NCBI GenBank assembly: GCA_031272035.1
Contig: JAISUO010000003.1
Coordinates: 1-52,859, forward strand
DNA from: Synergistaceae bacterium
GTDB taxonomy: Bacteria; Synergistota; Synergistia; Synergistales; Aminobacteriaceae
Direction of reading: 5' to 3'
DNA length: 52,859 bases
How positions within the stretch are numbered: position 1 is the stretch's first letter; every line of letters begins with the position of its first letter. The notes under the pieces were generated by a model, which was not told the DNA's origin, searched no databases, and saw nothing but the letters and a program-made list of their open reading frames with translations. Below, piece by piece: positions 1 through 52,859 of the stretch. The position numbers were made by a program, and so were the translations under genes.

Positions 1-1269
1 GACAACTACGGAACCATCAACAACGACGGAACCATCCTCATCGACGGGCTCTTCACCAACCAGCCCGACGGAACCGTCAACAACAACACGGGCGCTCTCA
101 TCCACATCACCGACGGCGGGACGCTGGACAACCACGGAACCCTCAACAACGACGGGACCATCCTGGTGGACGGGCATTTCCACAACGAATCCGACGGGAC
201 CGTCAACAACAAACCCGGCGGGATCATCAAGGTGACCGACGGAGGAGTTTTCGACAACGACGGAAGCCTGATTAACGACGGCACAATCAGGGTCAATGAC
301 GGCGGCGTCTTCAACAACAACACGGGCGGAACCCTCGACGACACCAACGGGAACATCGACGTCGCGGACGGCGGCGTCTTCAACGACCGGGGGACCGTCA
401 TCGGGGACGGAAACTCCCCTTCCTCTTCCCCTTCCCCATCCCCGTCTCCCTCTCCGTCGGGGCCCGACAGGTCCTCCACGGACGTCACCTGCGGGCTGGT
501 GAGGCTCACCAACAACGCCGGGACGATGATCTCCGAGGGCTACATGATCCGCCAGGGCGACGGGACATGGCTCATCACCGCGCCCGCCGGGACGGATTTG
601 TTCAGAGTGGGACTGACCTTCATCCTGCCCGACGCGGGGGCGTCGGTTTCGCCGGGAGGGGGAGAGATCCGGGACTTCTCCGGAGGTCAGGCCGTGCTCT
701 ACACGGTGACTTCGGCGGACGGAAAGAACGAAACCACGTACCCGGTGAGGCTTGATGTACGGGACCTGCCAGTTCTGAACGGAACTCTGGTGGACCCTGA
801 CCCGGCCCGTTGGAGTCTCAGCCAGTCACAGAACGCCGACGGGACGTATTCGTTCACGGTGGAAGCGCCGCTGGCGGGGGGCGTGTTCCCAGACGGACCG
901 GCTTACATTTACGCCTCTCTGGGAGGGAGCTATTCCTGCGTGACACTGGTGACGACCACGAGCGCCGACGGAGTGCCGGTGCTGCGGATAACGGGGACGG
1001 CGCAGACCCTGAGTGACCTCCAAAACCTCAGCATATCCCTGATCGAGTGGGGCCTGGCGGACGGCAGAGAGTACGTACAGAACCTGAACCCGCCCGCGAC
1101 CTGTTTCACCATCGGCGTCGGGGGCTCCGTGTACGACGACGCCTCCGACGGAAACGACAGAAACAGTAAAAACGACAAAAAAGGCGGCGGCGGCGGATGC
1201 ACGACAGGAACGGGATTTTTCCTGGGCCTGGCGGCGTTGGCGCCGCTGCTGACAGAAAAGAAAAAATGA
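1..1269 (+). CDS. Repeat-rich surface protein with Synerg-CTERM sorting signal (5' partial)
   Basis: The frame is open from base 1, so the N-terminus and any signal peptide lie outside the window. The first ~135 visible residues are imperfect repeats of roughly 20-25 residues built on N-N-D-G-T-I and D-G-G-V-F-(D/N)-N, a pattern expected of a beta-solenoid (inference). A Ser/Pro linker (about bases 415-470) follows, then ~230 residues of unrecognised, probably beta-rich sequence. The C-terminus has Gly-Gly-Gly-Gly-Gly-Cys (Cys codon 1198-1200), a ~16-residue hydrophobic stretch and a KKK tail. That tripartite layout with an invariant Cys is the Synerg-CTERM sorting signal, so the mature protein is probably cut near the Cys and anchored at the cell surface. 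A terminator follows. Function is unknown; the sorting-signal call is firm, the fold call is not. Confidence 0.85.
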   Translation, partial: DNYGTINNDGTILIDGLFTNQPDGTVNNNTGALIHITDGGTLDNHGTLNNDGTILVDGHFHNESDGTVNNKPGGIIKVTDGGVFDNDGSLINDGTIRVNDGGVFNNNTGGTLDDTNGNIDVADGGVFNDRGTVIGDGNSPSSSPSPSPSPSPSGPDRSSTDVTCGLVRLTNNAGTMISEGYMIRQGDGTWLITAPAGTDLFRVGLTFILPDAGASVSPGGGEIRDFSGGQAVLYTVTSADGKNETTYPVRLDVRDLPVLNGTLVDPDPARWSLSQSQNADGTYSFTVEAPLAGGVFPDGPAYIYASLGGSYSCVTLVTTTSADGVPVLRITGTAQTLSDLQNLSISLIEWGLADGREYVQNLNPPATCFTIGVGGSVYDDASDGNDRNSKNDKKGGGGGCTTGTGFFLGLAALAPLLTEKKK

Positions 1270-1322
1270 CAGAAAAAAATGCCAGAAAAAAATTGAAGGG
1301 AAAATAACATGGAAAAATCTGA

Positions 1323-1348
1323 ACCGTCGGCCTGGCCGGCGGTTTTTT
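1323..1348 (+). terminator. Rho-independent terminator of the Synerg-CTERM gene
   Basis: A 9-bp stem (ACCGTCGGC / GCCGGCGGT, one G-T pair) with a 3-nt loop is followed by six T residues, 53 bases after the stop codon. Confidence 0.85.
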
Positions 1349-1357
1349 AGAATCGTA

Positions 1358-1385
1358 TTACGCAATTTACTATAAAATATATAAT
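1358..1385 (+). promoter_or_regulatory. Predicted promoter of the iclR-type gene
   Basis: A perfect -10 hexamer TATAAT (1380-1385) has a weak -35 (TTACGC, 1358-1363) 16 bases upstream. Transcription would start near 1392, which places the ATG at 1390 outside the message and favours the downstream start at 1501. Confidence 0.45.
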
Positions 1386-1407
1386 AGAGATGAAACCCCA
1401 AAGACAA

Positions 1408-1421
1408 AATGTTAAAACATT
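1408..1421. promoter_or_regulatory. Perfect palindrome, candidate IclR operator
   Basis: AATGTT-AA-AACATT is a 6-2-6 inverted repeat just downstream of the predicted start site of the regulator gene. IclR-family proteins commonly bind short palindromes in their own promoter region, so autoregulation is a reasonable inference. Confidence 0.45.
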
Positions 1422-1500
1422 GTCCGGGATCTTTCCACATTTCCGAATTTCCGACGCGGAATGGATTGCCGGGGAAGATTGTCAGGGAAGAATGGAGATT

Positions 1501-2334
1501 ATGTCCGTGAAAGACCTGGAGAAAAACCTGGCTCCGACGCATATCAATCAATCGTCCGATAAATTGTTGAACCTGCTGGAAATCATGACGGAGCAACCGG
1601 AGCCTCTGCGTCTGCAGGATCTGGCGCGGATATGCGGCATGAACGCCAGCACGGCGCTGCGCTTTCTGAACGCCCTGCAGCGGCGAAAATACGTGGAGCA
1701 GGAAGCGTCCACGGGACGCTATTATCTGACGTTCAAACTGTGCGCTCTGGCCCAGAACGTCAATTCCTTCTTCGACATTCGCAGCGTCGCCCGCCCCTTT
1801 CTTCGCAACGTCACCCAAATATTTTCCGAATCCTGCAACCTTGCGGTGGAGAGCGACATGACCGTCATTTATATCGAGGTGGAAAAAGGGCCGAACAAAA
1901 TGCTGATGAGCACCCAGCGCATCGGAAATGTGGCCCCCCTGTACTGCACGGGCGTGGGAAAGCTGTTTCTCACCGACTATTCCCCGACGGCGCTGGATCG
2001 ACTGATCGCGCTGAAAGGGCTGACAAAATATACGGAATACACGATAACCGACCCGGAGGAGCTGAAGGCGGAACTGGAGCGCATAAAAAAAACCGGATAC
2101 GCCTTCGATAACGAGGAATGCGAAGAAGGGGCACGGTGCATTGCCGCGCCGGTACGGGACTATACCGGCAGAATCAAAGCGGCCATCAGCGTCAGCGGTC
2201 CGGTGGTGCGCATGACGGATAAGCATATTTTTTCACATCTGCCGATGCTCCTGGACGCGGCGGAGCAAATATCCTTCCGCATGGGCTGGAAACGAACGCC
2301 TCCGCCGGAAACTCCGGAACAGCAAAAAGCCTGA
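1501..2334 (+). CDS. IclR family transcriptional regulator
   Basis: The 277-residue product has the two-domain IclR layout. An N-terminal winged helix-turn-helix (about residues 18-75) includes a recognition-helix segment of the type NASTALRFLNALQ. The C-terminal effector-binding domain (about residues 95-260) shows the family features R-I-G-N-V-A-P-L-Y-C-T-G-V-G-K and an F-D-N-E-E-C-E-E-G-A-R-C-I-A-A-P segment. Family members repress or activate catabolic genes in response to small carboxylic or aromatic ligands; the ligand here cannot be read from the sequence. An upstream ATG at 1390 is in frame, but it lacks a ribosome binding site and sits at the predicted transcription start. The ATG at 1501 has AGGGAAG/GGAG just upstream and gives a normal family length. 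No co-directional neighbour follows, so the regulated genes may be elsewhere. Confidence 0.88.
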   Translation: MSVKDLEKNLAPTHINQSSDKLLNLLEIMTEQPEPLRLQDLARICGMNASTALRFLNALQRRKYVEQEASTGRYYLTFKLCALAQNVNSFFDIRSVARPFLRNVTQIFSESCNLAVESDMTVIYIEVEKGPNKMLMSTQRIGNVAPLYCTGVGKLFLTDYSPTALDRLIALKGLTKYTEYTITDPEELKAELERIKKTGYAFDNEECEEGARCIAAPVRDYTGRIKAAISVSGPVVRMTDKHIFSHLPMLLDAAEQISFRMGWKRTPPPETPEQQKA

Positions 2335-2364
2335 AGCCGCTTTACCCGAAGCTCCAGGCTCTTT
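2328..2364 (+). terminator. Possible weak terminator of the iclR-type gene
   Basis: AGCCTG (2328-2333) pairs with CAGGCT (2355-2360) across a 21-base loop, followed by CTTTCT. The stem overlaps the stop codon and the U-tract is poor. Confidence 0.3.
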
Positions 2365-2402
2365 CTCCCTCACTGGTATTATTTATTATTCTTTATTTCG
2401 GG

Positions 2403-4265
2403 TTAGTCGTGGTAAGCGTTGTCCCTTTTGTTTCTGGTGTATCGTTCTCTGCCGCCGGAGGAATGATCCTGCGAGGAGCGGGCCCTGATGTAGCGCACCT
2501 GCTCATCTTCCGGATAAAGCCCCCATCGCGCCAGTCCGGCCCTGCCCTGTTCCAGCCGCGCCAAAGCCAGCGGCAGCAGTTCCACCATCACGCAGTCGTC
2601 CTTCAGGCGAATGGCTCCCACCTCGCCGCGCTCCACCTTCAGCGCGGAACACAGGGCGTTCAGAATGCGCCCCACGTCTTTGGAGGAGGTGGAGGTGTGA
2701 CTGCTGCGCAGACGCGTCATGGTCCCCCTCGGACGGGAAGAACCGCTCAAACGCCGGTCTCCGGAGCCTTCCGTTCGATGGTCGGCCCGTGTGCGCTGCC
2801 GGCGCTCCCTCTCGCGATCCAGGTCCGCGTTCAGGCTGTAGCCCGTCGGAGTACGCGCGTTCAGAGCCGCCAGAAGTTTCGCCACGAGAAGTTTCGCGTC
2901 GGCCCGTTCCAGCAGGTCGGAAGCCCACTCCAGACAGGAGGCGTGACTTTTTTCGTCAAGTTGAGCCGTCAGAAGTTTTTCCTCCGCGACTTCCCGCTGA
3001 ACCGTCCGAATCAGGTCGAGGGTGGGGACGTCCTTCCACTCCACTTTCATCTGAGTGGAGCGCAGCATCATTTTGAAGCGTCCGACCTCCAGGGGAGAAA
3101 GAAGAATCAGGTCCGTTCCCTCGTGTCCCGCCCGACCGGTCCGCCCGCTGCGGTGAACGAAGGTCTCCCGGTCGTCGGGAAGCCCAATCTGAATGACATG
3201 GGTCACGCCTTCCACGTCCAGTCCCCGGGCCGCAACGTTCGTCGCCACCAGGTGAGGCATGGACCCCGACCTGAAGGAGGCCAGAACCGCGTTGCGTTCG
3301 CGCTGGGTCATATCTCCGTGCAGCGCCGCCGCGCTGAATCCCTCGTCCTGAAGGCGCTGAGCGATCTCGATGGATTCCAGCCGGGTATGACAGAATATCA
3401 GGCTGCGCCCCGGACGCTCCCAGAGGAGTACGTTGACAAGACCCTCGAAACGGCGGCGGGAGGGAATCATATAGACCCGATGCACAATATCCTCGTGCTG
3501 AGCGCCATCCTGAACCAGCGAAATGGTCTGAGGATTGTCCAGGTACCGCTTCGACAGCTCCCGAACCTCCGGCGGCATCGTGGCGGAAAAAAGCCAGGTT
3601 CTCCGCTCCGCCGGAAGAGCGTTCAAAATTCCCTCCAGCTCGTCCCGGAACCCCATATCCAACATCTGGTCCCCTTCGTCCAGCACGACATAGCCGATGT
3701 TTTCCGTTTTCAGGCTGCCCCGTTCCACGTGGTCCAGAGTCCTGCCCGGCGTCCCGACCACAATGGCCGGCCCGTCCCGCAGCGACCGGAGCTGGGGGGA
3801 CATTTCCATCCCTCCCACCAGAGTGGTCACGGAGAGGTTCATAAACCGCACCAGCCACTCCGCCTCCTGGGCGCTTTGCTGCGCCAGTTCCCGGGTGGGG
3901 GAAAGCACCAGAATCCGAGAGGAACGTTCTCCCTTTTTCATATTTTGCAAAAGAGGAAGCAAAAAGGCCAGGGTTTTTCCCGAGCCCGTTTTTGCCCGTA
4001 CGATAAGATCGCTTTCTCTGCAGTTCGTCTCCAACACTCTGCGCTGAACGGGCGTAGGCGACGTAAAACCCTTTTGGGCGATGGCTTTGAGCAGTTCTTC
4101 TCTCACGCCATACTGCTCGAAGGTATTCGTCTCCTCCATTTCAGCTTTTTCGACCTCAGCATCTTTTTTCACAACATTTTTTGTTTCCGCAGAAATTCCT
4201 GACTCCACCTCAGCAGCATATAACATGTTTCCAGTACCAGTCTCCTTATTAGTAAGATTTTTCAC
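2403..4265 (-). CDS. DEAD-box ATP-dependent RNA helicase with DbpA-type RNA-binding domain
   Basis: The 620-residue protein carries both RecA-like helicase lobes: Q-motif region (~67-74), motif I AKTGSGKT (91-98), Ia PTRELAQQ, motif II at 196-199, SAT (motif III), ARGLDV, and motif VI HRSGRTGRAG. Motif II reads DEGD instead of DEAD. The two carboxylates and final Asp are kept, so ATPase activity is plausible. After a basic, Ser/Arg-rich linker (~480-525) a C-terminal domain (~530-595) resembles the DbpA/CsdA RNA-binding fold. Such enzymes remodel structured RNA in ribosome assembly or cold adaptation. The first ~45 residues are a variable acidic tail. The start is uncertain: GTG at 4265 has a Shine-Dalgarno sequence too close to it, and ATG at 4226 is the main alternative. 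The gene stands alone, convergent with iclR. Confidence 0.9.
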   Translation of the reverse strand: MKNLTNKETGTGNMLYAAEVESGISAETKNVVKKDAEVEKAEMEETNTFEQYGVREELLKAIAQKGFTSPTPVQRRVLETNCRESDLIVRAKTGSGKTLAFLLPLLQNMKKGERSSRILVLSPTRELAQQSAQEAEWLVRFMNLSVTTLVGGMEMSPQLRSLRDGPAIVVGTPGRTLDHVERGSLKTENIGYVVLDEGDQMLDMGFRDELEGILNALPAERRTWLFSATMPPEVRELSKRYLDNPQTISLVQDGAQHEDIVHRVYMIPSRRRFEGLVNVLLWERPGRSLIFCHTRLESIEIAQRLQDEGFSAAALHGDMTQRERNAVLASFRSGSMPHLVATNVAARGLDVEGVTHVIQIGLPDDRETFVHRSGRTGRAGHEGTDLILLSPLEVGRFKMMLRSTQMKVEWKDVPTLDLIRTVQREVAEEKLLTAQLDEKSHASCLEWASDLLERADAKLLVAKLLAALNARTPTGYSLNADLDRERERRQRTRADHRTEGSGDRRLSGSSRPRGTMTRLRSSHTSTSSKDVGRILNALCSALKVERGEVGAIRLKDDCVMVELLPLALARLEQGRAGLARWGLYPEDEQVRYIRARSSQDHSSGGRERYTRNKRDNAYHD

Positions 4266-4343
4266 CTCCGGCAGTTTTAAGTCCGGTCGTTGCTTTTTTC
4301 ATGCTTTTGGGTATTATTCCTCCAAAATTTTATGGTTCCACAT

Positions 4344-4367
4344 AAAAAAGGTGACCACACGGTCACC
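4344..4367 (-). terminator. Rho-independent terminator of the 4494-5549 gene
   Basis: On the minus strand a perfect 7-bp stem (GGTGACC / GGTCACC, 4-nt loop, 4350-4367) is followed by six U residues (4344-4349). It lies beyond the 3' end of the secreted-protein gene and upstream of the helicase gene. Confidence 0.85.
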
Positions 4368-4493
4368 CTTCCACGGACTCACCTGCTGGCATACTCCATT
4401 ATCCACTAACTGTTATGACTGTCAACATCTAAGTATTCAGATTTTATATCAATAGTATTACTGAATATTCAACAAACAATTTTCCGACTTCTC

Positions 4494-5549
4494 TCAGGGC
4501 AGGGGTTCATTCCAGAAAGGACAATAGATTCGCAGGTGCGTCAAAGTGCGAAGAGCGTCGTCCACTCTGCCCGAAACCGCGGGGAGTCTCCGCCAGGGGC
4601 CGCCGTCAAAGCGCCCCAGGATCAGGGGCTTCCTCCCCCAGTCGCTCCAGATGCTCGTCAGTTTGTCGTCGAGCTGCGTCCCGGGAACCAGGTTTCCCCT
4701 GAAAAGCGGAAAGGTCCCCTCCAGAGGGGGCCGGCCCGGCAGCGGCGCCACGATCATCCACTGAGTCATCGACCAGGCGCCCTCCATTTCTCGCGAGGTC
4801 AGGGCATGCTGCAGGGGCATGATCTGAATGCCGCCCACCTGTCCCCGGAAGGACGTCGCCACGTCGATCACTCCCGCGTGAGAGGCCCGAATACGCCCCA
4901 CCGACTGAAATTCCGTCCCGCCAAAACGCCCGACGCCGGTCACGGGATGAACGACCCGAGCCGCCGTTTCAGGGCCGTTTTTTGTCCAGGCGATGACGCG
5001 TCCGCCGGGACGATTTTCAAAATCTATCATCCATACGAACGGGCGTTCCGGAAGAGCCGACTCAATTAGCAGCGTCTCTCCCTCCCGGGGAAGGCGTTTC
5101 ATGGGCTCCCGCCCCTGGGCCGTCTCGATAAAAACCTTCGAGCCCGTAAGAGGGGCGAAACCTCCAAAAAGCCCCGTTCCCGCAGGGGACTGGATCGAAA
5201 AAAAAGCGCCCTCCGGGGCGGCGGGGGCAACCGTGACGACGGGAACCAGACTGAAAATACGCCCTCTGCCCTCCTCCACGTCCACCAGAATGTGAATCGC
5301 GTTCACCGCCGACGCGCAGACCGTCCCCGGCGTCCCCCACCGGCTGGCGGTATAAGCCGGCCAGTTGGTCTTCGAGGGCAGCGCCTGAACGGCGCCCAGT
5401 TCCGCCAGCGAGCCGTCCGGAAACGTCGCGAAAGCCATTTTCCCCCGCTCGAAGGGAATGCGCAAGAGCAAGGAATCCTCCCCCCGGGCCGGAAACGCCA
5501 TAAAACACAGGATAAAAAAAACTCCCGCTGTCCTCAGTATTGTCTTCAT
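4494..5549 (-). CDS. Secreted protein of unknown function
   Basis: The 351-residue product starts with a clear Sec signal peptide: MKTILR, a ~14-residue hydrophobic core, and a likely cleavage after PARG near residue 23. The mature part has no further membrane segment and no family that I recognise. It is rich in Gly, Pro and aromatic residues and looks beta-rich. Two Cys residues in the mature part (in TVCASAV and IYCPFW) could form a disulphide. The start ATG at 5549 is the only one consistent with the signal peptide. The next gene on this strand (CPBP protease) ends 31 bases upstream, so the two may share a transcript, which would make this protein a third member of the protease unit. A strong terminator lies ~130 bases past its stop. 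Confidence 0.7.
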   Translation of the reverse strand: MKTILRTAGVFFILCFMAFPARGEDSLLLRIPFERGKMAFATFPDGSLAELGAVQALPSKTNWPAYTASRWGTPGTVCASAVNAIHILVDVEEGRGRIFSLVPVVTVAPAAPEGAFFSIQSPAGTGLFGGFAPLTGSKVFIETAQGREPMKRLPREGETLLIESALPERPFVWMIDFENRPGGRVIAWTKNGPETAARVVHPVTGVGRFGGTEFQSVGRIRASHAGVIDVATSFRGQVGGIQIMPLQHALTSREMEGAWSMTQWMIVAPLPGRPPLEGTFPLFRGNLVPGTQLDDKLTSIWSDWGRKPLILGRFDGGPWRRLPAVSGRVDDALRTLTHLRIYCPFWNEPLP

Positions 5550-5580
5550 TTTTCTTCCCTTCGAAATCTTTCTTTACTCA

Positions 5581-6126
5581 CTAAATCGGAGACCACCAGA
5601 CAGCCCACAGGTTGCAGAGGGCGTGGTAGAAAATCGAGGGCAGGACGGACCGGTGCCGGTACCGCAGGGCTCCCATGACCAATCCCGGAAAGAACGTCGC
5701 CACCCGAAGCAGCCTCTGGGACACAAAGAGGTGAGAAAGCGCGAACAGCAGCGACACCAGGGGAATGGCGACCCAGGGACCCCAGCGACGCACAGCGAGG
5801 GTCTGCAGCCACCCCCTGTAAAAGGTCTCTTCGATAAAAGCGGCCGCCAGCCCTCCTCCCATCAAATCCAGCGCCCTCCAAAACGAGGGATGGAAGGGAC
5901 CCGGCCCCCCCCACTCCGAAGGCCAGCGCAGAGAGACGAACGTCAGAGGAATCAGCGTCAGCAGGGTCATGGCGATCGTTTCTTTCCAGGCTCCGGGACC
6001 CATAAACCACCGAAGACCGTAACTCTCCTCGGACTCGCGCCTGCGCCGGCACCACCAGGAAGGAAAATAAAGCATGAAAGCGGCGACGACGAATCCAATC
6101 AGCAGATTCCTGAACGAAACGGCCAT
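5581..6126 (-). CDS. CPBP-family (Rce1-like) glutamic intramembrane protease, candidate Synerg-CTERM sorting enzyme
   Basis: This 181-residue multi-pass membrane protein carries the three conserved CPBP/ABI motifs: EETFYRG (E99, E100, R104), FALSH (H132) and HALCN (H168, N172). In Rce1-type proteases the first motif supplies the catalytic Glu and the others polar active-site residues. Several hydrophobic segments are visible (about 7-21, 49-67, 86-100, 117-135, 142-153). Published comparative work proposes that a CPBP subfamily, MrtS, processes Synerg-CTERM proteins. Two such substrates lie within 6 kb, so MrtS is a fair candidate identity, though assignment to that subfamily rather than another CPBP branch is inference. 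It begins 3 bases after the small membrane protein gene at 6130-6405, so the two are surely co-transcribed. Confidence 0.85.
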   Translation of the reverse strand: MAVSFRNLLIGFVVAAFMLYFPSWWCRRRRESEESYGLRWFMGPGAWKETIAMTLLTLIPLTFVSLRWPSEWGGPGPFHPSFWRALDLMGGGLAAAFIEETFYRGWLQTLAVRRWGPWVAIPLVSLLFALSHLFVSQRLLRVATFFPGLVMGALRYRHRSVLPSIFYHALCNLWAVWWSPI

Positions 6127-6129
6127 CTT

Positions 6130-6405
6130 CTACAGCGCCCTCACGAGAACCGTGATTTCTTCGATCACATCCCTCAGAAACAAAACGATATCCAGACGAT
6201 ACATGTAAATCAGCCCCGATATCTTCCACAGAAGATAAATCACAGGAACCCCTACGATGAGAGCGCCCGTTTTGTAAAGCACCTTTGCCGGTATGGTTCC
6301 GTAACCTTCGAAAATAACATCCACCAGCCATCCCGCCACCATCAGAGCAAATCCAAAAATCCAGACAGCCAGTCCCAAAAAAATATACGTATTGAGGTAA
6401 CGCAC
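6130..6405 (-). CDS. Small two-helix membrane protein, partner gene of the CPBP protease
   Basis: The 91-residue protein has two long hydrophobic segments (about residues 5-25 and 45-65 from the chosen start) and an amphipathic C-terminus with acidic residues (RDVIEEITVLVRAL). I recognise no family. The GTG at 6405 is preceded by GGTGGAGA at good spacing and is preferred over the in-frame TTG at 6438 or ATG at 6432, which lack a ribosome binding site. It lies 3 bases upstream of the CPBP protease gene. Tight coupling suggests an accessory subunit or substrate-presenting partner, but this is only context. Confidence 0.7.
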   Translation of the reverse strand: MRYLNTYIFLGLAVWIFGFALMVAGWLVDVIFEGYGTIPAKVLYKTGALIVGVPVIYLLWKISGLIYMYRLDIVLFLRDVIEEITVLVRAL

Positions 6406-6467
6406 GTTTTCTCCACCCTGTCCCGGGAACATCTGCAATCCGCCAAAAGTCCCGCGTTTATTCTTAT

Positions 6468-6473
6468 ATTATA
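6468..6473 (-). promoter_or_regulatory. Predicted -10 element for the membrane protein/CPBP unit
   Basis: The minus strand reads TATAAT here, 63 bases upstream of the GTG start at 6405. No convincing -35 hexamer is visible, so this is a low-confidence call based on the perfect -10. Confidence 0.35.
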
Positions 6474-6571
6474 CAGGCGCGAAAAAAAAGCTCCATAAAA
6501 AAAGAAAATCATTGAGACGGAAGAAGGCAATCCTCTTGAAAAATCCGGAAAAATCCGCGAAACGCGCCCTT

Positions 6572-6600
6572 TTGTGGAAATTGTGTTAGAATACTATACT
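6572..6600 (+). promoter_or_regulatory. Predicted sigma-70-type promoter of the PpiC gene
   Basis: TTGTGG (6572-6577) and TATACT (6595-6600) are separated by 17 bases. The leader to the GTG start at 6710 would be about 100 bases. The rest of the 6406-6709 gap is AT-rich and shows nothing else beyond the divergent -10 element. Confidence 0.55.
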
Positions 6601-6709
6601 CGGGTTGTAAATTGAAAGTGGGGAAACACAAAGATAAATTTTCCACCAGCGCGAACTTCTCGTTTTCATGAGCAGGAGATTTTTATTTTGTCGGGAGGAA
6701 TTGAATATC

Positions 6710-7612
6710 GTGAAGAAGAGTTTTTTGTACCTGATTGCAGCAGGCATATTGGCAGTGACGGCTTCCGCAGTGGTGACGGCCATTGCCGCGGAGCAGACGG
6801 CAGCTCCGGCGGCTCCTCAGAAAGACCCGGAAAGAATCCTGGCCACCGTTGAGGGAGAGGCCATCCGGGAAAAAGACGTCGATCAGATTCTTCTGATGGC
6901 GGGGCCTCAGGCCGCAACCTATGACAACCCCCAGGGCAGACAGGCCATCCTGGAGGAACTTATCGCAGCCAATCTTTTCACCCTTTCCGGGAAAAAGATG
7001 GGTATCGACAAGACGCCGGCCGTTATGAGCACCATAACCTCGCTGACCAATCAGACCATCGCCAGAGCCGCCATCGAAAAGATCCTGCAGGGAGTCGCCG
7101 TCTCGGAGGACGAGATCAAAAAGTTTTACGACGACAATCCGACTCAGTTTACGACGCCGGAGCAGATTCACGTCCGCCATATTCTCGTCAGCGACGACGT
7201 GACCAGCGCGGACACCATCAAAGACATCCAGGCCAAACTGTCGGAGGGCGTTTCCTTCGACGTGCTGGCCATGGACCGTTCCATTTGTCCTTCCGCGCCT
7301 CAGGGCGGCGACCTCGGATTTTTCTCCCAGGGACAGATGGTTCCCGAATTTGAGACGGCGGCCTTCGCTCTCCAGAACCCCGGAGACCTGTCCGAGCCCG
7401 TAAAGACGTCCTTCGGATGGCATCTCATTCGTATGGAAGAAAGGAAACCCGCCTCCACCCTCGCTTATGACAACGTCAAACCCCAAATTGCCCAGTATCT
7501 GCTCAACGAAAAGAGGGCGAAAAAATATCAGGAGGTCCTGGCGGAGCTGAAAAAGGAATACAGGGTAGAAATTTCCCAGCCCGTCTCAGGCGACGCCCCG
7601 GGCGGAAAATAA
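6710..7612 (+). CDS. Secreted parvulin-type peptidyl-prolyl cis-trans isomerase (PrsA/SurA-like foldase)
   Basis: The 300-residue protein has an N-terminal signal peptide or membrane anchor (KKSFLYLIAAGILAVTASA), a SurA_N-like helical chaperone region (~40-130) and one PpiC parvulin domain (~145-240). The parvulin domain is marked by HVRHILV, a GGDLGFFSQGQMVPEFE segment and SFGWHLIRMEE. These enzymes catalyse prolyl isomerisation in exported proteins and act outside the inner membrane. The GTG at 6710 is chosen because GGGAGGA lies 10 bases upstream and the signal peptide begins there. An upstream in-frame ATG (6668) would add 14 residues without a suitable ribosome binding site. It is a single-gene unit with its own promoter and terminator. 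Exported beta-rich proteins such as the Synerg-CTERM products are plausible clients (inference). Confidence 0.92.
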   Translation: MKKSFLYLIAAGILAVTASAVVTAIAAEQTAAPAAPQKDPERILATVEGEAIREKDVDQILLMAGPQAATYDNPQGRQAILEELIAANLFTLSGKKMGIDKTPAVMSTITSLTNQTIARAAIEKILQGVAVSEDEIKKFYDDNPTQFTTPEQIHVRHILVSDDVTSADTIKDIQAKLSEGVSFDVLAMDRSICPSAPQGGDLGFFSQGQMVPEFETAAFALQNPGDLSEPVKTSFGWHLIRMEERKPASTLAYDNVKPQIAQYLLNEKRAKKYQEVLAELKKEYRVEISQPVSGDAPGGK

Positions 7613-7622
7613 ACAGATAAAA

Positions 7623-7660
7623 AATCCGGCGGGACACGCTTCCGCCGGATTTTTATTTTT
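7623..7660 (+). terminator. Rho-independent terminator of the PpiC gene
   Basis: A perfect 10-bp stem (AATCCGGCGG / CCGCCGGATT) with a 9-base loop is followed by a T-rich tract, 11 bases after the stop codon. Confidence 0.92.
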
Positions 7661-7680
7661 TATATTTTTATCAGATTTTA

Positions 7681-9294
7681 TTACAGACCGTAAACGTGGA
7701 CCGCGACTCCGTTGTGGACGTGTTCTTCCCTGAACAGGCGGTCATACCAGGTTTTGCTGTCGTCCTCGTCCAGCACGATCATGAAAATATCCTGCGCCCG
7801 GCGCGGCTGAGCGTAGGCCGTGGTCTGCGCAAGCCCCTGAAGAATCATGGTTTCGTGGGACTTGGTGCTGTCGTAAAGCCGAAGTTCGATGATGCATCGC
7901 TCTTCCCGCCGCTCTCCGCTGGCAAGGCTGTAGCCCCATCCCACGCTGATGTCCACCCGTCCCGTACCCAGGGCGTAATCGCATTCCATTCGTCCCCGGT
8001 CGCCCAGAATGTAGTGCAAAAAGGCGAACAGCAACATCTGAGCCAGGACGCCCTCCAGATCGTACCGGCGCCCCCAGGTCAGAAAGTTTTCGCAGTAGAG
8101 TTTCTGGTAGAGTTCGATAATCGCGCGAAAATCAAGCCTGCCGTCCGGTTTGATGAACTGGGAACGATCCACCAGGTGGGACAGCTCCTCCTTCAGAGGT
8201 CTGCCCAGAACCATCGGAATAATCTCCCGATAGATGGCGCTGGGAATACCCCATCCCGTGGGAGACCGGCGGATCAGCTCCAAATCCTCCAGATAATCCA
8301 GGTCGCCCTGAGGGGGGCGGCGCTTCCAGGCGCCTCCGGACAAAATGGGGAAAAGCGTCGTGCGCACGCTGGAATTTCCAAGTTTTGCCGAAAGCTGATC
8401 CATATAGGCGTCCTGTCGGGCGATAAAATGGTCCTTGGCCGCCTCGATCATGCCGTAGGTGATTGTCCTGGCAACATCTCTGCCGAACCCCATCTCGTAA
8501 ATGGCCTCGCACAAAATCGCGTTGACCAGCCAGGGACGCCCTCCCGTCAGGGCGTAAAGACGCACATAGGCGTTCTCCTGAAACGCCTGCCCCGTCTCCG
8601 CCGTGTATTGATCACAAAGTTCCTTGATTTCGTTTTGCGTGAAATTATAGAGGATGACGGCCTTTTCACGGATGTCGGAACCGCATCGTCCCAGCAAGGA
8701 CTTGTTTTCTCCCACATCAATGTCCGCGTCGCGAATGTCGCGAACACCGCTGTAGAGAACCGACTGGAGAAAGTGCTTCGGCCCGTTGATCTGTCCCGTA
8801 CGCAGCTGCCTCAGAACGGAGACCAGAGTTTTTCCCTCCAGCAGGTCGATTCCGTCCAGCAGCAGAACGAGGGGAAGCGAAGAGTTTCCTCTCATGCGCC
8901 ACTGCTCGAAAAAAGCGGTGAGAGCACCGTCGGGTCCCACATGCTCAAAAATAGAGACAAAATTCTCGTAGGGCCATGTATCCTCGAAATCAATCTGCGC
9001 CTGAGCCGCCAGACGACTCAGAATGAGCCTGATGCCGCTTCCCAGGTCGTTGACCGCAGGCTGAGCCGCCTCGATATTGCAGTAAAAACAACGATATTTA
9101 CCATCACTGTTGATTCTTTTCTGCAAAGCCAGAAGAAACGTGGTTTTTCCGGACTGTCTTGCGGAGCACACCATGATATATCTTCCCTGGTCGATCAGGC
9201 TCTCTATCGCCTCGCAGTCGACGCGTTTCAGAGGATCCAGTCCAAAATTATCCCGTTCCCTGTTCGGCCCGGCAATATTGAAATAACGACTCAT
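7681..9294 (-). CDS. AAA-like ATPase with C-terminal PD-(D/E)XK-like domain
   Basis: The 537-residue protein starts with a P-loop ATPase domain: Walker A ARQSGKTT (45-52), Walker B LVLLLDGID (142-150), and a later winged-helix-like region near 300-345. It resembles the AAA-like proteins that often carry a C-terminal nuclease fold. The C-terminus (~450-510) shows the usual GR-x-D (GRVDI) followed by IIELRLY and QGLAQTTAYA. The E-x-K Lys of the nuclease core is replaced by Arg, so cleavage activity is doubtful. Family members are multi-copy in gut anaerobes and their biological role is unknown. ATG at 9294 is chosen; a GTG directly before it is equally possible. It is a lone gene facing the terminator of the PpiC gene and has no obvious operon partner. 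Confidence 0.82.
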   Translation of the reverse strand: MSRYFNIAGPNRERDNFGLDPLKRVDCEAIESLIDQGRYIMVCSARQSGKTTFLLALQKRINSDGKYRCFYCNIEAAQPAVNDLGSGIRLILSRLAAQAQIDFEDTWPYENFVSIFEHVGPDGALTAFFEQWRMRGNSSLPLVLLLDGIDLLEGKTLVSVLRQLRTGQINGPKHFLQSVLYSGVRDIRDADIDVGENKSLLGRCGSDIREKAVILYNFTQNEIKELCDQYTAETGQAFQENAYVRLYALTGGRPWLVNAILCEAIYEMGFGRDVARTITYGMIEAAKDHFIARQDAYMDQLSAKLGNSSVRTTLFPILSGGAWKRRPPQGDLDYLEDLELIRRSPTGWGIPSAIYREIIPMVLGRPLKEELSHLVDRSQFIKPDGRLDFRAIIELYQKLYCENFLTWGRRYDLEGVLAQMLLFAFLHYILGDRGRMECDYALGTGRVDISVGWGYSLASGERREERCIIELRLYDSTKSHETMILQGLAQTTAYAQPRRAQDIFMIVLDEDDSKTWYDRLFREEHVHNGVAVHVYGL

Positions 9295-9390
9295 CACGCA
9301 CCCCCCCAGATTTTTTCATTATACACTGGTCATGGTCACATAATCGTCAGAAAAGAATTTTATATTCAATTTATATGCAATAAAATTTAA

Positions 9391-9414
9391 AAAGGGCGCC
9401 CCTCCAGGCGCCCC
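9391..9414 (-). terminator. Rho-independent terminator of the 9588-11279 gene
   Basis: On the minus strand GGGGCGCC pairs with GGCGCCC (5-6 nt loop), followed by a run of U (bases 9391-9393 and beyond, AAA on the plus strand with more A/T next). It lies ~175 bases past the stop of the second Synerg-CTERM gene. The remaining 9415-9587 stretch shows nothing recognisable. Confidence 0.75.
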
Positions 9415-9587
9415 TTCAAACAGGCTCAGGAGGGCGGAGAATCGCCTGCCCTGCACATTTTTTTCTTATCGGACGTTCCTGTCCGCAGCTTAAAAATATC
9501 CCCAACAAAAATTATTCAAAATTTGCTCCAAAACATCAGGAAGAAAAAATATCAGGAGGAAAGGAGACCGTCACTCCGCGCAGGCGT

Positions 9588-11279
9588 TTACCTTCGGGTC
9601 CGGCCGCGTTTCGGCAGAACCAGCGCCGCCGGCAGAAGGGCGAGAATTCCCCATCCTGCGCTGCAGCCGCCTCCTCCCGAATGTTTGCTCTCTTCCACCG
9701 TCAAAATAAAGACGTCCTCGCCGCGGCTCGTTCCCTTGCTGTTTACGGCGGTCACCAGGACCCGAACGGCGGTCTGCCCCAGGTTCTTCGCCTCCAGTGT
9801 CGCCGTACTCCCCGCCTCCGACTGAACGACAGAGGCGATGGAAGGATAATCCGAGACGAAGGAAATCGTGCAGGGCGTATCGGAGGGATTCACCTCCAGC
9901 GCAAGTTTCAGGGTCTGGCGGCTTCTCTGTTCCATCGTGGTTTTCGGGCTGACGAAGGAAACCGTCACAGTGGGAACGGGCAGGGGATTTTCTCCGACGC
10001 TGACGCTTTTCGTGGCCGTGATCGTGATGGATTCCCCTCCGGCGTTCCATCCGTGGGCGGTGGCGCAAACCGTCGCATCTCCCAGGGAGACCCCCGTCAC
10101 CTGACCGTATCGATCCACGGAAATCACCTCTCCGTAAGAGGGATTGATCACCGTCCATTCGATGCCGTCTTCGTAACCGCGAACGTCGAGCGTCACGTTT
10201 TCGGGCCTGAGAGAAACATCGTACCGCTCAATGGTTCCTCTCTGGATGTAGCTTCCGCCCCTGACCTCCAGACCGGTCAGAGCCACGGGGCTCAGTTCGT
10301 ACGCGCCCGCGTCCGCGGCGGTCATCTGGGGACGGGCCGCTCCCCGCTCGTCCACGTCCGGCAGTTTCATAGCCACAGCGACGTCCCGGGAAACCGCGTC
10401 GAGAGCCACATTGCTCGTGGCGCTCAGAAGCTCGACAACATTCACGCCCTCCACTTCCGTCAGGCTGCCGGGCGTTTTGAACACGTCCGAGGGCGATACG
10501 GAAAGAAAATTTCCCCGACTGGAGGCGAAAAACGGGGCGGCGTTGGTCTGCCCGATGACGTTGAACCGGCCCGAGTTGCTCACGAGGCCGCTGCCTTCGC
10601 TGTAGATGTCCACGCTCCCGTTTCCCGTGACAATGGAGGCGTTGAACACCACGGTCCCTCCCAGAATGGCCACGCCTCCCCCATTGCCATTCGCCTCGTT
10701 CCCGGTCAGGGTGCAGAAGGTGAAGGTGGTCATCTCGGCCCCTCCTCCGTAAATGCAGACGGCTCCTCCGTCGCGTCCCGCTCGGTTGCCGAAAAACGTG
10801 CAGTTCACGAAATCGGCCTTTCCTCCCGCCGTGGAGTCGATATACACCGCTCCGCCGCTTTCGGAAGCGGTATAGCCGTCGGAAAAGGTCAGAGAATCGA
10901 AGGCCGCGCTTCCCCCGGAGGAAACGGAGAACAGGCGGGTGACCCTGGAGCCCCTGACGATGGCCCCGTGGCCGTTGATAACGACCTGCCCCGTGATGGT
11001 GACCGTGCTGAAGAGCTGGATTTCCTTCACCGACGAGGCGAACTCGACGACATTCTGCTCATGGCTCACGTTTGCCGCCGCGATGGCTTCGCGCAGAGAC
11101 CCCACGCCGCCGTCCGCGTCGGAGGTGACCTGGAAAACGGCCGCGTCCGCCCCCTGGACCGATCCCCAAACAACCGGCAGCAAAGCGATTAAAATTAAAG
11201 CCAACATTCTTTTCCATCGTACTTTCAAATATCGTACTTTCAACTGCATTATCATTGTTTTCAACTGTATCTCTTTCAA
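9588..11279 (-). CDS. Secreted beta-helix protein with Big-type domain and Synerg-CTERM sorting signal
   Basis: The 563-residue product begins with a basic stretch, a signal peptide (MLALILIALLPVVWG, ~25-39) and cleavage near ADA. Next come GSLREAIAAAN and a Gly/Ala-rich right-handed beta-helix region (~60-300) with GGAVYI, GGAVCI and GGGVAI turns, as in polymorphic outer-membrane-type adhesins. A bacterial Ig-like (Big_2) segment follows (~370-430, VDRYGQVTGVSLGDATV), then a second beta domain. The C-terminus is SGGGGC (C539), a hydrophobic stretch and an RGRTRR tail: a Synerg-CTERM signal. The TTG start at 11279 has GGAGGGG eight bases upstream; an ATG at residue 25 would also keep the signal peptide. 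The protein is probably displayed on the surface after C-terminal processing. Ligand or adhesion target is unknown. Confidence 0.88.
   Translation of the reverse strand: MKEIQLKTMIMQLKVRYLKVRWKRMLALILIALLPVVWGSVQGADAAVFQVTSDADGGVGSLREAIAAANVSHEQNVVEFASSVKEIQLFSTVTITGQVVINGHGAIVRGSRVTRLFSVSSGGSAAFDSLTFSDGYTASESGGAVYIDSTAGGKADFVNCTFFGNRAGRDGGAVCIYGGGAEMTTFTFCTLTGNEANGNGGGVAILGGTVVFNASIVTGNGSVDIYSEGSGLVSNSGRFNVIGQTNAAPFFASSRGNFLSVSPSDVFKTPGSLTEVEGVNVVELLSATSNVALDAVSRDVAVAMKLPDVDERGAARPQMTAADAGAYELSPVALTGLEVRGGSYIQRGTIERYDVSLRPENVTLDVRGYEDGIEWTVINPSYGEVISVDRYGQVTGVSLGDATVCATAHGWNAGGESITITATKSVSVGENPLPVPTVTVSFVSPKTTMEQRSRQTLKLALEVNPSDTPCTISFVSDYPSIASVVQSEAGSTATLEAKNLGQTAVRVLVTAVNSKGTSRGEDVFILTVEESKHSGGGGCSAGWGILALLPAALVLPKRGRTRR
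11216..11242. repeat. 13-base direct repeat inside the signal region of the Synerg-CTERM gene
   Basis: ATCGTACTTTCAA occurs twice, two bases apart. It encodes a duplicated Leu-Lys-Val-Arg segment in the basic N-terminal region of the protein on the minus strand. Confidence 0.7.
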
Positions 11280-11357
11280 TTTTTATTCCCCTCCAACGAC
11301 AGTGGTATATTAGCAGTATATTACAACAGGCGGGATGAATTTTGACGGAGACGGCAC

Positions 11358-12479
11358 ATGTTTTACAATAAGAAAGCGATGATCCTCTTCACGGCATCTT
11401 ATCTGGCCGCGCTGTTTTATACCGGTTTTCATCTCTCGGAGCTGCTTCTGGGAAACCGGCGTCCCTTCGAGATTTTTGCTCTGTGGATTCTTTTCGGGGC
11501 CTCTCTGCCCCTGGGATTCCTTCGGAAAAAATACGTCCCCATTCTGACGCCGGCGGGCGGAGTCGCTCTCGCCTTCGTGTGCCACCTGTCCGGAGCGTTT
11601 CTGATTCTGGACGCCTGGAGGCTGTCGTCCTTCGCCGGACTTCTGCCCCTTCCCTCCTCCCGGGACGCGGCAATCCTCCTGAACGGCGCGCTTCTCTGGA
11701 TCGCCTGGGGCGTCGTCCGGGCCCAGAGAATCAGAGTTCGAACTCTGGAGGTTCGGCTGCCCTCCGACCGTCCCCATCCTCCCCTGCGCGCGGCGGCGGC
11801 CATGGACATCCACGCCGGCGGCGTGGCGGGGCGGCGTTACCTGCGGCGTCTGAAGGCGCTGATCGAGGGATGCAGGCCGGACATCATCCTCCTGGCCGGA
11901 GACGTTACAGACGGCAACCTTTCCCGCGCCGTCAGAGCCGGGCTGAAAGAGATTCTGGCCTCTCTCCGGGCGCCTCTGGGAAAATACGCCGTCCTGGGAA
12001 ACCACGACATCTACGCGGGAGCGGAAGATTTCGTCTCCCTGATGAGGGACGCGGGGGTGACGGTTCTGCGGGACGAAGCCCGAATCGTCGACGGCGCTTT
12101 CATTCTCGCCGGACGCAACGATCCGAGGGGAATTCATTTCGGAATTTCCAGGGCTCCTCTGGCTCAGGTGCTTCAGGGGCAGCCCGATCTGCCTCTGGTC
12201 GTCATCGACCACACGCCCCGGGACCTGGAGGAGGCCGAAGCCTGCGGGGTCGATCTTCAGCTTTCGGGACACACGCACGGCGGGCAGGTATTCCCTCTCA
12301 ACCTGGTCATGAAACGGCTGTACGGCATTTCCTCAGGCGTTCTGCGAAAGGGAAAGACCCTCATCTGCGTCTCCTCGGGGGCGGGACTCTGGGTGATGCC
12401 GACACGAACCGTCACAAACAGTGAAATCCTTCTCTGCAGGATTACTTTTGTCTCCAAAACGTCGGGGGAAATACACTGA
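11358..12479 (+). CDS. Membrane-anchored metallophosphoesterase
   Basis: The 373-residue protein has four hydrophobic segments in its first ~120 residues, then a calcineurin-like phosphoesterase domain. The metal-binding motifs are complete: D150-x-H152, GDVTD (181-185), GNHD (214-217), H285 and GHTHGG (304-309). The first motif reads MDIH rather than the usual SDIH/SDLH. The layout matches YkuE/YaeI-like enzymes, which hydrolyse phospholipid or nucleotide phosphodiesters at the membrane; the substrate here is not known. GGAG lies seven bases before the ATG. The gene is divergent from the Synerg-CTERM gene, with 78 bases between them, and no partner follows in the same unit. Confidence 0.9.
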   Translation: MFYNKKAMILFTASYLAALFYTGFHLSELLLGNRRPFEIFALWILFGASLPLGFLRKKYVPILTPAGGVALAFVCHLSGAFLILDAWRLSSFAGLLPLPSSRDAAILLNGALLWIAWGVVRAQRIRVRTLEVRLPSDRPHPPLRAAAAMDIHAGGVAGRRYLRRLKALIEGCRPDIILLAGDVTDGNLSRAVRAGLKEILASLRAPLGKYAVLGNHDIYAGAEDFVSLMRDAGVTVLRDEARIVDGAFILAGRNDPRGIHFGISRAPLAQVLQGQPDLPLVVIDHTPRDLEEAEACGVDLQLSGHTHGGQVFPLNLVMKRLYGISSGVLRKGKTLICVSSGAGLWVMPTRTVTNSEILLCRITFVSKTSGEIH

Positions 12480-12543
12480 AGATCCGGTTGAAACCGGAGG
12501 CGGCCGTTGAGCGATTCATTTTTTTCGGTTTCATTTTTATTTA

Positions 12544-12579
12544 ACACTATACGAAATTTTATGTTTGGTAGTGTACAAT
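12544..12579 (+). promoter_or_regulatory. Possible nifJ promoter with flanking inverted repeat
   Basis: A -10-like TACAAT lies at 12574-12579. An inverted repeat ACACTA (12544-12549) / TAGTGT (12569-12574) brackets the region where a -35 would lie, but no good -35 hexamer is seen. The repeat could be an operator for a regulator of pyruvate metabolism. Confidence 0.3.
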
Positions 12580-12627
12580 GACGTTCTGGGGAGTATTTGA
12601 ACGAAGTAAATTTTAATTCGCCGCAAA

Positions 12628-12701
12628 TGTCGCGTCCGGGGAACTCTGCCCAGAGGACCCCGATACAGCAAAATAAGGCGCGACACAATTTTACAGAGGG
12701 G
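12628..12701 (+). promoter_or_regulatory. Structured leader RNA of nifJ
   Basis: A closing 7-bp helix (TGTCGCG 12628-12634 / CGCGACA 12679-12685) encloses a two-step hairpin: CGGGG (12637-12641) with CCCCG (12658-12662), and CTCTG (12644-12648) with CAGAG (12651-12655). A purine-rich single strand follows inside. The CAGAG arm is repeated at 12694-12698 within the ribosome binding site (CAGAGGGGG), so CTCTG could pair with either copy. I recognise no known riboswitch class in it. It may control nifJ translation. Confidence 0.5.
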
Positions 12702-12711
12702 GTATTTTTTC

Positions 12712-16302
<3,591 letters not shown>

Positions 16303-16345
16303 GGACAGAAGCGCCATTCCTCCGAGAAAACAGCGACTCTGAGTG

Positions 16346-16376
16346 AAAAAGGCCGGGGGTATCCCTGGCCTTTTTT
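16346..16376 (+). terminator. Rho-independent terminator of nifJ
   Basis: AAGGCC-GGGG pairs with CCC-GGCCTT in a hairpin followed by six T residues, 44 bases after the stop. Confidence 0.85.
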
Positions 16377-16413
16377 CTGGCCTTATTTTTTGAGGCGACT
16401 GAGCCATTCCAAA

Positions 16414-16443
16414 TTCAGGTCTTTGTTCTCAATTTGATATAAT
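16414..16443 (+). promoter_or_regulatory. Predicted promoter of the DUF2993-DUF4153 unit
   Basis: A perfect TATAAT (16438-16443) has a weak -35 (TTCAGG, 16414-16419) 18 bases upstream. Just downstream lies a short palindrome, CGACA-GAAA-TGTCG (16451-16464), near the predicted start site, which could be an operator or a leader hairpin. Confidence 0.45.
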
Positions 16444-16537
16444 AGGCAAACGACAGAAATGTCGTATATTTTATGAAAAAAAGCAGCGCTATTTCCGACG
16501 TAAAAACAGGCCGCGCCCTGTGGGAGGTCTTTTATCG

Positions 16538-17338
16538 ATGAAAAATTTATGCCGCGTTCCGATACTGTTGCTGTGGGCCATCCTGTTCACACAGCCGGCT
16601 CTGGGAGCAGATTTCGAGTTCAGGGGCACAATAGACGCTTCCGATCCCACAGCCCATCTTCTGGCCTGCTACGTGAACCGCTTCACCCCGGAGGACCTTT
16701 TTCTGGCGATTGACGAAGAACCCGATGAAACCGGACATTTTCGAGATCTCTACATGGATTTGAAAGGCGTAATGATCGGAGGGGTACGGACGGACCGGCT
16801 GACGTTCCGCATGAATGACGTTCAGTTCAACCCCCCTTCGGAGTGGGCGGCCGGAAATGTGGAGTGCAGACAGGCCCTGCAAATTCACGCAATTTGTCTG
16901 CTGAAGGAAGACGACGTCAACAAAAAGCTGGAGTCCAAAACCTTTGGAAAAGACGACCACTGGAAGGACATTTCCATGCGTATTTCCCCCGATGGAATTC
17001 GGGCGCGGGGGATTTACGTGGCCAAAGTTCTCTTTGTCACCCTGGACATTCTCATTGAGGTGGAGGGCAGCCTCAAAATCGTGGAGGGCAGAGAACTGTG
17101 GCTGGACAACTACAAAATCCGCGTCAACACCATGGATGTTCCGGACTTTATCACGCAAAAAGCGATACGCCAGATTCAGCCTCTGCTCGACCTTGGACGT
17201 TTCCCCCTGCCTCTGCGCCTGCACAGTGTCGAACTGCAGAAGCAACAGGCCGTTTTTTCCACCCGCAGACATCCGGAGGTTTTGCAGGGCGGGATAACCT
17301 ATCACTACAGCGCGGGGACAGTCGATGTACAGCATTGA
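16538..17338 (+). CDS. Secreted LmeA-like (DUF2993) lipid-binding protein
   Basis: The 266-residue product has a Sec signal peptide (VPILLLWAILFTQPALG, cleavage near residue 23). The mature part is a two-fold pattern typical of DUF2993/LmeA-like proteins, with phrases such as MDLKGVMIGGVRTDRLTFRM, and ISPDGIRARG and ILIEVEGSLKIVEGRELWLD later. Family members bind phospholipids in the cell envelope. The ATG at 16538 has GGGAGG ten bases upstream; the in-frame GTG at 16520 has none and would extend the protein before the signal peptide. The downstream membrane-protein gene overlaps by 14 bases, showing translational coupling. Family assignment rests on pattern memory and is moderately sure. Confidence 0.72.
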   Translation: MKNLCRVPILLLWAILFTQPALGADFEFRGTIDASDPTAHLLACYVNRFTPEDLFLAIDEEPDETGHFRDLYMDLKGVMIGGVRTDRLTFRMNDVQFNPPSEWAAGNVECRQALQIHAICLLKEDDVNKKLESKTFGKDDHWKDISMRISPDGIRARGIYVAKVLFVTLDILIEVEGSLKIVEGRELWLDNYKIRVNTMDVPDFITQKAIRQIQPLLDLGRFPLPLRLHSVELQKQQAVFSTRRHPEVLQGGITYHYSAGTVDVQH

Positions 17339-19067
17339 TCGCGTGCGCTATATCTGGGTCGGGCTTTCCGCTCTTTTTCAGGGGCTTCTGCTGGGCGGGT
17401 ACGTCTACACCACATCCGGAATTTTTCAGGCTCTTCCCCTCAACGTGGTCATGATCGTCCCCTTCACCTTCTGGCTGGGGCAGGAGCACTGGGGAAGGCG
17501 TCTGAAGCGCTTTATGGGCGCTCTGACGGGAGTTCTTCTGTTTTTCTACGCTTACTGGCTGTGGTCCGTCTTTCCGGCGGACGGAGAGTTTTATTACCTG
17601 CCCTCTCAAAATCTGAACCTGATGAGAGCCTGTATCGCCGTTTTTTTGTGCCTGCCCTTCTTTCAGTGCCGGATCGCCACGTGGAGCTGGCGGGTTCCCT
17701 ATTCAGAGGTATTTTTTCAGCTTTGCCGCAATGTTTTCCTGCTGCTGCAGTCGACCATCGTCATGGTCGTTTTCTGGCTCCTGCTTCTCACCGCTTCGCG
17801 GCTTTTTGAAATTATCGGGCTCAACTTCGTTCCTCACTTCGTTTTTCATCCGATTGTGGCCTTCCCCCTGACCAGCCTCACCGTCGCCTTCTCCATCACC
17901 CTCGCCCTGAAGCACCCCGGAATAGATTCCCTGGGGCGGTGGATCCTTTCGATTATGGCCTGGCTTCTGCCTCCTTTTTCCCTGCTGTCTCTGGTCTTTG
18001 TGATTTCTCTCCCCTTCTCCGGGCTGAAGACGCTTCTGGGGACGGGACAGGCCAGCACGCTGATGCTGACGCTGCAGGTGGCGACGCTGCTTTTGGCCAA
18101 CGCGGCATGGCTGGACGGAACCCGTTCTCCCTTTTCCGGCAGGACAGCCGGAGGTTCCTCCCTTATTTCTTCGACGATTGAAGCGATTTCCTCTCTTTCT
18201 CTGCTCTGCCTGCCGATCTACACGGTGCTCTGTCTCTACTCCCTGGGGATACGGGTTCAGCAGTACGGGTGGAGCGTCGACCGCATCCACGCGGCGTTTC
18301 TCGTGGTCGTGGCCGGAATATGGGGGCTGGGTTACGCCGGACTTGTGCTGCTGCGTCAGTGGCCCTCCTCCATGGGACGGGTCAATACCGCCGCCGCCCT
18401 GATTTTCACCCTTCTGGTCATCGCCATGAACTCTCCGCTGCTGGATCCCTGCCGCCTGTCCGCCAACAGCCAGGTCAACCGCCTTCTCACCGGAATGACC
18501 GATCCCGCGGGGTTCGACTTTCAGTATCTGCGCTTCAACCTCGGCCGTTACGGAACCGCCGCGCTGGAGCGCCTGAAAAACGCCGACGACGCCCCAAAGG
18601 CGGATTTGATTCGCCGCCACATGAAAGAAGCCGTCGCCATGAGTCCCAGAGAATACTGGAACAGCGTACAAAACGGCCTTATCCCGGAAAGAGCCCGCAG
18701 AGAAATCCTGACTCAGGCTCGGGTTTATCCCGAAGGGCGCGTCCTGCCCCAGGGAATCGTGGAAAATCTGGTGGACAACTGGGGGAAGGAGAGCCTGTAC
18801 TCTCTGAATCAGGTTCGAAACGCGTCAGAGCTCGTTTTTTCATTTAAAAAACTGCATACCGACAGCGATGAAGAAAGCCTTCTGATGATCCGGACGGGTC
18901 TGGGACTGGTGTTCGACGTGGTTTCCGACGACCTTCAGCTTGTGGGGACCCTTCAGGGGTCCATCAGCCCCGCGTCCCTGGCCTCGGAAGATTTTCGGTC
19001 CGTCACGCCGGAATTTATGGACGTGGAACTGAACGGCCAACGATTTCAAATTTTCTACGCTCAATAA
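17325..19067 (+). CDS. Multi-pass membrane protein, DUF4153 family
   Basis: The 580-residue protein has about twelve hydrophobic segments in residues 8-380 and then a ~190-residue soluble C-terminal domain. The segment YSLGIRVQQYGWSVDRIH (around residue 305-322) is characteristic of DUF4153 proteins. Their role is unknown. The soluble tail is charged and has no catalytic motif that I recognise. The start overlaps the end of the DUF2993 gene, so the two are translated together and probably act in the same envelope process (inference). The purH gene follows after 51 bases and may be read through from the same transcript. Confidence 0.8.
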   Translation: MYSIDRVRYIWVGLSALFQGLLLGGYVYTTSGIFQALPLNVVMIVPFTFWLGQEHWGRRLKRFMGALTGVLLFFYAYWLWSVFPADGEFYYLPSQNLNLMRACIAVFLCLPFFQCRIATWSWRVPYSEVFFQLCRNVFLLLQSTIVMVVFWLLLLTASRLFEIIGLNFVPHFVFHPIVAFPLTSLTVAFSITLALKHPGIDSLGRWILSIMAWLLPPFSLLSLVFVISLPFSGLKTLLGTGQASTLMLTLQVATLLLANAAWLDGTRSPFSGRTAGGSSLISSTIEAISSLSLLCLPIYTVLCLYSLGIRVQQYGWSVDRIHAAFLVVVAGIWGLGYAGLVLLRQWPSSMGRVNTAAALIFTLLVIAMNSPLLDPCRLSANSQVNRLLTGMTDPAGFDFQYLRFNLGRYGTAALERLKNADDAPKADLIRRHMKEAVAMSPREYWNSVQNGLIPERARREILTQARVYPEGRVLPQGIVENLVDNWGKESLYSLNQVRNASELVFSFKKLHTDSDEESLLMIRTGLGLVFDVVSDDLQLVGTLQGSISPASLASEDFRSVTPEFMDVELNGQRFQIFYAQ

Positions 19068-19118
19068 CGCGCTCAATAAACGCGAAGAATAAAATTGACG
19101 AGGGGAGAATGATTGACC

Positions 19119-20690
19119 ATGCCGCAGTGCAAAGTGAAACGCGCGCTTCTCAGCGTGTCCGACAAGAAGGGGCTCGTGGAGTTTGCCCGGGGGCTGACGG
19201 CTCTGGGCGTCGAGATCGTCTCCACCGGAGGCACTCATAAAACTCTGAAGGACGCGGGGATTCCCGCCATCTATATCTCCGATGTGACGGGATTTCCCGA
19301 AATTCTGGACGGACGGGTGAAAACCCTGCACCCCGCGATTCACGGCGGCATTCTGGCCCGCAGAAATCACCCGGAGCACCTTGAAACTCTGGCCGAACAG
19401 CACATCACCCCCATCGACCTGGTGGCCGTGAACCTCTACCCCTTCCGGCGGTACGCCGCCGACCCCGACGCCTCCTGGGAGGACCTGATCGAGAATATCG
19501 ACATCGGCGGCCCCTCCATGGTCCGCTCGGCGGCGAAAAACCACGAAGACGTCCTCATTGTCGTTCATCCGGAAGACTACGACGGGGTTCTGACCCGGCT
19601 GCAAACCACCGGAGACTGCCCGAAGGAGGAACGCGTCCGGCTGGCCATCGCCGCATTCCGGCACACGGCGGAGTACGACGCCTGTATCTGCAACAGCCTG
19701 GAGCTTCGGAAAACGACCGGAAAACCGGCCTCCTTCTTCCCGGAACGGGTGACCCTGACCATCGAAAAATTTTCCGGCCTGCGCTACGGCGAAAACCCCG
19801 GTCAGGCCGCTCTCCTCTGCCGGCAGGCCGAAAGAGACGGCGTCTCCTTCATCGACTCCCGGCAGCTGCAGGGGAAGGAGCTTTCCTACAATAACTGGCT
19901 GGACGCCGACAGCGCGTTCAAAATAATCCAGGAGCTGGGCGACTCCGACCCCGCCGCCGTCATCGTCAAACACACGAACCCCTGCGGCGCGGCCATCGCG
20001 GGTACAATCGAAGAGGCCTTTCAAAAAGCCTGGGACTCCGACCCCGTTTCGGCCTTCGGAGGGATCCTCGCCGTCAATCGTCCGATTCCGGCGAAACTTG
20101 CGAAAACTCTGGCGGAGGTGTTCTGGGAGGTTCTCATCGCCCCCTCATGGCCGGATGAAACTCTGGACATTCTGAAGACAAAAACGGCTTTGCGCCTGCT
20201 GGAGGTTCCTTCGGAGGCCTGGGCTCCGGTTCAGAGTCCGGAATGGAGAAGCGTTCAGGGGGGCTTTCTGATTCAGGAGCGGGATTTGCAGCTCTCCCCT
20301 CCCGAAAGCTGGATCACCGTCACCTCCAGAGAACCGCTGGACTCCGAGCGTCGGGATATGGAGTTTGCGTGGAAGATCGTGAAACACGTGAAATCCAACG
20401 CCATCGTGGTGGTGAAGGATCAGGCCACGGTGGGGATCGGAGCGGGACAGATGAATCGGGTGGGAGCGGCGGAGATCGCGCTGAAACAGGCGGGACAAAA
20501 AGCCCGGGGAGCGGTTCTGGCCTCTGACGCGTTTTTCCCCTTCGGCGACACCGTGAAGCTGGCCGCCGAATACGGGATCGCGGCCGTCATTCAGCCCGGC
20601 GGTTCCCTGAAGGACCAGGAATCCACCGACGTCGCCGACGAAAAGGGCATCGCCATGCTCCATACCGGCGTCAGACACTTCAAACACTGA
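19119..20690 (+). CDS. purH: Bifunctional AICAR transformylase / IMP cyclohydrolase
   Basis: The 523-residue enzyme carries out the last two steps of purine synthesis: formylation of AICAR with 10-formyl-THF and ring closure to IMP. The N-terminal MGS-like cyclohydrolase domain (~1-145) shows LLSVSDKKGLVEFARGL, STGGTHKTL and RVKTLHPAIHGGILARR. The C-terminal transformylase domain (~150-523) shows LRYGENPGQAA, KHTNPCGAA, DPVSAFGGILAVNR, QMNRVGAAEIA and SDAFFPFGD. The catalytic Lys-His pair is in VKHTNPCG. AGGGGAG lies upstream; ATG at 19119 is preferred, with an in-frame TTG at 19113 as the alternative. No other pur gene is nearby, so purH is separated from the rest of the pathway here. Confidence 0.97.
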   Translation: MPQCKVKRALLSVSDKKGLVEFARGLTALGVEIVSTGGTHKTLKDAGIPAIYISDVTGFPEILDGRVKTLHPAIHGGILARRNHPEHLETLAEQHITPIDLVAVNLYPFRRYAADPDASWEDLIENIDIGGPSMVRSAAKNHEDVLIVVHPEDYDGVLTRLQTTGDCPKEERVRLAIAAFRHTAEYDACICNSLELRKTTGKPASFFPERVTLTIEKFSGLRYGENPGQAALLCRQAERDGVSFIDSRQLQGKELSYNNWLDADSAFKIIQELGDSDPAAVIVKHTNPCGAAIAGTIEEAFQKAWDSDPVSAFGGILAVNRPIPAKLAKTLAEVFWEVLIAPSWPDETLDILKTKTALRLLEVPSEAWAPVQSPEWRSVQGGFLIQERDLQLSPPESWITVTSREPLDSERRDMEFAWKIVKHVKSNAIVVVKDQATVGIGAGQMNRVGAAEIALKQAGQKARGAVLASDAFFPFGDTVKLAAEYGIAAVIQPGGSLKDQESTDVADEKGIAMLHTGVRHFKH

Positions 20691-20714
20691 TATACCGGCG
20701 CTGATATACCGGAA
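20687..20714. repeat. 14-base tandem duplication over the purH stop codon
   Basis: CTGATATACCGG followed by two bases occurs twice in tandem (20687-20700 and 20701-20714). Each copy holds a TGA, the first being the purH stop. It looks like a replication-slippage duplication. Confidence 0.7.
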
Positions 20715-20746
20715 CGGACAGCCCGGCCGGGTTCGGAAGCAGAACT

Positions 20747-22975
20747 CTATCCCGGGGAGACGGGGGATGGGGCGGAGGCCGAAACGATATATTTGCGAAG
20801 CCTGATGAGGACTTCATTCAGGTCCAGAGGCTTGCCGACGTGGTCGTTCATACCGGCGGAGAGGCATTTTTCGACGTCCTCCCGAAAAACATTGGCGGTC
20901 ATGGCCACGATGGGAATTTCCCCGGCCCGTGACACGTTCAGCGCGCGAATGCGTCGGGTCGCCTCGCAGCCGTCCATTTCGGGCATCTGCACGTCCATGA
21001 AAATCATGTCGTACTTCTCCGGAGCCGAGCTGAATTTTTTAATCGCCTCGATGCCGTTTTCGGCGCAGTCGATGGAAAGTCGGGTGGGCTCCAGAAGAGC
21101 CAGTACGATTTCTCTGTTGATGTCCACGTCCTCGGCCAGCAATATGCAGTGACCCTCGAAGTTATCCGGCGCTTCCTCCTGGGAACCCTCCGTTTCCACG
21201 ATGCGGTTGACGCCGATGCATTCGTTGATGCAATTGGCGATGTCCGAGGGGAACAGAGGTTTGGAGAGAAATTTGTTCACGCCGGAAATTTTCGCTTCTC
21301 TTTCGATATTGCCCCATTCCACGGCGGAGATCATGATCACCACAGACCGCCCCGACTGCTTTTCCCGAATGCGGCGGGAAACCTCCACACCGTTCATTCC
21401 CGGCATTTTCCAGTCCACGAAGTAGATGTCGTAGTCGCCCTTCTGTTCGATGAGTTTCAGGGCCGTCTCGCCGTCGCCGGCCGTGTCACAGACGACTCCG
21501 AAACGCTCGGCAATGTGGTCGAAATACTCCCGCACCTCCGTAGAATCGTCCACCACGAGAACACGGACATTGGTCCAGTTCACTCCGGCGTTCAGCAGGC
21601 TTTCCTGCGGCTGGGCTCCCCGTCGCGCCTGTATGGTGAACAAAAATGTGGAGCCCTTGCCGATCTCGGATTCGACCCATATCCGGCCGCCCATCATCTC
21701 CACGATGCGTTTGGAAATCGCCAGCCCCAGGCCCGTTCCGCCGAACTTTCTCGCCGTGCTGTTTTCGGCCTGCTCGAAAGCGTTGAACAAGCGGGAGCGC
21801 TGTTCATCACTTATTCCGATTCCCGTGTCGCTCACCGAAATTTGCAGGGTGCACACTTCGTCCTCTTCCCCGAGCAAAACCGCGGACAGCCGGATGTTCC
21901 CCTGCTCCGGGGTAAACTTCACGGCGTTGGAAAGCAGGTTCGTAATCACCTGAGCCAGACGCTGGTCATCGCCCACCAGCGTGACAGGGATATTTTCATC
22001 CACGCTGACACTGAAATCCTGATGTTTTTCGTCCACTCGAAAGCTGATGACGTTCACCACTTTTTGCAGCATCGACTCGAAATTGAAATCTTCGAAGGAG
22101 AGTTCAAATTTGCTCGCCTCAATTTTCGACATGTCGAGGATATCGTTGATGACCCCCAAAAGATGGGTGGAAGCGTCCCGAATTTTTCCGAAAGCGTAGT
22201 TTTTTCTTTCGATGTCCGGCGTTGACGTTCCAATGGCCGTCATGCCAATAATGGCGTTCATGGGAGTACGGATTTCGTGGCTCATATTCGAGAGAAAGTC
22301 GCTTTTCGCCCGGTTCGACCGTTCGGCGGCCTCTCTCGCCTGCTCTATTTCCGTCACGTCGTGAAAAAGCACCATCGTTCCTTCGCTGCGGCCTTCCTCG
22401 TTGCTCATGGGGGTGAAGTAAATCGTGTATTTACGCAGGTTTCCGTCCCTGGAAAAATCCAGCGAGTCCTCAAAAACGAACGGAGCGTTGGAGTCCATAA
22501 CTTTCTTTAAAATCCCGAAAAGCGCGTCGATCCAGTGTTGTTCCGCAAAACGGCTGAAAACTTCCTGAAAAGTCTTGTCATTGACCTCACCGGCGGAGAG
22601 CCGCGTTTTTTTCAGAAAAATGTCGGTGCAATAGGCGAACCTTCCCGCCTTGTCCAGAAGCAGAATAATATTGGGGCTGCTTTCCAGCAGCAGCCTCATA
22701 TACTTGTCGCGCATGCGCTGTTCGAGGAAATGCGCGGTTTGCTGGTTTTCCTTCGTGAGGGCCATGTCCCTTTCCCGTTCGAGGGTGTTCTGAAGCTGCA
22801 TGACCTCTCGTCTATATTTTTTGTTGACCTTCTCCAGCTCCGCGATCTGGCGGCGCAACAGTTCTTCCGCTCCGGCCGCCCCCGCGGGGTTCTCGTCTTC
22901 CCGGTCAGCGCTCCTGTCCTTTTGGGAATCGATTACGTCCGGCAAGATCTCCGCCCCCAATCGGTACGACTGCAC
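20747..22975 (-). CDS. Cytosolic hybrid histidine kinase with two receiver domains (FIST-linked)
   Basis: The 742-residue protein has no membrane segment. Domain order: coiled coil (~37-98), PAS (~95-212), HisKA with phosphorylated H233 in SNMSHEIRTPMN, HATPase with N box (337-352) and G box GGTGLGLAIS (412-421), then two receivers. Receiver 1 (~470-590) has D476/D477, D521 and K572; receiver 2 (~608-735) has E615/D616, D661 and GKP. It should autophosphorylate in response to a cytosolic cue and pass phosphate within itself and to an unseen partner; there is no DNA-binding output. It follows a FIST protein gene by 83 bases on the same strand. A paralogous pair lies at 46-49 kb. The GTG start at 22975 has no clear ribosome binding site, so the true start may be slightly downstream. 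Confidence 0.92.
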   Translation of the reverse strand: MQSYRLGAEILPDVIDSQKDRSADREDENPAGAAGAEELLRRQIAELEKVNKKYRREVMQLQNTLERERDMALTKENQQTAHFLEQRMRDKYMRLLLESSPNIILLLDKAGRFAYCTDIFLKKTRLSAGEVNDKTFQEVFSRFAEQHWIDALFGILKKVMDSNAPFVFEDSLDFSRDGNLRKYTIYFTPMSNEEGRSEGTMVLFHDVTEIEQAREAAERSNRAKSDFLSNMSHEIRTPMNAIIGMTAIGTSTPDIERKNYAFGKIRDASTHLLGVINDILDMSKIEASKFELSFEDFNFESMLQKVVNVISFRVDEKHQDFSVSVDENIPVTLVGDDQRLAQVITNLLSNAVKFTPEQGNIRLSAVLLGEEDEVCTLQISVSDTGIGISDEQRSRLFNAFEQAENSTARKFGGTGLGLAISKRIVEMMGGRIWVESEIGKGSTFLFTIQARRGAQPQESLLNAGVNWTNVRVLVVDDSTEVREYFDHIAERFGVVCDTAGDGETALKLIEQKGDYDIYFVDWKMPGMNGVEVSRRIREKQSGRSVVIMISAVEWGNIEREAKISGVNKFLSKPLFPSDIANCINECIGVNRIVETEGSQEEAPDNFEGHCILLAEDVDINREIVLALLEPTRLSIDCAENGIEAIKKFSSAPEKYDMIFMDVQMPEMDGCEATRRIRALNVSRAGEIPIVAMTANVFREDVEKCLSAGMNDHVGKPLDLNEVLIRLRKYIVSASAPSPVSPG

Positions 22976-23058
22976 TCTTAAAATAAAAATTTAATATATT
23001 CGCATTCCATTATATAACTTCAGACAAATATAGGACTTCAGAAAAATTCTCTCCCGCG

Positions 23059-24228
23059 TTAAAAAACGCAGGCGGCAAACGTATAGTTGTGCAGCCGGTT
23101 GTGGAGTTTGCCGTCATTTCCCGCCACGGGGCAAATTTCGCCGCCCACATAGGCCAGGGCGAAGGGAACTTCATTTTTCCCCAGCTCTTCGACGACCCTG
23201 AGCACCTCCTGCAGCTCGCTTTCATTTCGAGGGGCCAGCATACCATAACGGGAAACACAGGGAAACATCAGTATGCCCTGAGGCTTTTTCCCCTCCAGCG
23301 CGCGTTCCACCGTACTTTTCGCCGTTTCCAGAATGCCTTCGCTGTCGATGCTGCCGATGGAAAATTCCGCCCCCTCCGGAATTTCTCCGGCGCAGAGGGC
23401 GCTTCCGTCGGCGTTCATGCTGTATATCCCCAGGGCTACGGGCTGAGAGCCGTCTCCGTAACTCACCATCAAAGGCACCGAGGAAGTGGCGTCCACGCCC
23501 ATGCGCAGCGTGAGACCCAGGCTCTGGAAGTACTCCTGCAGCACCATGTTGTTGGCTTTTTTCACGACGCAGCCCTTCGATTCCGTGACCACGGCCCGGC
23601 GCTCCTGAATGTTCCGGTCCGGCAGAGAGGTCACGATGAAGCCGGGCTGCACGGGACCGTGCAGAAGCAGCATGGCCAGCGCGTTTTGATCGTCCCGGCC
23701 GTTGCAGATCGTTTTACCGTTTTCGAAGGACATGGTCACATCGCTGAGCACTCCCCCCCAGACGGGGATTCCCTGACAGACTTTATCAAAACCTTTCAGG
23801 ATGTCCGCGCTGCTCAGGTTGGGCACCACGGGAAAAGCGGCTATGACAAAGGACGGTTCCCCTGGCAGTTTCTCCTTCGCCTCCTGCCAGGCGTCCCTCA
23901 GGGGAGCTTCAAAATCGTCCAGGGACAGCGGTCGGGTCATGGCGCTCTGAAAGGCGACGTCGTCGCTGGTGAGAATGGTGAGGGTCAGTCTGTACATGCC
24001 ATAATCGCCATCCGAGGCGCTGCTCATGGTGGTCAGACCGATCACGTCGAAGGGCAGCGCTTCACAGAGTTTTTTAACGATACCGCTTTCAATGAATTCA
24101 TAGTAACAGCTCAAAATTCCGGCCGCGTTTTTTGACAGCGTCTTCAGGTCGATCTGATTCATAATCTCGGCCAGAGCGGTGTCGACGTCGTCCAGTTCCG
24201 TCGTAGAGGCATTGATCATTCGTATCAT
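23059..24228 (-). CDS. FIST domain sensor protein
   Basis: The 389-residue soluble protein matches the FIST_N plus FIST_C layout. After a short leader with the helix TELDDVDTALAEIMNQIDL, the N domain (~35-225) runs through DVIGLTT, PVWGGVLSD and LLLHGPVQPGFIV. The C domain (~230-389) carries PLMVSYGDGSQPVALGIYS, FSIGSID, GILMFPCVSR and FALAYVGGEICPV. FIST domains are proposed to bind small ligands, perhaps amino acids, and to act with signal-transduction proteins. A strong AAAGGAGG precedes the ATG. The hybrid kinase gene follows and the liv amino acid transporter operon is divergent, so a role in sensing amino acids for the kinase is a sound hypothesis. The 46217-47413 gene is a paralogue. 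Confidence 0.85.
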   Translation of the reverse strand: MIRMINASTTELDDVDTALAEIMNQIDLKTLSKNAAGILSCYYEFIESGIVKKLCEALPFDVIGLTTMSSASDGDYGMYRLTLTILTSDDVAFQSAMTRPLSLDDFEAPLRDAWQEAKEKLPGEPSFVIAAFPVVPNLSSADILKGFDKVCQGIPVWGGVLSDVTMSFENGKTICNGRDDQNALAMLLLHGPVQPGFIVTSLPDRNIQERRAVVTESKGCVVKKANNMVLQEYFQSLGLTLRMGVDATSSVPLMVSYGDGSQPVALGIYSMNADGSALCAGEIPEGAEFSIGSIDSEGILETAKSTVERALEGKKPQGILMFPCVSRYGMLAPRNESELQEVLRVVEELGKNEVPFALAYVGGEICPVAGNDGKLHNRLHNYTFAACVF

Positions 24229-24287
24229 CGGCGGAGCCTCCTTTCACGTTTTCATTTTTTATTTTTACTTTTTTCAGAAATAAGTTA

Positions 24288-24293
24288 ATTATA
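24288..24293 (-). promoter_or_regulatory. Predicted -10 element of the FIST-kinase unit
   Basis: The minus strand reads TATAAT, 60 bases upstream of the FIST start codon, in a very AT-rich stretch. A matching -35 is weak (TATATA-like near 24311-24316). Confidence 0.35.
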
Positions 24294-24365
24294 TCTTACA
24301 ATATTACAGTTATATAATGCATTAAATTTTATTTTCCAATTCATACTTTTTTATTTTATTTTGTG

Positions 24366-24394
24366 TTGACAAAATTGCTTATTAAATGTAAAGT
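24366..24394 (+). promoter_or_regulatory. Strong predicted promoter of the liv operon
   Basis: A perfect TTGACA (24366-24371) and TAAAGT (24389-24394) are separated by 17 bases. The leader to the first start codon is about 90 bases and AT-rich. Confidence 0.75.
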
Positions 24395-24403
24395 TTCGCG
24401 AAA
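24394..24403. promoter_or_regulatory. Palindrome at the liv transcription start, candidate operator
   Basis: TTTCGCGAAA is a perfect 10-base palindrome that begins at the last base of the -10 element and covers the expected +1. A repressor bound here would block transcription. Confidence 0.45.
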
Positions 24404-24490
24404 TATAGGGAAATACGTTTTTTAATAAAAATAAAACAGATATTCGCCCGACATTTAAAAACAAATACCATACCATGGGAGGGAACGGAA

Positions 24491-25636
24491 ATGAAAAGAA
24501 TTTTAGCAGCAGTTTTTGTTTTGATCTCTTGTTGCAGTTCCATTGCCTTCGCGGCGGAAGAACCGATTAAAATCGGAGTTATCGCCCCGCTTACCGGAGG
24601 CGTGGCCGTCTATGGCATCGCCGTCAAAAACGGCGCGGAGCTTTACGCAAAAGTATTCAACGCCGCGGGAGGCGCCGGCGGACGAAAAATCGAGCTGGTC
24701 GTCTACGACGACAAGGGAGACCCCACTGAAGCCCTGAACGCCTACAACAAGCTCGTGACGGCGGACGAGGTCGCGGCCTTCATCGGGCCGGTGACGAGTT
24801 CTCCCACCTTCGGCGTGGCGGAGGCGTCGGCTGCCGACAATATCCCCGGAATTACGGGCACCGCCACGCATCCGGACGTGACCAAATACGGCAAAAACTA
24901 TTTCCGCGCCTGCTTCGAGGATCCCTTTCAGGGGGGTTCCATGGCCCGCTTTGCCGCTGAAAAGCTGAAGGCAAAAACGGCGGCGGTCATTTACAACGTC
25001 TCCGACGCCTACTCCACGGGGCTCTTCAACGCCTTCAGCGCAAGCGCCGAAAAAGTCGGACTCAAAGTCGTGGCCAGCGAGAGCTACACCACCGACGACG
25101 TGGACTTCAACGCCCAGCTCACCGGAATAGCGAAGCTGGCTCCGGACGTTCTGTTCATTCCGGACTACTACAACAGGGTTTACCTCATCTGCTCTCAGGC
25201 GCGAAAAGCCGGTATCAAAGCCACGTTCCTCGGCGTCGACGGCACCGACGGCGTCCTGGAAATCGAAGGCGCCGACAAAACGGTGTTCAACGGCCTGTAT
25301 TTCGCAAACCACTACTTCAGCGCCGACCCCTCGAAGATCGTTCAGGATTTCAGCAAAGCCTACGAGACCGATTACGGCCTCATCCCCAACTCTCTGGCCG
25401 CTCTGGGCTACGACGCCGCCAGGATTCTCTTCGAAGCCGTCTCCCAGGCGATGGCGGGCGGCGCGAAGATCGGCCCCGAAGCCGCTTCCTATCAGGCCAT
25501 CATCGATAAACTGGCTGCGACGAACCTCGACTGCGTAACGGGGCACATCACCTTCGACGCGAACAACAACCCCATAAAAGAGGTCTCCATCATCAAAATT
25601 CAGAACGAGGCCTACAGCTTCGAGGGCAAGTATTAA
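24491..25636 (+). CDS. Branched-chain amino acid ABC transporter substrate-binding protein
   Basis: The 381-residue extracytoplasmic protein belongs to the LivJ/LivK (periplasmic binding protein type 6) family: KIGVIAPLTGGVAVYG at the mature N-terminus, GRKIELVVYDDKGDPTEA, IGPVTSSPT, and Tyr/Asp-rich hinge segments. It captures the amino acid and delivers it to LivHMGF encoded downstream. The signal peptide is ambiguous: LISC (residues 15-18) fits a lipobox, while AFA-AEE near residue 22 fits signal peptidase I. GGGAGGG lies upstream of the ATG. Ligand range (Leu/Ile/Val or other amino acids) cannot be fixed from sequence. A strong hairpin follows its stop, which should make it the most abundant product of the operon. 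Confidence 0.94.
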   Translation: MKRILAAVFVLISCCSSIAFAAEEPIKIGVIAPLTGGVAVYGIAVKNGAELYAKVFNAAGGAGGRKIELVVYDDKGDPTEALNAYNKLVTADEVAAFIGPVTSSPTFGVAEASAADNIPGITGTATHPDVTKYGKNYFRACFEDPFQGGSMARFAAEKLKAKTAAVIYNVSDAYSTGLFNAFSASAEKVGLKVVASESYTTDDVDFNAQLTGIAKLAPDVLFIPDYYNRVYLICSQARKAGIKATFLGVDGTDGVLEIEGADKTVFNGLYFANHYFSADPSKIVQDFSKAYETDYGLIPNSLAALGYDAARILFEAVSQAMAGGAKIGPEAASYQAIIDKLAATNLDCVTGHITFDANNNPIKEVSIIKIQNEAYSFEGKY

Positions 25637-25681
25637 TTAAGGCGTCCCCGGGCAGCCGGGAATGTCCTGAACAACCTGTCG

Positions 25682-25722
25682 TTTTGAAAGGGCGGATTGC
25701 GTACAAAAACGCCCTTTCAAAA
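25682..25722 (+). terminator. Intra-operon hairpin between the binding protein and livH
   Basis: A perfect 13-bp inverted repeat (TTTTGAAAGGGCG / CGCCCTTTCAAAA) with a 15-base loop is followed by TTTTCTTTTATT. It can act as a partial terminator or as a 3' stabiliser, a common arrangement after binding-protein genes in transporter operons. Confidence 0.75.
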
Positions 25723-25762
25723 TTTTCTTTTATTCTTAATAAAAATAAAGGATTGTTCGCAG

Positions 25763-26635
25763 ATGACCCTTGTATACCTGATGATTAACGGTCTTCAGAT
25801 CGGGAGTATTTACGCGCTGGTGGCGCTGGGCTACAGCATGGTGTACGGTATCGTGAAGCTGGTAAATTTCGCCCACGGCGACATTATCATGACGGGAGCC
25901 TACTGCACATGGTACCTTATGTCGCGCTTTTCCGTCCCGGCGATGCCGGCGGTGTTCGCCTCCATCGTTTTCTGCGCCGCCCTGGGCACCCTGATAGAAA
26001 GAGTCGCCTACAGGCCTCTGCGCAAATCGGACCGCCTCTCCCTTCTGGTGACGGCCATCGGTGTAAGCCTGTTTCTGCAAAATATGGTGCAGCTCCTTTT
26101 CTCGGCGAACCCGAGGATGTTCACAAACATTTTCACGGGAACGGTCACCATCGGCGAAAGACAGTTTTCCAGCGCCACAGCGGTGACGATCGGCGTTTCC
26201 GTTGTTCTCATGGCAGGGCTCACCCTCCTGGTGAAGAAGACAAAAATCGGCAAGGCCATGCGGACGGTTTCGGAGGACAACGAGACCGCGCAGCTCATGG
26301 GCATCAACGTGAACAACACGATTTCCTTCACCTTCGCCCTGGGGTCGGCCCTGGCCGCCGTGGGTTCGGTGTTTTACTGCTGCTCCTACTCGCAGATTCA
26401 GCCGACCATGGGCTCGATGCTGGGGCTCAAGGCCTTTGTGGCGGCGGTGCTGGGAGGAATAGGCTCCATCCCCGGAGCGATGGCCGGCGGGTTGTGCATC
26501 GGAATCGCCGAAAGTCTGACCAAGGGAGTCATCAGCTCCAAACTGACCGACGCGGTGGTTTTCGGAATCCTGATCGTCGTGCTGCTCATAAAACCCTCGG
26601 GAATCTTCGGCCGCCACCAGAACGAAAAAGTGTAA
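25763..26635 (+). CDS. livH: Branched-chain amino acid ABC transporter permease LivH
   Basis: The 290-residue inner-membrane permease has about eight hydrophobic segments and the family signature LINGLQIGSIYALVALGYSMVYGIVKLVNFAHGD in its first helices (only part quoted by position, residues ~6-38). A cytoplasmic EAA-like loop (GxxMRTVSEDNETAQLMGINV, ~180-200) docks the ATPases. It pairs with LivM to form the channel. AAGGA lies ten bases before the ATG at 25763; an upstream in-frame start would run through the intra-operon hairpin and is rejected. It sits after the binding-protein gene and 20 bases before livM. Confidence 0.95.
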   Translation: MTLVYLMINGLQIGSIYALVALGYSMVYGIVKLVNFAHGDIIMTGAYCTWYLMSRFSVPAMPAVFASIVFCAALGTLIERVAYRPLRKSDRLSLLVTAIGVSLFLQNMVQLLFSANPRMFTNIFTGTVTIGERQFSSATAVTIGVSVVLMAGLTLLVKKTKIGKAMRTVSEDNETAQLMGINVNNTISFTFALGSALAAVGSVFYCCSYSQIQPTMGSMLGLKAFVAAVLGGIGSIPGAMAGGLCIGIAESLTKGVISSKLTDAVVFGILIVVLLIKPSGIFGRHQNEKV

Positions 26636-26655
26636 AAAAAGTGCAGGAGATCAAA

Positions 26656-27654
26656 ATGACCGGACTCTTCAGGAACACCCGATCCCGATATATTCTCAAC
26701 CTGACGGCCGCGGCGGGCCTTTATGCCCTGCTCATGCTGTTGATCCGGTACAGGGTTTTGAACCGCTACCAGGCCCTGATGCTCATTCCCATAGGATTCA
26801 ACATCATTCTGGCGGTCAGCCTCAACCTTTCCGCCGGCTTTCTGGGACAGCTTCCCCTGGGGCACGCGGGCTTCATGTCGGTGGGAGGTTACGCCGCGGC
26901 GCTTTTTTCGATGTCGGTACAGCTCCCCACCAATCTGGAGCTTCCGCTGGCGGTTCTCATCGGGGGGTTTACGGCGGCGATCTTCGGCGTCATCATCGGC
27001 CTGCCGGCGCTGCGCCTCCGGGGCGACTACCTGGCCATCATCACTCTGGGGTTCGGTGAAATCATCCGGGTCATCATCCTGAACCTGGACTTCACAGGCG
27101 GCGCCTACGGCCTCAAGGGCATCGGGCGACAGACCACCGTCACCTGGGTCTATATTTTCGTACTTCTCACCCTCTTCAGCATCAATACGCTCATAAAATC
27201 CCGCCACGGTCGGGCCATTCTCTCCATACGCGAGGATGAAATCGCCGCCGAGGCCTCGGGAATCCCCACCACCCGATACAAGGTTCTGGCGTTTTCGGTT
27301 TCTGCCGGGTTCGCCGGAGTCGCGGGAGGGCTCTACGCCCACTACCTCAGCATTCTGGATCCCTCCACCTTCGGGTTCATGCGCTCCGCGGAGATCCTTG
27401 TCATCGTGGTGCTGGGAGGACTGGGGTCCATTTTCGGCTCCGTCATATCGGCAACGATTCTGACGATTCTGCCGGAACTGCTTCGGGGGTTCGCGGAATA
27501 TCGCATGGTCATCTACTCGTTGCTGCTGGTGATGGTCATGATCTTCAAACCCTCCGGCCTGTGCGGACGCTACGACTTTTCCCTGGGGGACGCGCTGGAC
27601 GGCTGCTTCGCCCGGATACGCGGCAAACTTACAGAGGGGAGGAAAGCCCGATGA
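26656..27654 (+). CDS. livM: Branched-chain amino acid ABC transporter permease LivM
   Basis: The 332-residue second permease has a short hydrophilic N-terminus and around nine hydrophobic segments. Family marks include NIILAVSLNLSAGFLGQLPLGHAGF (~45-70), LRLRGDYLAIITLGFGEIIR, TGGAYGLKGI and RAILSIREDEIAAEASGI, the docking loop for the ATPases. CAGGAG precedes the ATG at 26656. The stop overlaps the livG start (ATGA), indicating translational coupling. Confidence 0.95.
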   Translation: MTGLFRNTRSRYILNLTAAAGLYALLMLLIRYRVLNRYQALMLIPIGFNIILAVSLNLSAGFLGQLPLGHAGFMSVGGYAAALFSMSVQLPTNLELPLAVLIGGFTAAIFGVIIGLPALRLRGDYLAIITLGFGEIIRVIILNLDFTGGAYGLKGIGRQTTVTWVYIFVLLTLFSINTLIKSRHGRAILSIREDEIAAEASGIPTTRYKVLAFSVSAGFAGVAGGLYAHYLSILDPSTFGFMRSAEILVIVVLGGLGSIFGSVISATILTILPELLRGFAEYRMVIYSLLLVMVMIFKPSGLCGRYDFSLGDALDGCFARIRGKLTEGRKAR

Positions 27655-28424
27655 CGCCGGTTCTGGACATCGCGAAACTGGGAATCAACTTCGGCGGGCT
27701 TCAGGCCCTGGACGACTTCAACGTGCAGGTCCACACCGGAGAAATTTTGGGGCTCATCGGGCCCAACGGCGCGGGAAAGACCACCGTGTTCAACCTGCTC
27801 ACCAACGTCTACCGGCCTCTGCAGGGCACGATTCACCTGAAGGGCCGGAACACTCTGGGAAAAACCACCCATGAGATAACCCGGTCCGGCATCGCCCGAA
27901 CCTTTCAGAACATACGCCTTTTCAAATCCCTGTCCGTGGCGGATAACGTCAAGGTCGCCCTGCACAACAGCATGAATTATTCCGTACTGGCCACCTGGCT
28001 GCGTCTGCCCTCCTACTGGAAACAGGAGGCCGAGGCGGCGCAAACCGCAAGGGAGCTGCTGAGCCTGTTCGAAATGGAGGCTCTGTCGGACGCTCCCGCC
28101 GGAAGTCTCCCCTACGGCGCTCAGCGTCGGCTGGAGATCGTGCGGGCGCTGGCGACGAACCCGAAGGTTCTGCTGCTGGACGAACCGGCGGCGGGGATGA
28201 ACCCCTCGGAAACGGCGGATCTGATGCGCACCATTCACTCCGTTCGGGACAAATTCGACGTGGCGATTATTTTGATCGAACACGACATGAGCCTCGTCAT
28301 GGGAATATGCGAACGCATTCTCGTCCTGAACTACGGACTGATTATCGCCCAGGGGACCCCTGACGAAATTCGAAACAACCCGCTGGTCATCGAGGCTTAT
28401 CTTGGTCAGCAGAGGGAGGAATGA
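27651..28424 (+). CDS. livG: Branched-chain amino acid ABC transporter ATP-binding protein LivG
   Basis: The 257-residue ATPase has Walker A GPNGAGKTT (~38-46), Q-loop region ARTFQNIRLF, a signature degenerate to GSLPYGAQRR instead of LSGGQ, Walker B VLLLDEPAAGMNP and the H-loop IEHDM. The altered signature and the AAGMNP after Walker B are typical of LivG. It powers import with LivF. GAGGGGAGGAAAG precedes the ATG, which overlaps the livM stop by four bases; livF begins 3 bases after its stop. Confidence 0.96.
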   Translation: MTPVLDIAKLGINFGGLQALDDFNVQVHTGEILGLIGPNGAGKTTVFNLLTNVYRPLQGTIHLKGRNTLGKTTHEITRSGIARTFQNIRLFKSLSVADNVKVALHNSMNYSVLATWLRLPSYWKQEAEAAQTARELLSLFEMEALSDAPAGSLPYGAQRRLEIVRALATNPKVLLLDEPAAGMNPSETADLMRTIHSVRDKFDVAIILIEHDMSLVMGICERILVLNYGLIIAQGTPDEIRNNPLVIEAYLGQQREE

Positions 28425-28427
28425 CCC

Positions 28428-29141
28428 ATGACTCAACCCATGCTGCAGGTGGAGAACATCGACGTTTCCTACGGGGCCATTCACGCGGTCAAAAACGTTT
28501 CCTTCCACGTGGACGAAGGAGAGATCGTCACCCTCATCGGCGCCAACGGAGCGGGCAAAAGCACCATTCTCAAAACGATATCGGGACTTTTGCGCTCAAA
28601 AAGCGGCAAAATTCATTTTTTAAACGAGGACATCGGCTCTGTGGAGGCGTACAGGCTCACGCAAATGGGGCTTTCTCACGTGCCCGAGGGACGCCGTATA
28701 TTCCGGGAGCTCACCGTCGAGGAAAACCTGGAAATGGGAGGCTACCTGAGAACCCGTGAGGAAAACGCGAAGACGCTGGAAGATGTATACGAAAAATTTC
28801 CCCGCATCCAGGAAAGGCGGCGTCAGATCGCGGGAACTCTGTCCGGCGGAGAGCAGCAGATGCTGGCGCTGGGGCGCTCTCTCATGTCACGCCCCCGCCT
28901 CATTATGATGGACGAACCCTCCATGGGTCTGGCCCCCGTTCTGGTGGAGCAGATATTCGATATCATCAGAGAACTCAACGAAACGGGAACCACCATTCTT
29001 CTCGTGGAGCAAAACGCGAAAATGGCCCTTTCCATAGCCTGTCGGGGGTACGTGCTGGAAACGGGAAAAATCGCGCTGGCCGCCAACGCCCAGGAGCTTC
29101 TCGACAACGAGGACGTAAAAAAAGCCTACCTCGGCGGGTAG
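28428..29141 (+). CDS. livF: Branched-chain amino acid ABC transporter ATP-binding protein LivF
   Basis: The 237-residue ATPase shows Walker A GANGAGKST (~37-45), the LivF phrase GLSHVPEGRRIFRELTVEENL, signature LSGGEQQMLALGRSLM, Walker B LIMMDEPSMGLAP and the H-loop LLVEQNA. It forms the nucleotide-binding pair with LivG and closes the five-gene operon. No U-tract terminator is visible on this strand; the hairpin beyond it is oriented for the converging lplA operon but may stop both. Confidence 0.96.
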   Translation: MTQPMLQVENIDVSYGAIHAVKNVSFHVDEGEIVTLIGANGAGKSTILKTISGLLRSKSGKIHFLNEDIGSVEAYRLTQMGLSHVPEGRRIFRELTVEENLEMGGYLRTREENAKTLEDVYEKFPRIQERRRQIAGTLSGGEQQMLALGRSLMSRPRLIMMDEPSMGLAPVLVEQIFDIIRELNETGTTILLVEQNAKMALSIACRGYVLETGKIALAANAQELLDNEDVKKAYLGG

Positions 29142-29162
29142 GCGGACAAATAAAATTCAGAG

Positions 29163-29219
29163 AAAAACCGGATGAGACTCAGAGAAAAGCAAACTCTGCC
29201 CCTTCCAGGTCTCATCCGG
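29163..29219 (-). terminator. Terminator of the gcv-lpd-lplA operon (minus strand)
   Basis: An 11-bp stem (CCGGATGAGAC 29168-29178 / GTCTCATCCGG 29209-29219) contains an inner CAGAG/CTCTG helix. On the minus strand it is followed by five U residues (29163-29167). It lies 26 bases past the lplA stop, between converging operons. Confidence 0.85.
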
Positions 29220-29244
29220 GTGATCTCATAAAAGCAGGTTGATA

Positions 29245-30240
29245 CTATATCTTTGGCGAAAGCAGGGCGATCAGGTCGTCAGAAGACGCTCCGGCAAAGA
29301 GCCCCTGAGCGTCGAAACCCTCAACCGCCCGGGCAATGTCTTCCTTCGTGTAGGGACAGCCCGTCAGACGCGACAGAAGAGGTTCGTACTCTCCACTGCC
29401 GAAATAATCTCCCCGAAACGAGCACTCGGCAATTTTCCCCTCGCCGACAACCAGAAAAACCTCGATCCCTCCCCAGGGGAAGCGTCTTTTTCTGCGCTCC
29501 GTGAAACGGGGAGAAGCGCCGTAATTCCATTCCCTCGTGGAGTATTTTTCGGTTCTGAGCTTTTCAACCTCGCTCAAAGCGCCTTCATCCAGGCTCAGAG
29601 GGGTCAGCCCCTGAATCCCCTGCTGCAGGCGATCCCAAAATTCGGTCATCGACAGAGGCTCCCGCAGAAAGGGCCGGATGTTTCCCACCCTTCCCCGAGT
29701 GGATTTGACGGCCTTGCTTTGGAATTTGTCCTCAGAGGGACGCAGGGCCTGAGACAAAATCTCCAGGTTCGCATCGTAAAGAAGGGTCCCATGGTGGAGG
29801 ACGACGCCGTTCTTCCGGTACTGAGCTCCGCCGGAGACTTTCCTGCCCTCAATGGTCAGGTCGTTGCGTCCGGACAGTTCGGCATGAACTCCCAGCTCCC
29901 CCAAAAACCGGATGATGGGCTGAGAGAAAAAGGCAAAGTCGAAATCCCCGGCGTCCGGCATGACGAAACTGTAGTTGATGTTGCCCAGGTCGTGGTACAC
30001 CGCGCCTCCCCCCGAATTGCGGCGTACCACGTGGATATGGCGTTCCTCCACGAAGGAGGCGTTGATCTCCTCCATTGTGTTCTGAAAACGTCCCACAATA
30101 ATGGAAGGTTCGTTCTGCCAGAGCATGAAAAACCGCGAACCGTCGCGCATGGCCCGAAGACAGAGATATTCCTCCAGGGCAAGGTTGTACTGAGGTCGCG
30201 TATCCCTGTTTTCTATCGCGTACATGTTCTCAGACTCCAT
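29245..30240 (-). CDS. lplA: Lipoate-protein ligase A
   Basis: The 331-residue enzyme activates free lipoate with ATP and attaches it to lipoyl domains, here most likely GcvH encoded in the same operon. The catalytic domain (~1-245) shows RRNSGGGAVYHDLGNINYS (from R73) and the catalytic Lys in GRKVSGGAQ (K134). The C-terminal accessory domain (~250-331) is present, so it should not need a separate LplB. The ATG at 30240 has GGGAGGG upstream and overlaps the lpd stop by 11 bases. Its place as the last gene of the glycine cleavage operon couples scavenging of lipoate to GcvH supply. Confidence 0.94.
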   Translation of the reverse strand: MESENMYAIENRDTRPQYNLALEEYLCLRAMRDGSRFFMLWQNEPSIIVGRFQNTMEEINASFVEERHIHVVRRNSGGGAVYHDLGNINYSFVMPDAGDFDFAFFSQPIIRFLGELGVHAELSGRNDLTIEGRKVSGGAQYRKNGVVLHHGTLLYDANLEILSQALRPSEDKFQSKAVKSTRGRVGNIRPFLREPLSMTEFWDRLQQGIQGLTPLSLDEGALSEVEKLRTEKYSTREWNYGASPRFTERRKRRFPWGGIEVFLVVGEGKIAECSFRGDYFGSGEYEPLLSRLTGCPYTKEDIARAVEGFDAQGLFAGASSDDLIALLSPKI

Positions 30241-31621
30241 GAACTGCCCTCCCGAAAACGTTTGCCGCGGCTTCGGCGATGGACTCGTAAACCGTTGGAT
30301 GGGCGTGGATGGTTTTTATCAGGTCATCCGGCGTCGCTCCGAAGTGAAGGGCCAAAGCCGCCTCCGAGATCATTTCCGTCGCCGGACCTCCCGCCATGTG
30401 AACGCCCAGAATCTTCTTCGTCCCCTCGTCTGCGACGATGCGGATCATTCCGCTGTTGTCCCCCGTTATCATGCTCCTGCCGTTGGTCGACAGAGAAAAT
30501 CGCCCCGACCGGATTTTATGACCCTTCTTTTCCGCTTCCCGTTCGGTCATTCCCACGGAGGCCAGTTCGGGCGACGTATAAACGCATTGAGGCGTGGTGC
30601 TGTAATCCATGGTCGCGGGGTGACCCAAAATGTTTTCCACAGCCACCTCTCCCTCTCTGGATGCCACGTGAGCCAGCATGAAGGAGTTCACGCAGTCCCC
30701 TATGGCATAGACCCCCTCCACGCAGGTTTCCATCCGGTCATTGACGACAATGTGCCCCCGTTCGGTTCTGATCCCCAGAGCTTCCGCCCCGAGCCCCTGA
30801 ATGTAAGGACGGCGTCCCTTGGCGACCAGAAGTTTTTCGGCCTTGATTTTCTTTTCCGTCCGCCCGCCGTTCGCTTCCGACGCGGACTCGACGGTAATTT
30901 CCAATCCCCCGCCGGCTCGACTCACCTCCCTGACAGAGCAGCCCCGATGGAAGGCGACTCCCCTTTTCTCCAGAGCTTTGCGCAGCACGAGAGCACAGTC
31001 GGGATCCATGTTCCGCAGAATTTCGGGAGAGGTAACCACCACCGTGACCCGGGCGCCAAAGGAGGCGAAGGCCGAGGCAAACTCCATCCCGATGACCCCG
31101 CCGCCGCTGACCACCAGCGATGAAGGCGCACTTTCGAAGGAAAGAGCCTCGTCACTGGTGACGACCCCTTCCAGGTCGAACCCGGGGACGTCGGGCATAT
31201 CAGGTTCCGACCCCGTGGCGATCACAATGGCGTCGGCCTCGATCAGCCGGTCTCCAACCTGAACGGAACGCGGGCTTTTCAGGACGCCCGTTCCCTCCAC
31301 GTACTCCACTCCGCAGCTTCGAACGAGTTCTTTCGTTCCCGCCGCCAGACGCGTCACGGTCAGGGCCCTGCGCTTCATGAGAGCGTTCCAGTCCAGACGG
31401 GGATTGTCCGCCAGAACGCCGATCCTTTTGGCCTCCGACCTGAGAGAATCCAGCAAATCCGCCGAATGGAGCAGGACTTTCGTGGGAATGCATCCCACAT
31501 TGAGACAGGTTCCCCCGATGGCGTTTTTCTCGATCAGGGTGACGGCAGCGCCCAGCTGAGCCGCTCGGACGGCCGCCACATACCCTCCCGGCCCCGCTCC
31601 AATAATCGCAATTTTTTTCAT
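30230..31621 (-). CDS. lpd: Dihydrolipoyl dehydrogenase (glycine cleavage L-protein)
   Basis: The 463-residue FAD enzyme reoxidises dihydrolipoyl-GcvH and makes NADH. It has the FAD-binding GAGPGGYVAA (~8-17), the redox disulphide GGTCLNVGCIPTK (C39, C44), the NAD-binding segment GGGVIGMEFASAF, the second FAD motif YAIGDC and the C-terminal dimer segment HAHPTVYESIAEAA with the active-site His and Glu. Start ATG overlaps the gcvPB stop by one base. A dedicated L-protein inside the gcv operon suggests that it serves glycine cleavage rather than a 2-oxoacid dehydrogenase complex, none of which is seen here. Confidence 0.95.
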   Translation of the reverse strand: MKKIAIIGAGPGGYVAAVRAAQLGAAVTLIEKNAIGGTCLNVGCIPTKVLLHSADLLDSLRSEAKRIGVLADNPRLDWNALMKRRALTVTRLAAGTKELVRSCGVEYVEGTGVLKSPRSVQVGDRLIEADAIVIATGSEPDMPDVPGFDLEGVVTSDEALSFESAPSSLVVSGGGVIGMEFASAFASFGARVTVVVTSPEILRNMDPDCALVLRKALEKRGVAFHRGCSVREVSRAGGGLEITVESASEANGGRTEKKIKAEKLLVAKGRRPYIQGLGAEALGIRTERGHIVVNDRMETCVEGVYAIGDCVNSFMLAHVASREGEVAVENILGHPATMDYSTTPQCVYTSPELASVGMTEREAEKKGHKIRSGRFSLSTNGRSMITGDNSGMIRIVADEGTKKILGVHMAGGPATEMISEAALALHFGATPDDLIKTIHAHPTVYESIAEAAANVFGRAVHGV

Positions 31622-33084
31622 CAGGCGATATCTCCCCGCAAAATCGGGCGACGAGCCGCCTGAACTTCGTCCGGTCTGGATATTAGCGTGTTTTGGGGCG
31701 CATTTTTAACCTCGTCGGGGTTTTTCTCCGCTTCCTCCGCGATGGTTTTCATGGCCTCGACGAAGCCGTCCAGATCGGCCTTTGATTCCGTCTCCGTGGG
31801 CTCGATCATCAGGGCCCCCTCCACCACCAGCGGGAAGTAGACTGTGGGCGGATGATACCCCAGATCGATCAGCCGTTTGGCGATGTCCAGAGTTGTAACT
31901 CCCCCTTTGTGCTGAAGGGCGTCGTTGAACACGCACTCGTGCATACTGGCCCGGGGGAAGGGAAGATTGTAAATCCCCTTCAGACGCGCTTTGATGTAGT
32001 TGGCGTTCAGCACCGCCGCCTCCGTCACGTTCTTCAGGCGATGTCCCAGCGTACGGGTGAAGGCCAGAGCCCGAACCAACGTCGCAAAGTTGCCGAAGAA
32101 GGAATGAAGACGACCGATGGAAAGGGGCGCGTCCGACAGCAGCTCGTAACGGTCTCCTTTTTTCATCACCCGGGGAACGGGCAGGAAGGGCTCCAAAATA
32201 TCCCGAACCACCACGGGGCCGGCCCCGGGACCGCCTCCGCCGTGGGGCGTGGAGAGGGTTTTATGGACGTTGATATGAAAGACGTCGATGCCCATTTTCT
32301 CGATATCGGCATAACCCATGAGGGCGTTCAGGTTGGCGCCGTCGCCGTAGACCAGTCCGCCCTTTTCATGGATGATCTTCGCAATTTCCGCGATGTGACT
32401 CTCGAAAATGCCCAGAGTGTTCGGGTTGGTGACCATGATGCCCGCTGTGTCCTCGTCCATGACCTCCCGGACGGCCTCCGGGCTCATGATCCCGTCCGGG
32501 GAAAGCTGAACGGGAACCGGCGTGTAGCCGCAGAGGGCCGCAGAGGCCGGGTTGGTGCCGTGAGCCGTGGCCGGCATGATGATTTTATGGCGCTGTCTGC
32601 CCCTGTGGGCGTGGTAAGCGTGAATCATCAGGATTCCCGTCAGCTCGCCCTGAGCTCCCGCCGCCGGCTGCAGGGACACAGCATGCATTTTTGTGATCTC
32701 CAGCAGGTCCCGTTCCAGCTCGTACATCAGTTTCAAAGCACCCTGAACACCCCTTTCGGGCGTCAGAGGATGCAGGTTCGCGAATCCCGGAAGCCCGGCA
32801 AGGCGTTCGTTGATCTTGGGGTTATACTTCATGGTGCAGGATCCCAGCGGGTAAGTTCCCGTGTCCACGCCGAAATTCCAGGTGGAGAGCCGGGTGAAAT
32901 GCCGAACGACGTCCACCTCCGAAAGCTCCGGCAGGGCCGGTTTTTCGCCCACCAGATCCCCGGCCAGTTCTGAGCGGGGAACGTCCCGTTCGGGAAGGCT
33001 CATGCCAACGCGGCCCTTCCGGCTCCTCTCCCACAGCAGCCCCTCCCTGAAAACCAGACCGCGCGCGCCAGGATGACCGGTCAT
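31621..33084 (-). CDS. gcvPB: Glycine dehydrogenase (decarboxylating) subunit 2 (P-protein beta)
   Basis: The 487-residue subunit carries the pyridoxal-phosphate Lys (K275 in NVHKTLSTPHGGGGPGAG). Other family marks are YPLGSCTMKYNPKIN (~78-92), LQPAAGAQGEL, PATAHGTNPASA and GDGANLNA. With GcvPA it decarboxylates glycine and transfers the aminomethyl group to lipoyl-GcvH. The split two-subunit P-protein is typical of many anaerobes and thermophiles. It begins one base after the gcvPA stop, so the subunits are made in step. Confidence 0.96.
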   Translation of the reverse strand: MTGHPGARGLVFREGLLWERSRKGRVGMSLPERDVPRSELAGDLVGEKPALPELSEVDVVRHFTRLSTWNFGVDTGTYPLGSCTMKYNPKINERLAGLPGFANLHPLTPERGVQGALKLMYELERDLLEITKMHAVSLQPAAGAQGELTGILMIHAYHAHRGRQRHKIIMPATAHGTNPASAALCGYTPVPVQLSPDGIMSPEAVREVMDEDTAGIMVTNPNTLGIFESHIAEIAKIIHEKGGLVYGDGANLNALMGYADIEKMGIDVFHINVHKTLSTPHGGGGPGAGPVVVRDILEPFLPVPRVMKKGDRYELLSDAPLSIGRLHSFFGNFATLVRALAFTRTLGHRLKNVTEAAVLNANYIKARLKGIYNLPFPRASMHECVFNDALQHKGGVTTLDIAKRLIDLGYHPPTVYFPLVVEGALMIEPTETESKADLDGFVEAMKTIAEEAEKNPDEVKNAPQNTLISRPDEVQAARRPILRGDIA

Positions 33085-33085
33085 A

Positions 33086-34411
33086 TCAGGCCACCTCCTT
33101 TAAAATTGCGAAAAATTCGTCCAATACCTCGCGGGAATGAGCCTCGGTGGCGCAGAAGAGGTAAGCGTCCTTATATCGTGGATCGCCGTACCCAGGGAAG
33201 CCACCCAGCTTCAGACCGGCGACGAACCCCCGATCCAGCAGAGTTTCATAACGTTTCTCGAAACCGGCCGGAGCGACCATGACGAACTCGTTGAAAAACG
33301 GGGCGTCGAAAAGAGCCCTGAAACCCGCGTTTTCCAGTCCTTTTTGCAGATAAACGGCCTTGTCGTGATTGAGCTGAGCGATTTCCCTCAGACCCTCTTT
33401 TCCCGCCGTACTCATATAAATGGCCGCGGTCAGCGCGTTATGTCCGGAGTTCGTGCAGATGTTCGAAACCGCTTTTTCCCGTCGGATGTGCTGTTCTCTG
33501 GCCGCCAGGGTCAGAACAAAGGAACGCTCGCCGTTTTTGTCCAGGGTCTCCCCCGCCAGACGTCCGGGAAGGGTCCGAACAAAGTCCTTTCTGCAGGTCA
33601 GGAGCCCCACTCCGGGGCCGCCGAAGTTGTGAGGGATGCCGAAACTTTTCCCTTCCCCGGAGACGATATCCGCCCCCTGACTGCCGGGGTTTTTGAGGAG
33701 CCCCCAGGCCATGGCCTCGGTAAAGGAAACCACCAGAAGGGCTCCTTTGGAATGAGCCGCCTCCGCCACGGCCTTCAGGTCCTCAATGACCCCCAGGAAG
33801 TTGGGGGACTGAACGACCAGAGCGGAGACGTCGTCGGGCAGTGCGCTGCAGTCCGTTTTGCCGTCGGGCAGGGACTCCAGCTCCGTCACTTCAAAACCGG
33901 TGGGCCGAAGGTAGGTTTTCAGCACCTGAAGGTAGTGGGGATGATTGAGTCGGGAAACGGCGATTTTGGGTTTCTTTTTCACACGAACCGCCATCAGAAC
34001 GGCTTCAGCCAGAGAGCTGGCCCCGTCGTACATGGAGGCATTGGCGATGTCCATGCCCAGCAGTTCCGCCGTCATGGTCTGAAACTCGAAAATTGCCTGC
34101 AGCGTCCCCTGGCTGATCTCCGGCTGATAGGGGGTGTAGGACGTGAGAAACTCGGAGCGGGAGGCCAGGTAAGTCACGTGAGCCGGTATGCAGTGGGAAC
34201 AGGACCCCGCTCCCGCAAAAGCCACCGGAGCGCCGGCCGCCATTTCCTCGAACTCCCGGGACAGACGCCATTCGCTTCTCGGCTCAATGTGGATTTCCGA
34301 ATCCCGCCTGACCTCGGAGGGAATGGAACCGAACAGATCTTCTGTGCTTTTAACTCCGACGACCTCCAGCATTTCCCGGAGGTCTTCGGCTGTATGAGGC
34401 AGATAACGCAT
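33086..34411 (-). CDS. gcvPA: Glycine dehydrogenase (decarboxylating) subunit 1 (P-protein alpha)
   Basis: The 441-residue subunit has the family marks RYLPHTAEDLREML at the N-terminus, SFAGAG-like AFAGAGSCSHCIPAHV, TSYTPYQPEISQGTLQ, ASMYDGASSLAEA and GGPGVGLLT. It lacks the PLP Lys, as expected for the alpha half, and forms an alpha2beta2 enzyme with GcvPB. The AGAGSCSHCIPA segment replaces the usual AGAGxYxHxxPA; the two Cys residues are a small departure. It starts 6 bases after the gcvH stop. Confidence 0.95.
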   Translation of the reverse strand: MRYLPHTAEDLREMLEVVGVKSTEDLFGSIPSEVRRDSEIHIEPRSEWRLSREFEEMAAGAPVAFAGAGSCSHCIPAHVTYLASRSEFLTSYTPYQPEISQGTLQAIFEFQTMTAELLGMDIANASMYDGASSLAEAVLMAVRVKKKPKIAVSRLNHPHYLQVLKTYLRPTGFEVTELESLPDGKTDCSALPDDVSALVVQSPNFLGVIEDLKAVAEAAHSKGALLVVSFTEAMAWGLLKNPGSQGADIVSGEGKSFGIPHNFGGPGVGLLTCRKDFVRTLPGRLAGETLDKNGERSFVLTLAAREQHIRREKAVSNICTNSGHNALTAAIYMSTAGKEGLREIAQLNHDKAVYLQKGLENAGFRALFDAPFFNEFVMVAPAGFEKRYETLLDRGFVAGLKLGGFPGYGDPRYKDAYLFCATEAHSREVLDEFFAILKEVA

Positions 34412-34417
34412 GCGAAA

Positions 34418-34831
34418 TCACTCGACGGGAGCCAGCGTCTTCAGAAAAGCGCGATAGGCGTCGTTCTTCATGAGACCGTCCAGTTCTCCCGGCTCCGCCG
34501 GCTCCACCTCAATGATCCATCCTTCCTCGTAGGGAGAGGTGTTGACCTTCTCAGGACTGTCGACGAGGGTTTCGTTGACGGCCGTAACCTTCCCCGTTAC
34601 GGGGGAGTTCAGGTCGCTGACGGCCTTGGTGGACTCCAGAGACCCGAAAGCCGCTCCCGCGTTCACCGCGGCCCCTGCGGCGGGCAGTTCAACGTAAACG
34701 ATGTCTCCCAGAGCGTTCTGAGCGTAGTCATCCACGCCAACCCGGACGGTATTGCCGGTCTTTTGGGCCCACTCATGGGTTTTCGTATAAACTAAATCGC
34801 TTCTGATATCCAGTTCTTCCAACGATTTCAT
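34418..34831 (-). CDS. gcvH: Glycine cleavage system H protein
   Basis: This 137-residue lipoyl carrier shuttles the aminomethyl group between the P-, T- and L-proteins. The lipoylated Lys is K69 in SLESTKAVSDL, flanked by ALGDIVYVELP and NSPVTGKVTAVNE, all as in the family. AAGGAGA precedes the ATG. It lies between gcvT (48-base gap) and gcvPA (6-base gap). Lipoylation is probably by the operon's own LplA. Confidence 0.97.
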   Translation of the reverse strand: MKSLEELDIRSDLVYTKTHEWAQKTGNTVRVGVDDYAQNALGDIVYVELPAAGAAVNAGAAFGSLESTKAVSDLNSPVTGKVTAVNETLVDSPEKVNTSPYEEGWIIEVEPAEPGELDGLMKNDAYRAFLKTLAPVE

Positions 34832-34879
34832 AAACAGATCTCCTTTGTGCAGTAATGTGTAATAAAATCAGGGTTACGG

Positions 34880-36085
34880 TCAGATTTTGACGCGCGCGGT
34901 ACGGTTCGGCCGGATGTCCGACACGATTTCCGCCTCTATGGAACGACGGGAGTCCTTCAGAACGACCCTTTGCCCCGGCTTCAGAGGCCGGTCCACCCGG
35001 ATGAAACCGCAGACCAGGCCCCTGGCCCTGAAAGACGACGGTTTATCCGGACTGGTCACGCTGTAGATTTTGCCCTCCGCCCTGCCGATGGCCATGTCGA
35101 TGGCGCAGGTGGTCACAGACCCGATGGAGGCGCCATTCAGCAACACCAAGGCTTCGCGTGTCTCGACCTTTCGGGGATCGAATCCGCAGAAGGCGCAGGT
35201 ATATATCGACGGGGGATCCCTGTAGATTCCGGAGCCGATGAAGTCCTTCGTGAAGCGACCTTCCCTGTCCCGGGGAAGAGCGAAGCTCCAGGGGGTATTG
35301 ACGAAGGGCCAGGCTCCGATGTCCTGATGGGAAAGAGGCAGCATGGCTCCCGTCCGGAGGGAATCACGGGCGGCAAGTCCGCAGGGCGTCACGTCGCTTC
35401 CCCCCGCGTCGCGAATCAGGTTCCACGCGGCCAGTGCCCTGTCGCAGGGCATGACAATCTCGAATCCCACTTCCCCCGTGTACCCCGTGCGGGAAAGCAA
35501 AACCGGAATGTTGCCGGGAAAAGCGATTTCAGAATTGGGATTGGCGTAGTCCCCGCGAAACTGAAAATACCGAAGTTCATCTATCGTTCCCCGGCCCTTT
35601 TCCAGAATTTTCCTTATGATGTTGGGAGCTGCCGGACCCTGGAGGTCGATTTTGCTGAAGCGTCCGCTCTCGTCCACGACGCACACGTCCGGAAAGGCGC
35701 CCTGTTGCTCCAGATGTTTTCGCACCACCGGCCCCATGGCGGCGTTGACGATCAGGATGTACCCGTCCCCGCCCAGGTTGTAGACGATACTGTCGTCTAC
35801 AACGTGTCCCCGTTCGTTCAGAATCATGCTGTAGCCGCAGGATCCGGCCTTCAGGGTCGAGATATTTCGAGTCAGGCAGAGCTGAAGCAGGTTGAAGGCA
35901 TCCTTGCCTTTAATTCGCAAAAGATCCATATGTCCAATGTCGAAGACCCCGCTGGTCTCGATTACGGCCAAATGCTCCCTGACGCTGCCTGTGGGGTACC
36001 AGAGCGGCATTTCCCAGCCGCCAAAATCCGTCAGCTCTCCGCCCATTTCTCTGTGAATGGCGTTAAGCGCCGTTTTTCTAAGCAT
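34880..36085 (-). CDS. gcvT: Aminomethyltransferase (glycine cleavage T protein)
   Basis: The 401-residue enzyme transfers the methylene group from GcvH to tetrahydrofolate and releases ammonia. It has GGWEMPLWY (~22-30), NLLQLCLTRNIS, LNERGHVVDDSIVYNL, the catalytic region's YTGEVGFEIVMP and CGLAARDSLRTGAMLPLSHQD. The usual DVSHMG motif reads DIGHMD (~48-53) and the chain is ~30 residues longer than common GcvT, so it is a somewhat divergent member. AAGGAGATG precedes the ATG. It is the first gene of the operon, 227 bases downstream of the glycine aptamer. Confidence 0.92.
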   Translation of the reverse strand: MLRKTALNAIHREMGGELTDFGGWEMPLWYPTGSVREHLAVIETSGVFDIGHMDLLRIKGKDAFNLLQLCLTRNISTLKAGSCGYSMILNERGHVVDDSIVYNLGGDGYILIVNAAMGPVVRKHLEQQGAFPDVCVVDESGRFSKIDLQGPAAPNIIRKILEKGRGTIDELRYFQFRGDYANPNSEIAFPGNIPVLLSRTGYTGEVGFEIVMPCDRALAAWNLIRDAGGSDVTPCGLAARDSLRTGAMLPLSHQDIGAWPFVNTPWSFALPRDREGRFTKDFIGSGIYRDPPSIYTCAFCGFDPRKVETREALVLLNGASIGSVTTCAIDMAIGRAEGKIYSVTSPDKPSSFRARGLVCGFIRVDRPLKPGQRVVLKDSRRSIEAEIVSDIRPNRTARVKI

Positions 36086-36223
36086 ATTCTCATCTCCTTT
36101 TCACGAATAAAACCGTTCATGGAAAATAAAAAACAAATCTCTCTGTAAATTTCGAGCCTGAATTGAATTGATATGAAGGTTACATATGCAGAATATAAAC
36201 ATGGTACGAGACAATACTCCCCT

Positions 36224-36307
36224 CAGGACGAATGCTCTCTGTCACAACACAGCTTCCTTACCAAAGTTCTTCATCAGGGCGCTGTTTATCGCTGCTTCAG
36301 AGTCCTG
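36224..36307 (-). ncRNA. Long helix downstream of the glycine aptamer (ghost-aptamer/expression region)
   Basis: Just past the aptamer, CAGGA-CTCTG (complement of 36298-36307) can pair with CAGAG (36237-36241) and TCCTG (36224-36228) with a 7-base bulge. This is the position where single glycine riboswitches carry a so-called ghost aptamer helix. Confidence 0.45.
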
Positions 36308-36311
36308 TCCG

Positions 36312-36429
36312 GGTACGATTCTTTTACCTGAGAGTTTCCGTTTCAGCCTTGCCTGGCTTCGAAACTTGCCCCTTCGGCGCTTCGGTCCCCTCAAAGGATG
36401 AGGGATTGAACCAAAGTCTCTCACGTACC
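36312..36429 (-). ncRNA. Glycine riboswitch aptamer controlling the gcv operon
   Basis: On the minus strand the element opens with GGTACG (36424-36429) and closes with CGTACC (36312-36317), giving a 6-bp P1. Conserved glycine-aptamer segments appear in order: GAGAGAC, GCGCCGAAGGGGCAAG, and AACTCTCAGGTAAAAG. Only one full aptamer is visible. It lies between the predicted promoter and gcvT, so glycine should tune expression of the cleavage system. Confidence 0.93.
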
Positions 36430-36458
36430 TTTCTTTCAGGGTTGTTACATTGTGGTCT

Positions 36459-36486
36459 ATTCTGGAGGAATTCTACAATTTGTCAA
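36459..36486 (-). promoter_or_regulatory. Predicted promoter of the gcv operon
   Basis: On the minus strand a perfect TTGACA (36481-36486) is 16 bases from CAGAAT (36459-36464). The predicted transcript starts about 20 bases before the glycine aptamer, as expected for a riboswitch-led operon. Confidence 0.65.
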
Positions 36487-36562
36487 GAGAAAATCAGACG
36501 TCCAAATCCGCAGGATAACGATAATCTCATCGATATTTCCTCTTCTGCGCTTCCTTTTTCCG

Positions 36563-36596
36563 TACTTCCCATCTGTACTTCCCATCTATACTTCTC
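36563..36596. repeat. 13-base tandem repeat upstream of the SDR promoter
   Basis: TACTTCCCATCT(G/A) occurs twice exactly in tandem and a third time as the partial TACTTCTC. The array ends five bases before the -35 of the SDR gene, an activator-binding position. Confidence 0.65.
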
Positions 36597-36600
36597 TTGC

Positions 36601-36629
36601 TTGACAAATGAGGCCGCTTTACGGATACT
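36601..36629 (+). promoter_or_regulatory. Predicted promoter of the SDR gene
   Basis: TTGACA (36601-36606) and GATACT (36624-36629) are separated by 17 bases. The leader is about 60 bases. Confidence 0.65.
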
Positions 36630-36651
36630 CGCCTTAATTTCCTCTTGCGTT

Positions 36652-36664
36652 TATACAAAGTATA
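36652..36664. promoter_or_regulatory. Palindrome in the SDR leader, candidate operator
   Basis: TATAC-AAA-GTATA lies about 20 bases downstream of the predicted transcription start and 32 bases before the ATG. It could be a repressor site. Confidence 0.4.
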
Positions 36665-36695
36665 TAAAATTATATAAAGGAAGGAACGGTCAAAA

Positions 36696-37451
36696 ATGAA
36701 TTTCAGGGGAAAAGTCGTGCTGATCACCGGCGCCGGCGCCGGAATAGGAAAGGCCTCGGCGGAGCGGTTCGCGGAGGCCGGCGCCTCCGTTTGCGTCAAC
36801 TCGCAGAGCTCTTCGGCCGAAGAAACGGCGAAAATCATTGAAAAACGCGGATACCCTTCCCTGTTCGTGCGGGCAGACGTTTCTCAGGAAGAAGACGCCC
36901 GCCGGCTGGTGGAAGAAACCGTGAAGCGTTTCGGAGGGCTCGACGTCCTCGTCAACTGCGCGGGCATCGTCATCGGCGGCAACGTCGAACAGACCTCACT
37001 GTCCGACTGGCGGAGAACAATGGAAGTAAACGCCACGGGCACGTTTTTGATGTCAAAATTCGCGGTCCCGATGCTTCGAAAGCGCGGCGGCGGAGTGATT
37101 GTCAACGTCAGCTCCATCGTGGCCACCAAAGGCCTTGTCAATCGCGCCGCGTACTCCGCCTCTAAAGGCGCCGTGCTGAGCCTCACAAAAGCGATGGCCG
37201 CCGATTATCTGGCTGACCATATACGAGTCAACAGCGTATGTCCCGGGACCGTGCATACTCCCTCGCTGGACCAGCGTATCGCGTCGTCGCCGGACCCCGA
37301 AAAAGCGCTTCAGGATTTTATAGCGCGGCAGCCTATGAAAAGGCTGGGAAAAGCCGAAGAAATCGCGACGGCCATTTTGTTTGCCGCCAGCGACGAAGCG
37401 GCTTTCATGAATGGAGCAAATATCGCTATCGATGGAGCGATGTCCCTCTGA
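36696..37451 (+). CDS. Short-chain dehydrogenase/reductase (SDR family)
   Basis: The 251-residue NAD(P)-dependent oxidoreductase has the classical SDR marks: cofactor motif TGAGAGIG (~11-18), NCAG (~88-91), the catalytic Ser in NVSS, and YSASK (Tyr and Lys) near residue 153-157, followed by a C-terminal GxNIAIDGAM. The pattern fits 3-oxoacyl-ACP reductase or sugar/alcohol dehydrogenase types; substrate cannot be assigned. AAGGAAGGAA precedes the ATG. It is a single gene with its own promoter, a tandem-repeat array and a palindrome, which suggests tight regulation by an unidentified factor. The neighbouring gcv and polA genes are unrelated. Confidence 0.9.
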   Translation: MNFRGKVVLITGAGAGIGKASAERFAEAGASVCVNSQSSSAEETAKIIEKRGYPSLFVRADVSQEEDARRLVEETVKRFGGLDVLVNCAGIVIGGNVEQTSLSDWRRTMEVNATGTFLMSKFAVPMLRKRGGGVIVNVSSIVATKGLVNRAAYSASKGAVLSLTKAMAADYLADHIRVNSVCPGTVHTPSLDQRIASSPDPEKALQDFIARQPMKRLGKAEEIATAILFAASDEAAFMNGANIAIDGAMSL

Positions 37452-37485
37452 TAAATCCGCTAAATCCGCCCGAATCAGAACCTTT

Positions 37486-37540
37486 CCGCCCTGACCTCAC
37501 GGCCAAAATCCCGTTGAGTCAGGGCGGAGGAGGGTTTTCG
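37486..37540 (+). terminator. Hairpin between the converging SDR and polA genes
   Basis: CCGCCCTGAC (37486-37495) pairs perfectly with GTCAGGGCGG (37518-37527); an outer AACC/GGTT extension leads into TTTT. The U-tract is short, so termination strength is unsure. Confidence 0.5.
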
Positions 37541-37560
37541 GCGACGGCGACGTATTTATC

Positions 37561-40164
37561 TCAAACATCCGCCAGAGAACGACCCTTTTTCAGCTCCACG
37601 TCCAGAGGGATGGAAAGGGACGCGGCGGACTTCATGACGCCGCACAGGGTCTCCCCCACCTGATCGGCCAGGGATTTCGGACATTCGCAGATGAGGGAGT
37701 CGTGGATCTGCAAAAAAAGCCGAACGTCTCCATCTGCGGGGAAAATCCGGTTGAAATCGATCATCGCCCGGCGGGCAATATCCGCCGCCGTCCCCTGAAT
37801 GGGGGTGTTGATGGCGACGCGCCGGAGCGCGTTTCGATCCCGAAGGCCTTCCGCCGCCTCGTCGATGGGACGAACCCGCCCGAACAGAGTCCGCGTATAG
37901 CCCCGCTTCTGCGCCTCGGCGGCGCTCTCGTCCAGGTAATTTCTGACACCCGGCAGAGCGGCGAAATAACGGGAAATAATGCTGCTGGCCTCGCCCCGCG
38001 CAATTCCCAAACGACCGGCAAGGCCAAAGGCGCTCATGCCATACAGCAGACCGAAATTGATCATCTTGGCCACCCGCCGCAGTTCCGGCGTAACGTCCTC
38101 CGGCGGGGTGGAAAATACCCAGGATGCCGTTTCCCTGTGAATGTCCCTGCCGTTGCGAAAAGCGTCTCTCAGGCGCTCCTCTCCGGACAGATGGGCCAGA
38201 ATGCGCAGTTCGACCTGAGAGTAGTCCGCCGCCACAAAAATCCGGTCCGGCGCGGAAGGGATCAGCCCCTCCTTCAGGCGCCGCGACCAGTTCCCGAAGG
38301 CGGGCAGGTTTTGAAGGTTGGGGTCCCGGCTGCTCAGACGGCCCGTCCCCGTAAAGGCCGCCTCGAAAGTGGTGTGCACAACCCCGCCGCACGGGGCCGC
38401 CGCCTTTTGCAGGGGAACGACAAAACCGCTGAGCATCTTCGTCAGCTCCCGATGCTCCAGCATCAGCCGGGGAACGTCGCTGTGAGGCAGTTCCAGCGCG
38501 GCCAGTCCCTCCAAAACCGACGCGCTGGTCGAAAGAGCCGTTTTTCCCTTTGTTTTTGCGCCGCCGGGCAGTTCCAGCTTTTCGAACAAAAGCCAGGCCA
38601 CCTGCTTCGGAGAGTTGAGGTTGATCTCCGCTCCGGCCCGAAGGGCGATCTCCTCCTCGATGGAGGCCACCCGCTCCTCCAGCTCCTGCTGCAAAGAGAT
38701 GAACAGGGGAGATGAAAGCGAAACTCCCTTCCGCTCCATTTCCACCAGCACGGGAATAAGGGGCAAATCCACGTCCCTCATCAACTCGCTGAGGCCCTCG
38801 TAGCGCCGCAGATCCAGCCCCAGATGCCGCGCCGCGCACCACAGCAGCCCCGTGGGAACGCCGGCCTTTTCCTCCATGTCGGGATAGAGGTCCTTCAGCC
38901 CGTGAGAGGGTCGATCCGGATGCAGCAGATAATGAGCCGTTTTCAAATCCCAAATCTCGCAGTCCTGGAAGGTTTCAGGACCGAAACAGGCCGCCAGCTC
39001 CTTGTAGTCGTTCACATAAAGTTTTTTCCCCCTGAGCCGCTCCCAAAAGCCGGCCCGCAGCTCGGGGCCCTGCCGGACGGCGTAACGTCCATGCTCGTCG
39101 GCGATCTGAACCTCCGCGCTTTCCGCCTCGGGAGGATATTTTCCGGTGTGAAAGAGCACCGCCGCCAGTCCCTCCGCGTCCAGAAGGTCCTCGAACTCCA
39201 CCGGAACGGAGCCCGCCGGAACGGGAGCATCGCTTTTCGCTTCCGGCGCGTCAGCTTCGACCGGCGTCACGGCATGTTTCAGCTTTTCCGCAAAGCGCGT
39301 CATTCCCAGCCGTTCGCAGAGACGCAGCGCATCTTCCCGCCGGCCCCGCGCCGGATTGTCGGGGAGGTCCGCCGGATCCAGTGGAAGATCGGTCTTCAGG
39401 TAAATCAAATCGCGGCTGTAAAAGGCGGAGGCGCGGCCGGCCTCCAGTTTTTTGCGAACGCCGGTTTTCAGCGGACCGTCGGTTTCCTCCTCCGTCAGAG
39501 CGTCGTAGAGCCGCTCCAGAGTCCGATACTCCCGGATCAGCTGCAGGGCGGTCTTCTCTCCGATGCCCGGAACGCCTGGGACGTTATCCGCCGCATCTCC
39601 CAACAGGGCCAGATAATCCGCCATGAAAACGGGCTCGAATCCAAATTCTCCGATAAAGGCGGCTTCGTCGCAGTCCTTCAGCGTCGTAATGCCTCGAATC
39701 GGGCGCAGCATCCGGATCCCCGGCGACAGAATCTGCAGCAAATCCTTGTCGGAAGAAACGACGACGGCCTCCTTTTCCTCCGCGGCGGCTTTTTTCGCCA
39801 GAGAGGCGATGACGTCGTCGGCTTCCACTCCCTCCCGAACGATTACGGGGTACCCCAGAGCCGTCAGCAGTTCCCTCAAAAGAGGAACCTGAGGGCGAAA
39901 CTCCTCGGGGGCGGGCTTGCGCTGGGCCTTGTAATCCGGAAAAATTTCATGACGAAAGGTGGGTCCCGGGGCGTCGAACACCACGACGCAGCGGTCGGGC
40001 GCAACTTCGTCCTCCACTTTCGTCAGCATGTTCATAAAACCGAGAATGGCGTTGGTGGGCGTTCCGTCGGGAGCAGAAAGCGGCGGCACGGCGTAAAAGG
40101 CGCGAAAGGCCAGCCCATGTCCGTCGACAATTAATATTTTCGAACGTTTTGACCCGGATTCCAT
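37561..40164 (-). CDS. polA: DNA polymerase I (no visible proofreading site)
   Basis: The 867-residue enzyme fills gaps and removes RNA primers. The N-terminal 5'-3' nuclease domain (~1-275) has LIVDGHGLAFRAFYA, KAQRKPAPEE, GVEADDVIASLA, SSDKDLLQ and GIPGVPGIGEKTA-like motifs. The middle domain (~310-510) is the right size for the 3'-5' exonuclease fold, but I do not see its DxE and other metal-binding carboxylates, so proofreading is probably lost. The polymerase domain has motif A DYSQVELRILAH, motif B RRVAKMINFGLLYGMS and motif C LQIHDSLICE, in which the usual HDE is HDS. GGAGGAGG precedes the ATG. It is divergent from gltX. Confidence 0.95.
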   Translation of the reverse strand: MESGSKRSKILIVDGHGLAFRAFYAVPPLSAPDGTPTNAILGFMNMLTKVEDEVAPDRCVVVFDAPGPTFRHEIFPDYKAQRKPAPEEFRPQVPLLRELLTALGYPVIVREGVEADDVIASLAKKAAAEEKEAVVVSSDKDLLQILSPGIRMLRPIRGITTLKDCDEAAFIGEFGFEPVFMADYLALLGDAADNVPGVPGIGEKTALQLIREYRTLERLYDALTEEETDGPLKTGVRKKLEAGRASAFYSRDLIYLKTDLPLDPADLPDNPARGRREDALRLCERLGMTRFAEKLKHAVTPVEADAPEAKSDAPVPAGSVPVEFEDLLDAEGLAAVLFHTGKYPPEAESAEVQIADEHGRYAVRQGPELRAGFWERLRGKKLYVNDYKELAACFGPETFQDCEIWDLKTAHYLLHPDRPSHGLKDLYPDMEEKAGVPTGLLWCAARHLGLDLRRYEGLSELMRDVDLPLIPVLVEMERKGVSLSSPLFISLQQELEERVASIEEEIALRAGAEINLNSPKQVAWLLFEKLELPGGAKTKGKTALSTSASVLEGLAALELPHSDVPRLMLEHRELTKMLSGFVVPLQKAAAPCGGVVHTTFEAAFTGTGRLSSRDPNLQNLPAFGNWSRRLKEGLIPSAPDRIFVAADYSQVELRILAHLSGEERLRDAFRNGRDIHRETASWVFSTPPEDVTPELRRVAKMINFGLLYGMSAFGLAGRLGIARGEASSIISRYFAALPGVRNYLDESAAEAQKRGYTRTLFGRVRPIDEAAEGLRDRNALRRVAINTPIQGTAADIARRAMIDFNRIFPADGDVRLFLQIHDSLICECPKSLADQVGETLCGVMKSAASLSIPLDVELKKGRSLADV

Positions 40165-40198
40165 TCAGTAAGTTCCTCCTCCGAAATAGTTCTAAGTT

Positions 40199-40228
40199 AT
40201 AATAACCTATTGATTGATCTGCACACAA
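40199..40228 (-). promoter_or_regulatory. Predicted polA promoter
   Basis: On the minus strand TTGTGT (40223-40228) and TATTAT (40199-40204) are 18 bases apart, about 35 bases upstream of polA. The same AT-rich block reads TATAAT on the plus strand (40198-40203) and may serve gltX, though without a good -35. Confidence 0.4.
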
Positions 40229-40269
40229 TCCATAAACACCGGGCCTGTGCCCCATGGGAGGAACCAGAA

Positions 40270-41601
40270 ATGGAAACACGCGTACGCTTCGCCCCAAGTC
40301 CTACGGGCGCTCTGCATATCGGAGGAGGTCACACCGCCCTGTTCAACTGGCTGTGGGCTCGCCACAGAGGAGGACGTTTCGTCCTTCGCATCGAGGACAC
40401 GGACAGAGATCGGTCCACTCAGGAATACGAGGAGACCATCATGTCCGGCATGAGGTGGCTGGGGCTCGAATGGGACGAAGGTCCGGACCGGGGAGGCGAA
40501 TTTGGTCCCTACCGTCAGTCGGAGCGCCTTTCCCTGTACCGGGAGAACGCGGAAAAACTGGTGACGGAGGGCAAGGCCTATCGGGAGGGCTCGGCGATTC
40601 TCTTTCGGGTGCTGCCGGGCGTGGAGCTTTCCTTCGACGACGTGGTCTACGGACGTATTGAGACGACCAGCGACGGTCTGAAGGACAGAGATTCAGGGAC
40701 CCTCAAGGACATCGTTCTGATCAAGAGCGACGGAATGCCCACCTACAACTACGCCGTCGTCATCGACGACCACTTCATGAACATCACCCACGTCATTCGA
40801 GGAGAGGACCACATCTCCAACACCCCCAAGCAACTGCTGATTTACGGCGCTTTCGGGTGGCAGCCGCCGCTGTTCGCCCATCTGCCCATGATTCTGGGTC
40901 GGGACAAAAAGAAACTGAGCAAGCGTCACGGCGCCACAAGCGTCTACGAATACCGGGACATGGGCTATATGCCCGATTCAGTTTTCAATTTTTTGGCGAT
41001 TCTGGGATGGTCGCCCGGCGAGGACAGGGAAATTTTCAGCCGGGAGGAAGCCGCGCAGCTTTTCGAGCTGTCCAGAGTGACGCGAAAGGCCGCGGTATTC
41101 GACCCCGACAAGCTCAATTACATCAACCAGGAGCACCTGAAACGACTGGACCCCAAAGTGAGGCTCGACCTGATCAAACCCTTCTGGAAGGACGCGGGCT
41201 TACCCGTGGAACGGCACGACGACGCCTGGCTCGCCGATGCGCTGACCCTCATGGGTGGACGAGGACAGACCGCGAAAGAGCTGGCCGCTTTTTCAGACTA
41301 TTACGTCTCCTTTGAACCCGTAAAAAGCCGGTGGAACCCTGAGGGGATTTCCGACGAACTGAGGCCGATACTGAGGGAATTTTTCACCGCGCTTCTCGCC
41401 GAGCCGGACTGGACGGCGGAAAAACTGGAGGCCCGGGCCCGAACCTGGGTGGAAGAAAAAGGCGTAAAAATGAAGGATTGCGCGATGACGCTGCGTTTCG
41501 CCCTGACGGGTATGAAGGTCAGCCCCGGGATTTTCGAGGTGGCGGCGCTTCTTGGACGCGAGGAGGTTCGACGTCGGCTGGAGTTTTACAAATTGGTATA
41601 A
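40270..41601 (+). CDS. gltX: Glutamyl-tRNA synthetase
   Basis: The 443-residue class I synthetase charges tRNA-Glu. It has the HIGH-type motif HIGG (16-19) within RFAPSPTGALHIGGGHTALFNW, RIEDTDRDRS, the GEDHISNTPKQ segment and the KMSKS-type motif KKLSKRHGA (~220). The C-terminal anticodon-binding part (~310-443) is shorter than in the longest bacterial forms. GGGAGG lies before the ATG at 40270. An upstream in-frame start at 40210 lies in the promoter region and is rejected. Whether it also charges tRNA-Gln cannot be told from sequence alone. Confidence 0.96.
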   Translation: METRVRFAPSPTGALHIGGGHTALFNWLWARHRGGRFVLRIEDTDRDRSTQEYEETIMSGMRWLGLEWDEGPDRGGEFGPYRQSERLSLYRENAEKLVTEGKAYREGSAILFRVLPGVELSFDDVVYGRIETTSDGLKDRDSGTLKDIVLIKSDGMPTYNYAVVIDDHFMNITHVIRGEDHISNTPKQLLIYGAFGWQPPLFAHLPMILGRDKKKLSKRHGATSVYEYRDMGYMPDSVFNFLAILGWSPGEDREIFSREEAAQLFELSRVTRKAAVFDPDKLNYINQEHLKRLDPKVRLDLIKPFWKDAGLPVERHDDAWLADALTLMGGRGQTAKELAAFSDYYVSFEPVKSRWNPEGISDELRPILREFFTALLAEPDWTAEKLEARARTWVEEKGVKMKDCAMTLRFALTGMKVSPGIFEVAALLGREEVRRRLEFYKLV

Positions 41602-41675
41602 AATGCGGAACACCGTGTTTCGTCTGGACGGCCAATTTTAAAATATAGGATGAACGGCAGGACGGGAGGCAGGTC

Positions 41676-43658
41676 ATGTCGAAACAAACGGAAAACAGGG
41701 CAAAGAACAACATGGAGCGCAAAAAGAGCGGAAACAGCGGAGATGGAGCGCAGTATAACGTCTCAGGGCTGACGGATTACGATATTTTTCTCTTTAAACA
41801 GGGGACCCACTATACGCTTTACGAAAAAATGGGAGCCCACAGGATGGTCAGTCCGGAGGGAAAAGAGGGCGTGTCCTTTGCCGTCTGGGCGCCCAACGCC
41901 AAATCGGTGAGCGTGGTGGGGGACTTCAACGAATGGAACGCGAACACTCATCCGCTGAAGATACGATGGGACGGCAGCGGGATATGGGAGGTCTTTATCC
42001 CCGGCCTGAAAAAGTGGGATCTGTACAAATTTCATCTGGTGAACAGCCGGGGGGAGCACAAGGACAAGATGGACCCCTTCACCGCGTTTTTCGAGGTCGC
42101 GCCGCGCACGGCCTCCATTCTGCACTGGCCGGAGTACGACTGGGGCGACGGCCGGTGGATGGCCGACCGAAAGGCGCGCACGTCCCTTTCCGCCCCCTGG
42201 TCCGTGTACGAACTGCACCTGGGTTCCTGGAAGCACCACTGGGACGACGGACTGTCCCTCTCCTACCGGGAACTGGCGGAGGAGCTTCCCCGGTACTGCC
42301 GGGAAATGGGCTTTACCGCGGTGGAGATGCTGCCTGTGATGGAGCATCCCTTTTACGGTTCCTGGGGGTATCAGACCCTGGGCTATTTCGCTCCCTCCAG
42401 CCGCTACGGCACTCCGGAGGATTTCATGTTTCTCGTGGACAGTCTGCACCAGAGCGAAATCGCCGTCATTCTGGACTGGGTTCCCAGCCACTTCCCCACC
42501 GACGACTTCGGACTGGCCCGCTACGACGGAACAGCCCTTTACGAACACGAAGACCCCCGCAGGGGATACCATCCCGACTGGGGCAGCTACATCTTCAACT
42601 ACGGACGCAACGAGGTCCGCAGTTACCTCATATCCAGCGCGATCTACTGGCTCGACCGCTATCACGCCGACGGCCTGCGTATCGACGCGGTGGCCTCGAT
42701 GCTCTACCTCGACTATTCCCGAAAGGCGGGGGAGTGGATGCCCAACGTCCACGGAGGCCGGGAAAACCTGGAGGCCATCGCCTTTCTGCGGGACATGAAC
42801 AAGGAAATTTACGGGCGGTTCCCCGACGTGCAAACCATCGCGGAGGAGTCCACCGACTGGCCCATGGTGACCCGACCGGTTTTTCTCGGAGGGCTGGGGT
42901 TCGGCATGAAGTGGAATATGGGCTGGATGCACGACGTTCTCGCCTATATGAGCCACGAACCCATCCATCGCAGCTACCACCACAATCAGCTCACCTTCAG
43001 CATCTGGTACGCCTTCAGCGAAAATTTCATGCTTCCCCTGTCCCACGACGAGGTCGTCCACGGCAAGGGATCCCTGATCAACAAAATGCCCGGAGACTGG
43101 TGGCAGAAACGCGCTAATCTGCGCCTCCTGCTGGGTTACATGTGGATGCATCCCGGCAAGAAACTCCTCTTCATGGGAGGAGAACTGGCGCAGGGACTGG
43201 AGTGGAACCATAATTCCGCGCTGGAGTGGCACCTGCTGGAAAAACCGGAATTTCAGGCCATGCAGCAGTGGGTCAAAGACCTGAACGCCGTGCTTTCCCG
43301 TTATCCGGCCCTTTACGAGCGGGATTTCTCCCCGGAGGGTTTCCGGTGGATCGACTGCAGCGACTGGCGGCAGAGCGTGGTGGCCTTCCTGCGTCAGGGA
43401 GAGGAGAAGAACGACTGTATTCTCGCTCTGTGCAACTTCACCCCCGTGCCCCGGTACGGATACCGCCTGGGCGTTCCGCTGTGCGGATTCTGGAGGGAAA
43501 TTCTCAACAGCGACTCCACGGTTTACGGAGGCAGCGGAATTGGAAACGCCGGTGGAATGGAGACGATCTCCGTCCCCTCCCATGGCTTCGACCAGTCCCT
43601 GATGCTGACTCTGCCGCCGCTTTCGCTGGTCGTATTTCATTTTGAGACCCGGCCCTGA
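41676..43658 (+). CDS. glgB: 1,4-alpha-glucan (glycogen) branching enzyme
   Basis: The 660-residue GH13 enzyme creates alpha-1,6 branches in glycogen. A charged ~30-residue N-terminus is followed by the carbohydrate-binding module 48 (~60-150, FAVWAPNAKSVSVVGDFNEWN) and the catalytic barrel. Conserved regions are present: DWVPSHF, GLRIDAVASM with nucleophile D337, IAEEST (E390/E391) and LPLSHDEVVHGK with D458. The C-terminal beta domain ends the protein. GGGAGGCAGG precedes the ATG. A GH57/DUF3536 gene follows after 40 bases, so the two form a glycogen unit. Confidence 0.96.
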   Translation: MSKQTENRAKNNMERKKSGNSGDGAQYNVSGLTDYDIFLFKQGTHYTLYEKMGAHRMVSPEGKEGVSFAVWAPNAKSVSVVGDFNEWNANTHPLKIRWDGSGIWEVFIPGLKKWDLYKFHLVNSRGEHKDKMDPFTAFFEVAPRTASILHWPEYDWGDGRWMADRKARTSLSAPWSVYELHLGSWKHHWDDGLSLSYRELAEELPRYCREMGFTAVEMLPVMEHPFYGSWGYQTLGYFAPSSRYGTPEDFMFLVDSLHQSEIAVILDWVPSHFPTDDFGLARYDGTALYEHEDPRRGYHPDWGSYIFNYGRNEVRSYLISSAIYWLDRYHADGLRIDAVASMLYLDYSRKAGEWMPNVHGGRENLEAIAFLRDMNKEIYGRFPDVQTIAEESTDWPMVTRPVFLGGLGFGMKWNMGWMHDVLAYMSHEPIHRSYHHNQLTFSIWYAFSENFMLPLSHDEVVHGKGSLINKMPGDWWQKRANLRLLLGYMWMHPGKKLLFMGGELAQGLEWNHNSALEWHLLEKPEFQAMQQWVKDLNAVLSRYPALYERDFSPEGFRWIDCSDWRQSVVAFLRQGEEKNDCILALCNFTPVPRYGYRLGVPLCGFWREILNSDSTVYGGSGIGNAGGMETISVPSHGFDQSLMLTLPPLSLVVFHFETRP

Positions 43659-43698
43659 TTCACCGGGCGGGATTGTTCAGGAGGGATAACGTCCCATT

Positions 43699-46131
43699 AT
43701 GTCGCGTTATATTTGCGTACACGGTCATTTTTATCAGCCTCCCCGTGAAAACCCCTGGCTGGAAATCGTCGAAACTCAGGAATCCGCAGCGCCCTGGCAC
43801 GACTGGAACGAGCGGATTACGTCCGAGTGTTACCGCCGCAACACGGCTTCCCGCATACTCGACGACGAAGGGAATATTTGGAAGATTTGCAACAACTATT
43901 CCCGCATGAGTTTCAATATGGGGCCCACCCTGCTGACCTGGATGAAAGAGGCGGCCCCCCTTTGTTACGCCGGCATTCTGGAGGCGGACGCCCTGGGGCG
44001 TAAACGTTTTTCGGGACATGGTCCGGCTCTTGCGCAGGTCTACAGCCATTTGATCATGCCTCTGGCCAACCGCCGCGATAAGGTCACTCAGGTCAAATGG
44101 GGCATCGAGGATTTCCGGAGCCGCTTTGGCCGTATGCCCGAGGGAATGTGGCTCGCGGAGACGGCCGTGGACACGGAAACTCTGGAAATTCTGGCCGAAA
44201 ACGGAATCCTTTTCACCATTCTCGCCCCCAGACAGGCCGCGGAGGTGCGTCCTCTGGCGGACACCGACGCCCCATGGCAAAGCGTCCGGGATGAAAAAAT
44301 CGACACGAGCCGCGCCTACCGCTGCGATCTTCCCTCCGGAAAAAGCATCGCCCTCTTCTTTTACGACGGCGTTCTCTCTCAGGGCATCGCCTTCGGAGGT
44401 ATGCTGAACGACGGGGGATATTTCGCCCGACGCCTGATCGAGGCCCAGCCGGATCGGGGCAGAGAGCGGGATACTCTGTCCCACGTCGCCACGGACGGAG
44501 AATCCTACGGACACCACCACGACCACGGAGACATGGCCCTGGCCTATTGTCTTGAGACCATCGACAGCGGCAGTGAGGCTAAATTAACGATTTATGGCGA
44601 GTTTTTAGAAAAAAACCCCCCGGAATACGCCGTCCGCATTGTGGAAAATTCTTCCTGGAGCTGTGTTCACGGCGTTGAACGCTGGCGCAGCGACTGCGGC
44701 TGTTCCATCGGAACGCCGGGGTATCATCAGAAGTGGCGCGCCCCTCTGAGGGAGGCTCTGGATTGGCTTCGGGACAAACTCGTTCTGCTTTTCGAACACG
44801 AGGCGGCCAAATACCTGAAAAACCCGTGGGAGGCCCGAAACGACTACATTCACGTGATTCTGAATCGCTCCAGGGAAAACGTGGACGACTGGATCAATGC
44901 CCACAGCACCCATGTTCTGTCAAAGGAAGAAAAGATTCGGACTCTCAAACTTCTGGGGGTTCAGCGCGCCGCGCTCCTGATGTACACGAGCTGCGGATGG
45001 TTTTTCGATGAAATTTCCGGACTGGAGACAAAGCAGATTCTGCGCTACGCCGCCCGGGCCATCTGCCTGATCGGGGAACTGACCGGCCTCGACTACAATC
45101 CGGAGTTTTCCCGTCACCTCTCGAAGGCCCCCAGCAACATCCCGGAGCTGAGAAACGGCGCCCGAATTTACGACATCCTGATAAAATCCTCTCAGGTCTC
45201 CTTTGAGCGACTGGCGGGCCAGTGCGGGATGATGTCGCTTTTCCCCCGCTATCCTCAGGAGGAGATTCTGAAAAACTACTGGGACATAACGCCGGACATC
45301 GTCGCGAACATTTCCCAATCCGGCGACAAAAATTCCCGCATCTTCATGGCGGGAGAGGTAAAGGTCGCCTCGAAATTCACCCGGGAGGAAAAAGATTTCA
45401 TCTTCGCCGCCAACTATCGCGGAAATACCTCCATCGTCTGCGGAGTGACCGCCGCAACGGAAGAAAACCGGAAAAAAACTCTGGGAAATATCGAAGAGCT
45501 CCGGTCCCTCTTTGTCCGATCCGACGATGAAAAATTGATCGAAATATTCGGCCATAATCTTTTCTCCCTGCGTCACATCCTCAGCGGCATAAGAAAAACT
45601 TTCCTCGAAAGGCTGCTGCAGCAGGATCTCATGGAAATCGAAAACGGACTCCGCCACATCGTGGAGGATTACAGCAGGCTGATCGAGTCTCTGACCGCCC
45701 TTGACGTCAAAGCTCCGTCGATCATCCGTTCTTCGGCCTCCGTGGTTCTCACCACCGACGTGATTCGCAGCCTGGAGGGAGAGATTCCGGACATCGACAC
45801 CGCCCGGCGTTATCTCGAACGCGCGCGGCAGTGGAACATCACCCTGGACAGCGACCAGATCAGCTTCACCCTGAGCCGCTGGCTCCTCCAGCAGATGGAG
45901 CTCATCCTCAAATCACCCGTGAACTCCGCCGTGATAGACCGCATTATCGACGTCCTGACCCTCTTTATGGACGAATTCAACTGGCACCTGAGCCTCTATG
46001 AAGCCCAAAATCTGTACTACGCGACACAGCGAATCCACGGAGAAGCCCTGCTGAACCAGTCGCGAGCTCTGCGCGCTTCTTTCCGGAATCTTGGAAAACG
46101 CCTGAAATTCTCGGAAGAAGCCCTGTTATAG
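43699..46131 (+). CDS. Glycoside hydrolase family 57 protein with DUF3536
   Basis: The 810-residue protein opens with the GH57 start YICVHGHFYQPPRENPW. The catalytic beta/alpha region (~1-300) contains GMWLAETAVD with the likely nucleophile E154, and HVATDGESYGHHHDHGD with the likely acid/base D266. The rest (~300-810) is the helical DUF3536 region. GH57 enzymes act on alpha-glucans as amylases, 4-alpha-glucanotransferases or branching enzymes; the exact reaction of DUF3536 forms is not known to me. There is no signal peptide, so it acts in the cytosol. The position 40 bases after glgB supports a role in glycogen turnover. Confidence 0.9.
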   Translation: MSRYICVHGHFYQPPRENPWLEIVETQESAAPWHDWNERITSECYRRNTASRILDDEGNIWKICNNYSRMSFNMGPTLLTWMKEAAPLCYAGILEADALGRKRFSGHGPALAQVYSHLIMPLANRRDKVTQVKWGIEDFRSRFGRMPEGMWLAETAVDTETLEILAENGILFTILAPRQAAEVRPLADTDAPWQSVRDEKIDTSRAYRCDLPSGKSIALFFYDGVLSQGIAFGGMLNDGGYFARRLIEAQPDRGRERDTLSHVATDGESYGHHHDHGDMALAYCLETIDSGSEAKLTIYGEFLEKNPPEYAVRIVENSSWSCVHGVERWRSDCGCSIGTPGYHQKWRAPLREALDWLRDKLVLLFEHEAAKYLKNPWEARNDYIHVILNRSRENVDDWINAHSTHVLSKEEKIRTLKLLGVQRAALLMYTSCGWFFDEISGLETKQILRYAARAICLIGELTGLDYNPEFSRHLSKAPSNIPELRNGARIYDILIKSSQVSFERLAGQCGMMSLFPRYPQEEILKNYWDITPDIVANISQSGDKNSRIFMAGEVKVASKFTREEKDFIFAANYRGNTSIVCGVTAATEENRKKTLGNIEELRSLFVRSDDEKLIEIFGHNLFSLRHILSGIRKTFLERLLQQDLMEIENGLRHIVEDYSRLIESLTALDVKAPSIIRSSASVVLTTDVIRSLEGEIPDIDTARRYLERARQWNITLDSDQISFTLSRWLLQQMELILKSPVNSAVIDRIIDVLTLFMDEFNWHLSLYEAQNLYYATQRIHGEALLNQSRALRASFRNLGKRLKFSEEALL

Positions 46132-46216
46132 AAAATAGAAAAACGGTATATTTGACTGTTTTGACTTCAGAAAGCGCCCGTTTCCCTGAGGAAGCAGCGC
46201 AGAGGAGAGTTCGGAA

Positions 46217-47413
46217 ATGATAAAAGCACTGACAGCGCACACCGGCGAAATCGACAACACAGAGGCCGCACTGGCGGAAATCATGGAGCAGCTGGACCTG
46301 AAAAACAACCTGCTGAAAAATTCCATCGGATTGATCACCTGCTATTCCGAATTTATCGATACGGGGATCGTGAAGGCTCTAACCTCCGCCCTCCCCTTCG
46401 AGACGGTGGGAACCACCACCCTGGGGAACCTGGTGCCGGGCTCTCTGGACACGCTCTCTCTGACGATCATGGTGCTGACCAGCGACGACGTATCCTTCTC
46501 CGTTGGGCTCACGGACTCCATCACCTCGGACTCCCCTGAGGACGAGGCCCTTTGCGCGGCGGCTTACGAAAAAGCGGCGGCCAAACTTCCGGACTTCCCG
46601 GAGAAAAAACCCCTTCTTATCCTGAGCTTTGCCCCGCTGCTCATGAACGTCAGCGGGGATTTCTACGTGACCGCCTTCGACAGGGTTTCCGGCGGCATCC
46701 CCAGTTTCGGCCCCGTGGCGGTGGACCACACCTCGGACTACCACACGGCGCAGATCCTCTGCAACGGGGAAAGCTACGCCGATCGCTGCGCTTTCGTTCT
46801 TTTGTCCGGCGAAGTCGTTCCTCATTTTTTCATCGCTTCCATCTCGTCGGATAAATTCTTTCAGGACAAAGGTCTGGTGACCGACGCCCAGGGCTGTCTC
46901 CTGAAAACGGTGAACGACGTTCCCGTCGTGGACTACCTGAAAAGCCTCGGCCTTCCCCAAAATGAGGACGGAACCCTCAGCGCCATCAACATCTTCCCCT
47001 TCGTCGTCGACTACAACGACGGAACCCGACCGGTGGTTCGGGCGATCTTCGCTCTGACGCCGGAGGGCTGCGTGGTCTGCGGCGGCAACATCCCCACAGG
47101 GACAACCCTGTACGTCAGCGCCTTCGATTCCGCGGAGGTTCTTTCCACCACCGAAGAGGCCCTCCGTCAGGCCCTCGCTCAGAGAAAATTCGACTGCATG
47201 ATCCTTTATTCCTGCGTGGGGCGTTATTTCGCCATGGACTACAATCCCCTGGGAGAAATGGAAAGCGTCCAGAAACTGATTCCCGAGGGGCTTCCGTACC
47301 AGTTCACCTACTCCGGAGGCGAGCTCTGCCCCGTCCACGCTCAGGGAACACAATCTCTGACCAACAGAAACCACAACGACAGCCTGATTATTTGCGCCCT
47401 TTCGTCGAAATAA
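46217..47413 (+). CDS. FIST domain sensor protein (second copy)
   Basis: This 398-residue soluble protein is a paralogue of the FIST protein at 23059-24228. It shares the same leader helix (DNTEAALAEIMEQLDLK), CYSEFIDTGIVKALTSALPFETVGTTT, LTSDDVSF, GGIPSFGPVAVD, DGTRPVVRAIFALTPEG and the C-terminal YSGGELCPV. Both FIST_N (~35-230) and FIST_C (~235-398) are complete. GAGGAGAG precedes the ATG. It lies 85 bases after the GH57 gene and 23 bases before a hybrid kinase gene, again a FIST-kinase pair. The ligand is unknown; the neighbours here are glycogen genes rather than an amino acid transporter. Confidence 0.85.
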   Translation: MIKALTAHTGEIDNTEAALAEIMEQLDLKNNLLKNSIGLITCYSEFIDTGIVKALTSALPFETVGTTTLGNLVPGSLDTLSLTIMVLTSDDVSFSVGLTDSITSDSPEDEALCAAAYEKAAAKLPDFPEKKPLLILSFAPLLMNVSGDFYVTAFDRVSGGIPSFGPVAVDHTSDYHTAQILCNGESYADRCAFVLLSGEVVPHFFIASISSDKFFQDKGLVTDAQGCLLKTVNDVPVVDYLKSLGLPQNEDGTLSAINIFPFVVDYNDGTRPVVRAIFALTPEGCVVCGGNIPTGTTLYVSAFDSAEVLSTTEEALRQALAQRKFDCMILYSCVGRYFAMDYNPLGEMESVQKLIPEGLPYQFTYSGGELCPVHAQGTQSLTNRNHNDSLIICALSSK

Positions 47414-47436
47414 AATCCGGAAAAGGACTGCAGGAA

Positions 47437-49215
47437 ATGACATCGCCCGATGAAGATTTCGAAGCCTTAAGGCTGGAAAACAGACAACTCTACATGGAAA
47501 ACAGAAAGCTGCTCCGCGAACTGGAGTCCGAGCGCGCTCTGAACCGGAGAAACCGGATAAACGCGGAGGCCAGAGCCAATCTGACCCAGATCATTTCAGC
47601 CGAAAAATCCCGCCTGGAACGCTACATGAACCTGCTTCTGGCCAACTGTCCCGATGTTATCCTGCTGTTCGACCAGGAAAAACGTCTCATCTTCGCCAGC
47701 GAGTCCTACCTGCGGCTTCGGGAACTGCCCGCTTTTGGCCTGATTCGGGGAAAGACCAGCGAAGAACTCCTGTCGCCTCTCTTTACGGAAGAAAGCTGGC
47801 CCCATATCGACGCTCTGTTCAAAACGGCCGTGGAAGGACAAAACTCCGGCGCCCCTCAGGAGTTTACCGAAAAAATCGATTTTGGAAAAAAAGGAGACTT
47901 TCGTTATTACATCATCAGCGTAACCCCCATGCTGGAGGGCGGAAAAACGGAGGGGATCATGGCGCTTTTCTGCGACACCACCGAAATCATCCTGGCGAAG
48001 GACGAGGCGGAACGGGCCCGAGCCATCGCGGAGCAGTCCACACGGGCAAAATCGGACTTTCTCGCGAACATGAGCCACGAGATGCGCACTCCGATGAACG
48101 CCATCATCGGCATGACCACCATAGCCCAGTCTTCCGAAAGTCCTGAAAAAAAGGACTACTGCCTGAATAAAATCGAAGAAGCCTCCAGTCACCTGCTGGG
48201 AGTCATCAACGACGTTCTGGACATGTCGAAAATCGAGGCGGGCAAGTTCGACCTCTCCCCCGCGGAGTTCAGCTTCGAGAAACTGCTTCAGAAGGTGACC
48301 GGCGTCATGAACTTCCGCATCGATGAAAAACGGCAGAAGTTCACCCTGAGCGTCGACGAAAAGCTTCCGGATACGCTGATTGGGGACGACCAGAGGATCG
48401 CGCAGGTGATAACGAACCTGCTCTCCAACGCCACCAAGTTCACGCCTGAAGGAGGTTCCATACATCTGGACGCGCAGCTTCTGGAGGAGAGAGACGAAAC
48501 CTGCCTCCTGCAGATTGCGGTATCCGACACGGGGATCGGCATCAGCGAAGAGCAGCAGAACCGGCTTTTCACCTCCTTTCAGCAGGCCGACACCAGCACC
48601 TCCCGAAAATTCGGCGGCACGGGGCTCGGACTGGCCATATCGAAGCGCATCGTCGAGATGATGGGCGGCAGAATCTGGATCTCGTCTCAGCCGGGCAAAG
48701 GGGCCACCTTCACCTTCACGGTGGAGGTCAAAAACGGAGAGAAGAAACGCGATTCACCCCTGCAGCCTCGCGCCAAAAATTTCGAAACGACTCCGCCTGG
48801 GGAAAAACCGGACGAAAAGAGAGATTCTTTCGAAGGTTTCCGTATTCTCCTGGTGGAAGATGTGGAAATCAATCGGGAGATCGTCCTGTCGCTTCTGGAG
48901 CCGACTTTGCTGACGATCGACTGCGCGGAGAACGGTGTGGAGGCGGTTGAGCTTTTCAAAGAGAACCCGGACCGGTACGACATGATCTTCATGGACGTGC
49001 AAATGCCTCAAATGGACGGCTACGAAGCCACGCGACGCATTCGCGCTCTCGACGTTCCCGCCGCAGGGCGAATCCCCATCGTGGCCATGACGGCCAACGT
49101 TTTTCGGGAAGACGTGGAAAAATGTCTGGCGGCAGGAATGGACAGCCACATGGGCAAACCCGTCGACTTCAATGAAATGTTGAACAAACTGCGCCAGTAC
49201 CTCCCCCACAGGTGA
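47437..49215 (+). CDS. Cytosolic hybrid histidine kinase with one receiver domain (FIST-linked, second copy)
   Basis: The 592-residue protein has no membrane segment. Domain order: coiled coil (~5-65), PAS (~60-183), HisKA with H214 in ANMSHEMRTPMN, HATPase with N box (~318-334) and GGTGLGLAIS (393-402), a charged linker (~432-465) and one receiver (E474/D475, phosphorylated D520, GKP near the end). It is clearly paralogous to the 20747-22975 kinase, most strongly in the kinase core and the last receiver, but lacks the first receiver. ATG at 47437 is chosen because GGA lies nine bases upstream and it gives a 23-base gap from the FIST stop; an in-frame ATG at 47392 overlaps the FIST gene. No DNA-binding output is present. 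Confidence 0.92.
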   Translation: MTSPDEDFEALRLENRQLYMENRKLLRELESERALNRRNRINAEARANLTQIISAEKSRLERYMNLLLANCPDVILLFDQEKRLIFASESYLRLRELPAFGLIRGKTSEELLSPLFTEESWPHIDALFKTAVEGQNSGAPQEFTEKIDFGKKGDFRYYIISVTPMLEGGKTEGIMALFCDTTEIILAKDEAERARAIAEQSTRAKSDFLANMSHEMRTPMNAIIGMTTIAQSSESPEKKDYCLNKIEEASSHLLGVINDVLDMSKIEAGKFDLSPAEFSFEKLLQKVTGVMNFRIDEKRQKFTLSVDEKLPDTLIGDDQRIAQVITNLLSNATKFTPEGGSIHLDAQLLEERDETCLLQIAVSDTGIGISEEQQNRLFTSFQQADTSTSRKFGGTGLGLAISKRIVEMMGGRIWISSQPGKGATFTFTVEVKNGEKKRDSPLQPRAKNFETTPPGEKPDEKRDSFEGFRILLVEDVEINREIVLSLLEPTLLTIDCAENGVEAVELFKENPDRYDMIFMDVQMPQMDGYEATRRIRALDVPAAGRIPIVAMTANVFREDVEKCLAAGMDSHMGKPVDFNEMLNKLRQYLPHR

Positions 49216-49379
49216 AAAAACAGGCGGACACGTTTCAGATTTTTACTGCTCCATAAATACTCTCATTTTTGTCTGAGCTTCGACGTCCGTTTTGACAATG
49301 CTCAAGTCCAACAAATCGAGCGATAGTCGGTCAAAAATATTTATCTGCAGGCGTTCAGCAGCTTTTCTGCCCGCGCGGA

Positions 49380-50066
49380 CTACTTCATCATCTTTACCCG
49401 GGCGTTGCGGTCTTTGATCTGGCGGAGGAGCGTCAGGCAGATGGACGGGACCTCCTCCAACCCGTCGTCCCTGGAGACGGCCTGCTCCAGCCGGATCACG
49501 CCCTCTTTGACGGCGTCGTCGCAGGGTTGCAAACTCGCGTGGCTCATGGGGTCGCTGTAGCGCAGGGCATCGATCACCGGCTGGATGTTCCCGGCCATGC
49601 CGGGCGCTTTATCCAGAGCGGCCGCCACGTCCGCCCGCAGGGACGCCAGCTCCCAGGTTTTCCCACGCACTTCGCTCCCCTGTTGCCCTATGGCATCCCT
49701 GACGCCCTTCAGGAGAATCAGCCGGATCGCGAAAAATGCCCATATGAGCGCGTGCCCGATGAAGAACCAGACCGGCGGCAGCCGGAAAATTCCCAGCTGC
49801 TCCAGCAGGACGAACACGGCGGAAAACGCGAGCTCGATCGTCAGGTATTGCCCCGCTGCCGTCGGAATCGCCGCCGCCCAGGGATAAGTTTTCAGATTGT
49901 CCAAAAGGTACACGCCGCTCCACCAGAAGCCCGCGAGGCCCAACAGGGCGAACCCGTAAGCGGTCAGGTACAGCGGGGTGATTTCTCTCAGAACCAGAAA
50001 AGGCAGACTCAGGACCGCCGCGAGAACCAGCGCGATCAGGGTGATTCGTGTTTTATGACCGTTCAT
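49380..50066 (-). CDS. Four-helix membrane protein, last gene of the TIR-SPFH unit
   Basis: The 228-residue protein has four hydrophobic segments in its first ~125 residues (about 8-25, 30-50, 70-90, 95-120) and a soluble, mostly helical C-terminal half with acidic and Leu-rich segments. I recognise no family. AAGGAG precedes the ATG at 50066; an in-frame ATG at 50093 would overlap the SPFH gene and lacks a ribosome binding site. It begins 13 bases after the SPFH stop, so it is probably co-transcribed with the SPFH and TIR genes and may be their membrane partner (inference). Confidence 0.75.
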   Translation of the reverse strand: MNGHKTRITLIALVLAAVLSLPFLVLREITPLYLTAYGFALLGLAGFWWSGVYLLDNLKTYPWAAAIPTAAGQYLTIELAFSAVFVLLEQLGIFRLPPVWFFIGHALIWAFFAIRLILLKGVRDAIGQQGSEVRGKTWELASLRADVAAALDKAPGMAGNIQPVIDALRYSDPMSHASLQPCDDAVKEGVIRLEQAVSRDDGLEEVPSICLTLLRQIKDRNARVKMMK

Positions 50067-50079
50067 TTCACAATCTCCT

Positions 50080-51210
50080 TTATTCGGCGTCACTCTGGCT
50101 CATCTTATGTCCGCATTCAAGGCAGAACTTGCCCTTCGGCGTCTTCGCGCCGCAGACGGGGCAGATGGTTTCCTCCCGCGTCTGCGGCGCTGGCTGAGAG
50201 GGCGCGGCTTGGGAAGGCGCAGCCTCCGGCGTCCGCAGGACGTTTTGCATCATGCCGCCCACAGACGCGCCTACGGCCCCGCCCACGCCGGTCACCATTC
50301 CCAGGCCGACGCCCAGGTTGCTCATCTGTCCCACGGCCTGGTTGGACGCCACCTTCTCCGCAACGTCGAAGCCCCGCTCGTCCTGATAGCTGTACCCTTC
50401 CAGGGCGCGTTTCTGAGCGATGGCCTGAGCCTCGATCACAAGGCGTCGGGCCTGTGTCTCCTGTTCTATGACTCCCACCTGCTGGCGCAGCTTCGCCTCC
50501 GTCACGTCCGCGTACTGGCGGAAGTGCAGCTCCCTGAATTTTTGATACGCCCTGTCCTCCTCCGGCCTGACGAACCCGGCTATGAAAAACTTCTCCAGCT
50601 TCACTCCGTAGTCCAGAAAATCAGCCCCCAGTTCCTCGTGGAGCGTCTCGGACATTTGGGTCATGTGCCCGTCGATTTCGAAGATGCTGATTTTTTCGGC
50701 CTTGATGACCTGGACCAGGCGCGTCTTGATTCTGGCGTTCAGGAACATCCGGAACTTCCCCGTCAGCATGTCCCGCGTCAGGGTTTTCTCCGTGCCCACC
50801 ACCTTGACCAGCAGCTTGCGGGAGTCCTCCACGGACAGGCTCATCTCGCCCCGGGCCCCGATTTGAATCGGGAAGCCGTATGTGGGCTCCACGTACTCCA
50901 CTCTGGAGTCCGTGCCCCATTTGATCTCCATCTGCTCCGTCCTGTTGACGAAGTACACCTCGCAGTGAAACGGCGTCTGGTCCCCCGTGGGGCGGTTGAA
51001 ATACTTATCCACGAGCGGCAGGTTCTGGGTTTCCAGGGTGTAGCGGCCGGGGCCGAACAGGTCCAGGGCCTGCCCGTTCATGAAGAAGACCGCCTCCTGG
51101 CTTTCGTGGACGATGAGCTGTGCGCCGGTGTTGAAGTCCTCGATCGGGTGTTTCCAGACGAAGGTCGTGTCGTCCCCCTCGTATTTGATGACGTCGGCTA
51201 ATTTATCCAA
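50080..51210 (-). CDS. SPFH/Band-7-like protein with C-terminal zinc ribbon
   Basis: The 376-residue protein contains an SPFH-type domain (~20-230; 'virion core protein'-like branch), then a coiled-coil helix rich in Ala, Glu and Gln (~230-275), a Gly-rich segment (~290-315), a Pro/Gln linker and a zinc ribbon CPVCG...CLECG (C350, C353, C363, C366). No clear N-terminal membrane segment is present, so membrane association would be peripheral. SPFH proteins form oligomeric scaffolds. The gene begins 15 bases after the TIR gene stop; GGAGGAG precedes the ATG. The tight linkage implies a joint role in one response. Confidence 0.85.
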   Translation of the reverse strand: MDKLADVIKYEGDDTTFVWKHPIEDFNTGAQLIVHESQEAVFFMNGQALDLFGPGRYTLETQNLPLVDKYFNRPTGDQTPFHCEVYFVNRTEQMEIKWGTDSRVEYVEPTYGFPIQIGARGEMSLSVEDSRKLLVKVVGTEKTLTRDMLTGKFRMFLNARIKTRLVQVIKAEKISIFEIDGHMTQMSETLHEELGADFLDYGVKLEKFFIAGFVRPEEDRAYQKFRELHFRQYADVTEAKLRQQVGVIEQETQARRLVIEAQAIAQKRALEGYSYQDERGFDVAEKVASNQAVGQMSNLGVGLGMVTGVGGAVGASVGGMMQNVLRTPEAAPSQAAPSQPAPQTREETICPVCGAKTPKGKFCLECGHKMSQSDAE

Positions 51211-51225
51211 TTGAACTCCTCCTGC

Positions 51226-52859
51226 TCACTCAATATCGTCCTGTTTCATCTGTTCTTCCGGTTTCGAGTCAGTTCCCGATTTTTTACTCGGGACAAAAAA
51301 TATGTTGATCAAAGCGATAGACCAACTAAAAATAAGAGCGCCAACAGCCCAGGCAGGGTAACCCACGAACCGTAAGATAAAAAAGAAGATCGGGCCAAGA
51401 ATCAACCAAACACATATCCCATATTTGTGCAGTCTTTTTGCATCCAGTTGTTTTAATTCTGTTATAACGGAAGACATATATTCTTCGTACTCTTTCTGAA
51501 GACCGATCTCAGTTTTCCTGTCCATCTGTTCCAATTGAAGTCTGTATTCTTCGATCTTTTCGCGTATTTCCCTCGGATAAGCAGCGTAGATTGTTTTATT
51601 GGATTCATCGGCGAAGCGCAGAGCCCTCTGGTAATTCGGATCCGCGTCCGGGAAGTCGAAATCCTTCATCGCCTCATTAAAGCCCCACATCATGGGAATG
51701 TAACTATTGTCGAAATATATTAATTTCCATTTCTCTTGTTCAGTTAGTGTAGTGCTCTTCTGTAATGCTTTAACGTCTGCCTGGCTCGCCTCATCCAGCG
51801 TCAGGGAAACGATTTTACAGGCGCTGTCTGGCGCTTGCTCCAGCAAAAACGTGACTTTCTCCATGAAGCGTACCCACTCGTCTGTGACGATGTCGTACTG
51901 GCACTGATGCTTCGCCTGGTATTTCCCCATGTAGGCCGCCGCGCATTGGGGGTCGATGTCCAGCACGCGCTCGAAATAATTATCGGCCCTCGCGAATTCG
52001 CCGTCTTCGAGAAAAATATAAGCGCGCTCCAGCAGAGGCTTGACGTCCGGTCTGGCCGCTGTCGCCGCCGCTTGAGGCGCGGTCTCCGGCTGAGATTTAT
52101 CCGCGCTCAAAACCTTCTGTATACCTCGGATCAGGTCCTGCACGAAACCGATTTTGCTCATGTCCTGGGCTTGGAGGTGAGACAGCTCATCGGGCAGGTC
52201 ATACGGGTCCATGTCCTGATAGCAGGGGATGAGCAGGCGGCTCCTGTCCTTTTTCATCAGGGCCAGATAACGGCTCCACTCGTTCTTCACCCATACGGCG
52301 CTGAAGCGCGCCGGGCTGGTTCCGATCACGATCATCACACGGGCGCTGTTGAGAGCGCTGAAGATATACGGTTCATACTCGCTCCCCAGCTTGTCCTCAA
52401 GGGTGATGCGGGAGAAAAAGACCTTGTACCCGGCCTGCGTGAGCCGGTAATAAACGTCCTGGGCGATGACGCTGTCTTTCGTGCGGTCTCCGTTGTCCTC
52501 GGCTTCCTTGTAACAGATGAACACGTCGAAGGGCTCTTCTTTCCGCGAGATGGCGAGGATGCCCTTCTGAATTTCGGAGATGGTTTTCGCCTCCTCCTCG
52601 TAGAGGCTCCGGCTGTAGCCGTCGGGGGCGTGCTCCAGCGCCGCAAGGCAGTCCGGGTGGTCGAGGATGGATTCATATTGGACTCTGTGGCAGGTGGGGA
52701 CGCGCCTGTGGGTCGCAGGGTCCTCCACGTACTCGATGCCAAAGCGGCATAACACAGCGCCCCAATGGGCCTCGGCGTTGGAGTTGTCCTCGTCGAGGAT
52801 GCTTTCGTAGGCCGCCAGGGCCCTGTCGAACTCGTTCTGCCTGCGGAAATGGTTGGCGC
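51226..52859 (-). CDS. TIR domain protein with TPR-like region and C-terminal membrane hairpin (5' partial)
   Basis: The frame is open to the window edge, so the N-terminus is missing; about 543 residues are visible. The first ~100 are helical with NEFDRALAAYESIL, a tetratricopeptide-like motif, and VLCRFGIEYVEDP. A TIR domain follows: FDVFICYKEAEDNGDRT, RITLEDKLGSEYEPYIF and SAVWVKNEWSRYLAL, whose Glu sits at the position of the catalytic Glu of TIR NADases. Another TPR-like stretch, a coiled coil and two adjacent hydrophobic segments with a polar tail end the protein. TIR proteins of this layout are known mainly from Clostridia-type anaerobes. The C-terminal third is more AT-rich than the neighbouring genes, a hint of transfer. 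The SPFH gene starts 15 bases downstream. Confidence 0.88.
   Translation of the reverse strand, partial: ANHFRRQNEFDRALAAYESILDEDNSNAEAHWGAVLCRFGIEYVEDPATHRRVPTCHRVQYESILDHPDCLAALEHAPDGYSRSLYEEEAKTISEIQKGILAISRKEEPFDVFICYKEAEDNGDRTKDSVIAQDVYYRLTQAGYKVFFSRITLEDKLGSEYEPYIFSALNSARVMIVIGTSPARFSAVWVKNEWSRYLALMKKDRSRLLIPCYQDMDPYDLPDELSHLQAQDMSKIGFVQDLIRGIQKVLSADKSQPETAPQAAATAARPDVKPLLERAYIFLEDGEFARADNYFERVLDIDPQCAAAYMGKYQAKHQCQYDIVTDEWVRFMEKVTFLLEQAPDSACKIVSLTLDEASQADVKALQKSTTLTEQEKWKLIYFDNSYIPMMWGFNEAMKDFDFPDADPNYQRALRFADESNKTIYAAYPREIREKIEEYRLQLEQMDRKTEIGLQKEYEEYMSSVITELKQLDAKRLHKYGICVWLILGPIFFFILRFVGYPAWAVGALIFSWSIALINIFFVPSKKSGTDSKPEEQMKQDDIE

What the first reader, a model, noticed from the sequence alone, without database searches (positions are those of the whole stretch)
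49380..52859. TIR - SPFH/zinc ribbon - membrane protein unit
A TIR protein with a plausible NADase Glu, TPR-like parts and a C-terminal membrane hairpin is followed within 15 bases by an SPFH scaffold protein and then by a four-helix membrane protein. TIR enzymes are effectors in several phage defence systems, and SPFH proteins gather at stressed membranes. The combination could be a membrane-sensing defence or damage-response system. The lower GC of the TIR gene end hints at transfer.
Basis: partly seen in the sequence, partly recalled or inferred. Interest (0 to 1): 0.7.

Follow-up and report, generated by a model that had tools for sequence, protein, structure and literature searches.

The report
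Membrane-anchored TIR sensor gene unit
Three adjacent genes make a TIR enzyme-like protein, a scaffold (SPFH) protein and a membrane protein; the same trio recurs with changing recognition ends in many gut bacteria and looks like an undescribed, mobile bacterial immune unit that probably stops infected cells by destroying NAD.

Summary
The three genes are real and sit where stated: a TIR protein (5' end cut by the contig end), 15 bases, a Band_7_1/SPFH protein with a C-terminal zinc ribbon, then a four-helix membrane protein matching no Pfam family. They are not a one-genome coincidence. Of 78 loci collected with the SPFH protein alone, 73 have the membrane gene directly after it and 60 have a TIR gene in the same run, across Synergistota, Bacillota, Mycoplasmatota and Lentisphaerota. 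The TIR proteins share a zinc ribbon-TPR-TIR core with the catalytic-position Glu kept in 98 of 98, while their C-termini vary strongly (RCC1, DUF6273, LRR, ankyrin, FGE, membrane hairpins). The Synergistaceae copies are patchy, nest inside a mostly clostridial SPFH clade, and three of four other copies lie beside candidate defence genes. A fragment fitting the missing TIR start lies at another contig end, 282 bp after a tRNA-Glu gene. Best reading: a horizontally spread TIR immune unit in which an SPFH/4TM membrane platform clusters TIR NADases carrying interchangeable sensor ends. NADase activity and phage defence are inferred, not shown. I found no description of this unit in the open-access papers searched.

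The parts
51226..52857 (-). TIR protein gene, 543 codons seen, 5' end cut by the contig end
   Evidence: homologues start about 47 residues earlier with a zinc ribbon
52108..52539 (-). TIR domain (aa 107-250)
   Evidence: Pfam TIR_2 5e-12; family profile 2e-84; AlphaFold2 pLDDT above 90 over most of it
52279..52281 (-). codon of Glu193 in WVKNEW, position of the catalytic Glu of TIR NADases
   Evidence: Glu in 98 of 98 homologues; aligned with the Glu of flax L6/L7 TIR WCLMEL
52747..52857 (-). N-terminal TPR-like repeat (aa 1-37)
   Evidence: Pfam TPR_16 best stretch 1-37
51946..52035 (-). second TPR (aa 275-304)
   Evidence: Pfam TPR_2 9e-7
51301..51432 (-). C-terminal membrane hairpin (aa 476-519)
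   Evidence: two hydrophobic stretches
50080..51210 (-). SPFH (Band_7_1) protein gene, 376 aa
50557..51138 (-). SPFH domain
   Evidence: Pfam Band_7_1
50101..50175 (-). C-terminal zinc ribbon of the SPFH protein (aa 346-370)
   Evidence: Zn_ribbon_3 0.0057, below cut-off; CPVCGAKTPKGKFCLECG seen in the sequence
49380..50066 (-). membrane protein gene, 228 aa from the ATG at 50066 (ORF open to GTG at 50093)
   Evidence: start chosen from homologues (MTNHKTHITL...); AlphaFold2 pLDDT 95; conserved partner of SPFH in 73 of 78 loci

Best explanation
A horizontally spread TIR-based immune unit. The SPFH protein forms a membrane-associated oligomer and is held at the membrane by the four-helix protein. 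The TIR protein docks on this platform, perhaps through its zinc ribbon and TPRs, and in this genome also through its own membrane hairpin. Its variable C-terminus senses an intruder or an intruder's effect. Sensing brings TIR domains together on the scaffold; the assembled TIRs cleave NAD and the cell stops growing or dies before phage can spread. Shown: conserved gene unit, conserved core with invariant catalytic-position Glu, variable ends, transfer between lineages. Inferred: oligomeric platform, docking, sensing by the C-terminus, NADase activity, phage defence.
For: SPFH-membrane pair adjacent in 73 of 78 and TIR in the same run in 60 of 78 SPFH-selected loci, 20 with more than one TIR gene. 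TIR core aligns in 3916 of 3916 pairs, C-termini in 518; C-termini carry RCC1, DUF6273, LRR, ankyrin, FGE or TPR; DUF6273 is a C-type-lectin-like, hypermutated recognition domain in phage DGR targets (PMC10743442, PMC11792537). Glu193 in 98 of 98, aligned with the flax L6/L7 Glu. Best solved folds for the TIR model: SARM1, L7, TIR-STING, SPARTA. Patchy in the family: full cores in 8 of 83 genomes. Unit SPFHs of Synergistaceae nest among Clostridia and Lentisphaerota, apart from the TIR-less Synergistota SPFHs. Candidate defence genes beside three of four other Synergistaceae units. The putative start lies 282 bp after tRNA-Glu. TIR NADases need oligomerisation (PMC13174449); SPFH proteins form vault-like membrane assemblies (PMC13347060).
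Against: No activity was measured. The three units in Synergistaceae G006:C23, G081 and G088 have a TIR core without SPFH in the stretch read, so linkage is not obligatory. SPFH-membrane pairs without TIR are common. Neighbours outside Synergistaceae are mostly housekeeping. W-x3-E and an invariant Glu also occur in TIR domains that are not known enzymes. No known trigger.
Confidence: 0.5

Rival explanations
1. Envelope-stress or membrane-repair module related to PspA-YdjGHI: SPFH and the membrane protein stabilise or mark damaged membrane, and the TIR protein is a stress signal or tuned NAD consumer rather than a phage defence.
For: Same build as YdjI: SPFH without a strong membrane segment, C-terminal zinc ribbon, separate membrane partner needed for recruitment (PMC8581546). 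SPFH-membrane pairs without TIR are widespread. One host has a PspA-like, zinc-ribbon, YdjI-like set about 2.6 kb from the unit (L034).
Against: Patchy, transferred distribution, tandem TIR copies and strongly variable C-termini are unlike a housekeeping repair system; no PspA-like gene next to the unit itself in the window.
Confidence: 0.2
2. The TIR domain is a non-enzymatic assembly domain that builds a signalling scaffold with SPFH; effector action lies in the variable ends or elsewhere.
For: Conserved residues are spread over the whole domain, not only the active site; 10 of 78 loci pair SPFH with zinc-ribbon proteins that lack TIR.
Against: Trp189 and Glu193 are invariant, and the closest solved folds include active NADases.
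Confidence: 0.13
3. The TIR domain makes a signal (a cyclic ADP-ribose form) that acts on a partner, possibly on the membrane protein as a channel, as in Thoeris-like logic.
For: TIR domains of this fold class can make ADP-ribose signals (general knowledge; PMC13174449). A constant membrane protein follows in nearly every locus.
Against: No recognised ligand-binding domain (SLOG, Macro) in any of the three window proteins; the membrane protein also occurs without TIR.
Confidence: 0.1

Closest known systems
PspA-YdjGHI system of Bacillus subtilis (YdjI SPFH protein)
   Same: SPFH protein without a strong membrane segment, C-terminal zinc ribbon, membrane proteins encoded beside it (PMC8581546, PMC11237479)
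   Different: No PspA in the unit; a TIR protein instead; unrelated membrane protein by Pfam; YdjI-like proteins form a separate, far branch
SARM1 and plant L6/L7 TIR NADases
   Same: TIR fold and position of the catalytic Glu; partner domains cause clustering
   Different: No ARM/SAM or NB-LRR parts; zinc ribbon and TPR around the TIR; SPFH partner
Swarozyc and TEP1 (DUF4062 TIR-like NADases)
   Same: TIR-class fold with auxiliary domains, patchy spread in bacteria; TEP1 sits in the vault, whose shoulder is SPFH-like (PMC13174449, PMC13347060)
   Different: DUF4062 was not matched by these proteins; no SPFH gene is mentioned for Swarozyc; analogy only
Ternary and STAND-type conflict systems with TIR effectors
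   Same: Constant effector and regulator parts with changeable domains; FGS domains used in some (PMC7159879)
   Different: No STAND, MoxR or GTPase part recognised in the window's three genes

Membership tests
TIR_2 domain family (PF13676) | profile score above the curated cut-off | tested here: met
   46.7 bits against 28
TIR NADases | catalytic Glu at the conserved position | tested here: met
   Glu193, 98 of 98, aligned with flax L6/L7 Glu
TIR NADases | cleaves NAD | not testable with these tools
   needs an assay
Band_7_1 SPFH family (PF13421) | profile score above the curated cut-off | tested here: met
   149 bits against 24
PspA-YdjGHI system | PspA and YdjG/H encoded beside the SPFH gene | tested here: not met
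   partners are TIR and an unrelated membrane protein; YdjI-like SPFHs branch apart
Thoeris | matches Thoeris TIR models | tested here: not met
   ThcB4 14.3 bits against a cut-off of 220; no Thoeris model in PADLOC
Thoeris | ThsA-type SIR2/SLOG or other signal-receiving partner | tested here: not met
   none among the window's two partner genes by Pfam; not searched across all loci
SPARTA (short Ago with TIR-APAZ) | APAZ region and an Argonaute gene | tested here: not met
   only the TIR stretch of TIR-containing Ago-associated models matches weakly (E 2e-4); no Ago in the unit
CBASS with TIR-SAVED | SAVED domain and a CD-NTase gene | tested here: not met
   neither found in the window's unit
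Anti-phage defence system (functional class) | protects cells from phage | not testable with these tools
   context only: patchy, transferred, some defence neighbours

The most novel reading that the evidence does not exclude
A bacterial 'membrane vault': SPFH subunits form a cage on the membrane that holds or gates TIR NADases, so that the pairing of a TIR NADase with an SPFH-fold shell, reported in the eukaryotic vault with TEP1, has a bacterial immune counterpart whose sensor ends are swapped like cassettes.
Probability: 0.2. Interest if true: 0.88.

Novelty: new variant of a known kind. Interest (0 to 1): 0.72.

Why it matters
TIR immune proteins need clustering to act, and in the systems considered here the cluster comes from an ATPase, a second messenger, a guide complex or the invader itself. 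Here the likely clustering device is an SPFH membrane scaffold, a family whose job in bacteria is still debated. The unit is common in gut Bacillota and seems undescribed, so it could add a widespread class of membrane-bound immune sensors and give SPFH proteins a testable role. The changeable C-termini name candidate recognition domains (RCC1, DUF6273, LRR) that can be tested directly.

Tried and rejected
PADLOC and NCBIfam gave no membership in a known defence system. The TIR protein has no match in the phage and plasmid record collections. Foldseek gave no significant relative for the membrane protein, so its fold is not named. An att-like direct repeat between the tRNA side and the far flank was sought and not found. 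An empty-site comparison failed: in two relatives the contig ends at or about 330 bp after the tRNA and in a third the tRNA lies near a contig start, although similarity stops at the tRNA-Glu end in all three. The FIST/kinase flank of relatives gave no usable insertion test. Searches for papers joining SPFH with TIR or anti-phage terms, and TIR with flotillin, found no description of this unit; subscription journals and most preprints were not searchable. CesT/Tir in the PSP paper is a chaperone family, not TIR.

Full report
What is there. The window is contig C3 of a genome whose family includes Synergistaceae assemblies. At its right end, minus strand, are a TIR protein gene cut by the contig end, a Band_7_1 SPFH gene and a small membrane protein gene, in that order, with 15 bases between the first two. 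The low GC is confined to the C-terminal part of the TIR gene (45% against 59-61%).

The missing start. A profile of the TIR core found, in the same genome, a 34-codon zinc-ribbon start that runs off the end of contig C1. It fits the missing N-terminus of the window's TIR protein, with about a dozen codons unread between. That the two contigs adjoin is inference. On C1 this start lies 282 bp after a tRNA-Lys/tRNA-Glu pair, a common place for islands. Similarity to relatives stops at the end of the tRNA-Glu, but no flanking repeat was found.

Conserved unit. Loci were collected with the SPFH protein only, so the neighbours are an independent observation. Of 78 loci (the window and 77 others) with a readable SPFH gene, 73 have the membrane gene directly downstream, 60 have a true TIR-domain gene in the same-strand run, 20 have more than one, and 10 more have a zinc-ribbon protein without TIR. 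TIR lies directly before SPFH in 19 and directly after the membrane gene in 31. Organism titles cover Bacillota, Mycoplasmatota ('Tenericutes'), Lentisphaerota and Synergistota. The loci are related to one another, so the counts are not independent events; the spread over distant clades of the tree is the stronger argument.

TIR proteins. N-terminus: zinc ribbon and TPR; then TIR; then TPR; then a variable end. All 3916 pairs align over the core, only 518 over the C-terminus. In 82 C-termini Pfam finds RCC1 and DUF6273 in 18 each, LRR and ankyrin in three each, FGE in one, and TPRs. DUF6273 resembles the C-type lectin fold and carries hypervariable regions in phage DGR targets (PMC10743442, PMC11792537). 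The Glu of WVKNEW is Glu in 98 of 98 and aligns with the Glu of the flax L6/L7 TIR. The AlphaFold2 model's best solved matches are SARM1, L7, TIR-STING and SPARTA.

SPFH and membrane protein. The SPFH protein resembles YdjI in build: no strong membrane segment, C-terminal zinc ribbon. YdjI needs separate membrane proteins for recruitment (PMC8581546). The membrane protein is predicted with high confidence as four long N-terminal helices with a helical bundle after them but has no significant structural relative. A TIR-less SPFH-membrane pair, with SPFH roughly 33-43% identical, is common in the family; this genome has one on contig C84, with its SPFH reading frame split, next to a clostripain-like gene.

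Spread. Full TIR cores occur in 8 of 83 family genomes: five copies beside SPFH (this genome, G006 twice, G017, G022), three without SPFH in the stretch read (G006:C23, G081, G088), two at contig ends. In a quick tree the unit SPFHs of Synergistaceae form one clade (support 97) nested among Clostridia, Lentisphaerota and Verrucomicrobiota, apart from the TIR-less Synergistota SPFHs (quick method, long branches flagged by the program). Beside three of the four other Synergistaceae units lie HEC-01A and B (E 3e-126 and 8e-72), a MkoA-like helicase (6e-105) with an integrase-family gene on the other side, and a ResIII-type helicase scoring with PbeA and type IV restriction models. Across 117 neighbour proteins the listed Pfam families are mostly housekeeping, and no matched control for defence genes was run. 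One unit is in an IMG/VR contig after a lysin-like gene and a resolvase-like gene. An SPFH, membrane protein and zinc-ribbon set without TIR lies on a 20-kb Butyrivibrio plasmid.

Interpretation. The anatomy reads as a constant effector plus a changeable sensor on a membrane scaffold. TIR NADases need clustering to act (PMC13174449), and SPFH proteins form vault-like membrane assemblies (PMC13347060), so SPFH is a natural clustering device. This is inference; no activity was tested. The parallel with TEP1, a TIR-like NADase in the SPFH-bearing vault, is a suggestive analogy, not shown homology of the systems.

Noticed in passing
G000:C84:31077-32011 (outside window), L038 2999-6887: This genome has a second SPFH-membrane pair without TIR; its SPFH frame is split, and a clostripain-like protease gene follows.
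   Followed up: partly
L034 1790-4595: In Synergistales MS502-76 a PspA-like gene, a zinc-ribbon gene and a YdjI-like SPFH gene lie about 2.6 kb upstream of a TIR-SPFH-membrane unit.
   Followed up: partly
L130 1-8322: An IMG/VR contig carries SPFH, membrane protein, a small gene and a TIR protein with a DUF6273-like end, after a lysin-like gene and a resolvase-like gene: possible prophage cargo.
   Followed up: partly
L131 6700-10053: Butyrivibrio fibrisolvens plasmid pNP21 carries an SPFH gene 56% identical to the window's, a membrane-protein remnant or mis-started gene, and a zinc-ribbon/TPR protein without TIR.
   Followed up: partly
L094, L105: Four TIR proteins in a row follow the SPFH-membrane pair, of different lengths and ends.
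   Followed up: partly
window 46217-49215: A FIST-like protein gene and a hybrid histidine kinase gene lie convergent to the unit; FIST-like genes are multi-copy in relatives, kinases beside several of them.
   Followed up: no
L033 4971-6772: A DUF4276 gene and an AAA_21 gene (HEC-01B and HEC-01A models) sit directly after the membrane gene of one unit.
   Followed up: partly
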